Source: a bacterium
Lineage (GTDB): Bacteria; Armatimonadota; Zipacnadia; Zipacnadales; UBA11051
Assembly (NCBI GenBank): GCA_030604405.1
Contig: JAUVVY010000032.1
Coordinates: 1 to 48,491, forward strand
Direction: 5' to 3'
DNA: 48,491 nt
In this document: positions 1-48,491 of the stretch, piece after piece
How positions within the stretch are numbered: position 1 is the first letter of the stretch
Layout of the letters: each line of letters opens with the position of its first letter
Notes under the pieces: model-generated
The model's input: only the letters and a program-made list of their open reading frames with translations
Told to the model about the DNA's origin: nothing
Database searches by the model: none
Program-made: the position numbers and the translations under genes

Positions 1-581
1 AAGTTGCAGCCGGTGCACAGCAGGTGAACGGGTTAGCTGGGCAGGTGGGCGAAGCGGCCCAGACCAATGCCGGCCGCGTGCAGGAAGTCGCCGCCGGTGC
101 CCAGCAGGTGGTCGCCGCCGCCGGCCAAGTCGCCGAAGCGGCTGAAACCAACGCATCCCGCGTCCAGGAAGTCGCCGCCGGCGCACAGCAAGTGTTCGCT
201 ACCGCTGGCAACGTCGCCGATGCTGCTAACACCAACCAGGCCCGCAGCCAGGAAGTGGCTGCAAGTTCGCAAGAGGTTGCAAGCATCGCAGCAGACGTGG
301 TCAAGCTAAGCGGAACCAATGCGGAGCGGGCCAAGGAGGTCTCCAAGACCGCCGGGAAAGCCGAAGCCTCCGTCGAGAAGACCGAGGAAGCCGCCAGGGA
401 ACTTGTTACCATCGCTGGTGACAACTCCACAGGCCTGCAAAAGGTCTCCGGTGCAGTCGAAAGGCAAGCCGGGTCTGTGCAGAAGATCACGGCATCAGCC
501 GATCAGGTTGCAGATCTGATCAACGAGATCAACAGCCTCATGGGCGGCACGGAGACGGGACGCAGCAGGCGCGCGGCGTAG
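1..581 (+). CDS. Methyl-accepting chemotaxis protein, C-terminal part (5' end outside window)
   Basis: The frame is open from the first bases, so the gene starts upstream of the window; the GTG at 24 is internal to a repeat and is not the start. What is visible is Ala/Gln/Glu/Val-rich helical coiled coil built of 28-residue units (four heptads), of the form AGQVxEAAxTNxxRVQEVAA, followed by a less regular helix ending at NEINSLM and a short basic tail. This composition fits the cytoplasmic four-helix bundle of a chemoreceptor, and cheW lies 84 bp downstream with cheD, cheA, cheC, cheB and cheR beyond. The conserved receptor hairpin tip that binds CheA and CheW is not in the visible part and would have to lie upstream. 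No C-terminal CheR-docking pentapeptide is evident. The family call rests on coiled-coil pattern and context rather than on a diagnostic motif. Confidence 0.72.
   Translation, partial: VAAGAQQVNGLAGQVGEAAQTNAGRVQEVAAGAQQVVAAAGQVAEAAETNASRVQEVAAGAQQVFATAGNVADAANTNQARSQEVAASSQEVASIAADVVKLSGTNAERAKEVSKTAGKAEASVEKTEEAARELVTIAGDNSTGLQKVSGAVERQAGSVQKITASADQVADLINEINSLMGGTETGRSRRAA
36..287 (+). repeat. Three tandem 84-bp coding repeats in the chemoreceptor
   Basis: Three consecutive in-frame units (36-119, 120-203, 204-287) each encode 28 residues beginning AGQV or AGNV. The tail of a preceding unit (VAAGAQQV) is visible from base 3, so the array extends upstream. Units 1 and 2 are nearly identical in protein, while unit 3 is more diverged. 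Twenty-eight residues is exactly four heptads, so gain or loss of a unit would keep the helix in register. Confidence 0.85.
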
Positions 582-594
582 CACCAGTAATCGG

Positions 595-621
595 GGGAGG
601 GGAGCATTGGTCTCCCCTCCC
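595..621 (+). terminator. Hairpin after the chemoreceptor gene
   Basis: A perfect 10-bp stem (GGGAGGGGAG / CTCCCCTCCC) with a 7-nt loop sits 14 nt after the chemoreceptor stop and about 40 nt before cheW. No long T-run follows, so it may attenuate or stabilise the transcript rather than fully terminate it. Confidence 0.6.
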
Positions 622-664
622 ATATTCAGACCAACAGCACTCAATACCAGAAGGGAGTAAAATC

Positions 665-1309
665 ATGACGGGCCCAGCCCAAGCCACTGACGAAAGAGAG
701 AGAATTGCAGATAAGAGCGAAAACGAAAGGCAGCTAGTTCTCTTCCAGCTCAGCGGGGAAAGCTATGGTGTTGACATATACAGCGTGCAGCGTCTCATCC
801 AGGTGCCGGAGATAACCAGAGTGCCGCGGGCACCGACGTTCGTGGAGGGCGTCATTGACGTGCGCGGTGATATCATCCCGGTAATCAACCTGCTGAAGCG
901 GTTCGGTATCAGCGATGCCGAAGCTCGCGACGACGGGCGCATAGTCATCACCGAAATTGGCGACCAGATCGTCGGCTTTCTGGTTGACGCGGTTTCTGAG
1001 GTCACCACGCTGTTGGAGGACGATATTGAGCCGCCCTCGGCAGTAGTGGCAGGAAAAGGCACCGAGTTCATCTCAGGCATCGGTAAGCAGGGGAAGGGTG
1101 ACAATAACCTCTTAATCATCGTCCTGGACGTCGAGAGACTATTGGGGCAGCAGGACCTGGCCTATATCGAGCAGGTCAGCGACGAGTTCAGTGACCGTCC
1201 AGAGAGCATGGCGGAGCACGCTGCGGCCGCTGAAGAGGCCGAGGTGCAAGCGGCAAGCGATGAGGAGGATGCCAGCGAGGACGAAATGCTGGACGAGGAA
1301 ATTGCCTAG
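665..1309 (+). CDS. cheW: CheW chemotaxis coupling protein with acidic C-terminal tail
   Basis: CheW is the adaptor that couples the CheA kinase to chemoreceptors in cytoplasmic signalling arrays. The CheW domain spans roughly residues 22-165: the strand QLVLFQLSGESYGVDIYSVQ, then RAPTFVEGVIDVRGDIIPVINL, which is the family signature around the receptor-binding groove, and a final strand LLIIVLDVERLL. The ATG is preceded by a GGGAG ribosome site. After the domain, about 45 residues are very rich in Glu, Asp and Ala and end EDEMLDEEIA; ordinary CheW proteins of about 150-170 residues lack this. The gene lies just after the chemoreceptor and converges on cheD. Confidence 0.95.
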   Translation: MTGPAQATDERERIADKSENERQLVLFQLSGESYGVDIYSVQRLIQVPEITRVPRAPTFVEGVIDVRGDIIPVINLLKRFGISDAEARDDGRIVITEIGDQIVGFLVDAVSEVTTLLEDDIEPPSAVVAGKGTEFISGIGKQGKGDNNLLIIVLDVERLLGQQDLAYIEQVSDEFSDRPESMAEHAAAAEEAEVQAASDEEDASEDEMLDEEIA

Positions 1310-1362
1310 CCCGACCGGGGCGTGGTACACTCACGCTTTAGGCCTGCTCGTATTACCGATCG

Positions 1363-1396
1363 GCGTTCGGAGGGGTAAGTTAGCCTCTCCGAACGC
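1363..1396. terminator. Bidirectional hairpin between cheW and cheD
   Basis: GCGTTCGGAG (1363-1372) pairs perfectly with CTCCGAACGC (1387-1396). The stem extends inward by a G-T pair and two G-C pairs. Its last base is also the first base of the cheD stop codon on the minus strand. A symmetrical stem between convergent genes is the expected form of a shared terminator, although T-runs are poor on both sides. Confidence 0.7.
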
Positions 1397-1917
1397 TATG
1401 CTACCTTAGCGGCGCGTCGGCGGCGCAAGCACACCAGCTCCTGCTCGGCTCCCATGGTTCGGACATGTACAGTAGCATCAGCTACCTCAACGGTCACCGT
1501 GCGGCCCTGGCCGCCACCGACATCGCTGGCCACAAGAGGAATACCATACTCTCTTAGCACTGCGCGAGCCACCTCGACATTTCGGGCTCCGATATCGAGC
1601 GTGGTGGGCCCGGTGAACTCAAACATGGCAGCGCCGCCGACCAGGGCGCTGACCAAACCTTCACACCTTGAACCGAGGTCGCCCAGATCAGAGATCAATT
1701 GAGGCAATGCCGCATCCACATAGCGTCCGGGCTTTTTCGGGTCTTTCGTACCACCATCGGTCTGCAAAGGCAACATGCAGTGAGCCATAACTACTGCCCC
1801 GATAGCGTTATCGGACAGCACGATCGCGACGCAAGATCCCAAGCCCAGGGCGGTAATAATATCGTCCGGCTGGCGGCTTGCCTTGATCTCGCCGATGCCA
1901 ACAGAGAGGTTTGCCAA
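1396..1917 (-). CDS. cheD: CheD chemoreceptor glutamine deamidase
   Basis: CheD deamidates specific glutamines of chemoreceptors and, in CheC-containing bacteria, binds CheC and stimulates its phosphatase activity. The family signature is present: ALGLGSCVAIVLSD with the catalytic Cys29, VVMAHCMLP with His46, and Thr22 just before the GLGSC motif. This spacing agrees with the known Cys/His/Thr arrangement. The chosen start is the TTG at 1917 because a GGGAG site lies 6 nt upstream and the protein then begins directly with ANLSVGIGEI. A longer frame from a TTG at 1953 has no clear ribosome site. The gene runs opposite to the rest of the cluster and shares the cheW terminator. The many Gln residues in the neighbouring receptor repeats are possible substrates, though this is untested. 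Confidence 0.93.
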   Translation of the reverse strand: MANLSVGIGEIKASRQPDDIITALGLGSCVAIVLSDNAIGAVVMAHCMLPLQTDGGTKDPKKPGRYVDAALPQLISDLGDLGSRCEGLVSALVGGAAMFEFTGPTTLDIGARNVEVARAVLREYGIPLVASDVGGGQGRTVTVEVADATVHVRTMGAEQELVCLRRRRAAKVA

Positions 1918-1957
1918 TTGTCTCTCCCACCCAGGAATGGAGTCTAATTGCAAGGCT

Positions 1958-1996
1958 CACGGGACAGCCGCTCCCGTAACCACTACCGCTCCCGTG
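1958..1996. promoter_or_regulatory. Direct and inverted repeats in the cheD-cheA divergent intergenic region
   Basis: CCGCTCCCGT occurs twice (1968-1977 and 1986-1995), 18 bp apart. The upstream CACGGGA (1958-1964) can pair with either the first TCCCGT (1972-1977) or the second TCCCGTG (1990-1996), giving two mutually exclusive hairpins. The position between divergent cheD and cheA suits a regulator site or a leader-RNA switch, but no regulator is known. Confidence 0.4.
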
Positions 1997-2102
1997 CCGT
2001 CAGCATTGCCGGGAGTTGTGGGCCGCCATCATTTCGTTTATCGGTTGCCCCGGCACTGATCCGTGGAAAGAAATTATCAACAGTTATTGGCGGAGGCTAG
2101 CA

Positions 2103-4127
2103 ATGTCAGCCGACTTTGACGCCAGCGAGTTCTTTGACCTGTTCGTGCAGGAGGCCAAGGAACAGATCGAAGCCCTGGACCGAGCGGTCATCGGCCTCGA
2201 GCAGCAGCCGGATGCGCCAGATCTAATCGAGCAGATATTCCGCGCCGCGCACAGCCTCAAGGCTTCGGCCGCCAGCCAGGGCTTTGAGGAAATGTCGCAT
2301 ATCAGCCACGCGCTGGAAAATGTGTTTGAGCGTATCCGCAACGGCGAACTGACAACTGAGGCGGAACTCATAGACGTACTACTGGCTGGCGTTGATGCGC
2401 TCAAAGCGCACCTGGCCAGCACCATCGCCGGTGAAGTGCCGCCCGAGGCCGGCGAGGTGCTTGCCGAGCTACAGGCTATAGCACAGGGACCAGCCGAGCA
2501 GCCGCAGCACGAAGCCTCCAAGCCCGAGGCTGAGGCAGGCGAAGGCGAGGCCCCAGCGGAGTTGCCGGCAGAAGGCACACAACTACGCATTGTTCTAGAC
2601 CCCGATTGTGCGATGCCGGCGGCGCGAGCGTGGCTTATTCTTCAGCAGTTGGAAGCCTACGGCGAGCTGCTTTACGCCAGGCCTTCTATGGATCAGCTTA
2701 AGGCCGGCGAAATCGAGTTTGAAGGCATTGATGTGTCTTTAAGCTGTGAGCTTTCCGCCGAGGAACTATTGCCAATTGTGGGCGCCATGCCTGACGTCGC
2801 GCAAGTCTCGCTTTCTTCCGAGGAACCTACCTACCACGGGCCGGACCGGCGCCAGGGCCCAGCAGATCGACGCCAGCGCCCCCCGGAGCAGCGCCAGGCT
2901 GAAACACAAGCCACGGTGCGGGTCAACGTCGAAAACATTGACGCATTGATGAACCTGGTCGGCGAACTCGTGATCAGCCGCACCCGCCTTACCAGCCTCA
3001 CCCAGCACCTCAAGGAACATCGGGACGACACTTTGGGCGAACTATCGCAGAACTTCGACCATGTCACGGCCGACCTGGGGATGATAGTCACCGAGCTGCA
3101 GGAGCGGGTGATGCAGACGAGGATGGTGCCGGTCAATCAGGTTTTCGGCAGGTTCCCGCGGCTGGTGCGCGACGTGGCGCGACGGGAAGGCAAGCTGGTA
3201 GATCTGGTCGTAGAAGGTGGCGAAACAGAGCTGGACCGCTCGCTTATCGAGGACATCGTTGACCCGCTCACGCATCTGCTGCGCAACGCTGTCAGCCACG
3301 GCATTGAAACGCCCGAGGCGCGGAGAGCGGCGGGCAAACCGGAAAAGGGCACCGTACGCCTCAGTGCGCATCACGAGCAGAGCATGGTTGTGATACAGGT
3401 CGCCGACGACGGGGCCGGCATAGACCCCGAAAGCCTGCGCAAAAAGGCCGTTGAACAGGGACTGATGACCCAGCAGCAGGCCGCGAGCACGCCAGACCGC
3501 CAGATGCTCGAAACCATATTGGCCTCAGGCTTCAGCACCGCCGCAGAGGTCAGCGATGTATCAGGGCGCGGCGTAGGCATGGATGTGGTCAAGAGCAACA
3601 TTGACAAGCTAGGCGGTCAAGTGGAGATCCAAAGCGGCGCCAGCCAAGGCACTACCATCTCTCTGCGGCTGCCGTTGACACTGGCTATCATTCGCGGCCT
3701 TCTGGTAGTCGCCGCTGACGTCATATTCGCGCTGCCACTGGCCTCTGTGGTGCGCATACTGCAGGTTGACGGTTCCGAAATCCAGTACATAAACGGCGTT
3801 CCCGTAGTTGTCATTGATGAGGACGCTGTGCCGCTGGTTTCGCTGGCAGAAGTCAGCGAGTTTCAAAAGTTTGAGCCGCAAGAAGCCGATAAGATTATTG
3901 TAGTAATGATTAGTGACGGCCGGGAGATAATCGGCCTGACGGTTGACGAGCTGATGGGTGACGAGGAACTGGTCATCCAGCCGCTTGGAGAGGCCCTACA
4001 GCATGTGAGAGTCGTCAACGGAGCCGCGGTACTTGGTGATGGTCGCCTGGCCCTGATAGTGGACGTCGGCATCTTGATACGCACCGTAAGCGAGCAGCAG
4101 ATGGCCCGGGAAATGAGGGTCGTTTGA
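2103..4127 (+). CDS. cheA: CheA chemotaxis sensor histidine kinase
   Basis: CheA autophosphorylates when stimulated by receptors through CheW and passes phosphate to CheY or CheB. Domains in order: P1 Hpt (residues about 4-110) with phospho-accepting His50 in FRAAHSLKA; an Ala/Glu linker; a P2-like domain (about 165-235); a charged linker rich in RRQ; P3 dimerisation helices from about 265 (VNVENIDALMNLVGELVISRTRL); the P4 kinase with N-box HLLRNAVSHGIE, G1 box VADDGAGID and G2 box GRGVGMDVV; and the P5 CheW-like domain from about 540 to the end. The ATG at 2103 has GGAGG 6 nt upstream, so the longer frame from 2016 is not used. The length of 674 residues is normal. The coding order cheA-cheC-cheB-cheR suggests one operon. 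Confidence 0.97.
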   Translation: MSADFDASEFFDLFVQEAKEQIEALDRAVIGLEQQPDAPDLIEQIFRAAHSLKASAASQGFEEMSHISHALENVFERIRNGELTTEAELIDVLLAGVDALKAHLASTIAGEVPPEAGEVLAELQAIAQGPAEQPQHEASKPEAEAGEGEAPAELPAEGTQLRIVLDPDCAMPAARAWLILQQLEAYGELLYARPSMDQLKAGEIEFEGIDVSLSCELSAEELLPIVGAMPDVAQVSLSSEEPTYHGPDRRQGPADRRQRPPEQRQAETQATVRVNVENIDALMNLVGELVISRTRLTSLTQHLKEHRDDTLGELSQNFDHVTADLGMIVTELQERVMQTRMVPVNQVFGRFPRLVRDVARREGKLVDLVVEGGETELDRSLIEDIVDPLTHLLRNAVSHGIETPEARRAAGKPEKGTVRLSAHHEQSMVVIQVADDGAGIDPESLRKKAVEQGLMTQQQAASTPDRQMLETILASGFSTAAEVSDVSGRGVGMDVVKSNIDKLGGQVEIQSGASQGTTISLRLPLTLAIIRGLLVVAADVIFALPLASVVRILQVDGSEIQYINGVPVVVIDEDAVPLVSLAEVSEFQKFEPQEADKIIVVMISDGREIIGLTVDELMGDEELVIQPLGEALQHVRVVNGAAVLGDGRLALIVDVGILIRTVSEQQMAREMRVV

Positions 4128-4188
4128 CAGCACGCTCCACACAAGCGGTTGAGCTGAAGCCAGCGGAATGAGCAGGAGGCTTTTAGAG

Positions 4189-4839
4189 ATGTCCAGGGTT
4201 ATACTGACGGAAATTCAACTCGATGCGCTCGGTGAGGTCGGCAACATAGGCGCAGGAAATGCCAGCACCTCGCTGGCGAAGATGGTCGGCGATGTCATCA
4301 CCTTGGCCGCGCCACGCACTGAGATCATGGGCTTTGACGAGCTACCGCTGGTGACTTCAGCCGATCTCGAGGAAGCGATCATTTCAGCCTATGTTGCGTT
4401 CACCGGTGACGCCACCGGCTGTCTCCTACTGCTGTTTTCTGACCAGCAGGCTGTTACGCTTTTCGAACTGCTTGGTCTTCCCCTTGAGGGGAACATAGTC
4501 GAAGCGTCTGAGCTGCATAAATCGGCCGTTAGCGAGGTCGGCAACATAATAGCCTCGTCCTACTTGAATGCACTTAGTACCTTCACGGGCCTGAAGCTCC
4601 TACCGATGCCACCTGGTGTCGCTGTAGGTATGAGCGGGGCTATACTTGACACTGTTGGTGCCCATCTTGGCCAGGTTGCAGCAGTCGGAATTGTCATCCA
4701 GATAGAGGTTCGCAGCACTAACGTTGATATGGGGCTGGAATTGCTTATGATCCCGGAGATGCACAGCCTCAAGACGGTTTTGACTGCCCTCGGCATTGAC
4801 GATACCATCCAGATCGGCACAGAGGTGGCCGGACAGTAG
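4189..4839 (+). CDS. cheC: CheC-type CheY-P phosphatase
   Basis: CheC dephosphorylates CheY-P and binds CheD. Both half-site signatures of the family (D/S-x3-E-x2-N) are visible: DALGEVGNIGAGNAST near the N-terminus and SAVSEVGNIIASS in the middle, so both pseudo-symmetric active sites look intact. The length of 216 residues is normal for CheC. The start is the ATG at 4189, with AGGAGG 9 nt upstream; an ATG at 4168 precedes that site and would add seven residues. The gene follows cheA by 61 nt. Having cheC and cheD together predicts a CheC-CheD feedback adaptation circuit as in Bacillus and Thermotoga. Confidence 0.93.
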   Translation: MSRVILTEIQLDALGEVGNIGAGNASTSLAKMVGDVITLAAPRTEIMGFDELPLVTSADLEEAIISAYVAFTGDATGCLLLLFSDQQAVTLFELLGLPLEGNIVEASELHKSAVSEVGNIIASSYLNALSTFTGLKLLPMPPGVAVGMSGAILDTVGAHLGQVAAVGIVIQIEVRSTNVDMGLELLMIPEMHSLKTVLTALGIDDTIQIGTEVAGQ

Positions 4840-4979
4840 GTTGTCCGAGACACACCTGAAGTCTTGACGCTTGATACTAAAGCCGGCCTGACGGTTTACG
4901 CGTACACGCCGTTGGAACGGCTTAGCTGCGCTACTCAAGCCATCTCGGGGCGAACCTAGCGCGTCGGGGAAATGCCTTC

Positions 4980-6062
4980 ATGCCTCCGCCTATTCGTGTA
5001 CTGATTGTTGACGACTCGACGTATGTGCGGATGGTTCTCAACAGGATGCTGGAACGCGCAGCCGGCATCGAGGTTGTCGGGCAGGCGGGTGACGGACAGG
5101 AAGCACTCAGACTTGCCGCCCAACTCAAGCCCGATGTCATGACACTCGATGTGGAGATGCCCAAACTCGACGGGCTGGAGGTGCTGCGCCGGCTGCTTCC
5201 GCACAACCCGATACCGGTCGTCATGCTTTCGAGCCTTACACAACGTGGCGCCGAAGTCACCCTTCAGGCGTTGGAACTGGGCGCTGTGGATTTCGTCGGC
5301 AAGCCCGGAAGTGCCGGAGTGCCCGATCTGGCTACCGTTCAACACCAACTCCTGATGAAGGTGCGAGTGGCAGCCCGCGCCCGAGTGGGAGCGCGGCTTG
5401 CTGCCAGCGCGCGACCAGCACCCGTTGAAACGCCAGTGCCGACGTATGTCCAGCACAACCCCGCCGTCCTGATAGCGTCATCTACCGGCGGGCCCGGTAC
5501 ACTAGATACACTGCTGTCCGCCCTGCCGCCGAAGCTGCCTGCGGCTTTTGCCATTACCCAACACATGCCACCGGACTTTACGCGCGCATTCGCAGCACGT
5601 CTCGACGCCAACTGCGGCCTGCAGGTCAGGGAGGCTGCGGCAGGCGACGTGCTCCGCCCCGGCACTGTCCTGCTGGCGCCCGGTGACTATCACATGATCA
5701 TCGGGCCCCGGGGCATCATTCATCTCTCCAAGGACCCCGCAGTTTGGGCAGTGCGCCCGGCCGCTGACCCAATGATGCTCAGTGCCGTCGAGAACCTCAA
5801 AACCCCACTTATCGGCGTCGTACTCACTGGCATGGGCCGTGACGGCGCACAGGGCGTTGTTGAAATCAAGCGCGCGGGGGGAGTAGTTGTCGCTGAAGAT
5901 GAGCAAAGCTGCGTAATCTACGGGATGCCCAAGGCGGCCGCAGAGACCGGTGCCTGCGACTATATCGTCTCGCTTTCAGACATGCCCCAGTTACTCACCG
6001 ATCAAGTAAACAAACTTGCGACAGGCGGTAATACCGATCTTGTCGCTGTAGGCGGAGGCTAG
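4980..6062 (+). CDS. cheB: CheB protein-glutamate methylesterase/deamidase response regulator
   Basis: CheB removes methyl groups from receptor glutamates when phosphorylated by CheA. An N-terminal receiver domain (residues 4-120) has the acidic pair Asp11/Asp12, phospho-acceptor Asp57 in LDVEMP, the Ser84 region and Lys108 in GKPG. After a variable Ala/Arg/Pro linker comes the catalytic domain (about 162-350) with Ser168 in ASSTGGP, His195 in TQHMP and Asp288 in GMGRDGA, the full esterase triad. The length is typical. A gap of 140 nt separates it from cheC, and the cheR ribosome site lies inside its 3' end, so cheB and cheR are probably translationally linked. Confidence 0.97.
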   Translation: MPPPIRVLIVDDSTYVRMVLNRMLERAAGIEVVGQAGDGQEALRLAAQLKPDVMTLDVEMPKLDGLEVLRRLLPHNPIPVVMLSSLTQRGAEVTLQALELGAVDFVGKPGSAGVPDLATVQHQLLMKVRVAARARVGARLAASARPAPVETPVPTYVQHNPAVLIASSTGGPGTLDTLLSALPPKLPAAFAITQHMPPDFTRAFAARLDANCGLQVREAAAGDVLRPGTVLLAPGDYHMIIGPRGIIHLSKDPAVWAVRPAADPMMLSAVENLKTPLIGVVLTGMGRDGAQGVVEIKRAGGVVVAEDEQSCVIYGMPKAAAETGACDYIVSLSDMPQLLTDQVNKLATGGNTDLVAVGGG

Positions 6063-6068
6063 CCTTCT

Positions 6069-6875
6069 ATGGCAGCGACACGTCTGAATCCAAAGGATCT
6101 TGCACACTTTTGCGACGGAATACTGAAGCTGTGGAACATTGACTTGAGGAGCTATGGCCAGCGTCAACTCCACCGCCGGCTGCGCGGCATGATGGCGCGT
6201 GTTGGCGCTAGGAACCTGAGGGATTTTCTGAAGCGTCTCAATAACGATCCCGAGCTTTCCGAGCAATTCAGGAACCAGTTCACCATCAATGTTAGCGAGT
6301 TCTTTCGGGATGCCCATCTGTTTGCCAAGCTTGAGGAGATGCTAAAGCCGAGCGGTGCTTGCCACGATGCCAAGAAAATCTGGAGCGCAGGCTGCTCGTA
6401 TGGCGCCGAGCCATACAGCCTGGCGATTCTCATGCACGAGCGTAGGCCGTCCGGTAAGTGGCAGATCCTGGCCACAGACATTGACCGCGAGGCGCTGCAA
6501 CGGGCTCGCGAGGGCATCTTCAGCGAGCGCGATCTGCGCAATGTTTCCACCACACGTCAGCTCCGTTACTTTGATCCCGTCGGGCCCGACAGCTACGCAA
6601 TCAACGATAAACTCAAACGCAGGATAAAGTTCTCAACACTGGATCTGCTGCAGCCGCACGGGCATCAGCCGCGCTACTGCGACATCGTCCTGTGTCGCAA
6701 TGTGATTATCTACTTCACCCCGGAGGCGAAAAGCCAAGTCCACCAACTGCTGGTCGAGGCACTGCGGCCCGGCGGCCTGCTCCTCATTGGCGCCACCGAG
6801 AGGATGCCTGATGCCGAGGACCTGGCCCTCGAGACGATCAGCCCCTTTTTCTATCAAAAAAGCGCGGCGGCTTGA
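6069..6875 (+). CDS. cheR: CheR chemoreceptor methyltransferase
   Basis: CheR methylates receptor glutamates with S-adenosylmethionine, opposing CheB. The N-terminal helical CheR_N domain (about 1-75) ends at TINVSEFFRD, the family landmark. The SAM-binding fold follows: SAGCSYGAEPYSLA (motif I), ILATDIDREALQRA (motif II), DIVLCRNVIIYF (motif IV) and GGLLLIGATE. The ATG is 6 nt after the cheB stop, with its GGAGG site (6054-6058) overlapping the end of cheB. The length of 268 residues is normal. It is the last gene of the chemotaxis cluster. Confidence 0.97.
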   Translation: MAATRLNPKDLAHFCDGILKLWNIDLRSYGQRQLHRRLRGMMARVGARNLRDFLKRLNNDPELSEQFRNQFTINVSEFFRDAHLFAKLEEMLKPSGACHDAKKIWSAGCSYGAEPYSLAILMHERRPSGKWQILATDIDREALQRAREGIFSERDLRNVSTTRQLRYFDPVGPDSYAINDKLKRRIKFSTLDLLQPHGHQPRYCDIVLCRNVIIYFTPEAKSQVHQLLVEALRPGGLLLIGATERMPDAEDLALETISPFFYQKSAAA

Positions 6876-7223
6876 GCGCATAGCTGGTCGCCAGCCCCAT
6901 GCGATCACGTATCAGATAGGATGCGCACCACCGCAAACACGTCAACATGCCGCGCCGGTAATGCGACATTGTGGCCTGGCAATATTCGGCTGACCACTGC
7001 ATTGGTTACAAGAATTCAAATAATGAATACAATTTCTTTCGCTAGTAGTATTGACTAGACGCGGACACTGTGTTATGTTGCACTCCTGAGAGCCCGAGTA
7101 ACGCGCCCCGGGTATCTCAATACATATTCATGCGTAGCTATTGTAAACGCAGGAGCGCAGTGACACTCTTGGCCCAAGCCGGGTGTGTCCTGGGTGCATC
7201 TCCTAAGGAGCGCAGAAACACAA
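6876..7223. other. Noncoding gap between cheR and the PEP-CTERM gene
   Basis: This 348-nt stretch holds no convincing gene. Bases 7010-7050 are markedly AT-rich compared with the surroundings and lead into the promoter at 7051-7079. I see no T-tailed hairpin after cheR. Confidence 0.6.
7051..7079 (+). promoter_or_regulatory. Sigma-70-type promoter for the PEP-CTERM gene
   Basis: TTGACT (7051-7056) and TATGTT (7074-7079) are separated by 17 bp and preceded by an AT-rich upstream stretch. The untranslated leader to the GTG at 7224 would be about 140 nt. Confidence 0.55.
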
Positions 7224-8240
7224 GTGAAGGGCAGACGTGCTTGTGACATTGTAGCCTTTATTGTTGCTGCTCTGGTCCTATTCAGCGGCTTGGCACATGC
7301 GGACTTGCTCACGGACCATTTCGGAGTGACGCTTGAACTCGATACCGATAAATCTTATACAGATACTTACCAGAGCTTAACCAGCTATCCGATCGACCCC
7401 GACAGTTTCATCCCCACAAGCGATATTGCGCCAGGAAACTGGGTCACAGGCGACTGGTATGGCTCCTGGTCGACCACGGACTTCGACTACGACACGCACG
7501 AGGACTGCACTGGGCAGTATCCCTCCGGTGCTGAGCCTTATGACGTTGAGGCGATTTACTTCGACAACGATCCGGATTTCCAGACGAACAGCGAAGCGAA
7601 CATGTATATATCCATCGTAACCTCTTTCGCCCCTTCACCTGGCTATACTGAGACCCGCATTGACCCGGACACACTTATCGTCACTGGTGACCTGGCCCTC
7701 GACCTGGGCATTAACTCCCTCTACGGTGACGGCTTTCGCTATGATTACGGGGTGAACATAAATCACGAGGACCGTCCTGAGAACGAATATGATGACGCGA
7801 CCTCGGGTGGGACCACTATCGGCAACGAGGTATATCAGACCGAGAACTCGGACTGGTATGTTGGCACACCGACTGCGGCAGTTGACGCCGGTGGCGAGCT
7901 GACGAACTTTGATCCGGATTGGGCGTACGGCACCTTCTCAGGCGAGTACAAGGGCACAGCTACAGTCACTTATACCCTCTACGATTTCGGTGTCAATGAT
8001 GAAACGCTGGCCCCGACCTACGTTATCGATATCACCATTCCTTTCGATCTGCTGCCCCCACTTGACTTGTATGACCCGATCGGGATCGGCTGGGTGGAGG
8101 GCTGCCGCGACGACGGCAATGAGTTCGAGGCCTGCCTTCGCGTTGAGGGTCATCTCGTCCCTGAGCCGGGCACTATGGTTCTGATGACCCTGGGCATTTG
8201 TGCGCTGGGCTGGCTAAGGCGAAGAAAGTCAACCGAGTAG
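7224..8240 (+). CDS. Exported PEP-CTERM sorting-domain protein
   Basis: This is a secreted protein of unknown function carrying an exosortase sorting tag. The C-terminus has the complete tag: VPEPGT, then a hydrophobic helix (MVLMTLGICALGWL) and the basic end RRRKSTE. The N-terminus is a signal peptide: KGRR, hydrophobic core AFIVAALVLFSGL, and a cleavage site after AHA at about residue 26. The GTG at 7224 is chosen because AAGGAG lies 13 nt upstream and it places the basic residues directly before the core. A GTG at 7185 would add 13 residues. The body is acidic, rich in Asp, Tyr, Thr and Gly, with predicted beta structure and no recognised catalytic motif. Its own promoter and terminator make it a single-gene unit. 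The exosortase (EpsH/XrtA type) that would process it is not in the window. Confidence 0.85.
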   Translation: MKGRRACDIVAFIVAALVLFSGLAHADLLTDHFGVTLELDTDKSYTDTYQSLTSYPIDPDSFIPTSDIAPGNWVTGDWYGSWSTTDFDYDTHEDCTGQYPSGAEPYDVEAIYFDNDPDFQTNSEANMYISIVTSFAPSPGYTETRIDPDTLIVTGDLALDLGINSLYGDGFRYDYGVNINHEDRPENEYDDATSGGTTIGNEVYQTENSDWYVGTPTAAVDAGGELTNFDPDWAYGTFSGEYKGTATVTYTLYDFGVNDETLAPTYVIDITIPFDLLPPLDLYDPIGIGWVEGCRDDGNEFEACLRVEGHLVPEPGTMVLMTLGICALGWLRRRKSTE

Positions 8241-8366
8241 CTCGCAAGACAAGAACAGAGCATGCCTGAGCCGCAGCAGCACAACTGAGTCTGGGGTTCC
8301 GCTTCTCCGACAGCAAGCGTTAGGCCGAGCCGATCAAGTACCGTAGCACGAGGGTAGGAATTCACA

Positions 8367-8390
8367 ACGAGCGGCAGCAAGGCCGCTCGT
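8367..8390 (+). terminator. Intrinsic-type terminator after the PEP-CTERM gene
   Basis: A perfect 9-bp stem (ACGAGCGGC / GCCGCTCGT) with a 6-nt loop is followed by TTTCATT. It sits between the convergent PEP-CTERM and aldo/keto reductase genes and could serve both. Confidence 0.75.
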
Positions 8391-8412
8391 TTCATTGACG
8401 GTATTGCCTCTC

Positions 8413-9285
8413 TCAGAACTCGGCGATAGACAGACGCACCACACGCTTTTCTTCGGGTATGTTGTCAATGCACTGTTCGGCCTCGGCTGATAGCTCCCAG
8501 TCAAAGATCTCCATGTTCTGCTTCATCCGCTCTTCTGAGCGGGTCTTGGGGATCACAATGATGCCCTTTTGCACCAGCCAACGGAGGCAGACCTGGGCCG
8601 GCGTCTTCTCATATTGCTCCGCGATTGACCCAATCACTTCGTTATGCAGCGCCTCTGTCCGCCCCAGGGGACAATATGCCGTAACCGGAACGCCCTTCTC
8701 TTTGCAGAACTGCAGCAGCTCCTCCTGATACAGCAGAGGGTGGAATTCAACCTGGTTGGTGCAGATCGGCAATTCCGAGATCTCAATTGCCTGCGCCAGC
8801 CGCTCGATGATAAAGTTGCTTACCCCGATGCTGCGGAGCTTGCCGCCGTCGTGCAGTTGCTTCAACGCCCCGAAGGTCTCCTCCATCGGGATATCCGGGT
8901 TGGGCCAGTGGAGCAGGTACATATCGAGATAGTCCAGGTCGAGTTCGTCCAGACTGCGCTCGCAGGTAGCGATCAGAGCATCGTGGCCTAGCTTCTCAGG
9001 GCCGACCTTAGATGTCACAAACAGGCCGGCGCGGTCAAAGTTTGCCAGGCCTTTGCCCACCTCAATATGATTGCCGTATACATCGGCCGTGTCAATGTGA
9101 CTGTAGCCCATCTCAAGAGCTTTGCTGACCGCCAGCGTGCATTCCTCGCCATTCAACGGCCACGTCCCGAGGCCCAGTATCGGCATGTCATAGCCTGATT
9201 TCAGCTTGTATGTGGGAATGTGCAGAGTTGTCACCTCAATCGGTGTTAGCCAGATGGCCTGGTCTCGGCCTGTCGCGGAGAGCAT
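8413..9285 (-). CDS. Aldo/keto reductase
   Basis: This is an NAD(P)H-dependent oxidoreductase of the AKR superfamily acting on carbonyls of sugars or related small molecules. The TIM-barrel signature and tetrad are visible: HIDTADVYGN (Asp65, Tyr70), FVTSKVG (Lys93) and YLLHWPNPD (His126). Cofactor-loop features such as IGVSNF, NQVEFHPLLYQ and VIPKTRSEERMKQN follow. The usual Glu after the YxN motif is His here. The true start is uncertain: the ATG at 9285 has no ribosome site, and a GTG at 9234 would give the more usual N-terminus just before TLHIPTYKLKSG. It is the last gene of a minus-strand operon headed by the alpha/beta hydrolase at 14485, which suggests it works on the same substrate series as the Gfo/Idh/MocA enzymes upstream. 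Confidence 0.92.
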   Translation of the reverse strand: MLSATGRDQAIWLTPIEVTTLHIPTYKLKSGYDMPILGLGTWPLNGEECTLAVSKALEMGYSHIDTADVYGNHIEVGKGLANFDRAGLFVTSKVGPEKLGHDALIATCERSLDELDLDYLDMYLLHWPNPDIPMEETFGALKQLHDGGKLRSIGVSNFIIERLAQAIEISELPICTNQVEFHPLLYQEELLQFCKEKGVPVTAYCPLGRTEALHNEVIGSIAEQYEKTPAQVCLRWLVQKGIIVIPKTRSEERMKQNMEIFDWELSAEAEQCIDNIPEEKRVVRLSIAEF

Positions 9286-9326
9286 CTGTGCGGTCAGCGC
9301 CGCCGCTGATTTCTACAGGCAGCCGC

Positions 9327-10277
9327 TTATTGCCGCACCTCGGCTATTGTCACCTCGCGCCCTTCGGCCAGCGAGAGTTGGCCGGCCTCGAGCACCGCTA
9401 TGACCTCTACTTCTTCCTCGACCGGCACGCTCTCCTCACCGATTTCGAGCAAGTGCATGAACCGCTCCAGCAGGTAATAGTACAGATCGGCAGTATCCGG
9501 CACCACAGACTTCCAGCCTGCGGTGCCATAGACATTGAGCTGGTAGCCGGCGCGCATTTTCTCCGGCTCGCCGACCATCAGCACCAGATCGCGGTCCTGC
9601 TCGAAGCGCACGCGGACGATGTTGCAATCCGGCTTACCCACATTCACACACGACACAGCGCCGCCGCCGAATACGCCGTAGTACATCGAAAGTGCGTGGA
9701 TGCCATAATAGACAAGCTCGTTGCCGCAGATTGTAGTGGCCAGGTGTATCTCGCCCAGCTCGGATACCTCGTCCCTGAGCGCCACGATGTCGGGCGTGAA
9801 GCGCAGCGAGCTTGCCGACATGAAGGGCGTGCCGGTTGCTCTGACCAGGTCCGCAACCTGCCTGGCCTCCCTGCCGGTCATTGCCAGCGGCTTGTCACAG
9901 TACGTTGGGACGCCCTGTTTCAGAGGGTGGATGGCGTATTCGTACTGTGTGCCGGAGCCGTCGTCCACGATGAGCACCGCGTCAACGTCGGCGCAGCATT
10001 CCTCAGGGGTGTCGCAGACTTCAGGAATGTACGCCGCCTCGGCCAATCTCTCGGCCCATTTCTTGTGCGGGTCCCAGACTTTGACGACCTGTGCGCCTTC
10101 GATGCGCTTTGTTGACTTGACAAATGTCCACTCCCACTGGTCGGCCTTCTCTTCATCGAAGCCGTTGAAGGTCGTCGAGAACGCAGTTCCATGGTGCGAT
10201 CCCGGTGTCCGGGGGACCTCTTCACCACGGTACAGCGGCGCATACGTCGCGGCGGAGATCATGCCTAGCTTGATCAT
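9327..10277 (-). CDS. Atypical Gfo/Idh/MocA-family oxidoreductase
   Basis: This is a predicted NAD(P)-dependent sugar-type oxidoreductase of the Gfo/Idh/MocA superfamily. The second half of the Rossmann domain is recognisable (DVDAVLIVDDGSG, then HPLKQGVPTYCDKPLAM), followed by a C-terminal domain with FMSASSLRF and GIHALSMYYGVFGGG. Two features are unusual: the N-terminus has MISAATYAPLYRGEE instead of the glycine-rich GxGxxG loop, followed by an insert of about 35 residues; and the canonical EKP lysine motif is DKP. Cofactor binding may therefore differ or be lost. A GAGGAG site lies 7 nt before the ATG. It is the fourth gene of the operon running down from 14485, 41 nt from the aldo/keto reductase. 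Confidence 0.85.
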   Translation of the reverse strand: MIKLGMISAATYAPLYRGEEVPRTPGSHHGTAFSTTFNGFDEEKADQWEWTFVKSTKRIEGAQVVKVWDPHKKWAERLAEAAYIPEVCDTPEECCADVDAVLIVDDGSGTQYEYAIHPLKQGVPTYCDKPLAMTGREARQVADLVRATGTPFMSASSLRFTPDIVALRDEVSELGEIHLATTICGNELVYYGIHALSMYYGVFGGGAVSCVNVGKPDCNIVRVRFEQDRDLVLMVGEPEKMRAGYQLNVYGTAGWKSVVPDTADLYYYLLERFMHLLEIGEESVPVEEEVEVIAVLEAGQLSLAEGREVTIAEVRQ

Positions 10278-10320
10278 CAGTACACTCCTCGTTTCGGTTC
10301 TCTTGTCGTTCAGCGGCTTC

Positions 10321-11358
10321 CTACTGGGACAGTTCTGACAACTTGACTGGCCGCCCCTCTGCCAGTGACTTCTCTATGGCGAACATGACGCAGTGCGTCT
10401 TGAAAGCCTCCTCAAAGTCAATGATATTGGGCTTGCCCTCCTGCACGCATTCAATGAAGTGATCCACCTGCGGCGGGTACGGATGGTCCAGTACGTCGCC
10501 TGATTCTGCAGAGGTTGTCGGCATCGTCACCCATTCATCCGGGCGCAGGCCCTCAAGCTTCGTGGACCACAGCTTGTCGTTCCACAGCGTCCCGTCGCTG
10601 CCTATCAGCTTTATGTTCAACACATATGGCTGGCGACAGTCAATGCAGGAGGTGCACTTGCCGGTGCTGCCGTCAGCGAACTTGAGAATGGCTGTAGAGG
10701 TGGGATCGTATTCGTAAGCCTGCATTGCCGGGTCAGACGACTTGGTGGAATAGGCGAAGACCTCGACCACTTCCCGGTCGGCAAAGGCCATCATCGCGTC
10801 GAGGGCGTGACAGCCGGCGGTAATCAAGGCGCTTCCGCCCATGTCCTTCTTGATATTCCACTCGTACTGCACATACCAGGGCCCGATGCCGTGATAGTAG
10901 TCCACCTCGAAGTGATGCACGTCACCCAGCAATCCTCCCCTGATGCAGGACTGGATCAGGTGGAAGTGCGGGATGAAGCGCAGTTCGAAATAGACCGTGG
11001 AAATCACGCCCGCCTTGTCGATGGCATCCCGCATCGCCAGCAGGCTCTCATAATCCAGCGCCAGCGGCTTTTCGATCATCAGGTGCTTGCCTGCCTCAGC
11101 GGCGGCGATCGTCTGTGGCGGATGCAGGGGGTGTGGAGTGCAGATGTCCACGACCTCCAGACCCGGATGCTCCAGGAACTCATCGTAGTCGTGATACAGC
11201 GCCGCATCTGAGCCGCACATCTCGAAGATCTCTTCCTTGCTCAGGTCCTTGCTGGAGCAAATAGCCGCCACCTCGCAGTCGGGATTTGCCTTGAATGCCA
11301 GCAGATGCCCACTGGCAGCCCAGCCGATTCCTACGATGCCAATCTGTACCTTGCCCAT
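10321..11358 (-). CDS. Gfo/Idh/MocA-family oxidoreductase
   Basis: A dinucleotide-dependent dehydrogenase of the glucose-fructose oxidoreductase/inositol dehydrogenase type. The N-terminal Rossmann fold begins IGIVGIGWAASGH; DICTPHPLHP and MIEKPLAL (catalytic Lys97) follow; the C-terminal alpha/beta domain has GGSALITAGCHALDAMM, where the His is the usual active-site residue. The length of 345 residues is typical. The start is the second of two close ATGs (11358), since AGGAGG lies 8 nt before it and only 2 nt before the ATG at 11364. It is third in the operon with 43- and 74-nt gaps to its neighbours. The substrate cannot be told from sequence. Confidence 0.93.
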   Translation of the reverse strand: MGKVQIGIVGIGWAASGHLLAFKANPDCEVAAICSSKDLSKEEIFEMCGSDAALYHDYDEFLEHPGLEVVDICTPHPLHPPQTIAAAEAGKHLMIEKPLALDYESLLAMRDAIDKAGVISTVYFELRFIPHFHLIQSCIRGGLLGDVHHFEVDYYHGIGPWYVQYEWNIKKDMGGSALITAGCHALDAMMAFADREVVEVFAYSTKSSDPAMQAYEYDPTSTAILKFADGSTGKCTSCIDCRQPYVLNIKLIGSDGTLWNDKLWSTKLEGLRPDEWVTMPTTSAESGDVLDHPYPPQVDHFIECVQEGKPNIIDFEEAFKTHCVMFAIEKSLAEGRPVKLSELSQ

Positions 11359-11432
11359 TGTCATAACCTCCTGTGTGTTAGCAGCGGGAACCAGCAGATG
11401 GCCCGCCGCTCCAGACTCGCAACCAGTTGCTA

Positions 11433-12458
11433 CTATTCCGCTCCCACAAATGCCTTGAACTGGTCAAGCAAATCGTCCGGCGGATCGAACGGAAAATCCA
11501 CCGGCCGCGCTTCGACTGTGCTCATATAGCCGGCCAGGATCACCAGCCACTCGTCAAGAGATGTCTTGAGATTCGTCGGGCTTGGGTTGCTGTCATCTTC
11601 CAACCAGTCGAACATGGCATTGGTCAGACCGGCCTGGCCCAGCACATCATCCTCGCCATATTCGTACTCGCCCGCCTCGACAGTCCCACCAGGAAGCGAC
11701 CTCTCCCAGCCGAACATGCGCCAGTGTATGAAGCCGTGGGTGCCATACACAGCGATGCGCTTGTGGCCCCAGTTGGGAACATCCTTCACAAACACCGGCG
11801 CGCCCTCACCGGCCTGCAAGGCGCCACGCATCCCATTTCGGAATGTGATGAGGGTTTCGGCGGTGTTCGGGCTGGGATGGGTGCCGTCTATGTCATCATA
11901 GCCCGAGGACGCACCGAAAACGGTCTCCACCTCCGCATAGCCGGCAAATGCGAACATCAGATCAAGCACATGGACGCCCTGGCCCGACATCGGCAGCACC
12001 GCCGAGGCGTCCAGGAACCGCACCTGCCCAATCTGGCCCTCTTCCACGTCTTCCAGGAACGCCACTACCTTCGGATGGTGGCGCAACTGGTGGTTGACGG
12101 CGAATTTGGTCTTCGCGCTCTGCTCCAGTCGGCGCAGGCCCTTGTAGTCATCGGCGCCGACGCATATCGGCTTTTCGACGATGACTCCCGGCACTCCCGC
12201 GTCGGCAAGTTTCGTCATCAGCCCGACGCGCAGGTTGGGCCGCGTGACCATGTGCACCACGTCCGGCTTTTCCTTCTCCAACATCTCATCCAGGTCGGTA
12301 TAGCAACTATCTATGCCCCACTTTTCGCCGTACTCGTTGAGCCGCTCCTCATCGAGATCGCAGCAGGCGACCTTCACCCCGCGCGTAATGTGACTATAGG
12401 CACCCGCATGTCCGTTGGACCGCGGCCCACAGCCCAGGAATGCGCACTTATAGCTCAT
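11433..12458 (-). CDS. Gfo/Idh/MocA-family oxidoreductase
   Basis: This is a sugar-type NAD(P)-dependent oxidoreductase. The N-terminus is a variant Rossmann start, CAFLGCGPRSNGHAGAY, with VACCDLDEERL closing the second strand; HMVTRPNLR and VIVEKPICV (Lys96) carry the family motif, and SGQGVHVLDLMFAF supplies the active-site His region. The GCGPR start and overall layout are shared with the enzyme at 25631-26701, so the two look like paralogues belonging to different operons. An AGGAGA site precedes the ATG. It is the second gene of the operon, 131 nt downstream of the alpha/beta hydrolase. Confidence 0.92.
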   Translation of the reverse strand: MSYKCAFLGCGPRSNGHAGAYSHITRGVKVACCDLDEERLNEYGEKWGIDSCYTDLDEMLEKEKPDVVHMVTRPNLRVGLMTKLADAGVPGVIVEKPICVGADDYKGLRRLEQSAKTKFAVNHQLRHHPKVVAFLEDVEEGQIGQVRFLDASAVLPMSGQGVHVLDLMFAFAGYAEVETVFGASSGYDDIDGTHPSPNTAETLITFRNGMRGALQAGEGAPVFVKDVPNWGHKRIAVYGTHGFIHWRMFGWERSLPGGTVEAGEYEYGEDDVLGQAGLTNAMFDWLEDDSNPSPTNLKTSLDEWLVILAGYMSTVEARPVDFPFDPPDDLLDQFKAFVGAE

Positions 12459-12589
12459 GACCTTCTCCTGTCCATCAGATTCATTGGTGCAGCGTGTGTT
12501 CTAGGCTTCGCCGCTGTCTCGTCGTTTCCCTCTTGCACAAGCAAGTCGCTGGGATACTTGCGGTACACAGTTTGTCGCGATCTGTCTCA

Positions 12590-14485
12590 CTATGCCGGCT
12601 GCCACTCAGCAATGCTCTCGATCACCCGCACCTTGTCGCCCTGACCGAGCCGCTCGTAGGCCTGCTTTGTCCACTCGTAGGCCGACGGCATCTCCCCGAC
12701 AAAAGTAATCGGCCGTGGGAAGGCTAGCGCCAGATTCTGCGGCAGATCGCCGATACGCAGCACGCCCAGGAATTCCGGCGTACTGCCATCGGTGTGCGTC
12801 TCAGGCGGACTCTCCAGCACTATCTCCGTCACGTCCTCGTCCAGGATCGCCGCATAGATCGCCAGCGCCGCCGTATAGCCTTTGCCGTACGCGGCCACGT
12901 CCTTAACAGCCAACAGTTGGCGCAGCAGTGCCAGGCCGGCCAGCAGATCGTGCGTCTGCCGCTCGGGCAGCGTGCAGCCGATTACCTGGCAGCCGCGCTT
13001 GACCGTCCACATTAGCCCCTCCCCTATCTGTGTGGCTCCTGTGGCCCGCACTTCGATTACGGCTCTGCCCAGCCCGGGGCCCACGTGCGGCCGGTCTGTG
13101 CCGCCGCCGCCATACGATGACCGTGCCTCGCCCATTGCGCAGACCAGTGTGCTTACCGCATCTTCACGTCCCTCAGGCAGCGTCAGTCGCGCCCAGCACG
13201 TCACCCCATCGTCGCTATCATACTGGTAGCTGTAAACCGCCCCGTTGCTGGCCCCATCTATACGCGCCTGGCGCACCTGCGGCGAGTAGTGCTCAGATAT
13301 TTGCCGGAACGTCAGGGCCTTCAAGCGGGCGATGGTATCGTGCTGATGCTGCTGCCATTGCGTGGCGTTTGTGACTTCCGGAGCTGCCGCCGGCTCGCCG
13401 ATTATCTCATCTATGCGTTGCATCCGGTCGTTTTCGGGAAGCTTGCCTCCAAACACCAGCAGATTCTCCTCCGGCTCGACGTAGTCAGTGATATCGTCGC
13501 TGACCGGCTCCTTGCTGTCTTTGAGGTGTTTGTCGAACCACGAGAATATCGCCTTGCGCAGTTTAGGCGTATAGCCGTGCGGAGCCAGGTCCTCGACCAA
13601 CTGACAATTATCGGGTACGCCGAGATTCTCGTAAACGCGGTGGATGCGGTGTACGGCTTCGCGGAAGGCATAGGGACGCCACAGCATGTCGTCGGTGCCG
13701 GCTGCCACCAGCAATGGCCGCGGCGCGATCAGGGCGCCGACATCCGGCGTGCACCAGCGGTAGTAGTTGACCCAGAAGGTGCAGTCGCAGTGGCCGTCAA
13801 TCGCCCGGTCACATATAACCTGCTCAACCGTGCCGGTCTGACAGACGGGCACAATGCACTTGACCCGTTCGTCGGCGGCACCCAGGAACCACGACATCGC
13901 CCCGCCGCCGCTGAGGCCTGTCACGCCGAAGCGCTCCGCGTCAACGTCATCGCGTGTGGTCAGATAGTCCAGCGCCCGCATCGCGTTCCATACCTCGGTC
14001 CCGGCCGGCGTGTAGCCGCGACTCATCCAGTCCCACCGGCCCGCACTGCAGGTGCCGTGATGAAACCCCTGCGATTCGCCGAGTTGGATGGGGTCCAGCA
14101 CCAGCGCCACATAACCGTGCTGCCCGAACCAGCGCGGATTGGCCTGGTATGGGACATTGACCTTGCCTTTGGTGTGGCCGCACAGATACAGCACTGCCGG
14201 CAGCGGCTCGGCGATCTCGGCAGGGCGGTAGATGTTCCCGGGCACATACGCTCCTGTCACCGACTGAAAATGCAGCTTCTCCACGACATAGTCATCGCGG
14301 TCCAGGGTTCCCGTCACGGTCGCTTCGAGCGGGGTCCGCTCGGGCAGCGGCCACAGCCCCAGCATCTGAAGCCACTGCTGGCGGCGCTGCTGTAATGTGG
14401 CCTCCCACTGCTGCTTTGTCGGCGGGATCGCCATTGACGTCCTCGCCACCGCTTGGCCTTCTCTACAAAGCCACTCAAATACCAT
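12590..14485 (-). CDS. Large alpha/beta hydrolase (acetyl xylan esterase-like), two-domain
   Basis: This is a predicted carboxylic-ester hydrolase, plausibly a deacetylase of decorated polysaccharide fragments. The N-terminal catalytic domain (about 60-335) has strand PAVLYLCGHTKGK, nucleophile elbow GLSGGGAMSW with Ser192, APRPLLVAAGTDDMLW with Asp265/Asp266, and His303 in DLAPHGY, a complete Ser-Asp-His set of the acetyl xylan esterase/dienelactone hydrolase type. The C-terminal half (about 400-631) reads like a second alpha/beta fold (VSTLVCAMGEARSSYGGGG, VAAYGKGYTAALAIYAAIL) in which the elbow Ser is replaced by GKGYTAA, so it is probably non-catalytic. No signal peptide is evident, so it is probably cytosolic. 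GGAGG lies 9 nt before the ATG. It is the first gene of the five-gene minus operon and divergent from the flavoprotein gene at 14686. Confidence 0.85.
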   Translation of the reverse strand: MVFEWLCREGQAVARTSMAIPPTKQQWEATLQQRRQQWLQMLGLWPLPERTPLEATVTGTLDRDDYVVEKLHFQSVTGAYVPGNIYRPAEIAEPLPAVLYLCGHTKGKVNVPYQANPRWFGQHGYVALVLDPIQLGESQGFHHGTCSAGRWDWMSRGYTPAGTEVWNAMRALDYLTTRDDVDAERFGVTGLSGGGAMSWFLGAADERVKCIVPVCQTGTVEQVICDRAIDGHCDCTFWVNYYRWCTPDVGALIAPRPLLVAAGTDDMLWRPYAFREAVHRIHRVYENLGVPDNCQLVEDLAPHGYTPKLRKAIFSWFDKHLKDSKEPVSDDITDYVEPEENLLVFGGKLPENDRMQRIDEIIGEPAAAPEVTNATQWQQHQHDTIARLKALTFRQISEHYSPQVRQARIDGASNGAVYSYQYDSDDGVTCWARLTLPEGREDAVSTLVCAMGEARSSYGGGGTDRPHVGPGLGRAVIEVRATGATQIGEGLMWTVKRGCQVIGCTLPERQTHDLLAGLALLRQLLAVKDVAAYGKGYTAALAIYAAILDEDVTEIVLESPPETHTDGSTPEFLGVLRIGDLPQNLALAFPRPITFVGEMPSAYEWTKQAYERLGQGDKVRVIESIAEWQPA

Positions 14486-14685
14486 CTACAAGTTCCTCCC
14501 TGTTTGCTCGACTCGCCTCAATCATTCGCTATGTCACGGGGTCTCCCCTTCCGAGACGCATTGTCACCAAACAGATTGTCGCTGTTGATCCATTGACAAA
14601 CGCGCAGGAGATGGACATGCTGATGGCTAAGGTATCTGTAAGAAGGCTGACCTTCAACTGCCTGACCGATATGGACGGAGAAGCG
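14486..14685. other. Divergent intergenic region
   Basis: Two hundred bases separate the hydrolase operon (-) from the iron-sulfur flavoprotein gene (+). TTGACA at 14593-14598 matches a -35 box, but no good -10 lies at the right distance. An open frame crosses this gap into the flavoprotein gene; I treat it as fortuitous. Confidence 0.4.
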
Positions 14686-15306
14686 ATGAGCCTGAAAGTC
14701 TTAGGTATATCGAGCAGTCCCCGGGTTGATGGCAATAGTGACCTCCTGTTGAAGAAAGCGCTGCAGGGAGCATCTGATGCCGGGGCGGACACTGAGTACG
14801 CCAATCTCGCCGATTTTGATTTTGCGCCTTGCCGGGCGTGCGATGCCTGCTGGAAAACGGGCGTTTGCCGCTGGCAGGACGATTATCAGAAGCTATTCAC
14901 GCGGATAGTTGACGCCGACCGCATCATCTTCGCCACACCCGTGCAGTTCATGGCCGTGTGCGCGCAGGGCAAGATCCTGATAGACCGCTGCCAGTGCCTG
15001 TGGGCGCGCAAGTATGTGCTCAAGCAGCCGCTCTGGCCGGATGATGACCGCGACCGTCGCGGCATGGCGATCGCCGTTGGCGGCTCCAGGAGCACCAGGA
15101 TGTTCGATGCCATCCGCATGACGATGCACTACTTCTTTGATGCGCTGCAGATGAAATACTCCTACAACCTGTTCATCAATCAGGTGGATGCAAAAGGCGC
15201 AATTGTGGAACATCCTTCTGCCCTATCGGAGGCGTTGCGACTGGGCGGCGAGCTTGTTTCAGCGCCGCAAGCGCCACCGCAAACAGTGGACGTGGAATTG
15301 TTTTGA
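14686..15306 (+). CDS. Iron-sulfur flavoprotein / NADPH-dependent FMN reductase family protein
   Basis: A flavodoxin-fold redox protein of 206 residues. The FMN phosphate loop is seen at the start (LGISSSPRVDGNSDLLLKKAL), followed by FDFAPCRACDACWKTGVC, a CX2CX2CX4C cluster matching the 4Fe-4S ligand motif of archaeal/bacterial iron-sulfur flavoproteins, and then IIFATPVQFMAVCAQGKILIDRC for the flavin-binding loop. The start is the ATG at 14686 with GGAG 5 nt upstream; upstream in-frame ATGs lack such a site. It is transcribed alone, divergent from the hydrolase operon and convergent with the glycosidase-like gene. Electron partners are unknown. Confidence 0.87.
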   Translation: MSLKVLGISSSPRVDGNSDLLLKKALQGASDAGADTEYANLADFDFAPCRACDACWKTGVCRWQDDYQKLFTRIVDADRIIFATPVQFMAVCAQGKILIDRCQCLWARKYVLKQPLWPDDDRDRRGMAIAVGGSRSTRMFDAIRMTMHYFFDALQMKYSYNLFINQVDAKGAIVEHPSALSEALRLGGELVSAPQAPPQTVDVELF

Positions 15307-15396
15307 GCCTTTTGGAGTATGTACCTGCAGACTTCGAGCACATCTACGCACCTCGTGCTCCCTGCTATTGGCGCAGCCTGTCTGCCTCGGTGACCC

Positions 15397-17388
15397 CTAC
15401 TCAATGGCAATGATATCGTGAATTCCGATCTCTTCCACCTGCGCTTCGACCCAGCCGTCGGCGTAACTCCATTGTAGCTGTCGTCCGCCCGGCTCCAGCG
15501 TAACCCGCTGCGGCTCGTCCCCGACCTGCACTCTGACGATCACCGACCCGCTCCCCGGGACCTCCTCGACGATGTGCAACCGTGGCGTCAAAGTCGGGTT
15601 GACCGCTCGGTTGACCAGGTGTACTGCCAGCAAGCCGTTGCGCCGCCGCAGAGTCACTTCAAGGCTACCAGGGCCGCACACATCTAGCTTGCGACTGATG
15701 TCCAAACTGTCCATGAGGTCCCTGGCAAATTCGCGCAGTCGCGGATGGTGGGTGAGGTAGTAGCTGCGCATGAAGTCCCCGTGAATCGCAACGACCTGGC
15801 CCTGGCCGGTTTTGCGTATGGTCACCGCGGGATACTCGGTCTCATCTTTGCCGGGCTCCTGCTGGTCCAGGACAGCGGCATACCTTTCGGCGTCCACCGT
15901 CCGCACCGGCTGCCACGGCCCGGCCACGGTGGCAGCTTCGCCATCTACTGCGACATGCCAGACTTCGTCTCTTGCCTCACCTGCCGGTTCAACTCCTGTC
16001 AGTTCTGGATGGTCCTCAGCGAGATGGGCTCCGCTGATTAGCACGACCCCGCCGGACTGGGCGTAAGCTTCCAGGCCCGCGGCCATCGCCTGGGAGATTG
16101 GCTCTTGCTCCCCGACGGCCACCAGCGCGTATTCGCCAATCCGCTCCATCATCCGCGTCTCGTCCAGGACGTCCACATGGTACTGGCTCTCGATGAGCAG
16201 ATGCAGTGCGCCCTCGGCACCGTGGCTACTTCCGCCCAGACAGAACGCTTCCTCGCTATGACGCCAAACATGCGGATCGCTGAGCAGCACCGCCGTCTCC
16301 GGCACTGACTCGGTATGCTGCGAGAAGGGCTGTCGCTGGCGGCAGAAGTCGGCGACCTCGGCGAACATATCCTGGTGCCAGCCGGTCAGCCACCCACTGC
16401 GCTGCGGCTGGTTGTACAGGAATACCGTACCGCCGCAGGACATCACCTCTGCGACCTCCTGGCAAAGCCCCTCCACGGTCTTCATTTGCCACGCTGCGTG
16501 CTCATGATCCGAATGGCCTGGGAATGTCCAGGTAAAGGTCCATGCCATCAGGTTCCAGGGCATGCGGTGGCCGTCCATGTAGCGGCCCTCGACCTCGGCC
16601 CGTTCGCAGCCGAACGAGGGGCTGAAATCCCCTGACAGGTAATCAACCGGCGCCGCCACCGGCCCCGGCATCCGCAGCGAGTACATCCAGTTGCTGCACG
16701 CGGCGCAGTTCGGCTTGCGGGCGTGGATTGCCTCGGCGTACTTGCGCACATATTCGACGAACAGGTCCCGGTGAAATGCCCGCCACGTGGGCCAGTTGCG
16801 CTCACCGCGGTCTGTCGGTGCATCTGCGATGCCGGTACGCCGCTCAAATTCAGCCCGGCAGCGCTCACAGTAACAGTCACGCACCGCCCAGCAATCGCCG
16901 TCAACCCAGAACCCATCTACATCATACTCATCAATGATCTCCATCATCTGCGGGATCATTAGCTCGTCAACGTAGGGGCTCAACAGACATGTGTAGCCGG
17001 CCCTGCGCTCGCCATGTTCTCCACCACCCACGCCCTCAGCATCCACTCGCGCCCACTCAGGATGCAATTCCACCGCCCGGTCGTCCCATACGCCCGAGTA
17101 GTGCACCGAAAGCGGAATGCCCATCTCGGCGGTCACATCGCGGTGGATGCGCAACGCGTCGCGCACTATTCCTGGCGATGGCGAGCCGATCTTCGTTGGA
17201 TAGCTGGCATAGCCTGCGTGCCCTTTGCAGTCACACTGCACGAAGTCCGGCCTCACTTTTTCAAGTTGCTCCCGCAGATGCTCGTGCGTAAGCTCCGCAC
17301 CCAATTCGGTGTCATCAGCATTCGCGTGCAAGTCGTAATGCAGCCCGAAGAACACATCTTCCCACCATCTATCAGCCGTTGTCTGCAT
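15397..17388 (-). CDS. GHL6-like putative glycoside hydrolase with beta-galactosidase-type domains
   Basis: This is a predicted TIM-barrel glycosidase related to the hypothetical glycosyl hydrolase 6 / alpha-fucosidase-like group. The barrel (about 1-340) has DVFFGLHYDLHAN, RPDFVQCDCKGHAGY, GIPLSVHYSGVWDD and DVDGFWVDGDCW, where Asp163 sits in the place expected for a catalytic nucleophile. A CYCERC cysteine cluster follows at about 172-177. A Rossmann-like middle domain (about 345-520) resembles the trimerisation domain of family 42 galactosidases, and a beta-sandwich closes the protein. There is no signal peptide, so it is probably cytosolic. The ATG at 17388 has AAAGGG 9 nt upstream; TTG and GTG codons further up are less likely starts. 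The substrate is unknown. Confidence 0.75.
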   Translation of the reverse strand: MQTTADRWWEDVFFGLHYDLHANADDTELGAELTHEHLREQLEKVRPDFVQCDCKGHAGYASYPTKIGSPSPGIVRDALRIHRDVTAEMGIPLSVHYSGVWDDRAVELHPEWARVDAEGVGGGEHGERRAGYTCLLSPYVDELMIPQMMEIIDEYDVDGFWVDGDCWAVRDCYCERCRAEFERRTGIADAPTDRGERNWPTWRAFHRDLFVEYVRKYAEAIHARKPNCAACSNWMYSLRMPGPVAAPVDYLSGDFSPSFGCERAEVEGRYMDGHRMPWNLMAWTFTWTFPGHSDHEHAAWQMKTVEGLCQEVAEVMSCGGTVFLYNQPQRSGWLTGWHQDMFAEVADFCRQRQPFSQHTESVPETAVLLSDPHVWRHSEEAFCLGGSSHGAEGALHLLIESQYHVDVLDETRMMERIGEYALVAVGEQEPISQAMAAGLEAYAQSGGVVLISGAHLAEDHPELTGVEPAGEARDEVWHVAVDGEAATVAGPWQPVRTVDAERYAAVLDQQEPGKDETEYPAVTIRKTGQGQVVAIHGDFMRSYYLTHHPRLREFARDLMDSLDISRKLDVCGPGSLEVTLRRRNGLLAVHLVNRAVNPTLTPRLHIVEEVPGSGSVIVRVQVGDEPQRVTLEPGGRQLQWSYADGWVEAQVEEIGIHDIIAIE

Positions 17389-17490
17389 CCATCTGCACCC
17401 TTTCACGCTCAAGAGATGCTGCCGAATTTGTGTCCTACTAGATTGAACGCCGTTTCGCCATTCCCCTGCCCTGCAGATACAACGCTCTGC

Positions 17491-17509
17491 TTCTTCGCGA
17501 CGTGAAGAA
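17491..17509. promoter_or_regulatory. 19-bp operator-like palindrome in divergent region
   Basis: TTCTTCGCG (17491-17499), one central base and CGTGAAGAA (17501-17509) form an inverted repeat with 8 of 9 pairs. It lies midway in the 251-bp gap between the divergent glycosidase-like gene (-) and the gfo gene (+), where one regulator could control both. Confidence 0.5.
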
Positions 17510-17639
17510 ACGGGCAGGTGTCCGCATCCCCGGGGGCGAACTGACAGCCTGCGACAGCATCTTGCCCGGCTAGTTGCGGCGCAGATAGCTTTCCGCAGTG
17601 GCTCACTATTCAGGATATTGCTGCGAAAGGGACGGACAA

Positions 17640-18677
17640 ATGCCCAAGAAGAAACCGATCAAAGTAGCTGTTATCGGCCTGGGACGGTCAGGCTATGACA
17701 TTCATATCAGGCGCGTGCGGGGCGATGATCGCTTCGAGCTCACCGCCGTCACGGACTGGATGCCAGAGCGCATGGACGAGGTGCAGGCCGAATTCGGCTG
17801 CGCTACCTATCCCGACCACAAGGCTCTACTCAAGGACGCCGACGCCGATGTCGTCGTGACCGCCACGTACTCCAACACGCATGTACCTATCTCCAGGGAT
17901 GTGCTGCGCAGCGGCCGGCACTGCATCTGTGAGAAGCCGATCTCCGACAGCTACCAGTCCGCCCGGGGCCTCGTTGAGCTCGCGAAAAAGACGCGCAAGC
18001 AACTGTTCGTACATCAGAACTACCGCTTTACGCCCGAGAGCCGCCATATCCTCGATGTCATCAAGTCCAGGCGCATCGGCGATGTTTTCGAGATCCGCAT
18101 GCGTTCGCTCGCTTTCAGCCGCCGCGACGACTGGCAGACGCTTGCCAAAAATGACGGCGGTGTCATCAATAATACCTGCCCGCACTTCATTGACCTGGGC
18201 CTGCAGTTCCTCGGCTCGCCGGTGCGGCAGATCTTCTGCGACCTGAAGCATATCGCGGCGGCGGGCGACGTGGAGGACCATGTCAAGGTTCTGCTGAAGG
18301 CTGAAAATGGCCGCGTATATGACATGGAGGTCTCCAGCGCCTGTCAGTTCCCGGAGCCGAAGTGGACGCTGCTCGGCTCCTGTGGAACGCTTGTCTCCGA
18401 CGGCAAGACCAGCAGAATCGAATGGTTCGATCCCAAAAAGCTTGCCAAGCTTGAGGTCATCGAAGAGCCGCCAGCGGACCGCAGGTACGGTAACGACGAT
18501 GTCATCCCGTGGCAGTCGGAAGAGGTCCCATCTGTGGGCCCGCCCATCGGCGACTTCTATGACAACGTATGGGCCGTGCTGCGAGAGCGCAAGGCAATGG
18601 TGGTCAAGCCTGAGCAGGCGCTGGAAGTCGTCCGCATCACCCAGGCCTGCAAGCGCGCCAGCGGCTTCTACGAATAG
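17640..18677 (+). CDS. Gfo/Idh/MocA-family oxidoreductase
   Basis: A dinucleotide-dependent sugar-type oxidoreductase of 345 residues. The Rossmann start is KVAVIGLGRSGYDIHI; VVVTATYSNTHVPI and CICEKPISDSYQSA carry the EKP lysine; QNYRFTPESR and NNTCPHFIDLGLQFLG mark the C-terminal domain with its conserved His. The ATG at 17640 has AAGGGA 7 nt upstream, whereas an ATG at 17598 lacks one. It stands upstream of the KDPG-aldolase fusion gene, but that gene also has its own promoter. By context it may oxidise or epimerise a uronate-type intermediate. Confidence 0.92.
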   Translation: MPKKKPIKVAVIGLGRSGYDIHIRRVRGDDRFELTAVTDWMPERMDEVQAEFGCATYPDHKALLKDADADVVVTATYSNTHVPISRDVLRSGRHCICEKPISDSYQSARGLVELAKKTRKQLFVHQNYRFTPESRHILDVIKSRRIGDVFEIRMRSLAFSRRDDWQTLAKNDGGVINNTCPHFIDLGLQFLGSPVRQIFCDLKHIAAAGDVEDHVKVLLKAENGRVYDMEVSSACQFPEPKWTLLGSCGTLVSDGKTSRIEWFDPKKLAKLEVIEEPPADRRYGNDDVIPWQSEEVPSVGPPIGDFYDNVWAVLRERKAMVVKPEQALEVVRITQACKRASGFYE

Positions 18678-18713
18678 CGCTCAGGCCACTGCCAGCTCTA
18701 AGCACACTGCTGC

Positions 18714-18742
18714 TTGACGCAGCCGTCACGGACATCTACAAT
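18714..18742 (+). promoter_or_regulatory. Strong sigma-70-type promoter for the KDPG-aldolase fusion gene
   Basis: TTGACG (18714-18719), a 17-bp spacer and TACAAT (18737-18742) each match the bacterial consensus at five of six positions. The predicted transcript start near 18749 lies just before the palindrome at 18764-18788. Confidence 0.72.
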
Positions 18743-18763
18743 CTACACTGTCGTGGTCAACCG

Positions 18764-18788
18764 GTCGCGTCAAATCATTTGATGCGAC
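18764..18788. promoter_or_regulatory. 25-bp palindromic operator candidate
   Basis: GTCGCGTCAAAT (18764-18775), one central base and ATTTGATGCGAC (18777-18788) pair at 11 of 12 positions. The site lies at about +15 to +40 relative to the predicted start, between promoter and ribosome site. This is the classic place for a repressor that blocks transcription until its effector arrives. No regulator gene is in the window. Confidence 0.68.
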
Positions 18789-18828
18789 TTTGCGATACGC
18801 ATGTGACAATCTTTCAGGAGGCTTTGCG

Positions 18829-19857
18829 ATGGCACAGTTCTCGAGGATGGAAACACTCAATACCATTTACGATGACGGCCTGGTGCCGGTGTTCTACAAT
18901 GGCGATATCGAAGTGGCCAAACGGATAGTTGACGCGATCGCCGAGGCCGGCGGTCATATCGCGGAGTTCACCAACCGTGGCGATTTTGCGATTGAGGTAT
19001 TCTCGCAGCTCATGAAGTACTCCCAGGAGCAATACCCGCAGGTAATCATGGGGGTCGGCTCAGTGATTGACGCCCCGACTGCGGCCATGTACATCGCCAA
19101 CGGCGCCAACTTCGTAGTCGGCCCCACGCTGAATCCGGAGGTTGCCAGGGTTTGTAACCGCCGCAAGGTCCCGTACTCGCCTGGGTGTGGCAGCGCCACG
19201 GAAATCCAGCAGGCCCACGAGCTAGGCGTGGAGATCGTCAAGGTCTTCCCGGGCGGCCAGGTCGGCGGCCCGGCCTTCGCAAAAGCCATCAAGGGGCCGT
19301 GCCCCTGGACCAGCATCATGCCCACAGGCGGCGTGGATGCAACCGAAGAGAGCGTCACCGCCTGGATAGAGGCCGGCGCTGTCGCTTTGGGCATCGGCAG
19401 CAAGCTGATCGTCAAGGAGCTTGTGGCCGCCGGCGACTTCGACGCCATCAAGACCAAAGTCGCCAACTGCCTGTGGTGGGTCAAGCAGGCCCGAGGCGAG
19501 TCGGTGTTTATCGGTATCGAGCACCCGGGCATCTTCCCCACTGAAACAGGCGGCGGCGAGGATGTGGCCAAGTGGTACGCGGATACCTTCGGCTTTGACA
19601 TGAAGGTCGGCAACTCCTCCGTATTCGTCTCGGGCCAGGGCAAAGGCCGCCTGGAAGTAATGAAAGAGCCGTCCGAAGAGAAGGCGCACATCTGCGTACT
19701 GGTACACGACATGGATGAGGCCATTGCACAGCTCGAAGCCAAGGGCCTCGAAATGGAGGATGTCAGCGAAAAGCCGACTCTCAAGGCCTGCTATCTGAAG
19801 TCAACCGACCCGGGTGGCTATCGCGTCCATCTGCTCTGGAACCCCTCCGTGACCTGA
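18829..19857 (+). CDS. KDPG/KHG aldolase fused to a glyoxalase/VOC domain
   Basis: The first domain (about 10-220) is a class I 2-dehydro-3-deoxy-phosphogluconate / 4-hydroxy-2-oxoglutarate aldolase, cleaving KDPG to pyruvate and glyceraldehyde-3-phosphate. It has Glu46 and Arg50 in AEFTNRG, GVGSVIDAPTA, PYSPGCGSATEI, Schiff-base Lys138 in VEIVKVFPGG (most relatives have KxFPA) and the phosphate site MPTGGVD. The second domain (about 228-342) is a vicinal-oxygen-chelate fold: IGIEHPGIFPTE, AKWYADTFGF, RLEVMKE, AHICVLVHDMDEAIAQL and GYRVHLLW. His232, Glu276, His287 and His334 could form a metal site. AGGAGG stands 7 nt before the ATG at 18829. Ordinary KDPG aldolases are about 210 residues, so this fusion is unusual; the VOC part might isomerise, epimerise or open the sugar acid fed to the aldolase. 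Confidence 0.9.
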   Translation: MAQFSRMETLNTIYDDGLVPVFYNGDIEVAKRIVDAIAEAGGHIAEFTNRGDFAIEVFSQLMKYSQEQYPQVIMGVGSVIDAPTAAMYIANGANFVVGPTLNPEVARVCNRRKVPYSPGCGSATEIQQAHELGVEIVKVFPGGQVGGPAFAKAIKGPCPWTSIMPTGGVDATEESVTAWIEAGAVALGIGSKLIVKELVAAGDFDAIKTKVANCLWWVKQARGESVFIGIEHPGIFPTETGGGEDVAKWYADTFGFDMKVGNSSVFVSGQGKGRLEVMKEPSEEKAHICVLVHDMDEAIAQLEAKGLEMEDVSEKPTLKACYLKSTDPGGYRVHLLWNPSVT

Positions 19858-19882
19858 GCCACGGACATAGCTTGAAATCGTC

Positions 19883-19917
19883 GCGGCCACATCTCCCCTG
19901 CGGGCCGGTGTGGCCGC
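19883..19917 (+). terminator. Terminator-like hairpin after the aldolase fusion gene
   Basis: A perfect 9-bp stem (GCGGCCACA / TGTGGCCGC) with a 17-nt loop that can form a short inner stem lies 25 nt after the stop and is followed by TTT. It may reduce read-through into the lyase gene. Confidence 0.5.
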
Positions 19918-19961
19918 TTTGCTGTCGGCGAGCAGGTGCCCGGTCTATCACCGCCGAAAGT

Positions 19962-19977
19962 GCCAGTGCAAACTGGC
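19962..19977. promoter_or_regulatory. Short palindrome before the lyase gene
   Basis: GCCAGT, four bases and ACTGGC form a perfect inverted repeat 54 nt upstream of the lyase start. It could be an operator half-site pair or a leader hairpin; its short length makes chance possible. Confidence 0.3.
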
Positions 19978-20031
19978 CGCAGTCGCAAAAGACCACTGAT
20001 GATAGCTCCCAGAAGAAAGGTCGAAAAGGCA

Positions 20032-23000
20032 ATGACAGCCACACGTCACCCGTTTTTGCGCTGGTTGATCGTCACTCTGTTGACGCTCTTGCTGCTGGCG
20101 GAAGCCGGCGTGGTTATGGCAGATCCGCCCCTGATTGGCCTCGCTGGGGACAAGTACCGGCGGGCCTACATCGGTATCATCGAGCAACTGGGGGGCGTGG
20201 GAGAGCAGATCTCAGGCGCTGAGCTTGAGGACCTGCAAGCGTTGAGCAAGTACGCGGCTGTGGTTGTCGTTATGCGTGGTGATGCCGGGCAGGAGACCTA
20301 CGGGTTCAATGAGGCGGCGGATGCTGTAGTGGCTGAGTACGTAAAAGGCGGCGGGCGGGTGCTATGCTCGTTCGGCTGCTCGCCACCAAAGGTGATACTC
20401 GGGGGCCCGAGCAACACCCAGGGGTGGGGTCGCGGCCCGGACTGGGTCGTCACCGACAACAGCCACCCCATTACGGCGGGCATGCAACTCGGACAGATCG
20501 TGCGATATGGCGCGTATCGCTGTCGGATTGCCGAGATTGAGCCGCCGGGCAAGATGCTGCTTGCGGACATCGGCGACAGTACTGCCGTAGCAGCTATCCC
20601 GTACGGTGACGGCGAGGTAATCCAGACCAACGGGGATCTGGGGCATGGTGGAGCCGACGCCACCAGCGATGAACTGCGCTACCGCGTCATGTTGTATCTG
20701 CTCTACGGGAAGGGCCAGGAACGTTTCGGGCCCGAACTCCCGGCGGCGCTCCAGGAACCTGTCCAGCGGCCGCAACTCCATACGCCCCGTCAACTGGCGT
20801 TGCCAGCCGCCGAGGATGCCGGTTACATCTTCAAGGAAGACTTTGATGGACAAGCCCCTGCCGGCGAATTGGACTACGGCTACCGCGCAGGTGTCAGCAA
20901 GGCCGCTGACGGCGCAGGCAGCTATTGGGCGATATCGGCTCCTGAGGGCAACCAGACCTTCGCGCCGTGGGTGCGCGCGCCGATTGCCGATGTTGAGGTG
21001 GAGGCGGGTCAGATCTACCGGCTCTCTGGACGAGCCCGCATTATCGGTCTGGCACAAAGCGTCTTTGCACCCGCACATCTTGAGCTGCGTTTCCACAGCG
21101 CCGATGGAGCGGAGCTTTCCCATCCTGGCATTTGCACCGATGATGCGCCGATAAAGAACCAATGGACGCAGGTATATACTCAAAGCGTCGCCCCTGAAGG
21201 TGCAATTCGGGCCACTGTGACGGTGTCGCTGATGCTCTCCGGCGGGGCGTTGCAGATTGATGATGTTGGCTTGAAACGCGCGCCAACGGTGGACGAGGTC
21301 TTCGCTGATGAACAGCCACTCACGGCTAAGATTGACGGCCATCCACGCGCCATCATCAGCCCTGAAGCCGCGGCCAGATTCCCACAAAAGGCCGCCGATA
21401 CTAACGAGGGGATTTTCGGGGCATCATCGGCAAGTCTCTTCAACAATATCCGCGGGCGCGCCGACAGGTACCTCGAGGAAACGGAGATAACCTTTGCACA
21501 GCAATCGCTGCCCTGGCCGCCGACAGAGATGCCCCAGGCAGGCGGCGGACTGAGTTGGAATCCCCTTGCCGGCGCACTCTCCGAGCGCCTCAAGAGCCTG
21601 TCAATTGCCTATGCGGCTACCGGGAATGCACGCTATGGCCAACGCGCTGCTGAGCTGCTGCTGGCAATCTGCAACTGGCCGCAGTGGTACGATCCGGTCA
21701 ACAACCGCCCCGGCTTGGACATCGGCAACATCTCCCTCGGCGCCGCCTTCGCATACGATCTGTGCTATGACCTGTTGAGTGACGACGAGCGCGCTTTTGT
21801 CGCCGCAGCGATGCGCCGCAATGTGCTCCTGCCGCTCTATGCCCCGCTCTCACAGGGCATGGGCAATAGCAACGGCTATGCGCTGTGGACCGCCGCGATG
21901 GGGCTGTGCGCGATTGCAACACTGGGCGAAACACCGGGCGCTTCCAAATGCATCCGCCTGGCCGAGGATTGCGTGCTCGATTACTGGGACAAGCGCGCCA
22001 ATTCGCACCGCACTGAGGGGATGGGGTACGATTCCTGGGCCTACGGGCTACTGATTTTCCTTGCCGACTCTCTCAAGCGCAACTTCGGCGTGGACCACCT
22101 TGATCATCCCTTCCTGCCGGTGATGCCGCGCTTTGCCACGGCCTTCCTGGCCAATGACCGCAGTCACCTGGCCTGGTTCGCCGACGCCGGCGGCTCGCCC
22201 AGGTATGTGGCATGGCATTTCCCCCTGACGCTGCTGGGTGCCTACAACGGCGACGGCACGGCGGGCTGGTGGCTGCGGGAAACCGGTAGTCTCAGTGAGG
22301 TCGGTTACGACCACTACAAGGTGCTTGTCTTCGATCCTGACACGCCGGTTATCGAGCGGAACCCGCAGCGTCCTGGTGATGTCTTCCCACATGCCGGTTG
22401 GGCATCTCTGCGGTCAGGCTGGGAGCGCGGCGGCACCTTCATTGCCCTGCAATGCAGCTCCTCCGGCCAGGGCCATCATCAGATGGACCAGAACAATTTT
22501 CTCATCTACCGCGACGGGGTGGAGCTCGCCCAGGACTGCGGTTATGCTTCCGCCCTGGGAGGAGCGCTGCGGGAATTTGCGCGCGGGGCCGTCGGGCACA
22601 ACTGTATCCTCGTGGATGGTAAGAACCAGAACAAGAAACTCGGCAACATCCCCTTCTTTGCCACCACTGCCCGTGTTGACTACGCGATGGGCGACGCGAC
22701 TGCTGCTTACAGCAGCTCACTGGTCAGCCGCGCTCAGCGCCATTTCATCTACCTCAAGCCCGACCTGCTGCTGATCGTTGACGACCTGCGCGCCGCCGGC
22801 CAGCCGCGCAGCTTCCAGTGGCTGCTGCACCCTCACTCATGGGGCGACTTGGCGCAGATCACCCGCGATGGGCAGGAGATGCAAGTCGGTGCCCCCGCCG
22901 CCCCAGGCACTGTCGAAGTGCTCAAACAAGACAAGCAGATGCGCATCCGCTTCCTGCACCCCGCTGACGTGGCGGTGGAATATATTACGTACCCCGGGGC

Positions 23001-23280
23001 GGAGAAGTATAACCCCTACATTCAGGCCAATGTCCCGCCCACCGATGAGGTCGTGCTGGTCACACTGCTCGAGTTCGGCGACACTCACGCAGAGGATGTC
23101 TCCGCTATCGTTAGCAATCGGCTAGTTGTGCTCTCATGCACGGCTGATGACAAAGCCCACCAGGTCATGCTGAAGTTGGTGGGCGACGCCGGCGAATCGC
23201 CGCATCTGAAGGTGGAGCTCGACGGGGAAACATTGCTCGACAGAGACGACCTGACCATTCCGCCGGATGTCACCGGCTGA
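20032..23280 (+). CDS. Secreted heparinase II/III-family polysaccharide lyase, multidomain
   Basis: A large exported lyase-like enzyme, expected to cleave uronate-containing polysaccharide by beta-elimination. The signal peptide spans residues 1-30 (RHPFLRWLIVTLLTLLLLAE, cut after VMA). Next come a class-I glutamine-amidotransferase/ThuA-like domain (about 33-235) with no obvious catalytic residues, and a beta-sandwich carbohydrate-binding-like module (about 265-420) ending QIDDVGLKRA. An alpha/alpha toroid (about 440-770) has AFAYDLCYDLLSDDERA and MGNSNGYALW, and the heparinase II/III beta-sheet domain carries the signature GHHQMDQNNFLIYRDG near residue 815, where a His is normally catalytic. 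The ATG at 20032 places the basic residues just before the hydrophobic core; upstream in-frame starts would extend the N-terminus unusually. It follows the KDPG aldolase gene by 174 nt, consistent with uronate use. Confidence 0.88.
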   Translation: MTATRHPFLRWLIVTLLTLLLLAEAGVVMADPPLIGLAGDKYRRAYIGIIEQLGGVGEQISGAELEDLQALSKYAAVVVVMRGDAGQETYGFNEAADAVVAEYVKGGGRVLCSFGCSPPKVILGGPSNTQGWGRGPDWVVTDNSHPITAGMQLGQIVRYGAYRCRIAEIEPPGKMLLADIGDSTAVAAIPYGDGEVIQTNGDLGHGGADATSDELRYRVMLYLLYGKGQERFGPELPAALQEPVQRPQLHTPRQLALPAAEDAGYIFKEDFDGQAPAGELDYGYRAGVSKAADGAGSYWAISAPEGNQTFAPWVRAPIADVEVEAGQIYRLSGRARIIGLAQSVFAPAHLELRFHSADGAELSHPGICTDDAPIKNQWTQVYTQSVAPEGAIRATVTVSLMLSGGALQIDDVGLKRAPTVDEVFADEQPLTAKIDGHPRAIISPEAAARFPQKAADTNEGIFGASSASLFNNIRGRADRYLEETEITFAQQSLPWPPTEMPQAGGGLSWNPLAGALSERLKSLSIAYAATGNARYGQRAAELLLAICNWPQWYDPVNNRPGLDIGNISLGAAFAYDLCYDLLSDDERAFVAAAMRRNVLLPLYAPLSQGMGNSNGYALWTAAMGLCAIATLGETPGASKCIRLAEDCVLDYWDKRANSHRTEGMGYDSWAYGLLIFLADSLKRNFGVDHLDHPFLPVMPRFATAFLANDRSHLAWFADAGGSPRYVAWHFPLTLLGAYNGDGTAGWWLRETGSLSEVGYDHYKVLVFDPDTPVIERNPQRPGDVFPHAGWASLRSGWERGGTFIALQCSSSGQGHHQMDQNNFLIYRDGVELAQDCGYASALGGALREFARGAVGHNCILVDGKNQNKKLGNIPFFATTARVDYAMGDATAAYSSSLVSRAQRHFIYLKPDLLLIVDDLRAAGQPRSFQWLLHPHSWGDLAQITRDGQEMQVGAPAAPGTVEVLKQDKQMRIRFLHPADVAVEYITYPGAEKYNPYIQANVPPTDEVVLVTLLEFGDTHAEDVSAIVSNRLVVLSCTADDKAHQVMLKLVGDAGESPHLKVELDGETLLDRDDLTIPPDVTG

Positions 23281-23340
23281 AACACTGAAGAAAATGTAAC
23301 GCTGACCCGTGCCGGGCCGGAGGTCCAACCTGCGCCGGGG

Positions 23341-24543
23341 CTAAGATGATGCGAGTTCCTCGATATTCTCTCTTATCTTGAGTATGGCATTGACTATGTC
23401 GTCCATGTCCTCTTTTTCGCCCAGCAACATCCAGGTGCCCGGAAAGCCTATCGCTTCCTGTTCGAATGCCCTCTCGGCCACCGCACAGAATACGTCATCA
23501 TAATTCTTGCCAGGCCAGTGGAACTTCGGCGAGCGATACGCCGGGTGTTGGTGCGATGGCGAAGAGAACAGCGGAATACCCTCTGCCTCCAGAGCCTCCA
23601 TGAATCTCTGCTTGGGTACGTCGTCGAAACGTGTGGCATCATATTTGAAGATGTAGGAGTAGTAATTCTGCTCCGGGCTCTGGTGCAGCGGCTCTATGCC
23701 GTCTATTGCGGCGAGCCCCAGCTTCAGGTATTCGGCGTTTTCTATTCTCTTTTCGCGCTGTTCGTCGAATCTATCGAGCTGGGCCAGAAGTACGGCGAAC
23801 TGAAATTCCGTCATCCGGTAGTTCCAGCCTATGTTAATTCGCCCGTCCGCCAGTCTCTCTCCTTGCCTCCCCTCCACTCCCAGGATGCCGAACGCAAAAT
23901 CGGCCAGGCTTTCTTCATTGGTTGTCACCATGCCGCCTTCGCCTGCAGTAATCAGCTTCGATTTCTCAAAGCTGAAGCAGCCGAAGTGCCCGATGCTCCC
24001 TACTACCTGCCCCTTGTATCGCGAGCCATGCGCCTGCGCGCAATCCTCGATCACCACCAGGTCATGTTCCGTAGCAATCGCCATGATGCGGTCCATCTCG
24101 CACAGATATCCGCCTATGTGGACGGGGATTACCGCCCTGGTGCGACCCGTGATGGCCTCTTCGATCCCGTCGGGGTCTATGCAGTATGTATCTGGCAGCA
24201 CGTCAACGAACACCACATCGGCTCCCACTATCAGCGGCGCGAGATTGGTCGCCACCCACGTGCTCGGCGGGGTGATGACCTCATCGCCAGGGCCTATGCC
24301 CGCATTTCTCAGGGCGACTTCCAGAGCCGTCGAGCCGTTGCTCACCGGGATGGCGTAGTCAACACCGTGATATTCGGCATATCTGTCGCAGAACCGTTCT
24401 GCTTGCTCGGTGAAAACGTGACCCCATTCCCCGCTTTCGACCACCTTCATGACCGCATTGATCTCGTCTTCGGTTACAACCGGCCATTTGGGAAAGGGCC
24501 GTGTCCTCAGGGGCCGTCCGCCTTTGATCGCCAATTCAGCCAT
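23341..24543 (-). CDS. DegT/DnrJ/EryC1/StrS-family PLP aminotransferase
   Basis: This family transfers amino groups to keto-sugars or makes inosamines with pyridoxal phosphate, usually for polysaccharide or secondary-metabolite sugars. Typical motifs are GEWGHVFTEQAERF, VSNGSTALEVALRNAGIGPGDEVITPPSTWVATN, VVIEDCAQAHGSRYKG (PLP-ring Asp) and CFSFEKSKLITAGEGGMV, where the Lys forms the internal aldimine. IGWNYRMTEFQFAVLLAQL completes the family layout. The start is the ATG at 24543 (MAELAIKGGRPLR, the usual N-terminus), with GAGG about 6 nt upstream. It is the last gene of the minus-strand operon and converges with the lyase gene; no clear terminator separates them. Confidence 0.94.
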   Translation of the reverse strand: MAELAIKGGRPLRTRPFPKWPVVTEDEINAVMKVVESGEWGHVFTEQAERFCDRYAEYHGVDYAIPVSNGSTALEVALRNAGIGPGDEVITPPSTWVATNLAPLIVGADVVFVDVLPDTYCIDPDGIEEAITGRTRAVIPVHIGGYLCEMDRIMAIATEHDLVVIEDCAQAHGSRYKGQVVGSIGHFGCFSFEKSKLITAGEGGMVTTNEESLADFAFGILGVEGRQGERLADGRINIGWNYRMTEFQFAVLLAQLDRFDEQREKRIENAEYLKLGLAAIDGIEPLHQSPEQNYYSYIFKYDATRFDDVPKQRFMEALEAEGIPLFSSPSHQHPAYRSPKFHWPGKNYDDVFCAVAERAFEQEAIGFPGTWMLLGEKEDMDDIVNAILKIRENIEELASS

Positions 24544-24612
24544 TTTGAGCCTCACCGATTCATCATCCACTTTGCGGCCTATTGTCTATCTCACTCGCTA
24601 AAGCGCCGCGCC

Positions 24613-25599
24613 TCAGAAATTCTGGATCACGTCCACCATGGCCAGGTAGTTCTCGTAGGGGATGTAGTCCAGCGGGCTGGTGTTGCAGGCGGCCACGTAC
24701 CGTCCGCCCTCCATGCCGATACTAAGCATCCGCTCAGTAGCAGCCCGCACCTCTGCGACAGTGGCGTGAGTCAAAAAGACCACGTCCATGTTGCCCATCA
24801 GGGTAATGTCGCGACCGAAGCGGCGTTTGATGTCGCCCAGATCATTTGCCGCCGCCTCTACTCCGTGGAACCCGCTGAAGCCAAGTTCTATCAGCACCGG
24901 CAGCAGATCATCCGCCTTGCCGTCACTGTGCAGCGTGTAGATAATCCCCGCCTGGCGCAGTGCGGCTACCGTATCGCGAGTGCGCTCGAAGACCAGGTCC
25001 CGAAACATGTGCGGGTTGGTCATCAGCCCGTTCTTGAAGGCGCAATCCCCGTCGATCAGCACCACGTCAATGCCCAGCGGAACCACCACTTCAGCAATCG
25101 CCTGCCGCACACTCTCCTCTACCCAGTCGAACATGGCACCAATGTACTCCGGATCGTCGTAGGCCAGCAGCCCGAAGCTGCCCAGCCCCAGAGCGGTACA
25201 GACCGCATGGAAGGCCCAGGGCAGGTAGGCGATGGTCACCATGCCCTCCTCGCGGGCCACCCGCATGCGCTCCTGGGCCGCTTCAACCGCCGCGCTCCAG
25301 TCGGGGTCTGGCTGGGCGTATAGCTCGTCGAGGTCCACGCGCCCGCCCTGGATATAATGCGAGCTGCCGTCCGACGCAATCGCCGTAGTCGAGCCCGGAT
25401 GACGCGCCGGGACAGGGATCCGCAGGTGTTCCCAGCCCATGCAGCGAGCGAAGGCGATCTCATCGGCCACGTCGGCGATTGGCTCGCCGAGCACATATTC
25501 AGCCAACCCCTCCACGGCAAACCAGACTTCCCAAAACGGGACCCGCTCTGTGGACTCGCCGCGCAGGGCTCTCATCAGCTTGGTGTCATTAACAGCCAT
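24613..25599 (-). CDS. Uroporphyrinogen-decarboxylase-like (UroD/methyltransferase superfamily) protein
   Basis: It belongs to the UroD fold, which includes heme-pathway decarboxylases and zinc-dependent corrinoid methyltransferases. The TIM-barrel pattern is visible: N-terminal LMRALRGESTERVPFWEVW, DVVLIDGDCAFKNGLMTNPHMFRD, then IIYTLHSDGKADDLLPVLIELGFSGFHGVEA and DITLMGNMDVVFLTHATVAEV. It is not the housekeeping HemE: the N-terminal RQAGR-type substrate motif is absent, and the operon contains no heme genes. The single His in LHSDG is the only obvious candidate metal ligand; I see no HxC zinc pair. AGGAGG precedes the ATG. The partner genes (gfo, DegT aminotransferase) suggest a role in small-molecule catabolism. 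Function unknown. Confidence 0.82.
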   Translation of the reverse strand: MAVNDTKLMRALRGESTERVPFWEVWFAVEGLAEYVLGEPIADVADEIAFARCMGWEHLRIPVPARHPGSTTAIASDGSSHYIQGGRVDLDELYAQPDPDWSAAVEAAQERMRVAREEGMVTIAYLPWAFHAVCTALGLGSFGLLAYDDPEYIGAMFDWVEESVRQAIAEVVVPLGIDVVLIDGDCAFKNGLMTNPHMFRDLVFERTRDTVAALRQAGIIYTLHSDGKADDLLPVLIELGFSGFHGVEAAANDLGDIKRRFGRDITLMGNMDVVFLTHATVAEVRAATERMLSIGMEGGRYVAACNTSPLDYIPYENYLAMVDVIQNF

Positions 25600-25630
25600 G
25601 CTGCTACCTCCTGCACAATCGTCATCGCTC

Positions 25631-26701
25631 TCAGCTTCTGTGCAGCCTTGTGCCGCGCTCCTGGTCCGCCTTCAACTCTTCCCGCAGCTCCGTCCACTGC
25701 TCATCGGTGAAGGTATGCGGGAAATCGATTCTGCGCCCTTCGTAAATGGACTGCTGCGCGCCGATGAGTGCATTGAACGCCGCCTTGGCGACCTCAAACC
25801 GGTTCAGGTGCGGCTTGCCGCCGTCGAGGACCTCGGCCACCGCCGCGGTGAAGTCCCGCTGTCCGGCCAGGCCCTGGCTATCCCAACTGCTCTCGCCACG
25901 CACCGGCTCGGCCATACCCTCACTCTGATACCAGTAGCCTTTGTTCTGGGTTAGATACAGGCGGCCCTTGCTGCCCAGGAAGTCGAAATGCAGGTGCATC
26001 CAGAACGCTTCCTCCCCGGGCGTGCCCAGGCAATCCGCATCACAGTCAAAGATGATACGCACCTCATTCGGGAACCAATACTCAGCCAGCAGCCGCTCCG
26101 GCGAGCGGTGATAGGCCTGGTAGTCCTCCTCCACGATATCGTAGCCCATCGCCCACACCGACTCCGGCTGCGCTTCATCCAGAAACAGCATCAGCAGGTC
26201 CATCATGTGCGGGCCCATGGACATCGAATTGCCCTTGGCGCTGGCGCGAACGAAGTACAAATCTCCGATCTCCTCCTGCACGATGTCGCGAATGATCCCG
26301 TCGCGGAATTGCGGGAAGTAGCGCCGCTGGCAGTTGACGATCATCTCCATGCCAGTGCGCTGGTGGATCTCGTCCAGCACGATGATTTCCGAGGGCATAA
26401 CGGCCATCGGCTTTTCCACGATCGCCGCCTTGACCCCGGCAGCGGCGGCACATTCGACCTCCCAGATCCGCCGCGCCGGTTGGGTCACTACGTGCACGAC
26501 GTCCGGCTGCACCTCCGCCAGTGCTTTCTCATAGTCATCGTAAGCCTCAGGAATCCCATACGTGCGCCTGAATTCCTCCCGCCGCTCCTCGAGCAGGTCA
26601 CAGCAGGCAACCATCTCCATATTGGGGATTTCCCGATATACATCCACGTGCTCTGTGGCCCTGGGCCCACAGCCCAGCAGCAACGACCGATACTTTGCCA
26701 T
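25631..26701 (-). CDS. Gfo/Idh/MocA-family oxidoreductase
   Basis: A sugar-type dinucleotide oxidoreductase of 356 residues. It starts RSLLLGCGPRATEHVDVY, with VACCDLLEERREEF, VHVVTQPARR and AAIVEKPMAV (EKP lysine) following; the C-terminal domain has NCQRRYFPQFRDG and SMGPHMMDLLMLFL with the active-site His. It resembles the enzyme at 11433-12458 from another operon. The gap to the UroD-like gene downstream is 31 nt, so the two are probably co-translated. Upstream lies the 309-nt remnant-containing gap. Confidence 0.92.
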   Translation of the reverse strand: MAKYRSLLLGCGPRATEHVDVYREIPNMEMVACCDLLEERREEFRRTYGIPEAYDDYEKALAEVQPDVVHVVTQPARRIWEVECAAAAGVKAAIVEKPMAVMPSEIIVLDEIHQRTGMEMIVNCQRRYFPQFRDGIIRDIVQEEIGDLYFVRASAKGNSMSMGPHMMDLLMLFLDEAQPESVWAMGYDIVEEDYQAYHRSPERLLAEYWFPNEVRIIFDCDADCLGTPGEEAFWMHLHFDFLGSKGRLYLTQNKGYWYQSEGMAEPVRGESSWDSQGLAGQRDFTAAVAEVLDGGKPHLNRFEVAKAAFNALIGAQQSIYEGRRIDFPHTFTDEQWTELREELKADQERGTRLHRS

Positions 26702-26762
26702 CTCGATTACCTCACTTCGATAGTCTTACGCGTCCGTTTAGCTTCGGCAATGTCTGGGGCGG

Positions 26763-26830
26763 TCTAACCCAGCAGCGCCTGCGCCAGGATTCTTTCCGCC
26801 ACTTCCATAGTTCTGATCGCGTCGGCGAAG
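26763..26830 (-). repeat. 68-bp direct repeat, copy 1
   Basis: Identical to 28588-28655 except at two positions and in the same orientation. With that copy it brackets about 1.76 kb holding the PQQ-propeller gene and the orphan 5' fragment. Confidence 0.9.
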
Positions 26831-26984
26831 CGTGATGCTCACACATATCATAAATCGGCACAGCCGCCTCCTTGTCAGCCCAACGCACCGGCGTTGTCGC
26901 CGCCTGCAACTTGTTGTGGCCACCTTCGTCCCGCCCGACTTCCTGGCGGCGAAGGCTGAGTTGCTGCATGTCTGGCTCGGCCAT
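26763..26984 (-). pseudogene. Chimeric gene remnant: orphan 5' end joined out of frame to a gfo 3' end
   Basis: Bases 26763-26830 copy the last 68 bp (including stop codon) of the gfo gene at 28589-29557 with two mismatches, still encoding FADAIRTMEVAERILAQALLG and a stop. Directly upstream in the minus-strand sense, 26831-26984 opens with ATG at 26984 after an AAGG ribosome-like site and reads MAEPDMQQLSLRRQEVGRDE onward for about 50 residues, then runs into the gfo tail in another frame. I do not recognise the 5' part. The structure looks like the scar of a recombination that removed the middle of one or two genes. The frame change means the gfo tail cannot be translated from this start. 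Confidence 0.75.
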
Positions 26985-27010
26985 ATTGTGTCGCCTTCAC
27001 GGCTCTGGGC

Positions 27011-28486
27011 TCACTTCGCCGGTTCAGTGGCTGCCCCAGGCCCGGGGACTTCGGAAACACAATAGGCCCGGTCGGAGTAGAAGTACAGTGTGCGCTCCCG
27101 CCCGATGACCGGTGAACTCACGGCGGCGTAAGAGGAAGGTATCTCCAGTCGCCATCGGACCTTTCCTTGCGGGCTGATGGAGTACGCGCGAATCGCGCAC
27201 TCCTCGCCCGGTGTTAGCACAGCCCTGCCGGTCACGTAGATGTTCCCCGACCTGTCAATGGCCGGCGCCGTGCGCACGTCGCATTCAAGTTTCACTTCCC
27301 ACAGCACGTCTCCGGCATGACTGACGGCGTGCAATATGTGCGTGTCGTGAACCCACCAGTCCCCAGGCTTCGATTCGCGAGCGTGCGGCGAGACCCCGAC
27401 GGTGTACACGCCGTGCTCTGAGACCACCGGCCCGCTGATATTCTCGCCAGGCAAGTGCGCCTTAAACTCGACTTCATGGCTGGTCACATCAACCTTGTAG
27501 AGTGTCCCCGCCTTCTCCCCGCTGATCAGTGCGTACACGGCCTTGTGGTCCTGGCCGATGCATAGGCCCCTGGACCCTACGTACTCGCCCATGCCGGCCT
27601 CATCACTGACGGGCACTTTCACCATCTGTCCGTCCGGCCCAACGATCATCAGGCCGTTCCTGGCCGGTAGGTACACCCAGACCTCCTCTCCTTTCTCCAA
27701 CAGGGCCATCTCGTGCGGGGACCATTCACGCGAGCCGGCCTCGGTGGTTACGGGCAACTGTCGCAGCGTGTTTCCCTCCCTGTCGAGCACGACAAGGCGC
27801 CTGGTCTTCCCAATAAAGGCCTCCGTCAGGACGTAGATCCTGTGCTGACCGTCTGCCAGGAGATGTGTCGTTGGGTTACTGCCCCAATGCCGTCGTTCCG
27901 GACGCTTCAGTGGCGGGTCGTCGTCGAGGTCCGATGGGACGGCGCTCGGCTCAGGGTCCCTATACCGCCATTTTAGATGGCCCCCCGGCCCAAAAGCGTA
28001 CACCCGCCCGGGACAGTACTGAGACCAGGGAAAGTCGCTCACGAAATACTGCGTCGCTACCACAACGCTACCGTCGCGCATCCACACGGGGGAGTAAGCT
28101 CCTCCCCGGTCGCCTCCCGGCAGGAACCTGGCACTGAATTTGCTCTTCCGCAGAATCTTCCCATCAGTTCCTACGGCATAAAGGGCTCCATTGCATGAGC
28201 AGTAAAGCGTCCCGTCGGAGCCAAGGACAGGAGAAACGTCACAAGAGCCGGCGTAGTTCGCGAGCTTCTTGCTAGTCCATTTGACTTGTGCGGAAGCCGG
28301 GCCATCCAGGGAGGCCTGACCGCTGTTACCTGGGTCGCAGCGAAACATCGGCCAGACGCTTGCACCGCCTGAGCCCTGCGGCTGTGCGATCGCACGATGT
28401 CCGGCCAGTGCGCGCGGCAGTAGGACGGCAGCTATCACAACTGCTGCCACAATGAGCGCAATAATCAGATTCTTTTTCCAGCCCAT
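27011..28486 (-). CDS. Membrane-anchored PQQ-type beta-propeller protein
   Basis: A protein of 491 residues with a single N-terminal membrane segment (about 6-24, IIALIVAAVVIAAVLL, after MGWKKN) and a large extracytoplasmic part of repeating beta-propeller blades. Blade motifs recur: SPVLGSDGTLYCSCNGALYAVGTDGKIL, PGRVYAFGPGGHLKWRYR, GLMIVGPDGQMVKV, GNIYVTGRAVLT and SPVIGRERTLYFYSDRAYCV. These are the W/DGxxY-type repeats of PQQ enzymes and BamB-like proteins, but no PQQ-binding dehydrogenase residues are recognisable, so a binding or scaffold role is more likely than catalysis. A GAGG-type site precedes the ATG. It sits inside an operon of soluble sugar enzymes and is flanked by direct repeats, suggesting later insertion. 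Confidence 0.83.
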   Translation of the reverse strand: MGWKKNLIIALIVAAVVIAAVLLPRALAGHRAIAQPQGSGGASVWPMFRCDPGNSGQASLDGPASAQVKWTSKKLANYAGSCDVSPVLGSDGTLYCSCNGALYAVGTDGKILRKSKFSARFLPGGDRGGAYSPVWMRDGSVVVATQYFVSDFPWSQYCPGRVYAFGPGGHLKWRYRDPEPSAVPSDLDDDPPLKRPERRHWGSNPTTHLLADGQHRIYVLTEAFIGKTRRLVVLDREGNTLRQLPVTTEAGSREWSPHEMALLEKGEEVWVYLPARNGLMIVGPDGQMVKVPVSDEAGMGEYVGSRGLCIGQDHKAVYALISGEKAGTLYKVDVTSHEVEFKAHLPGENISGPVVSEHGVYTVGVSPHARESKPGDWWVHDTHILHAVSHAGDVLWEVKLECDVRTAPAIDRSGNIYVTGRAVLTPGEECAIRAYSISPQGKVRWRLEIPSSYAAVSSPVIGRERTLYFYSDRAYCVSEVPGPGAATEPAK

Positions 28487-28587
28487 GCTTCCACCTCTTG
28501 CTATGGTTCTCTGGCACGCTCGCTGTCCCCGGCCCGCACTTGCTGCGCAATCCCGCGTACTTTCCGACTGCGTTGCGGCCAGCGTAA

Positions 28588-28655
28588 TCTAACCCACCAG
28601 CGCCTGCGCCAGGATTCTTTCCGCCACTTCCATAGTTCTGATGGCGTCGGCGAAG
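28588..28655 (-). repeat. 68-bp direct repeat, copy 2 (3' end of the gfo gene)
   Basis: This is the original copy, forming the last codons of the intact gfo gene (28589-29557) plus one base. It matches 26763-26830 at 66 of 68 positions. Confidence 0.9.
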
Positions 28656-29557
28656 TTCGATTGCGGCTGTTTGCCTTCCTTCACGGCATCTATGAAATCC
28701 CGGCTCTTCGCCTGAAAGCCTCCGTAAACGTACACCTCGTCGCTACCGGCGACCTCTTTCGCGTCATACTCGACGCCCTCGGTGTCGCCATCGGCATAGA
28801 CATGCCCGGTGGTCTCCGGATTGCCCTCTGCGCAGATGCCGGGCGCGTGCATCTCCACCCGAAAGACGCGCCGCCCGCTTGCCCAGCTTGTCATCATTAT
28901 GCCGGTAGCGCCGTTATCGAAATCCAGCATGGCCATGATGAAGTTAATGTCGGGCACCTCTATCTGTCGCGTTATGCTCTGGATGCCCGCGACTTCGCCG
29001 CCACACATCCACCGCAGCGTATCAATGGCATGAACGCCATCATCCATCATGTGGTCCCGCGCTCCCAGCATCGGTGTGGTGGCGCATTTGTAGAACTGGC
29101 ACACCGCGTGCAGCATCGGCCCGCGCTTGAGACATTCCTGCTGCAGCTTGACCAGCAGCGGGTTGCAGCGCCGCTGGAAGCTGACCTGGGTGATACAATC
29201 GTTCTGCTCCGCCAGCCAGGCAAGATTGCGAGCCTGATGGATGGAAAGCCCCATCGGCTTTTCGATATAGAGGTTCTGCCCCTGCTGCAGGCACCACACC
29301 CAGACATCATACATCAAATGCGGCTGGCCTATGGCATAGACCGCGTCGGGCGCTACCTCTTCGATCATTCTCTGATAATCAGTGTAGCGGGCCTCCACCT
29401 GGTATTTGTCGGCGGTTTCGTTCAGCCGACCGCTGTCCAGATCGCAGATCGCGGCAATCTCCACATCATCGAACGATGCCAGCGATGGGTAGTGTACGCT
29501 GTTGGCCATACCACCGGCCCCGATCATGGCTACGCGTACTTTATCGGTCAGGCTCAT
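28589..29557 (-). CDS. Gfo/Idh/MocA-family oxidoreductase
   Basis: A dinucleotide-dependent oxidoreductase of 322 residues. It has the Rossmann start VRVAMIGAGGMANSVHYPSL, IAAICDLDSGRL for the second strand, AVYAIGQPHLMYDVWVW, and LYIEKPMGLSIHQA with the EKP lysine. SFQRRCNPLLVKL and MMDDGVHAIDTLRWMCGG give the C-terminal domain with the conserved His. The ATG has GGAGGA about 6 nt upstream. It is the second gene of the minus operon. Its 3' end has been copied to 26763-26830 on the far side of the propeller gene. Confidence 0.93.
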   Translation of the reverse strand: MSLTDKVRVAMIGAGGMANSVHYPSLASFDDVEIAAICDLDSGRLNETADKYQVEARYTDYQRMIEEVAPDAVYAIGQPHLMYDVWVWCLQQGQNLYIEKPMGLSIHQARNLAWLAEQNDCITQVSFQRRCNPLLVKLQQECLKRGPMLHAVCQFYKCATTPMLGARDHMMDDGVHAIDTLRWMCGGEVAGIQSITRQIEVPDINFIMAMLDFDNGATGIMMTSWASGRRVFRVEMHAPGICAEGNPETTGHVYADGDTEGVEYDAKEVAGSDEVYVYGGFQAKSRDFIDAVKEGKQPQSNFADAIRTMEVAERILAQALVG

Positions 29558-29699
29558 GCATCTCCTCCTTTGCTCCCTCCAGAGACCGGCTTTGCGTGAA
29601 GGCCCTGTCGCTTACTCCGTGTACTTCTACAGCCTTCTCGCTCAACCTTCAACGGCCCTGCACCTGCTGCGGGCCACCCTCTTACCGGCTCATCGCCCG

Positions 29700-30824
29700 T
29701 CACTTGTCAGAGGCGAAGTCCGGGTTCCGCAGTTCCCCCACCGCCTCGATCATGGCGCGGAAGTTCTCGGGTTTGATTGGCGGGTTGATTTCGCTGGCAG
29801 TGCCGATCAACAGCCCTCCGGTTTGCAGAGCGTTGGTTGCCTCGATTTGCCTGTGTACTTCCCGGCGCACTTGCTCTGGCGTGCCGCGTTCCATCAGGTC
29901 AACGCCATCTACGCCGCGCATCCAGACATGCCCCGGCCAGGCGTTTTTCAGCTCCACGATATCCATGCCCACCGATGGCTCCGTACAACTGAACCCATCC
30001 ACTCCGCAATCCACCAGGTCCGGGATGAGTTTCTTCCAATTGCCATCATTGTGATAGAGCACTTTGATGCCGTGGCTCTGCCAGGCTTCGGTCACCTGCC
30101 CCAGGTAGGAGAAGTGTTCTTCGTGCAGAAACTCGGGGCTGAACATCGGGCCTTGCTTGGTACCCCAGTCGGCGAAGATGCAGGCCACAGGCGAAAGGTC
30201 GCGGTCGGCAATGGCGTGGACCCGGCGGACTTCATTTCTCGCATAGGTCTCGATGTATGCGGAGACAACATCAGGATCGTCCGCATACAGGTAGCAGAAA
30301 AGCGTCAACCCCAGCGCCCACCAACATTCTTCCAGGCCGAACCGGGCCCCGGGGATGATTACCGTCCCGCCGACGAGCCTTTTCAGCTCGTTCTGCCGCT
30401 GATAGAACTCATCGCGCACCTGCGCATCGTCAATCTCAGCGTTCTGCATCTGGTCGGTCTTACGCAGCAGATATTCGCGGGCACCGGCGACATCATCAAA
30501 TGGGCGCTTCGCTATCCACCAGTTCCAGTTATCGTTCTGTATCTCGAAGCCGTCTTCGTCTGTTATCAAGTCAGTCCCGAGCGGGTCGTGAGCTTGAAAG
30601 CAGGTGTCGAGGGTTTGCCTGATGACTTCACAGATGTCCTTATACGTGTAGTTGAACCCTTCGATTTCTCTGCCTGTGTACATCGCGATAACGCCGGGAT
30701 TCCAGCTAAGCTGCTCGTGAATTGCCACGCGGTCCACCGGCTGTAGGTTGAGTGTCCTCTCCACCCGCTCTCTTTTCGACAGCACATCGGTCGGGAAGAT
30801 CTTGTCAGATTCAGTGTCTGGCAT
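29700..30824 (-). CDS. Uroporphyrinogen-decarboxylase-like protein (second UroD family member)
   Basis: UroD-superfamily TIM barrel of 374 residues, distinct from the one at 24613. Recognisable parts are SKRERVERTLNLQPVDRVAIHEQLSW, DPLGTDLITDEDGFEI, IKVLYHNDGNWKKLIPDLVDCGVDGFSCTEP, MRGVDGVDLMERGTPEQVRREV and GGLLIGTASEINPP. The DLMERGTPEQV segment is typical of the methyltransferase-like branch of UroD proteins. The ATG at 30824 has GGGAGG 7 nt upstream; a longer frame to 31007 would overlap the divergent promoter. It is the first gene of the minus operon. No corrinoid protein gene is nearby, so methyl transfer cannot be claimed. Confidence 0.85.
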   Translation of the reverse strand: MPDTESDKIFPTDVLSKRERVERTLNLQPVDRVAIHEQLSWNPGVIAMYTGREIEGFNYTYKDICEVIRQTLDTCFQAHDPLGTDLITDEDGFEIQNDNWNWWIAKRPFDDVAGAREYLLRKTDQMQNAEIDDAQVRDEFYQRQNELKRLVGGTVIIPGARFGLEECWWALGLTLFCYLYADDPDVVSAYIETYARNEVRRVHAIADRDLSPVACIFADWGTKQGPMFSPEFLHEEHFSYLGQVTEAWQSHGIKVLYHNDGNWKKLIPDLVDCGVDGFSCTEPSVGMDIVELKNAWPGHVWMRGVDGVDLMERGTPEQVRREVHRQIEATNALQTGGLLIGTASEINPPIKPENFRAMIEAVGELRNPDFASDK

Positions 30825-30891
30825 CCGGCGCCTCCCTGCTAGTCCCATACTCATTCCGCGCGACCACCGGGGCAACCTGCGTAACATGGCC

Positions 30892-30920
30892 TTGTGTGTT
30901 TGCTGGCAGAGTGCTAATCT
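30892..30920 (+). promoter_or_regulatory. Extended -10 promoter for the isochorismatase-like operon
   Basis: TTGTGT (30892-30897), a 17-bp spacer and TAATCT (30915-30920) with an upstream TGC making an extended -10. The 7-bp inverted repeat TGCTGGC / GCCAGCA (30901-30907, 30942-30948) brackets the -10 and start region. The layout closely resembles the promoter at 42815-42843. Confidence 0.6.
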
Positions 30921-30984
30921 TATTGCCACGCAAACTAGCCGGCCAGCATACTCAAACTTACGAAGAGTACGGAGTGATCGCGAC

Positions 30985-31872
30985 ATGACCCCGAGGAAAA
31001 AGACCAAACCGGCGAAGAAGATGACTATTCAAGTTCCCTGGCACATGTACCGCCACTACCCGGCGGACTTCTCGCTCTGGGATGCTGCTGCCGCTGGCTT
31101 CAATGGCTGGGATTCGAAGGTCCGCGACTTGGACCTCGCCCGCACCTGTCTGGCCCTGATGCACTTCACCGACGCCGGCTTAGCGCCTGACGTAGAGTGG
31201 GGGCCGGATTGCCCGAACCCCAATGCTCTCGGCACTATCGAATGGGTACCCCGCTTGATGGACGTAGTGACTTTTCGCATGCCGCGACTAATCAACGCTG
31301 CCCGTGAAGCGGGCCTGCAGGTCGCCCAGGTCGGCGTCAGCGGCTCGCCATATACCGAAGGCACAATCTGGCAGAAGTGCTCCGAAGAGGCTGGTGACCC
31401 GCCGCCACCCGACGAAGACGTGTTGAGCGACAAAGAGCCCAGGTGGAAAGCCAAGCACCACCGCGATGTGTTCGATCTGCCGCGCAAGAGCCCCAAGCAG
31501 GTCCCACCGCACGAATTCTCCCTCCCCGACGTCTTCCTGCCACAGGGCGATGACCTCATCGCGCAGCACCCCTGGCAATTGCACCGCCTGCTGAAGAACC
31601 GTGACATTGATCACATCATCTACTGCGGCTGGGCGATCAACTGGTGCTTGTGGTTCTCGCCGTGCGGCATGTCTGACATGAGCCGCAAGGGCTACATGTG
31701 CTCGGCCGTGCGCGGCGGCTGCGTTGCGATAGAGAACAAGGAATCGGCTGTCGGCGAGTTGAACCTAGAATATGCCCTTTGGAAAACTAGCACCATGTTC
31801 GGCTACATCTTCGATTTGCACGAGCTCACCCATGCCTTACGGCAATACGCCGTCCAAAACACAGATGAGTAA
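30985..31872 (+). CDS. Cytosolic isochorismatase-like cysteine-hydrolase-fold protein
   Basis: The 295 residues resemble the isochorismatase fold: an opening strand RTCLALMHFTDAGL, a helix pair around RLINAAREAG leading to strand LQVAQVGVSG, and IDHIIYCGWAINWCLWFSPC followed by GMSDMSRKGYMCSAVRGGCVAIENKES, corresponding to the GxxTxxCVxxT cysteine loop and the later Gly-rich strand. The Cys is kept, but the usual first-strand Asp is His in ALMHF, and the usual Lys before the cysteine loop is not evident (AQHPWQLH). The basic N-terminus MTPRKKTKPAKKM is not a signal peptide. The ATG has GGAG 10 nt upstream. The next gene is its exported paralogue. Substrate unknown; divergent hydrolase or pseudo-enzyme. 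Confidence 0.72.
   Translation: MTPRKKTKPAKKMTIQVPWHMYRHYPADFSLWDAAAAGFNGWDSKVRDLDLARTCLALMHFTDAGLAPDVEWGPDCPNPNALGTIEWVPRLMDVVTFRMPRLINAAREAGLQVAQVGVSGSPYTEGTIWQKCSEEAGDPPPPDEDVLSDKEPRWKAKHHRDVFDLPRKSPKQVPPHEFSLPDVFLPQGDDLIAQHPWQLHRLLKNRDIDHIIYCGWAINWCLWFSPCGMSDMSRKGYMCSAVRGGCVAIENKESAVGELNLEYALWKTSTMFGYIFDLHELTHALRQYAVQNTDE
31728..31806 (+). repeat. 79-bp block shared by the two isochorismatase-like genes, copy 1
   Basis: It matches 32761-32839 at 77 of 79 bases, including nearly all synonymous positions, whereas other parts of the two genes differ clearly in DNA. It covers the segment from IENKESAVGELNLEYALWKT to FGY. Confidence 0.85.
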
Positions 31873-31909
31873 ATGTCAGCAGCCGTATGAAACGATCGGA
31901 GGCATACCA

Positions 31910-32911
31910 ATGTCTAAGGGGCTTACAAAACTTCTTTCCGCGCTCTGCTTTGCTTTGCTGTTTGCGACTGTCGGCGCCACCTACACAGGTGGCGGACCAA
32001 GCCGGGCAGCCACGACACAGCCGGCTGACGCTCAGAAGCCCAAAGAGGCCAACCAGACAACGATCAGCTTGCCGTGGCACATGTATCGCCACTACCCCGC
32101 CGACTTCTCCAAATGGGATGCGGCCGCCCTCGGCTTCAATGGCTGGGACTCCGAGGTCCGCCAACTGGACCTCTCCCGCACCTGCCTGGCCTTGATGCAC
32201 TTCCCCGACCGCGGCCTGACACCTGATAGCGAATGGGGCCCGGACTGCCAGAACCCCGCCTACCTGGGCACCGTCGAATGGGTGCCTCGTACCATGGACG
32301 TGGTGACCTTCCGCATGCCGAGACTCATCCAGGCCGCCCGTGATGCCGGCATGTTGGTCGCACACGTCGGTATGGGCAAGCGGTTCGATACAGATGCTCC
32401 CATCTGGGACAAGTGCGTCAAGGAAGCCGGCGATCCCCCGCTGCCTGACGAGGATGTCATCGAGGGAAAGCCCGCCTGGAAGGCCCAGCACACAAGAGAC
32501 GTATTCGACCTGCCGCGTCAGAACCCGCCCGATGTCCCGCCCCACAAGTTCACACTGCCTGAAGAACTCATCCCGCAGGGCGACGACATCATCGCGCTGC
32601 ACCCGTGGCAATTGCACCGCTTGCTAAAGAATCGCGGCATAGATCACATCATCTACACCGGCTGGGCGCTGAACTGGTGCTTGTGGTTCTCGCCCTGCGG
32701 CATGGCTGACATGGGCCGCAAGGGCTACGTGTGCTCGGCGGTGCGCGGCGGCTGCGTGGCGATAGAGAACAAGGAATCGGCTGTCGGCGAGTTGAACCTG
32801 GAATATGCCCTTTGGAAAACCAGCACCATGTTCGGCTACGTCTTCGAGCTGCATGAGCTGACCCACGCCTTGCGCGAGCATGCGGCCAAGTCGGCCAGTT
32901 CCGAGCAGTAA
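31910..32911 (+). CDS. Exported paralogue of the isochorismatase-like protein
   Basis: From residue about 50 onward it parallels the preceding protein closely (PWHMYRHYPADFSKWDAAAL, TCLALMHFPDRGL, HIIYTGWALNWCLWFSPC). It begins with a signal-peptide-like segment, GLTKLLSALCFALLFATVGA, and a Thr/Gln/Ala/Pro-rich linker, so the same domain is predicted to act outside the cytoplasm or at the membrane. The canonical Asp is again His, and the Cys is retained. The start is the ATG at 31910 with GGAGG 7 nt upstream. It lies 37 nt after the cytosolic copy and 35 nt before the HEAT gene, so one transcript is likely. Two localised copies suggest processing of one substrate on both sides of the membrane. 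Confidence 0.74.
   Translation: MSKGLTKLLSALCFALLFATVGATYTGGGPSRAATTQPADAQKPKEANQTTISLPWHMYRHYPADFSKWDAAALGFNGWDSEVRQLDLSRTCLALMHFPDRGLTPDSEWGPDCQNPAYLGTVEWVPRTMDVVTFRMPRLIQAARDAGMLVAHVGMGKRFDTDAPIWDKCVKEAGDPPLPDEDVIEGKPAWKAQHTRDVFDLPRQNPPDVPPHKFTLPEELIPQGDDIIALHPWQLHRLLKNRGIDHIIYTGWALNWCLWFSPCGMADMGRKGYVCSAVRGGCVAIENKESAVGELNLEYALWKTSTMFGYVFELHELTHALREHAAKSASSEQ
32761..32839 (+). repeat. 79-bp block shared by the two isochorismatase-like genes, copy 2
   Basis: Partner of 31728-31806 (77 of 79 identical), at an offset of 1033 bp. Confidence 0.85.
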
Positions 32912-32946
32912 TCATCCCGCTGACAGATAATCCGGAGGTAGCCACA

Positions 32947-33930
32947 ATGAACAAGCCGCTTGTCTCACTAGGTCCTTGGGTGCGCCTTTTCGCGTTGCTC
33001 ATCTGCCTCTTACTGGTGACGGGCACGTTCGCTGCACAGTCCGACTTGCAGTCCCCAAATCCCGCCGCCCGTAGAATGGCCCTGATCGAGATCGCCGCCC
33101 GCGGCCCGCAGGTCATTCCCGAATTCACTAAGGCGCTGCAGGATAAGGACCCCTTGGTGCGGCGCTGCGCCGTGCTATGTCTCGGGCGCTTTGGCAATGG
33201 TGTACTACCCGCTCTCACCACCGCGCTCAAAAGCCCTGATTTCATGGTGCGACGCAACGCGGCGTTAGTTCTTGGCCGCTACGGCCCGGACGCGGTCGCG
33301 CCTCTGGCGGAGACCCTCAAGGACGAGCATCCGCTTGTCCGCCAGGGCGCGGTATATGCCCTGGCCGCTATCCGTCCGCGGTCGCCCGCAGTTCTGCATC
33401 TGCTCACCACTGCCGTCAAGGACGAGGACGCGGCGGTGCAGCAGGCGGCGATCAGCGCGACGGATCAGTACCTCGCTGTGCTCGCTGAGATAAAGCTGCC
33501 GCGCGACGGCTGGAAGTTCAAGCTCGACCCCGACCGCGTCGGTAAGGACGCCGGCTGGTTCAAGCCCGACCTCGACGACAGCGGCTGGGATGATATCAGC
33601 ATCGAGAAGGCTTGGGGCCACTTCGACTACGATTACATCGGCACAGCGTGGTATCGCCGCACGATCGCGCTGCCCGACAATCCTGGCGGCACCAATGCCC
33701 TGATACGTTTTGGCGGCGTGGACGAGTGCGCGTGGGTCTGGGTCAATGGCGAGTATGCCGGCGAGCATGACATCGGCCCCAGCGGCTGGGACAAACCGTT
33801 CCGTCTTGACGTAACCGGCCTGCTCAAGTGGGGCCAGGACAATCAGATAACGGTGTGCGCGATGAACACCGCGATGGCCGGCGGAATATGGCAGCCGATA
33901 ACTATCCTTGCAACCGGCCCAGTCGAATAG
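32947..33930 (+). CDS. Exported HEAT-repeat protein with C-terminal GH2-like beta-sandwich
   Basis: A fusion of 327 residues. A signal peptide (about 1-29: RLFALLICLLLVTGTFA) is followed by four to five HEAT/PBS-lyase-type repeats (about 35-180) with recurring PLVRRCAVLCLGRFG, FMVRRNAALVLGRYG and PLVRQGAVYALAAI. The C-terminal part (about 190-327) is a galactose-binding-like sandwich with WFKPDLDDSGWDDISI, GTAWYRRTIALP, ECAWVWVNGEYAGEHD, and PFRLDVTGLLKWGQDNQITV, the pattern of the sugar-binding domain of family 2 glycosidases. No catalytic barrel is attached, so it is probably a binding or scaffolding protein. GGAGG lies 8 nt before the ATG. It is third in the operon, 50 nt before the large glycosidase-like gene. 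Confidence 0.85.
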   Translation: MNKPLVSLGPWVRLFALLICLLLVTGTFAAQSDLQSPNPAARRMALIEIAARGPQVIPEFTKALQDKDPLVRRCAVLCLGRFGNGVLPALTTALKSPDFMVRRNAALVLGRYGPDAVAPLAETLKDEHPLVRQGAVYALAAIRPRSPAVLHLLTTAVKDEDAAVQQAAISATDQYLAVLAEIKLPRDGWKFKLDPDRVGKDAGWFKPDLDDSGWDDISIEKAWGHFDYDYIGTAWYRRTIALPDNPGGTNALIRFGGVDECAWVWVNGEYAGEHDIGPSGWDKPFRLDVTGLLKWGQDNQITVCAMNTAMAGGIWQPITILATGPVE

Positions 33931-33980
33931 ACCGCCCCATCGTTGGCATATCATACCGAATAACTGGAGAGTGATTTCGG

Positions 33981-36900
33981 ATGCGAATAACAACCACTGC
34001 AATTCTGGGGGTAATGCTAATGTGTAGTTTCGGAATCGCACAGCAGCAGCCGGTGAAACTCGCCGAGCCGTGGCAGGCCGCCTATCAGGGCGACGATGCC
34101 ACCGGCGAACACGTAATCGCGCTGTGGAACTTCGACGAGGCCGTCCAAGCCACCGACGCCGGCGGCAAGGGCTTCGATCTGCAGGTCAGGGGCGCGCAGT
34201 TCAACGCTGATGGCCGCTTCGGAGGGTGTCTGGAGGCCTTCCGCGGCTGGCCCGACGAGGACGTTAAGCATGGCGTCGAGGTGAAGAATAGCCCCGCACT
34301 CACACCCAAGGGCGCTTTCACCATCGAAATGTGGATCGAGGCCAAGCCGGAGCTGGAGGATTATCCGGACGCTTTCCTCATTGACAAGAGGTACGTGGCT
34401 CACACTGACTACCAGATCATCCTGGGCAAGGCCGACAACACCGGCAAGAGGACTCTCAGGGCCGCCCTTGGTTACGGCGCCGACTCCGCCTCATACACAT
34501 CAACTTCCGCAGAATATGAGATCGGACGCTGGTACCACGTTGCTTTCACTTATGATGCTGAGGGCAACGGCAGATTCTACCGCGACGGCGTCGCCCTGGG
34601 CGGCACGAGCCACCCCGAGCGCGCCTCGATCGCGGCTGGCACACACAACCTCACCATCGGCGACCGCATCGGCAGCCTCTATCACGGCTTCCCGGGCCTG
34701 CTGGACCAGGTGCGCATATCCAATGGCGTGCTTGAATTTCGCCCTGCTGTGTTTGCTTTCAAGTCTGAGCGGACGACATTTGTCCGCATGGAAGACGCCT
34801 CGCCCCTCCAGTTTGCTGTCACCAACATGCTCCGCGACACCCTCAGCGGCGCAGTCTGCCGCTTTGCCGTCGCCAAGGCGCAAGCGACCCGAGTGGAGCT
34901 GCCCGACCTCGAGCCCGGAGCCACCCACATCGTCCAATACCCGCTTGATATGTCCCTGCGGCCCGCCGAATACCAGGTGCACGCGCGCATGGAGATACCC
35001 GGCGAGAATCCCTATACCAGCGAGGAGCAATTCCCGGTCACTATCGTCCCCCGGCCTCTACCCCATCGCATGCCGGTGGTCATGTGGGGCGTCGGCGGCG
35101 TTGACAATGTCCTCAAGGAGATGGACCGGCTCAAGCATCTCGGCTTCACCCATTGCCTCGGTACCGGGCTCGATTTCGCGAAGGTATGGGACGCTGGCGA
35201 ACCGACCCAGCCCCAGAGCGACGACCGTGTGGCTGCCACCAAGGAGATGCTCAATGCCGCTCTGGCCAGCGATCTGCGTGTCATGATCGGTCTATCGCCC
35301 GGCCGCTGGGCCAAGAGCAAGGAAGAGTTCCGGCGCGTTGGCCGCGACGGCAAGCCTCATGAAGATGTCAATGCATTGTATCCTGAAATCCAGCAGTTCT
35401 GCTACAACGTCGGCGCCTCGGCCGCTCAAGCCTACGGCGAGTTCCCCGCCTTTGCGGGGGCAATGGTCCACACGGAGGTCCGCGGCGCCTCACAGACTTC
35501 TTTCTCAGACATGGACAAGGCCGCATTCAAAGACTTCGCCGGATTTGACATCCCCGAAGAGGTCGGCGTAAAGAACGGCGTGATCTACAGCGGCCTCAAG
35601 GAATTCCCCGCCGACCGCGTCATACCCGATGACTATCCTTTGTACGTCTATTACAAATGGTTCTGGAAACCGGGCGATGGCTGGAACGCACTGCACACCG
35701 CCGTGCATCGCGGCCTGAAATCCGCCACACACAACCGCTTCTGGACCTTCCACGATCCTGCCTGCCGCGTCGCCAGCGCCTGGGGCAGTGGCGGCGAGGT
35801 TGATTTCCTTTCACACTGGACATACTCATATCCCGACCCGATCCGCATCGGGATGTGCGCCGATGAGCTGTTTGCCATGGCGAGCGGGGCCGAGACCGAC
35901 CAGCAGGTCATGAAGATGACCCAGATCATCTGGTATCGCGGCCAGACCGCACCGATGCCCGGTGCCGAGGCTCAGGTCACCGACGCCTTCTTCGATGACC
36001 AGGACCAGGGCCCCACCGCCACGGGCGAGGCTGACAAGTCCAGGTACCGCGCTCGCTGGGAAAAGGAGATACCTGACGCCGCCTTCATCACCATCGCCCC
36101 GATGCACCTGCGCGAGGCCTTCTGGGCGAAGATGGCCCGACCAATCCAGGGAATCATGTACCACGGCTGGCAGTCATTGGTTTACACAGGCACCCACAGG
36201 GGCTACCGCTACACTAACCCGGCCACGAAGGATGAGCTGCGCCGCTTGGTCAAGACCGTCCTCGAGCCGCTCGGCCCCGCGCTGATGCAGGTCCCTGACC
36301 GCAAAGCCGAGGTCGCCTTCCTCGAAAGCTTCGCCTCGCAGATGTTCAACCGGCGCGGCACCTATGGCTGGAACGGCGGCTGGGCCGGCGATGCCTATCT
36401 CATCCTCCACTACGCACAACTCCAGCCTCAGGTCATTTACGACGAAACCATCGCCCGCGACGGCCTCGACCAGTTCAAGGTCCTGGTCATGGTTGACTGC
36501 GACGTCATCACCGGGTCCATGGCTGAGAAGATCGAGGCATTCCAGCAAAGGGGCGGAATCATCATCGGTGACGAGAACCTGGCGCCAGCCATCAAGCCCG
36601 ACATCCTGCTGAAAAGCCATGCCCGGCCCAAGCAGGCTGATGAAGCCAGGGGCATCATGCTGCAGAAAGCCTCGGCACTGCGCAAAGAGCTGGACCCACA
36701 CTACCGCCGCTATCGAGACTCATCCAACCCTGACGTCATCACCCGCTGCCGCCAGTACGGCACCACCGATTACGTTTTCGCCATCAACGACCTGCGTGAG
36801 TATGGCGGATATGTCGGCCACCACGGCTTAGTTATGGAGAACGGCCTGCCTTCAGATGCCAGGCTCGTCGTCAACCGCGAGGGCGGCTTTGTCTATGACC

Positions 36901-37307
36901 TGCTCACCCATCGCGAAGTGGCCGCGGAAAAGACCTCCAAGCGCCTCACCATCCCGGTTCATCTTGGCCCCTGCCAGGGCCGCGTATTGATGATTACCGA
37001 CCGGGCCATCGAGTACGTCACAATCAAGGCGCCTGACACCACTCAGCGCGGCGACAAGTTCGCTCTGCGCGCCGCCGTTGTGGACGATGCCGGCCGTTCC
37101 ATTGATGCGATCGTTCCGACACAGGTCGAAATAGTGGATCCTGAGGGCCACCCGGGCGAATTCAGCGGCTACTATGGTGCCAAAGACGGCCAGTTGCAAA
37201 TTGACCTCGACATCGCCCCCAACGACACGCCGGGGATATGGACGCTCCGGGTCACGGAGCTGGCCTCAGGCCGCAGCGCCACCCACTACATGCGCGTATT
37301 GGATTGA
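33981..37307 (+). CDS. Exported LamG-domain putative glycoside hydrolase (1108 residues)
   Basis: A signal peptide (about 1-20, ITTTAILGVMLMCSFGIAQ) precedes a concanavalin/LamG-type lectin domain (about 30-255; GAFTIEMWIEAKP, GRWYHVAFTYDAEGNGRFYRDG, GFPGLLDQVRIS). A beta domain (about 260-355) leads to a TIM-barrel-like region (about 360-780; RLKHLGFTHCLGTGLDFAKV, LRVMIGLSPGRWAKS, FCYNVGASAAQAYGEFPAFAGAMVHTE, VDFLSHWTYSYP, IQGIMYHGWQS). A Rossmann-like domain (about 790-960) resembles galactosidase trimerisation folds (LDQFKVLVMVDCDVITGSM, QQRGGIIIGDENLA), and beta-sandwich domains finish the protein. The Glu in MVHTE and downstream acidic residues are possible catalysts, but the family is not certain. 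A GGAG site is 11 nt from the ATG. Likely attacks an extracellular glycan. Confidence 0.72.
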   Translation: MRITTTAILGVMLMCSFGIAQQQPVKLAEPWQAAYQGDDATGEHVIALWNFDEAVQATDAGGKGFDLQVRGAQFNADGRFGGCLEAFRGWPDEDVKHGVEVKNSPALTPKGAFTIEMWIEAKPELEDYPDAFLIDKRYVAHTDYQIILGKADNTGKRTLRAALGYGADSASYTSTSAEYEIGRWYHVAFTYDAEGNGRFYRDGVALGGTSHPERASIAAGTHNLTIGDRIGSLYHGFPGLLDQVRISNGVLEFRPAVFAFKSERTTFVRMEDASPLQFAVTNMLRDTLSGAVCRFAVAKAQATRVELPDLEPGATHIVQYPLDMSLRPAEYQVHARMEIPGENPYTSEEQFPVTIVPRPLPHRMPVVMWGVGGVDNVLKEMDRLKHLGFTHCLGTGLDFAKVWDAGEPTQPQSDDRVAATKEMLNAALASDLRVMIGLSPGRWAKSKEEFRRVGRDGKPHEDVNALYPEIQQFCYNVGASAAQAYGEFPAFAGAMVHTEVRGASQTSFSDMDKAAFKDFAGFDIPEEVGVKNGVIYSGLKEFPADRVIPDDYPLYVYYKWFWKPGDGWNALHTAVHRGLKSATHNRFWTFHDPACRVASAWGSGGEVDFLSHWTYSYPDPIRIGMCADELFAMASGAETDQQVMKMTQIIWYRGQTAPMPGAEAQVTDAFFDDQDQGPTATGEADKSRYRARWEKEIPDAAFITIAPMHLREAFWAKMARPIQGIMYHGWQSLVYTGTHRGYRYTNPATKDELRRLVKTVLEPLGPALMQVPDRKAEVAFLESFASQMFNRRGTYGWNGGWAGDAYLILHYAQLQPQVIYDETIARDGLDQFKVLVMVDCDVITGSMAEKIEAFQQRGGIIIGDENLAPAIKPDILLKSHARPKQADEARGIMLQKASALRKELDPHYRRYRDSSNPDVITRCRQYGTTDYVFAINDLREYGGYVGHHGLVMENGLPSDARLVVNREGGFVYDLLTHREVAAEKTSKRLTIPVHLGPCQGRVLMITDRAIEYVTIKAPDTTQRGDKFALRAAVVDDAGRSIDAIVPTQVEIVDPEGHPGEFSGYYGAKDGQLQIDLDIAPNDTPGIWTLRVTELASGRSATHYMRVLD

Positions 37308-37378
37308 CGCCGCGTGTTGCACGCACCGCACTGAAACGCCGACCCACCCGATGACAATTCATCCGGGCCGGCGCAGCT

Positions 37379-37885
37379 CTATTTTTCTGCCGGTTGTGCC
37401 ACGGCGTAATGTCCGCGGAAATTGACTAGGTTGCGGATCGGCTCGTCGGGGACGTGAGCTGCCACGACCTCGCCGACGAATATGGCATGGTCACCTGAAG
37501 CGTACTCGTGCACCAGCTTACATTCCAGGCTGGCGGCAGCGCCGTCCAGCAGCGGTACATTGATCGCTGCCGGCGCGGACCAGGCAATGTTGAATTCCTC
37601 AAACTTATTGATGTCGCTGCCGCTGCTGGTGCCGGTCTGGGTTACCAACTCCTCCTGCCCCTTTCCTGCCCAGGAGAATACGAACTCACCGGTTTCGTGT
37701 ATGCACTTGTAGGTATATCGGGTGTAGCCGATTGCCGTTGCCACATACAGGGGGCTGCCTGAGCAAATCATACCCCACCCTGCGGGCATGACATTCGCCT
37801 GTCCATTGGCATCGCGCGAGACCACCATCACTATCCACTCAGGGAACTTCTGTTGCATGGCCTCTGATGGGTTGACCTGTCTCAT
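37379..37885 (-). CDS. Flavin reductase-like (FMN-binding split-barrel) protein
   Basis: A protein of 168 residues of the flavin reductase family, which bind FMN and act as NAD(P)H:flavin reductases or related flavoproteins. Seen: PEWIVMVVSRDANGQANVMPAGWGMICSGSPLYVATAIGYTRYTYKCIHETGEFVFSW, the usual strand pattern of the split barrel, and GDHAIFVGEVVAAHV near the C-terminus. It is transcribed alone, convergent with the large glycosidase-like gene. Its redox partner is not evident. Confidence 0.88.
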   Translation of the reverse strand: MRQVNPSEAMQQKFPEWIVMVVSRDANGQANVMPAGWGMICSGSPLYVATAIGYTRYTYKCIHETGEFVFSWAGKGQEELVTQTGTSSGSDINKFEEFNIAWSAPAAINVPLLDGAAASLECKLVHEYASGDHAIFVGEVVAAHVPDEPIRNLVNFRGHYAVAQPAEK

Positions 37886-38275
37886 TACCTGTCACCATCC
37901 TCTGAATTAGCTCGATAGACAAAGCCTATCAGCAAGCTAACCGCAAAACGACCTGTCCAGCAGCGGCTGGCAAGCCTGCAGTATTCTCGGCATCATATCT
38001 AAACCCGCATTATTCGTCAACGCGTGGGCACCCACGCCAGAGGCGTGAGTCAGGCTTTCTACAGTGGTTATGCAGATTCTTGGACAATGTAAGTTGTAGG
38101 CCGATGGTGTGGTGTCGTTAGTCGTAATGGAGGGGCCTGTCGCCCCTCGACGTTGCTCGGGGCCGTGAGCCTGTCGAACGGCAGGCGGCTTCGCTGTTTG
38201 AAGCCGACAAGCCTGGCCCAGCCGTTGTCGTTGGCTGTTTCGGTGTGGAGATCTCGCCAGGATAGCGTCCTGCGT

Positions 38276-38329
38276 GGGCCGGATAGGGAACCCGAATTTT
38301 GCTTTCGCAAAATCTACCCTATTCGGCCC
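38276..38329. repeat. Imperfect nested palindrome, TTTTGC-core type
   Basis: Outer arms GGGCCGGATAGGG and CCCTATTCGGCCC enclose an inner stem ATTTTGC / GCAAAAT. The outer arms match those of the 48-bp palindromes at 38411 and 44743, but the core differs, so the family has exchangeable inner stems. Confidence 0.75.
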
Positions 38330-38365
38330 CTCCGAAAGGCAACGTCTCAACCTTTTAGCGCGTAG

Positions 38366-38385
38366 GTCGGGCTTTCCAGCCCGAC
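38366..38385. repeat. 8-bp-stem hairpin, GTCGGGCT type
   Basis: GTCGGGCT, four bases and AGCCCGAC, followed by GCCGTTG. The same hairpin recurs at 48261-48279, and a variant with GTCGGGCA / TGCCCGAC arms is found at 44675-44719. Confidence 0.75.
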
Positions 38386-38410
38386 GCCGTTGTTGTTGAG
38401 TCGTCTGGAG

Positions 38411-38458
38411 GGGCCGAATGGATGTGAGTTTGCTTGCAAACTCACGGCCATCCGGCCC
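38411..38458. repeat. 48-bp nested palindrome, copy 1
   Basis: Two 23-nt arms that match at 20 of 23 positions with a 2-nt loop. The inner stem is GTGAGTTTGC / GCAAACTCAC (perfect 10 bp), and the outer arms begin GGGCCGAATGG and end CCATCCGGCCC. The right arm is identical to that of 44743-44790. Confidence 0.85.
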
Positions 38459-38807
38459 AGGGCCTGTCACAGCCCCATCGCCTACGATCACACATGCGCG
38501 GGGCACAAACCAAAAACCTGCATAACTACTGTTTCTAGCCCGACGCCTTTGCGCCTCGAAATGCCCTTTGCCGGCTGCAAGTCCTGAGCCGGCCGAAGGG
38601 CAGTTTCGCATCTTGTGCGACGGTCTTCGCGAATAATCGGAGCTAGTTGCTTCGCCGTGGAGCCCATCGTACAGAATGACTTGACTTTAGGCGGATACGT
38701 GATATAATTCAAGGTGTCGTTCTTCAACTACCGCTTCTAGTAGTACCTCAGTGGCGCCGCCGGCCACAGGTTGGACTGGACAGGTAGGAATCGAGGAGGT
38801 GGCCGAT

Positions 38808-39287
38808 TTGTCAGACGCACATCTCAATCTTGTCGTGCTCAGTGGTTTTGCAACACGTGACCCGGTGCTCAGACACAAGACCTCCGGGCAGGTTAAGGCC
38901 GAGTTTAGCTTTGAGGTCAATCGCCCCTTTTACCGGGCGACTGGCGAGCCCGTATCTGACCTCTTCTTGGTTGATGCTTGGGAGGACATCGGTGAGTGGG
39001 CAATGCAGAACATCAAAGCAGCCGATACGCTCATCATCGTCGGGACCTTGAACAAGGAAAGCTACAGCACCAGGGGCGGCCGCGAACACCTCACCATCGT
39101 CAAGGCCAAGTACATCGCCCATCTCGACTACGCCAAGTTCTCAGGCCGTGTTGACACCGAGGCCATCAAGACAGATCAGTGGGACCACGAGCTTGTTGTG
39201 TTCCTGGTTGATCTGGTCCGCGAGATGCTCGGCGATATTGAAGAAGAGGCCGATGCGGACGGACAGGCCTTCGGGACCTCATTCTGA
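38808..39287 (+). CDS. Single-stranded DNA-binding-like OB-fold protein
   Basis: A protein of 159 residues with an SSB-type OB fold: LNLVVLSGFATRDPVLRHKTSGQVKAEFSFEVNRPF, then DLFLVDAWEDIGEWAMQNIKAADTLIIVGTLNKESYSTRGG and IVKAKYIAHLD. These follow the SSB order of strand 1 (N-x-V-L-x-G), DPxLRxTxSG, the W-centred strand with the A-x-N/E helix, and the Gly-rich last loop. The C-terminal tail is acidic but lacks the DDDIPF-type end of true SSBs, so it may be a paralogue with another role. The start is the TTG at 38808: GGAGG lies exactly 8 nt upstream, and a GTG at 38751 has none. A strong terminator follows. Confidence 0.75.
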   Translation: MSDAHLNLVVLSGFATRDPVLRHKTSGQVKAEFSFEVNRPFYRATGEPVSDLFLVDAWEDIGEWAMQNIKAADTLIIVGTLNKESYSTRGGREHLTIVKAKYIAHLDYAKFSGRVDTEAIKTDQWDHELVVFLVDLVREMLGDIEEEADADGQAFGTSF

Positions 39288-39325
39288 GACCTGGCCGCTC
39301 GCAACAAGATGTCACACGACGATAT

Positions 39326-39363
39326 TGCAGCCACAAGTGGACCTTGGTGGCTGCAGTTTTTTT
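39326..39363 (+). terminator. Strong intrinsic terminator
   Basis: A perfect 9-bp stem (TGCAGCCAC / GTGGCTGCA) with a 12-nt loop is followed by seven consecutive T. It ends the SSB-like gene. Confidence 0.92.
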
Positions 39364-39413
39364 GACATGCGCCACTGTGATCTGACACTGATGCAATGAA
39401 TTGAGGCGCCCCC

Positions 39414-39824
39414 ATGCTGAAAGACGATGACTGGTGTTTTGCCTGCGGGCAGAGCAACCCTCGCGGGCTGCAATTGAAAGACTTCAAGTTCGATGGCACA
39501 CACTACTCGGTAACCTGGCAGCCGTCACGCTATTACCAGGGCTGGGCCGAGATCCTCCACGGTGGCATCGTCGCCACGCTACTTGACGAGGTCATGACCC
39601 GGCTGTTGTCGGAGCAGGGCATCAATGCTGCTACCGCCCGGCTTTGCGTGCGCTACCATCAGGCAGCTCCTCTGCGTCAGCAGCTTGTTGCCCAGGCCTG
39701 GGTGACTGCCGCCAAGGGGCGCTTCTTTGAGACCGCGGCTCAACTGCTGTTGCCCGACGGCACGCTTGTGGCCTCCGCCGAAGCCAAGTTCCTGATACCC
39801 AGAGACGATTACCAGGACGCATAA
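39414..39824 (+). CDS. PaaI/hotdog-fold acyl-CoA thioesterase family protein
   Basis: A protein of 136 residues that probably hydrolyses an acyl-CoA thioester. The hotdog core is seen in YYQGWAEILHGGIVATLLDEVMTRLL, where the HGG and the Asp/Glu of the central helix are the family's active-site region, and in ARLCVRYHQAAPLRQQLVAQAWV for the long strand. The N-terminal CFACGQSNPRGL motif is typical of PaaI-like proteins and might bind a metal with its two Cys. It ends 1 nt before the RqcH start, so the two are co-transcribed. Confidence 0.9.
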   Translation: MLKDDDWCFACGQSNPRGLQLKDFKFDGTHYSVTWQPSRYYQGWAEILHGGIVATLLDEVMTRLLSEQGINAATARLCVRYHQAAPLRQQLVAQAWVTAAKGRFFETAAQLLLPDGTLVASAEAKFLIPRDDYQDA

Positions 39825-39825
39825 C

Positions 39826-41562
39826 ATGCTTTTCGACAGCCTCATGTTGCGAGCCGTCGTCAGCCAACTGCGTGACAGTGCATGCGGAGCCCGCGTTGTG
39901 CGCGTATTTCAGACCTCGCGCATGCAGGCGATTGTGGAGCTGTCCGGCGACACTCCTCCCGGCCAGTTGGTGCTGTCGTGCTGCCCGCAATTCGGCCGCA
40001 TCCATCTCGACGATGGCTGGGAGCCCGACCCCGCGGTCAACTATCCCGTCGGTGCAGTGCTGCGCCGCTGGCTGCGATCGGCCGTGCTGGTGGATGTCGC
40101 ACAACGCCAATTCGATAGAGTCGTTCGTCTGCAATTCGCCAATGCCCGTGGTCTGGGGCCGCAGGCGCGCTGCTATGTGATCCTGGAGATCATGGGCCGA
40201 CACAGCAATCTCATCGTCCTGGATGAGGACAATACCATCCTCGAGACGGCCAAGCACATACCCGCAGACCTCAACCGTTATCGCCAGATATTGCCCGGAC
40301 TGGACTATGTCCCGCCGCCGGACTTCGACAAGCATCACCCGGGCGATCTTATACCCGAGCAGCTTTCCACTACGGTCACTGACTCGCAGGCCACTGTTAG
40401 CGCCTGGTTCCGGGCGACTCTCCAGGGCGCCAGCGATGTGTTCCGTGACGAGGCACTGGCCCGCGCCGACATACCTGCGACTCAACAAGCCAACCAGTTG
40501 CAGTCCGCCGATTTTCAGCGACTCCACGCGGCGCTGGCTGAGCTACTCGAGGCCTCCGACAGTGCCCGGCAGGCGTGGACTTATGCCTGTCCCGACGCCG
40601 ATTTCGCTTATCCGGTCAAGCTGCAGTCGCGTGCAGATTGCCGCGCTGAAGCCGTCTCCGACATAAGCGCCGCAGTCGCGGCCATCGTCTCTCACCAGAT
40701 GGCCGGCGCCGGATTGGAAGAGCAGAGAAAGCGCCTGTTGCAGGCCGCACAGCGGGCTATGGACAGAGTACACAAACGCATCGCCGAACGAAGAGAGTCG
40801 CAGCAGCAGGCCAAAGACGCCGACAGTGTCAGGAAGCTCGGAGAGGCGATTCTTGCATCACTGCGCCACATTCCCACCGGCGCAACTGAGGCATCTCTGC
40901 CCGATCCCTACGAGCCCGGTCGCAGTCTGAACGTCGCCTTGAATCCGGAGATGACACCGCAGGCAAATGCCCAGAAATATTTTGCCAGATACAAGAAGCT
41001 GGCCTCTTTGCAGGGCCGCATCGGGTCGTTCTTGCGTGCCGCGCGACGGGAGAGGCACTACCTCGAGGGCCTGCTCGACCAGATTCAACAGGTCGCAGAT
41101 ATCGCCGAGCTCGAAGCGCTGGAACACGAGATGGCCCAGCAGGGGTATCTGAAGAAGCAGCAGACAAAACGCGCTCCTGCGCCGGCGCAGATCGAGGTTC
41201 GCTCCGCCACCCTAATGGGATACACGATACTGTGGGGCAAATCGGGGCTGCAAAATGATAAGCTGCTGCGCCTGGCGCGCGCTGACGACATCTGGCTGCA
41301 TACCAGGAAAACGCCGGGCGGGCACGTCTTGATCAGGACCCACAATCGCCCTGAGCAAGTGCCTCAGGAGGTGTTGCTGGCAGCGGCGCAGCACGCGGCT
41401 TGGCTGTCGAAGCGCAGGCTCGATTCGGCTGTCGCAGTTGACTATGCTCTGGCCAAGTACGTCCGGCGGCTCAAAGGCACACCACCTGGCTACGTGCACT
41501 ACACCGATCACAAAACGCTGCACGTCGCCCCTGCCGGGATCAACGGCGCACGCGGCAGCTAG
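39826..41562 (+). CDS. rqcH: RqcH/NFACT-family ribosome quality control protein
   Basis: RqcH recruits tRNA-Ala to stalled 50S subunits and adds C-terminal alanine tails to stuck nascent chains; older annotation calls it fibronectin-binding protein. The NFACT-N part contains QFGRIHL and YVILEIMGRHSNLIVLDEDN (about residues 118-135), a central helical/coiled-coil stretch (about 280-345 and 395-450) follows, and the NFACT-R domain at the end has YTILWGKSGLQNDKLLRLARADDIWLHTRKTPGGHVLIRT, the family's most conserved segment. The length of 578 residues is typical. It starts 1 nt after the thioesterase stop. Its stop overlaps that of the convergent BON-like gene in the tetranucleotide CTAG. Confidence 0.95.
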   Translation: MLFDSLMLRAVVSQLRDSACGARVVRVFQTSRMQAIVELSGDTPPGQLVLSCCPQFGRIHLDDGWEPDPAVNYPVGAVLRRWLRSAVLVDVAQRQFDRVVRLQFANARGLGPQARCYVILEIMGRHSNLIVLDEDNTILETAKHIPADLNRYRQILPGLDYVPPPDFDKHHPGDLIPEQLSTTVTDSQATVSAWFRATLQGASDVFRDEALARADIPATQQANQLQSADFQRLHAALAELLEASDSARQAWTYACPDADFAYPVKLQSRADCRAEAVSDISAAVAAIVSHQMAGAGLEEQRKRLLQAAQRAMDRVHKRIAERRESQQQAKDADSVRKLGEAILASLRHIPTGATEASLPDPYEPGRSLNVALNPEMTPQANAQKYFARYKKLASLQGRIGSFLRAARRERHYLEGLLDQIQQVADIAELEALEHEMAQQGYLKKQQTKRAPAPAQIEVRSATLMGYTILWGKSGLQNDKLLRLARADDIWLHTRKTPGGHVLIRTHNRPEQVPQEVLLAAAQHAAWLSKRRLDSAVAVDYALAKYVRRLKGTPPGYVHYTDHKTLHVAPAGINGARGS

Positions 41563-41807
41563 CTCACGATCCGTACGTCGTCAACCACGTCGTTGACGCC
41601 CTTGATGCTTCCGATCGCCTCGCAGATCAGGTCCATCTCGCGTCTGACGTCCACGTCCCGCCCCATTATGCCGCGCAGGGGCGTCACTGTACCACCCAGA
41701 TATGCGATCTGGTTGATTACTGCAACTGTGAGCAACGTGTAATCAATATGGTGCTTGGCGATCTCCCTTTCCACAAGGCGTCGTGCTTGCTTGTCCTCAA
41801 GCGGCAT
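41559..41807 (-). CDS. BON-domain-like small protein
   Basis: A protein of 82 residues with the pattern of a single BON domain: a helix (DKQARRLVEREIAKHH), YTLLTVAVINQIAYLGGTVTP as the first strand pair, a second helix, REMDLICEAIGSIKGV, and the closing strand VNDVVDDVRIV. BON domains bind phospholipids or serve as small adaptors. No signal peptide is visible. GGGAGG precedes the ATG. The stop codon shares CTAG with the convergent RqcH gene. Confidence 0.75.
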   Translation of the reverse strand: MPLEDKQARRLVEREIAKHHIDYTLLTVAVINQIAYLGGTVTPLRGIMGRDVDVRREMDLICEAIGSIKGVNDVVDDVRIVS

Positions 41808-41909
41808 ACGGCCACCTCCCAGTCATGAGGCAACGATCTACTGGCGTTACTACAACAGCGACACTATTAGTATTCCCACCGCGCACACACCTTATGCAAT
41901 CTGTCAACA

Positions 41910-42644
41910 CTAAACGCCCATCAGCAGCCGAGCCGCCATGTTTTCGGGCAGTCCGGCCTCGACTATCTGCCGCTGGGTCGTAGCCACATCGTATCCCACC
42001 CGCACTATCTCTACTGTGCCGTTATCTGCATCGTAGATCGCAAAGCTGGCCTGGCTGTTACGATCGCGCGGCTGGCCGACAGCGCCCGGGTTTACCATGT
42101 ACCTGTGCCCTCGTACGATCTCAAGCGTTCCGCCCGCCTGCGCAGCGAACTGTACCGGCAACTTGTCAGCTTCGCTCTGGACGAACCATTCGGCGTAGTG
42201 GGTATGGCCGAACAAGCAGACCTGCTCCTCCATCAGCGCAAATGATGACAGGGTCTCATCCGGCACGGTCACGTAGGCTTCCGGGTCGGCCGGCGAGCCA
42301 TGACACAGCTCGACTCCTCCCACCGTCGCGGTCGCCTGCAGGGAAGCCAGAAACTCTCTGTTGTCGTCGGTCAAGACCTCACGCGTCCACAGTATGCAGG
42401 CTCGCGCGGCCGGGGTGAACCAGCGTTCCTTGCCCGGCTGGTACGCGGCCGCGTCATGATTACCCACCACCGACACGCAGTCGAGCTCTCTGACTAGCTT
42501 ACAGCATTCGTTCGGGCGAGCGCCGTACCCGACTATGTCACCAAGGCAAAGGTAGCCGCCTATATCGCGCTCACTGAGAGCCTCAAGCACCTTTTCAAAA
42601 GCCACCAGATTGCCGTGGATATCCGATATCACACCATAGCGCAC
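41910..42644 (-). CDS. Metallophosphoesterase (YfcE/PrpE-like)
   Basis: A calcineurin-type phosphoesterase of 244 residues with all metal-binding blocks: VISDIHGN at the N-terminus, CLGDIVGYGA, VVGNHDAAAY, ELCHGSP and LFGHTHYAEWF, plus NPGAVGQPRDRNSQASF near the end. These give the Asp, His and Asn ligands of the two-metal centre. The substrate could be a phosphodiester or dinucleoside polyphosphate; sequence does not decide. It is transcribed toward the BON-like gene after a 102-nt gap. Confidence 0.93.
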   Translation of the reverse strand: MRYGVISDIHGNLVAFEKVLEALSERDIGGYLCLGDIVGYGARPNECCKLVRELDCVSVVGNHDAAAYQPGKERWFTPAARACILWTREVLTDDNREFLASLQATATVGGVELCHGSPADPEAYVTVPDETLSSFALMEEQVCLFGHTHYAEWFVQSEADKLPVQFAAQAGGTLEIVRGHRYMVNPGAVGQPRDRNSQASFAIYDADNGTVEIVRVGYDVATTQRQIVEAGLPENMAARLLMGV

Positions 42645-42741
42645 AGAAAACCGGCTCCCTTATTTGGCCCACTATCACGCTTCAGACTGCCGGCTACCTC
42701 TGCCCCATCACAATAGACAGTATCCGAATGTTTGGCCGTAA

Positions 42742-42760
42742 TGCCTATTCTTTGCCTATT
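42742..42760. promoter_or_regulatory. Direct repeat TGCCTATT, one helical turn apart
   Basis: TGCCTATT occurs at 42742-42749 and 42753-42760, 11 bp apart, ending about 55 bp upstream of the -35 box at 42815. Same-face direct repeats at this distance suit an activator; none is known here. Confidence 0.35.
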
Positions 42761-42814
42761 GCTCTTTCACCTTCTACAGATCTTGATAACTTATGATTGT
42801 GAGCGAGCACCGCA

Positions 42815-42843
42815 TTGTGTTATCGGCGCGGCTTTGCTAATAT
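42815..42843 (+). promoter_or_regulatory. Extended -10 promoter for the aminotransferase/decarboxylase gene
   Basis: TTGTGT (42815-42820), a 17-bp spacer and TAATAT (42838-42843) preceded by TGC. It has the same hexamers and TGC element as the promoter at 30892, differing in one base of the -10. Confidence 0.65.
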
Positions 42844-42914
42844 ATCGCAACTGAGGGCATTTTCGCAAATACCCCTTCGAGAAACAAATCAGTTCTAGGA
42901 TGGAAACCCAAGCC

Positions 42915-44531
42915 ATGGACTTCAATCCGCTTCACATATCACCCTTCTCCGCAAAAGATATGCTGGTGAGGCACGCACGCAGTGTGCTGGGGCCGGACGC
43001 TGAACTGCTCGACGCCTCGCGGGGTGGGCCCAACTGGCAGCAACGCACAGTGCAGTGTGCCTGGCACGTGCTCGGCATGTACGCCGACTACTGCTACGGT
43101 GGGCCCAGCGACCAGCCAACGGTGCGCCTGCTCGTACCTGGGACCAGTATAAATCATGTCACCCACTTTCAACGCTTCGCACAAGCACCCGGCGAACAGC
43201 GTGAAAGTTGGTCCATCGGTGTCAAGTACCTCCGCAGCGTCTGGCAGTATTTGGTAGATGAACTCCTGCCGGAAGCCTGGCTCAGTGACATCATCGGCGC
43301 CTTTGCAGCCGCAGTTGCCGGCATGTTCTATCCATCGCCTCCCACCCTCGATTTTGTCACGCCGGCGGCAAACCGCTACCTGGCCTATATGCTGGGCGAG
43401 CAACTGGCGAGCGAGGAATTCAACGTCTATCTCGGCACCGGCGCTACCGGCGCCTTCGGCCAGGTCGTAAGTACCATCAGCCGCAACCGCCTCCTCAACC
43501 CCAAAGACAAGGTCGCCATGCTCTGGCCCTGGTACGAGCCGATGAAGGACCTCTTTTCCCGGCAGTACGGGTGTGAAATCGTGCCGGTGCGCCGCAGCCG
43601 CAAACGCGGCTGGGCCGTTGAGGAAGCCGATCTGCCACAGCTCGATGATCCGGCCGTCAAGTTCCTTGTGATCGTCTCACCCGGCAATCCGGTTGATACC
43701 ACCCTCGACGCCGAGCTGCTTGATTACCTCGAGCAACTCGTTAGCCGACGGCCGCAACTGGTCATACTGTGCGATTATGTATATGCCAATTTCGTGGAGG
43801 GCCCTTTCGACAACGCGCTGGCCCGGATGCCCAGAAACGTGATACCGTTCTATGCCCCCTCCAAGGATTTCGGTTTGGCCGGCTGTCGCATCGGCGCAGC
43901 CTGGATACATCCCGACTCGGCGATAGACCGCCTCCTGCAACACATGCCCCTGGACCTGGCCCGCGAAGTTGACGCCACATACGCCTCCCGTCAGCCCCAA
44001 CACCGCCCGACATTCTACGAGCGCTTAATCATGGACAGCGCCAGCGTATCGTTCTCCCACATGGCCGGCCTCGCGACGCCCAGCCAGGTATTGTTTACCC
44101 TGTGCGCGCTGTTTCCCCTGGTAGCGCCACACCAGGCCCAGGACTACTTCGACTGGCTACGCAATCAACTCCGCGAACGCATGGCTATACTGTATGATGG
44201 GCTGGGTCTGGAGCTGGGCGCGCGGCAACAGATGTGCTGCAGCAACTACTGCGCTCTCATATCGCTTGACGAAGTGGCTGCTGCTCAGGGCCCGGCGTGT
44301 GCCGAGGCCTTCGCTAGAGTGGACCTCTGGCGCTTTCTGCAACACTTGGCCCACAGCCGAGGTACCATTATCATGCCTGGCCCCGCCTTCGGTGGCGAGC
44401 CGAGATCGGCTCGCGTTTGTCTTACGTCCTTGGGCAAATTCGCCTGCCACCAGGTGGCGCGCAATATCGTTGAAGCTATTGGCGATTACACTTTCCCCAA
44501 CCCCTGCCCTCACTGCGAACAATCCTCGTAG
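42915..44531 (+). CDS. Aspartate 4-decarboxylase-like fold-type I PLP enzyme
   Basis: A large class I aminotransferase-fold protein (538 residues from the ATG at 42915). Its layout resembles bifunctional aspartate 4-decarboxylase/transaminase (AsdA), which makes alanine and CO2 from aspartate: LLDASRGGPNWQQRTVQCAWHVLGMYA near the N-terminus, NVYLGTGATGAFGQVVS, KVAMLWPWYEPMKDLF, LVIVSPGNPVDTTLD, VILCDYVYANFVEG with the PLP-ring Asp, and FYAPSKDFGLAGCRIGAAW with the aldimine Lys. An Arg in SARVCLTS could be the carboxylate ligand. The ATG at 42900 is also possible, but the AGGATGGA sequence overlapping it sits 10 nt before 42915. The specificity call is moderate; another large aminotransferase is the alternative. 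The C-terminal CPHCEQSS has a CxxC. Confidence 0.75.
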   Translation: MDFNPLHISPFSAKDMLVRHARSVLGPDAELLDASRGGPNWQQRTVQCAWHVLGMYADYCYGGPSDQPTVRLLVPGTSINHVTHFQRFAQAPGEQRESWSIGVKYLRSVWQYLVDELLPEAWLSDIIGAFAAAVAGMFYPSPPTLDFVTPAANRYLAYMLGEQLASEEFNVYLGTGATGAFGQVVSTISRNRLLNPKDKVAMLWPWYEPMKDLFSRQYGCEIVPVRRSRKRGWAVEEADLPQLDDPAVKFLVIVSPGNPVDTTLDAELLDYLEQLVSRRPQLVILCDYVYANFVEGPFDNALARMPRNVIPFYAPSKDFGLAGCRIGAAWIHPDSAIDRLLQHMPLDLAREVDATYASRQPQHRPTFYERLIMDSASVSFSHMAGLATPSQVLFTLCALFPLVAPHQAQDYFDWLRNQLRERMAILYDGLGLELGARQQMCCSNYCALISLDEVAAAQGPACAEAFARVDLWRFLQHLAHSRGTIIMPGPAFGGEPRSARVCLTSLGKFACHQVARNIVEAIGDYTFPNPCPHCEQSS

Positions 44532-44742
44532 CTACTCATCTTCCTGCTCTCAACTTGTCGAATCGGTCCTTTGCAATCATATTGCAGCTTTGTCGCTCCT
44601 GCGAGAGGCGTCTCCCCTCTGGCCGTTGCCTGTAATGGAGTGGCCTCTCGCGCATCCCAAACATATTCCCGTGAGTCGGGCATCCCGCAGGCCCTGAGCT
44701 TGTCGAAGGGCTGCCCGACTCCCTTGTCGTTGCTTTTCGGAG

Positions 44743-44790
44743 GGGCCGCATGGACGGGAGTTTGCCTGCAAACTCACGGCCATCCGGCCC
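44743..44790. repeat. 48-bp nested palindrome, copy 2
   Basis: It has the same architecture as 38411-38458, with 23-nt arms pairing at 20 of 23 positions, loop CT and an identical right arm. Left-arm differences fall at other positions than in copy 1. Confidence 0.85.
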
Positions 44791-44852
44791 AGCCGTTGCC
44801 CCTCTCCCTACGGGCGAGGGGCCGGGGGTGAGGGCGCCGTTGCCTTCCGGAG

Positions 44853-44889
44853 GGGCCGAATGGGGGATGTTTGGGGCCCCATCCGGCCC
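44853..44889. repeat. Shortened palindrome of the same family
   Basis: Outer arms GGGCCGAATGGGG and CCCCATCCGGCCC pair at 12 of 13 positions; the 10-bp inner stem of the longer copies is missing and replaced by an 11-nt loop. Confidence 0.8.
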
Positions 44890-45051
44890 AGCCGTTGCCC
44901 CTCTCCCTGCAGGAGAGGGGAACCCAAGGGGTGAGGGCGCCGTTGCCGTCATCTGCCCTGTGAAACCCTCGCGCAAAAAAGGTGCCTCGCGGTCCGACGG
45001 CGAACAGACTATGGATAATGATCTATGCGATTAGAGTGAGGGCTGGCGAAT

Positions 45052-47058
45052 ATGGCGCATGAAGTCCACGGGACATCGTCTTTTGCCGACCTGAGCGATG
45101 ACACTGCCGAACAACAGTCACACGGCTTGTCGCTCAGAGCATTCATCGTGTCAATCGTACTGTTGGTCATCAGCCTGCTTTGGATGAGGCAGGCCGGGAT
45201 TATCGCCCTGGGCGTACAGGTCGGCGAAAGCGTGCCGGTAATCCCCGCTATTGCCGCCATCTTGCTGCTATCGGTCATCGGTCCGCTGTTGTCCCGCCTG
45301 CCCCGCCTGTTCCATTTTCCCCGCCACCAGTCCCTGCTGGTCTATGCCTTCTTGTGCATCGCTGTTTCGATGTCTTCAGTCGGTGTGGTGCGGCAGATGC
45401 TGCCGCAATTGACGGTGCCGTTTTACTTTGCCAGTCCGGAGAACAACTACGCACAGTTGCAAGACGAAATACCCTCCTGGCTGGCACCGAAGGACCCCGC
45501 CGCCATCCGCGGCATGTACGAGGCAACCGAGGACGGAGCAATACCTTGGGCGCCCTGGATCCTCCCCCTGGTCACTTGGACACTGTTCACACTCGCCAAC
45601 TTCGTGGCCATGTACGCATTGATGTTGATGTTCCGCCGCCAGTGGATTGAGAAGGAGCATCTCACCTTCCCCATCGTGCGGTTGGTCATGGACATGTCGG
45701 ATTACGGCGTCGGGGGCACGATCGGCCGCTTCCTGCGCAATCCACTGATGTGGACAGCCTTTGCGCTGGCGGCAGTGTACAATCTTATGAACATGCTGCA
45801 GGCCTGGAACCCCGCCGTGCCGGCTCTGGGCAAGTACTACGACCTCGGAGCGGTGCTCACCGAGCGCCCCTGGTCGGCGCTGCGGCCAATGGGCATCGCA
45901 TGGCGCCCCGAGAACTTCGGCATCGGCTATCTGGTCTCTACTGAAGTGCTGCTTTCCGTATGGGTCTTCTACCTGTTACAGCGCTTCTCCAACTTCTTCG
46001 CGGTCGTCGGCGGCTATGAAATCCCCGGCATGCCGTTTGAGCGCGAACAGGCCTTCGGTGGCTACCTGGCACTGGGCATCTTCCTATTCTGGATGGGCCG
46101 CGAGCATCTCGCTCTGATGTTCCGCAAGGCCTTCACCGGCGACCCGTCAATAGATGATAGCCAGGAGCCGTTCTCTTACAAGACGACGGTCTGGGCCGCG
46201 ATCATCGGCTTTGCTGTGATGATAGCCATCGCCGTGCAGGCCGGAATGTGGCTCTGGATGGCCGCTATCTACTTCGCGATCATACTGCTGTTTGCCGTCA
46301 CCTATGCCCGCGTGCGTGCCGAGGCCGGCTCTCCGATGGTCTGGCTCTTCCCGATCATGGAGCAGTGGGACATGATGATCTACAGCGTCGGCTCCGCGCC
46401 GTACCAGCGTGGTACAGGCTTCAACAACCTCACCGTGTTCACGCTCTTTTACTGGCTGGCGCGCGGGTACTTCCCCACCATGGCCGGCTATCAGGTGGAG
46501 GGCTTCAAGATCGCCGATGAGGGACGAATCCGCCACCGCACGATGATCCTGTGGATGATTGCGGCGCTGGTCATCGGCCTTGTCGGCGCCTACTACCTGC
46601 ACATTCAGGCCTATTACTCGTACGGGGCCAACATTCTCGAGGGCGGGACCACTCAGGGCGGCTCACGCGTGATTGCCGCCGCCCGCGCCTGGGAATCTCT
46701 CTCCTCGTGGGTAAATGCCCATGCTGCTCCGGACGTGCGCCGTGCCACTGCCGGCGGCGTCGGCTTTGTGGTCACCGCCCTCCTGGTGTTCCTGCGCACC
46801 ATGTTCCTGCGCTTCCCGCTGCATCCGCTGGGATACGTTATGGTCACGTCCTACGGTAGCCCCATTTGGGGGCCGTTCTTCCTGGTGTGGATTATTAAGA
46901 GTGTTGTATTGCGCGTCGGCGGCATGGGCCTGTACCGCCAGCTAATCCCATTCTTCCTCGGACTGGTCATCGGCCACTACTTCACCGCAGGCGTGGTCTG
47001 GGGCTCGATAAGTCTCATCAACGAAATGTATCGCCGCTACGGCGTATGGTTCGGCTAG
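45052..47058 (+). CDS. Polytopic membrane protein, DUF6785/DUF6784-like
   Basis: A protein of 668 residues with about 12-14 predicted membrane helices, for example AFIVSIVLLVISLLWM, PAIAAILLLSVIGPLL, LVTWTLFTLANFVAMYALML, AAIIGFAVMIAIAVQAGM, ILWMIAALVIGLVGAYYL and LIPFFLGLVIGHYFTAGVVW. The composition and the recurring TFPIVRLV, ARVRAEAGSP and PLHPLGYVM motifs match the DUF6785/6784 family, which I recall from Planctomycetota, Lentisphaerota and Armatimonadota and which has an oligopeptide-transporter-like layout. Function is not established; transport is a guess. The N-terminal 25 residues are hydrophilic. The ATG has GAGGG 9 nt upstream, directly after the repeat island. Confidence 0.78.
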   Translation: MAHEVHGTSSFADLSDDTAEQQSHGLSLRAFIVSIVLLVISLLWMRQAGIIALGVQVGESVPVIPAIAAILLLSVIGPLLSRLPRLFHFPRHQSLLVYAFLCIAVSMSSVGVVRQMLPQLTVPFYFASPENNYAQLQDEIPSWLAPKDPAAIRGMYEATEDGAIPWAPWILPLVTWTLFTLANFVAMYALMLMFRRQWIEKEHLTFPIVRLVMDMSDYGVGGTIGRFLRNPLMWTAFALAAVYNLMNMLQAWNPAVPALGKYYDLGAVLTERPWSALRPMGIAWRPENFGIGYLVSTEVLLSVWVFYLLQRFSNFFAVVGGYEIPGMPFEREQAFGGYLALGIFLFWMGREHLALMFRKAFTGDPSIDDSQEPFSYKTTVWAAIIGFAVMIAIAVQAGMWLWMAAIYFAIILLFAVTYARVRAEAGSPMVWLFPIMEQWDMMIYSVGSAPYQRGTGFNNLTVFTLFYWLARGYFPTMAGYQVEGFKIADEGRIRHRTMILWMIAALVIGLVGAYYLHIQAYYSYGANILEGGTTQGGSRVIAAARAWESLSSWVNAHAAPDVRRATAGGVGFVVTALLVFLRTMFLRFPLHPLGYVMVTSYGSPIWGPFFLVWIIKSVVLRVGGMGLYRQLIPFFLGLVIGHYFTAGVVWGSISLINEMYRRYGVWFG

Positions 47059-47088
47059 CCCTAGTAATTCACAAAACCCGTGGCTCGG

Positions 47089-47140
47089 CCTGGCCTGCGC
47101 CAAGCGCAGGTCAGGTGAGAACGCGGGGGTCAGCGTTCTC
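47089..47140. repeat. Two adjacent strong hairpins downstream of the membrane protein gene
   Basis: CCTGGCCTGCGC / GCGCAGGTCAGG (47089-47115, 11 of 12 pairs, 3-nt loop) is followed at once by GAGAACGC / GCGTTCTC (47117-47140, perfect 8 bp). No T-run follows. They may act as a transcript-end or stability element. Confidence 0.65.
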
Positions 47141-47296
47141 AGCTTCCAGCCCGAGGTCGTTGAGCTAATTACAGTGTGTCATTTTGCGCCATCTAGCAAC
47201 AGCCGCTCTACCTATGCATAGACGGCCTGTCTGTCTAATCTTGCCGAGTGTCCCATTTCACTCACGAATAATCCAGGATAGCGAGCACAGTTCCCA

Positions 47297-48151
47297 ATGA
47301 CCCAGGGCAATGTCGAAATTCGCACTATGACCAGCGATGACATCAGCCTGGGCATGGAGCTGAAGAACATTGCCGGCTGGAATCAACTGCCCGCCGACTG
47401 GCAGCGCCTCATTGCTCTGGAGCCGGATGGCTGCTTTGTGGCGACCTGCGACGGAGTTGACGTGGGCACTGCCACCACCACGACCTACGAGGACAAGTTC
47501 GGCTGGGTGGCGATGGTGCTTGTGTACCCGCAGTACCGCCGCAGGGGTATCGGCACCGCGCTGCTTTATGCCTCTATTGACTACCTCGAAGAGCGCGTAG
47601 CAGCCGTCAAGCTCGACGCCACCCCGATGGGCAAGAAGCTCTACGACACTCTCGGCTTTGTGGATGAATACATCATGGAGCGATGGCTCGGCCGCGGCAC
47701 GGAGCCCCTGAGGGTGCCCGGTGTGGAGCCGATCACCGCCGACCTGTTGCCGGCGCTGTGCGACTTTGACCGGCCGGTGTTTGGTGCTGATCGCTCAAAG
47801 CTTCTGGGCATGCTGGTCAATGAAGAGTCGAACGTGGCTCTGTGTATCCGCGACGGCGGCCGGATAGTCGCTTACGGCGTTCTGCGGCCCGGCTACCACG
47901 CCGCGCAGATAGGCCCGCTGGTGGGCTTGCAGCCGCAGTCGGCCGAGCGAGTATTCCAGGCGCTACTGGCCGCTGCTGAAGATCAACACATCTATAATGA
48001 CATGCTGCTGCCGAACCCGCACACCGCCGAGCTGCTGCGCAAGTATGGCTTCGAGAAGCAGCGGTATTTGATCCGCATGTCCAGGGGCGACAACAGACAC
48101 CCCGGCCATCCCCAGTACATCTATGCCGCCTCCGGCCCCGCCAAGGGCTAG
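47297..48151 (+). CDS. GNAT-family N-acetyltransferase with second GNAT-like domain
   Basis: A protein of 284 residues. The first domain (about 5-140) is a GNAT fold with acetyl-CoA motif YPQYRRRGIGTALLYASI and KLDATPMGKKLYDTLGF. The second part (about 145-280; ALCIRDGGRIVAYGVLRPGYHAAQIGPLVGLQPQSAERVFQALL and PNPHTAELLRKYGF) resembles a second, degenerate GNAT domain without the RxxGxG loop, as in other tandem-GNAT proteins. Substrate unknown. No good ribosome site is visible before the ATG, so the start is less certain than the identity. Confidence 0.87.
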   Translation: MTQGNVEIRTMTSDDISLGMELKNIAGWNQLPADWQRLIALEPDGCFVATCDGVDVGTATTTTYEDKFGWVAMVLVYPQYRRRGIGTALLYASIDYLEERVAAVKLDATPMGKKLYDTLGFVDEYIMERWLGRGTEPLRVPGVEPITADLLPALCDFDRPVFGADRSKLLGMLVNEESNVALCIRDGGRIVAYGVLRPGYHAAQIGPLVGLQPQSAERVFQALLAAAEDQHIYNDMLLPNPHTAELLRKYGFEKQRYLIRMSRGDNRHPGHPQYIYAASGPAKG

Positions 48152-48200
48152 CTGCGCACTATTCATCAACGCCCAGCTCGCGCTTCGCAAGTATTTTCCC

Positions 48201-48279
48201 GTAGGTCGAGCATCCCAAACACAATCCCGTGGGTCGGGCTTCCCAAACACAATCCCGTGGGTCGGGCTTCCAGCCCGAC
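48201..48279. repeat. 28-bp tandem repeat ending in a GTCGGGCT hairpin
   Basis: Units at 48201-48228 and 48229-48256 (25 of 28 identical) and a partial third at 48257-48271 share GTGGGTCGGGCTTCC followed by CAAACACAATCCC. The last unit merges into the perfect hairpin GTCGGGCT / AGCCCGAC (48261-48279). A single related unit is at about 44651-44685. Confidence 0.85.
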
Positions 48280-48491
48280 TCCGTTGGCCGTTCTCCCCTC
48301 TCCCTGCGGGCGAGGGTGAGGGCTGTCGTAGGGCTGCCCGACTCCATTGCCGTTGCCTTACCGTTTGCCCACCCTCCCCTCTCTATCGCGTGGCACAAGC
48401 TTGCCCGCCATAGCTTTAGCGAAGGCGGGGCTTTCCCGCAGGGGCTGAGCTTGTCGAAGCCCAGCCTGTGAGTCGTTGCCGTTTTCCCATC
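48280..48491. repeat. Repeat-rich noncoding end of the window
   Basis: It contains CCCTCTCCCTGCGGGCGAGGGTGAGGG-type and CCCGCAGGGGCTGAGCTTGTCGAAG-type elements, also seen at 44690-44950. No gene is supported to the window end. Confidence 0.7.

Follow-up and report, generated by a model that had tools for sequence, protein, structure and literature searches.

The fused gene and its aldolase half

The window, by which we mean the whole 48,491-nucleotide stretch analysed here, carries on its forward strand a gene for a protein of 342 amino acids (eda::voc, positions 18829-19857, ATG to stop), in which a KDPG/KHG aldolase continues in one frame into a domain of the VOC (glyoxalase) fold. This continuation had been proposed in the original prediction and is confirmed by the open frame; the same architecture is found in relatives. 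Translation most likely starts at the ATG at 18829, as judged from an AGGAGG ribosome-binding site (18816-18821, forward strand) spaced 7 nt before it and from the MAQF, MAKF or MARF starts kept in full-length relatives. A TTG start at 18790, taken from a mechanical list of open reading frames, is not needed, and the ATG with its AGGAGG is preferred.

Both neighbouring genes lie on the same strand. Upstream, a Gfo/Idh/MocA oxidoreductase (17598-18677) also adjoins the fusion in a congener (genome G004, gene order at locus L088), and downstream lies a heparinase II/III-like protein (19936-23280; PF07940). The surrounding segment from 8413 to 31007 is crowded with sugar and sugar-acid genes, including several Gfo/Idh/MocA-like oxidoreductases, an aldo/keto reductase, URO-D-like genes and a DegT aminotransferase in addition to the heparinase II/III-like gene. 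Elsewhere in the window, a run of chemotaxis-type genes (CheW-, CheA-, CheC-, CheB- and CheR-like) can be read in the sequence between 665 and 6875, and two adjacent, clearly similar open reading frames at 30748-32911 look like a tandem duplication.

The aldolase half (residues 1-222; 18829-19494) is covered by the whole of the NCBIfam model NF005499 (E 1e-96, 322.9 bits against a cut-off of 275), and Pfam PF01081 covers residues 17-208 (E 5e-34). When the AlphaFold model was superposed on solved structures, this half was closest to 8di1, the KDPG/KHG aldolase Eda (Bfo2294) of Tannerella forsythia, with which it shares the (beta/alpha)8 fold (Z 37.5, rmsd 0.9 over 220 residues), 48-49% identity over the whole half, and both Glu46 (18964-18966), at the catalytic acid/base position, and Lys138 (19240-19242), at the Schiff-base lysine position. 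These two residues are invariant in alignments A1 and A3 and, like the PTGGVD motif, do not vary among the fusions. Family models and invariant residues thus agree with the earlier assignment of a complete class I KDPG/KHG aldolase. The accompanying remark that standalone KDPG aldolases end near residue 210 needs adjustment for this subfamily, whose unfused members examined reach about 222-231 amino acids; these, unlike the fusion, lack a VOC domain. The aldolase half would accordingly work as class I KDPG (or KHG) aldolases ordinarily do: with a Schiff base formed at Lys138, it would split its substrate, in the open-chain keto form, into pyruvate and glyceraldehyde 3-phosphate. Fusion of a KDPG aldolase with a pathway partner is also seen in the trifunctional KHG/KDPG aldolase/sugar kinase family NF041633, although the partner there is a PfkB-type KDG kinase and here a VOC domain.

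The VOC half and its candidate metal site

The C-terminal half (residues 225-342; 19501-19854, forward strand) is matched by the Pfam Glyoxalase family PF00903 over residues 245-334 (E 3e-6, 28.0 bits against a cut-off of 20.6), so that both domains named in the original prediction, PF01081 and PF00903, are matched in one protein. PF00903 has no other match in the genome from which the window comes. Because matches to the aldolase half filled the fold search with the full model, the VOC half was folded alone; its best 50 fold matches were then all VOC-fold proteins (Z up to 7.8), the first strand being of low confidence, and its predicted strand order fits paired beta-alpha-beta-beta-beta modules. 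Domain match and structural matches therefore concur that a VOC-fold domain lies C-terminal to the aldolase. The VOC-half model itself, with a mean pLDDT of 68.5 that falls below 50 at residues 222-235 around His232, is too weak for metal geometry.

Four plausible metal ligands had been pointed out in this domain, and all four prove invariant across every complete member examined: His232 (19522-19524) on strand 1, Glu276 (19654-19656) on strand 4, His287 (19687-19689) on strand 5 and His334 (19828-19830) on strand 8, the last in every copy that reaches its position. These candidate ligands would together hold a divalent metal. Equally invariant is Lys279 (19663-19665), three residues past the second ligand, which may contact a carboxylate or phosphate. 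All five positions are without variation in a joint alignment of 31 sequences, and the full H-E-K-H-H pattern is carried by 13 of 13 complete Armatimonad fusions (a few of these loci being redundant, as one genome reached by two routes or as near-identical copies, and one extra copy that ends at a contig end before the last His being left out), by 36 of 36 Clostridial fusions and by 4 of 4 standalone relatives. Automated comparison left the last ligand position unaligned in ordinary VOC paralogues, and eight of these were read by eye instead; none has His there, the residue being Glu, Gln or some other. Within the sequences compared, 3-His-1-Glu at the usual VOC ligand positions is thus a distinctive mark of the family. 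In E. coli glyoxalase I the strand-8 ligand position is occupied by Glu, which serves as the catalytic base.

Glyoxalase I and methylmalonyl-CoA epimerase, the nearest though weak relatives among solved structures (E about 1e-4), share with the VOC half the fold and the ligand positions on strands 1, 4, 5 and 8, but they are not fused to an aldolase and have Glu rather than His at the fourth position. Neither identity could be upheld for the VOC half of the window: it scores 15.9 bits against a cut-off of 120 with the glyoxalase I model TIGR00068, and 14.4 bits against 114.95 with the epimerase model TIGR03081.

One suggestion in the original prediction was that the VOC half handles a reactive aldehyde product; a candidate would be methylglyoxal formed from the triose phosphates that the aldolase makes. 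The aldolase does yield glyceraldehyde 3-phosphate, and strands 5-8 bear a weak likeness to lactoylglutathione lyase models. A glyoxalase I-type version of this idea is weakened, however, by the His that all complete members carry where glyoxalase I has its catalytic Glu; glutathione, moreover, would not be expected in these anaerobes, the association with uronate and KDPG genes described below would go unexplained, and other enzymes that form triose phosphates would need such protection equally. Detoxification is for these reasons highly improbable.

One VOC family on two aldolase subfamilies

The window comes from an Armatimonadota genome, and Candidatus Zipacnadia metagenome-assembled genomes are its closest named relatives. 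The survey covered Armatimonadota, an even draw of 291 Clostridia genomes from the class to which the Oscillospiraceae metagenome-assembled genome G291 belongs, the phylum of the Desulfobulbaceae metagenome-assembled genome G292, and a plasmid collection. The same fusion was found in 14 of 291 Armatimonadota genomes from three families (f1, f6 and f11), at 60-94% identity; two further genomes of that phylum (G272 and G282) hold another, divergent version. Full-length fusions occur in 36 of the 291 Clostridia genomes, and tblastn against plasmids returned a 315-residue eda::voc fusion in Subdoligranulum. A scan of genome contigs with one query sequence recovered only five close Armatimonadota fusions, and scans of viral contigs recovered none. 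Among 297 genomes of the phylum of G292 there was no convincing match to the VOC family, the two partial matches scoring 27.6 and 21.1 bits (E 7e-6 and 5e-4).

Recurrence of the one-frame architecture in 14 Armatimonadota genomes of three families rules out a chance joining or a misassembly. An apparent triple fusion of Gfo/Idh/MocA oxidoreductase, aldolase and VOC domain (727-residue open reading frame; genome G003, locus L087, 4224-6407) was set aside as an artefact, an ambiguous base having joined two frames. Against five relatives, dN/dS was 0.07-0.17 for the aldolase half and 0.15-0.27 for the VOC half, rough values given that dS is saturated in several pairs; these low ratios indicate that both halves are maintained under purifying selection.

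The VOC half of the Clostridial protein scanned escapes Pfam, and PF00903 matches nothing in two Clostridial genomes that carry the fusion; listings built on domain matches will therefore probably overlook a large part of this family. The architecture is present in many public genomes, yet it is uncharacterised as far as the literature and PDB searched show. No solved structure or assay of an aldolase-VOC protein was found in either, and no paper on a KDPG aldolase-VOC fusion or on a VOC anomerase was found in the literature within reach, outside which most subscription papers lay. The original prediction had allowed that the architecture might turn out to be both common and characterised: common it is, in Clostridia, whereas a paper or solved structure describing it was not found.

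The aldolases to which the VOC domain is joined belong to two subfamilies, the Armatimonad fusions carrying the NF005499 type and the Clostridial ones the classical Eda type. Otherwise, NF005499-type aldolases were encountered in this analysis as unfused enzymes of Bacteroidota, with a sugar kinase alongside and, in one instance, uxaC. On a quick tree of the aldolases, a single clade of all fusions was rejected (delta lnL 252, AU p 2.8e-52). The separate clades imply either two separate joinings or a swap of the aldolase half, between which the tree cannot tell. The VOC halves of the two groups are, by sequence comparison, specific relatives: their profiles align with an hhalign probability of 99.4 and with the ligand positions in register, and the Clostridial VOC profile, searched against 11 Armatimonadota genomes that carry the fusion, hits the fused gene at E 1e-8 to 3e-14, with only two other matches, both at E of at least 0.16. 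The same profile found no member of the family in three Armatimonadota genomes with an unfused NF005499-type aldolase.

Across the 291 Clostridia genomes the VOC family is represented by 36 fused copies, 2 intact standalone copies and 1 remnant beside a KDG kinase, six further matches (E 4e-6 to 7e-4) that cover part of the profile only being excluded from the count. Four intact standalone copies were examined across the survey (L085, L086, L137 and L138). In one of them (L137, 5717-8675, genome G535) the VOC gene lies two genes from a BNR_2 (sialidase-like) gene, with a transporter-like gene between. The VOC family is thus nearly always fused to an aldolase. This near-constant fusion, its occurrence on two aldolase subfamilies and its setting in uronate and KDPG gene clusters give good support to the earlier idea that the VOC domain is functionally coupled to a 2-keto-3-deoxy-acid aldolase.

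Such coupling need not involve chemistry by the VOC half. With its metal the domain might hold a metabolite of the pathway, such as KDG, KDPG, pyruvate or glyceraldehyde phosphate, and so regulate or channel the aldolase. Many VOC-fold proteins do bind ligands, bleomycin-, zorbamycin- and tiancimycin-binding proteins stand among the top fold matches, and near-obligate fusion would suit a regulatory domain. We nevertheless consider a purely binding role unlikely: active sites typically show the kind of complete conservation seen here, where four ligand-type residues and a Lys are kept with both aldolase types and in the standalone genes, and a regulator specific to the aldolase would not need the four intact standalone copies.

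Gene neighbourhoods and a proposed ring-opening step

In Clostridia, the fusion sits among genes of uronate and KDPG metabolism. The order is kduI-kduD-rpiB-like-eda::voc at two loci (L101 and L106) and kduI-kduD-eda::voc-kdgK at another (L104), and kdgK adjoins eda::voc at five more (L029, L046, L102, L103 and L105). Family models were run on the KduI and KduD-like proteins at L106, on the RpiB-like protein at L101 and on the kinase at L029, neighbours at the remaining loci being assigned by sequence clustering or by reading the sequence; for the KduD-like short-chain dehydrogenase the best NCBIfam name is gluconate 5-dehydrogenase, and KduD models match it too. In the Armatimonad congener G004 (L088), model-checked gnd, zwf and pgl genes stand beside the fusion together with the Gfo/Idh/MocA oxidoreductase. 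A KDG-kinase homologue of 57-67% identity was found in 10 of 10 fusion genomes searched, the query being the kinase beside the unfused aldolase of G043; in the window's genome it lies at G000:C46:76734-77837. The kinase homologues, taken with the uronate and KDPG neighbours, make KDPG the likely substrate, as read from gene content.

These neighbourhoods also bear on two other chemistries. The VOC half might catalyse some other metal-dependent uronate step, for example on the 5-keto-4-deoxyuronates derived from the products of heparinase- or pectin-type lyases, an idea in keeping with the KduI and KduD-like genes that flank several Clostridial fusions and with the heparinase II/III-like gene directly downstream in the window. 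However, the flanking KduI and KduD-like genes already cover those steps, and in the Armatimonad congener the neighbours are zwf, pgl and gnd rather than uronate genes, so such a role appears distinctly improbable.

Metal-stabilised enolates are chemistry common to glyoxalase I and methylmalonyl-CoA epimerase, which favours a further candidate, an enol-keto tautomerase that would protonate or deprotonate C3 of a metal-chelated 2-oxo acid, and so ketonise the enol released by sugar-acid dehydratases or handle the aldolase's pyruvate enol. The standalone relative L086, 48 bp upstream of a dehydratase of the IlvD/Edd family, points the same way. Against it, the strand-8 base of glyoxalase I is replaced by His, a KDG kinase and not a dehydratase adjoins several Clostridial fusions, and each of six Armatimonad genomes tested has at most one ILVD_EDD gene (five of the six have one, as a family-level match that may be Edd or another member); tautomerisation is thus rather improbable. 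The dehydratase at L086 (Subdoligranulum plasmid OY725857, 5492-7564) scores below the ilvD cut-off; after it come a LacI-like regulator gene and one resembling a sugar isomerase, both judged from sequence.

The reading we prefer is that the fusion is a bifunctional enzyme of 2-keto-3-deoxy sugar acids, whose VOC half interconverts the cyclic and open-chain forms of KDPG for the aldolase; we put its probability at roughly 0.4. Members of the VOC superfamily chelate vicinal oxygens through a metal, and the carboxylate and C2 oxygen of 2-keto-3-deoxy acids are adjacent. The substrate of the aldolase could therefore bind to the VOC half as well, its C1 carboxylate and C2 oxygen serving as the vicinal oxygens; the metal would polarise the C2 hemiketal, and the resulting exchange between cyclic and open-chain KDPG (an anomerase activity) would supply the aldolase with the form on which it acts. 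Here we infer the metal binding, the substrate and the ring-opening reaction alike. Stated more specifically, the VOC half would be an anomerase of KDPG (or another 2-keto-3-deoxy acid) with a 3-His-1-Glu site, an unrecognised step of Entner-Doudoroff and uronate metabolism joined to two aldolase subfamilies even though spontaneous opening is thought fast enough; this sharper statement is offered tentatively.

Opening of the substrate was among the steps suggested in the original prediction, and it has an experimental parallel in YhcH, a zinc protein that opens Neu5Ac for the class I aldolase NanA (PMC8141875). The likeness lies in the proposed function only, the supply of an open form to a class I 2-keto-3-deoxy-acid aldolase: the N-acetylneuraminate anomerase YhcH is a separate DUF386 protein, whereas the present domain has the VOC fold, is fused, and would act on KDPG. 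No YhcH/YjgK/YiaL (DUF386) match appears among the Pfam and NCBIfam matches of the fusion protein. A gene of that family does occur on an Ilyobacter polytropus plasmid (NC_014633.1; L201, 5259-7469), where it is oriented divergently from the genes for an unfused KDPG aldolase and its sugar kinase, at a distance of about 1.1 kb; in this one case it possibly stands in, as a separate anomerase, for the absent VOC domain.

Several observations speak against ring opening. Most KDPG aldolases have no VOC domain, and it is also lacking where unfused aldolases of the same subfamily adjoin a sugar kinase. It is the keto form on which KDPG aldolase acts, and according to work cited within the YhcH paper this form makes up about 9% of KDPG; because an open fraction of that size is a lot, the paper expects that KDPG aldolase would presumably gain nothing from an anomerase (PMC8141875). 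Moreover, the neighbours of the standalone VOC relatives are mixed, which leaves room for a substrate other than KDPG, be it a different 2-keto-3-deoxy acid or another compound altogether.

KDPG aldolase is a textbook enzyme, and a second domain of metal-binding type, rarely found without it and joined to two of its subfamilies, implies a further step in sugar-acid metabolism in some bacteria. Should ring opening prove to be that step, the published view that an anomerase is of no benefit to KDPG aldolase would be overturned; the fusion family offers a natural test of that view.
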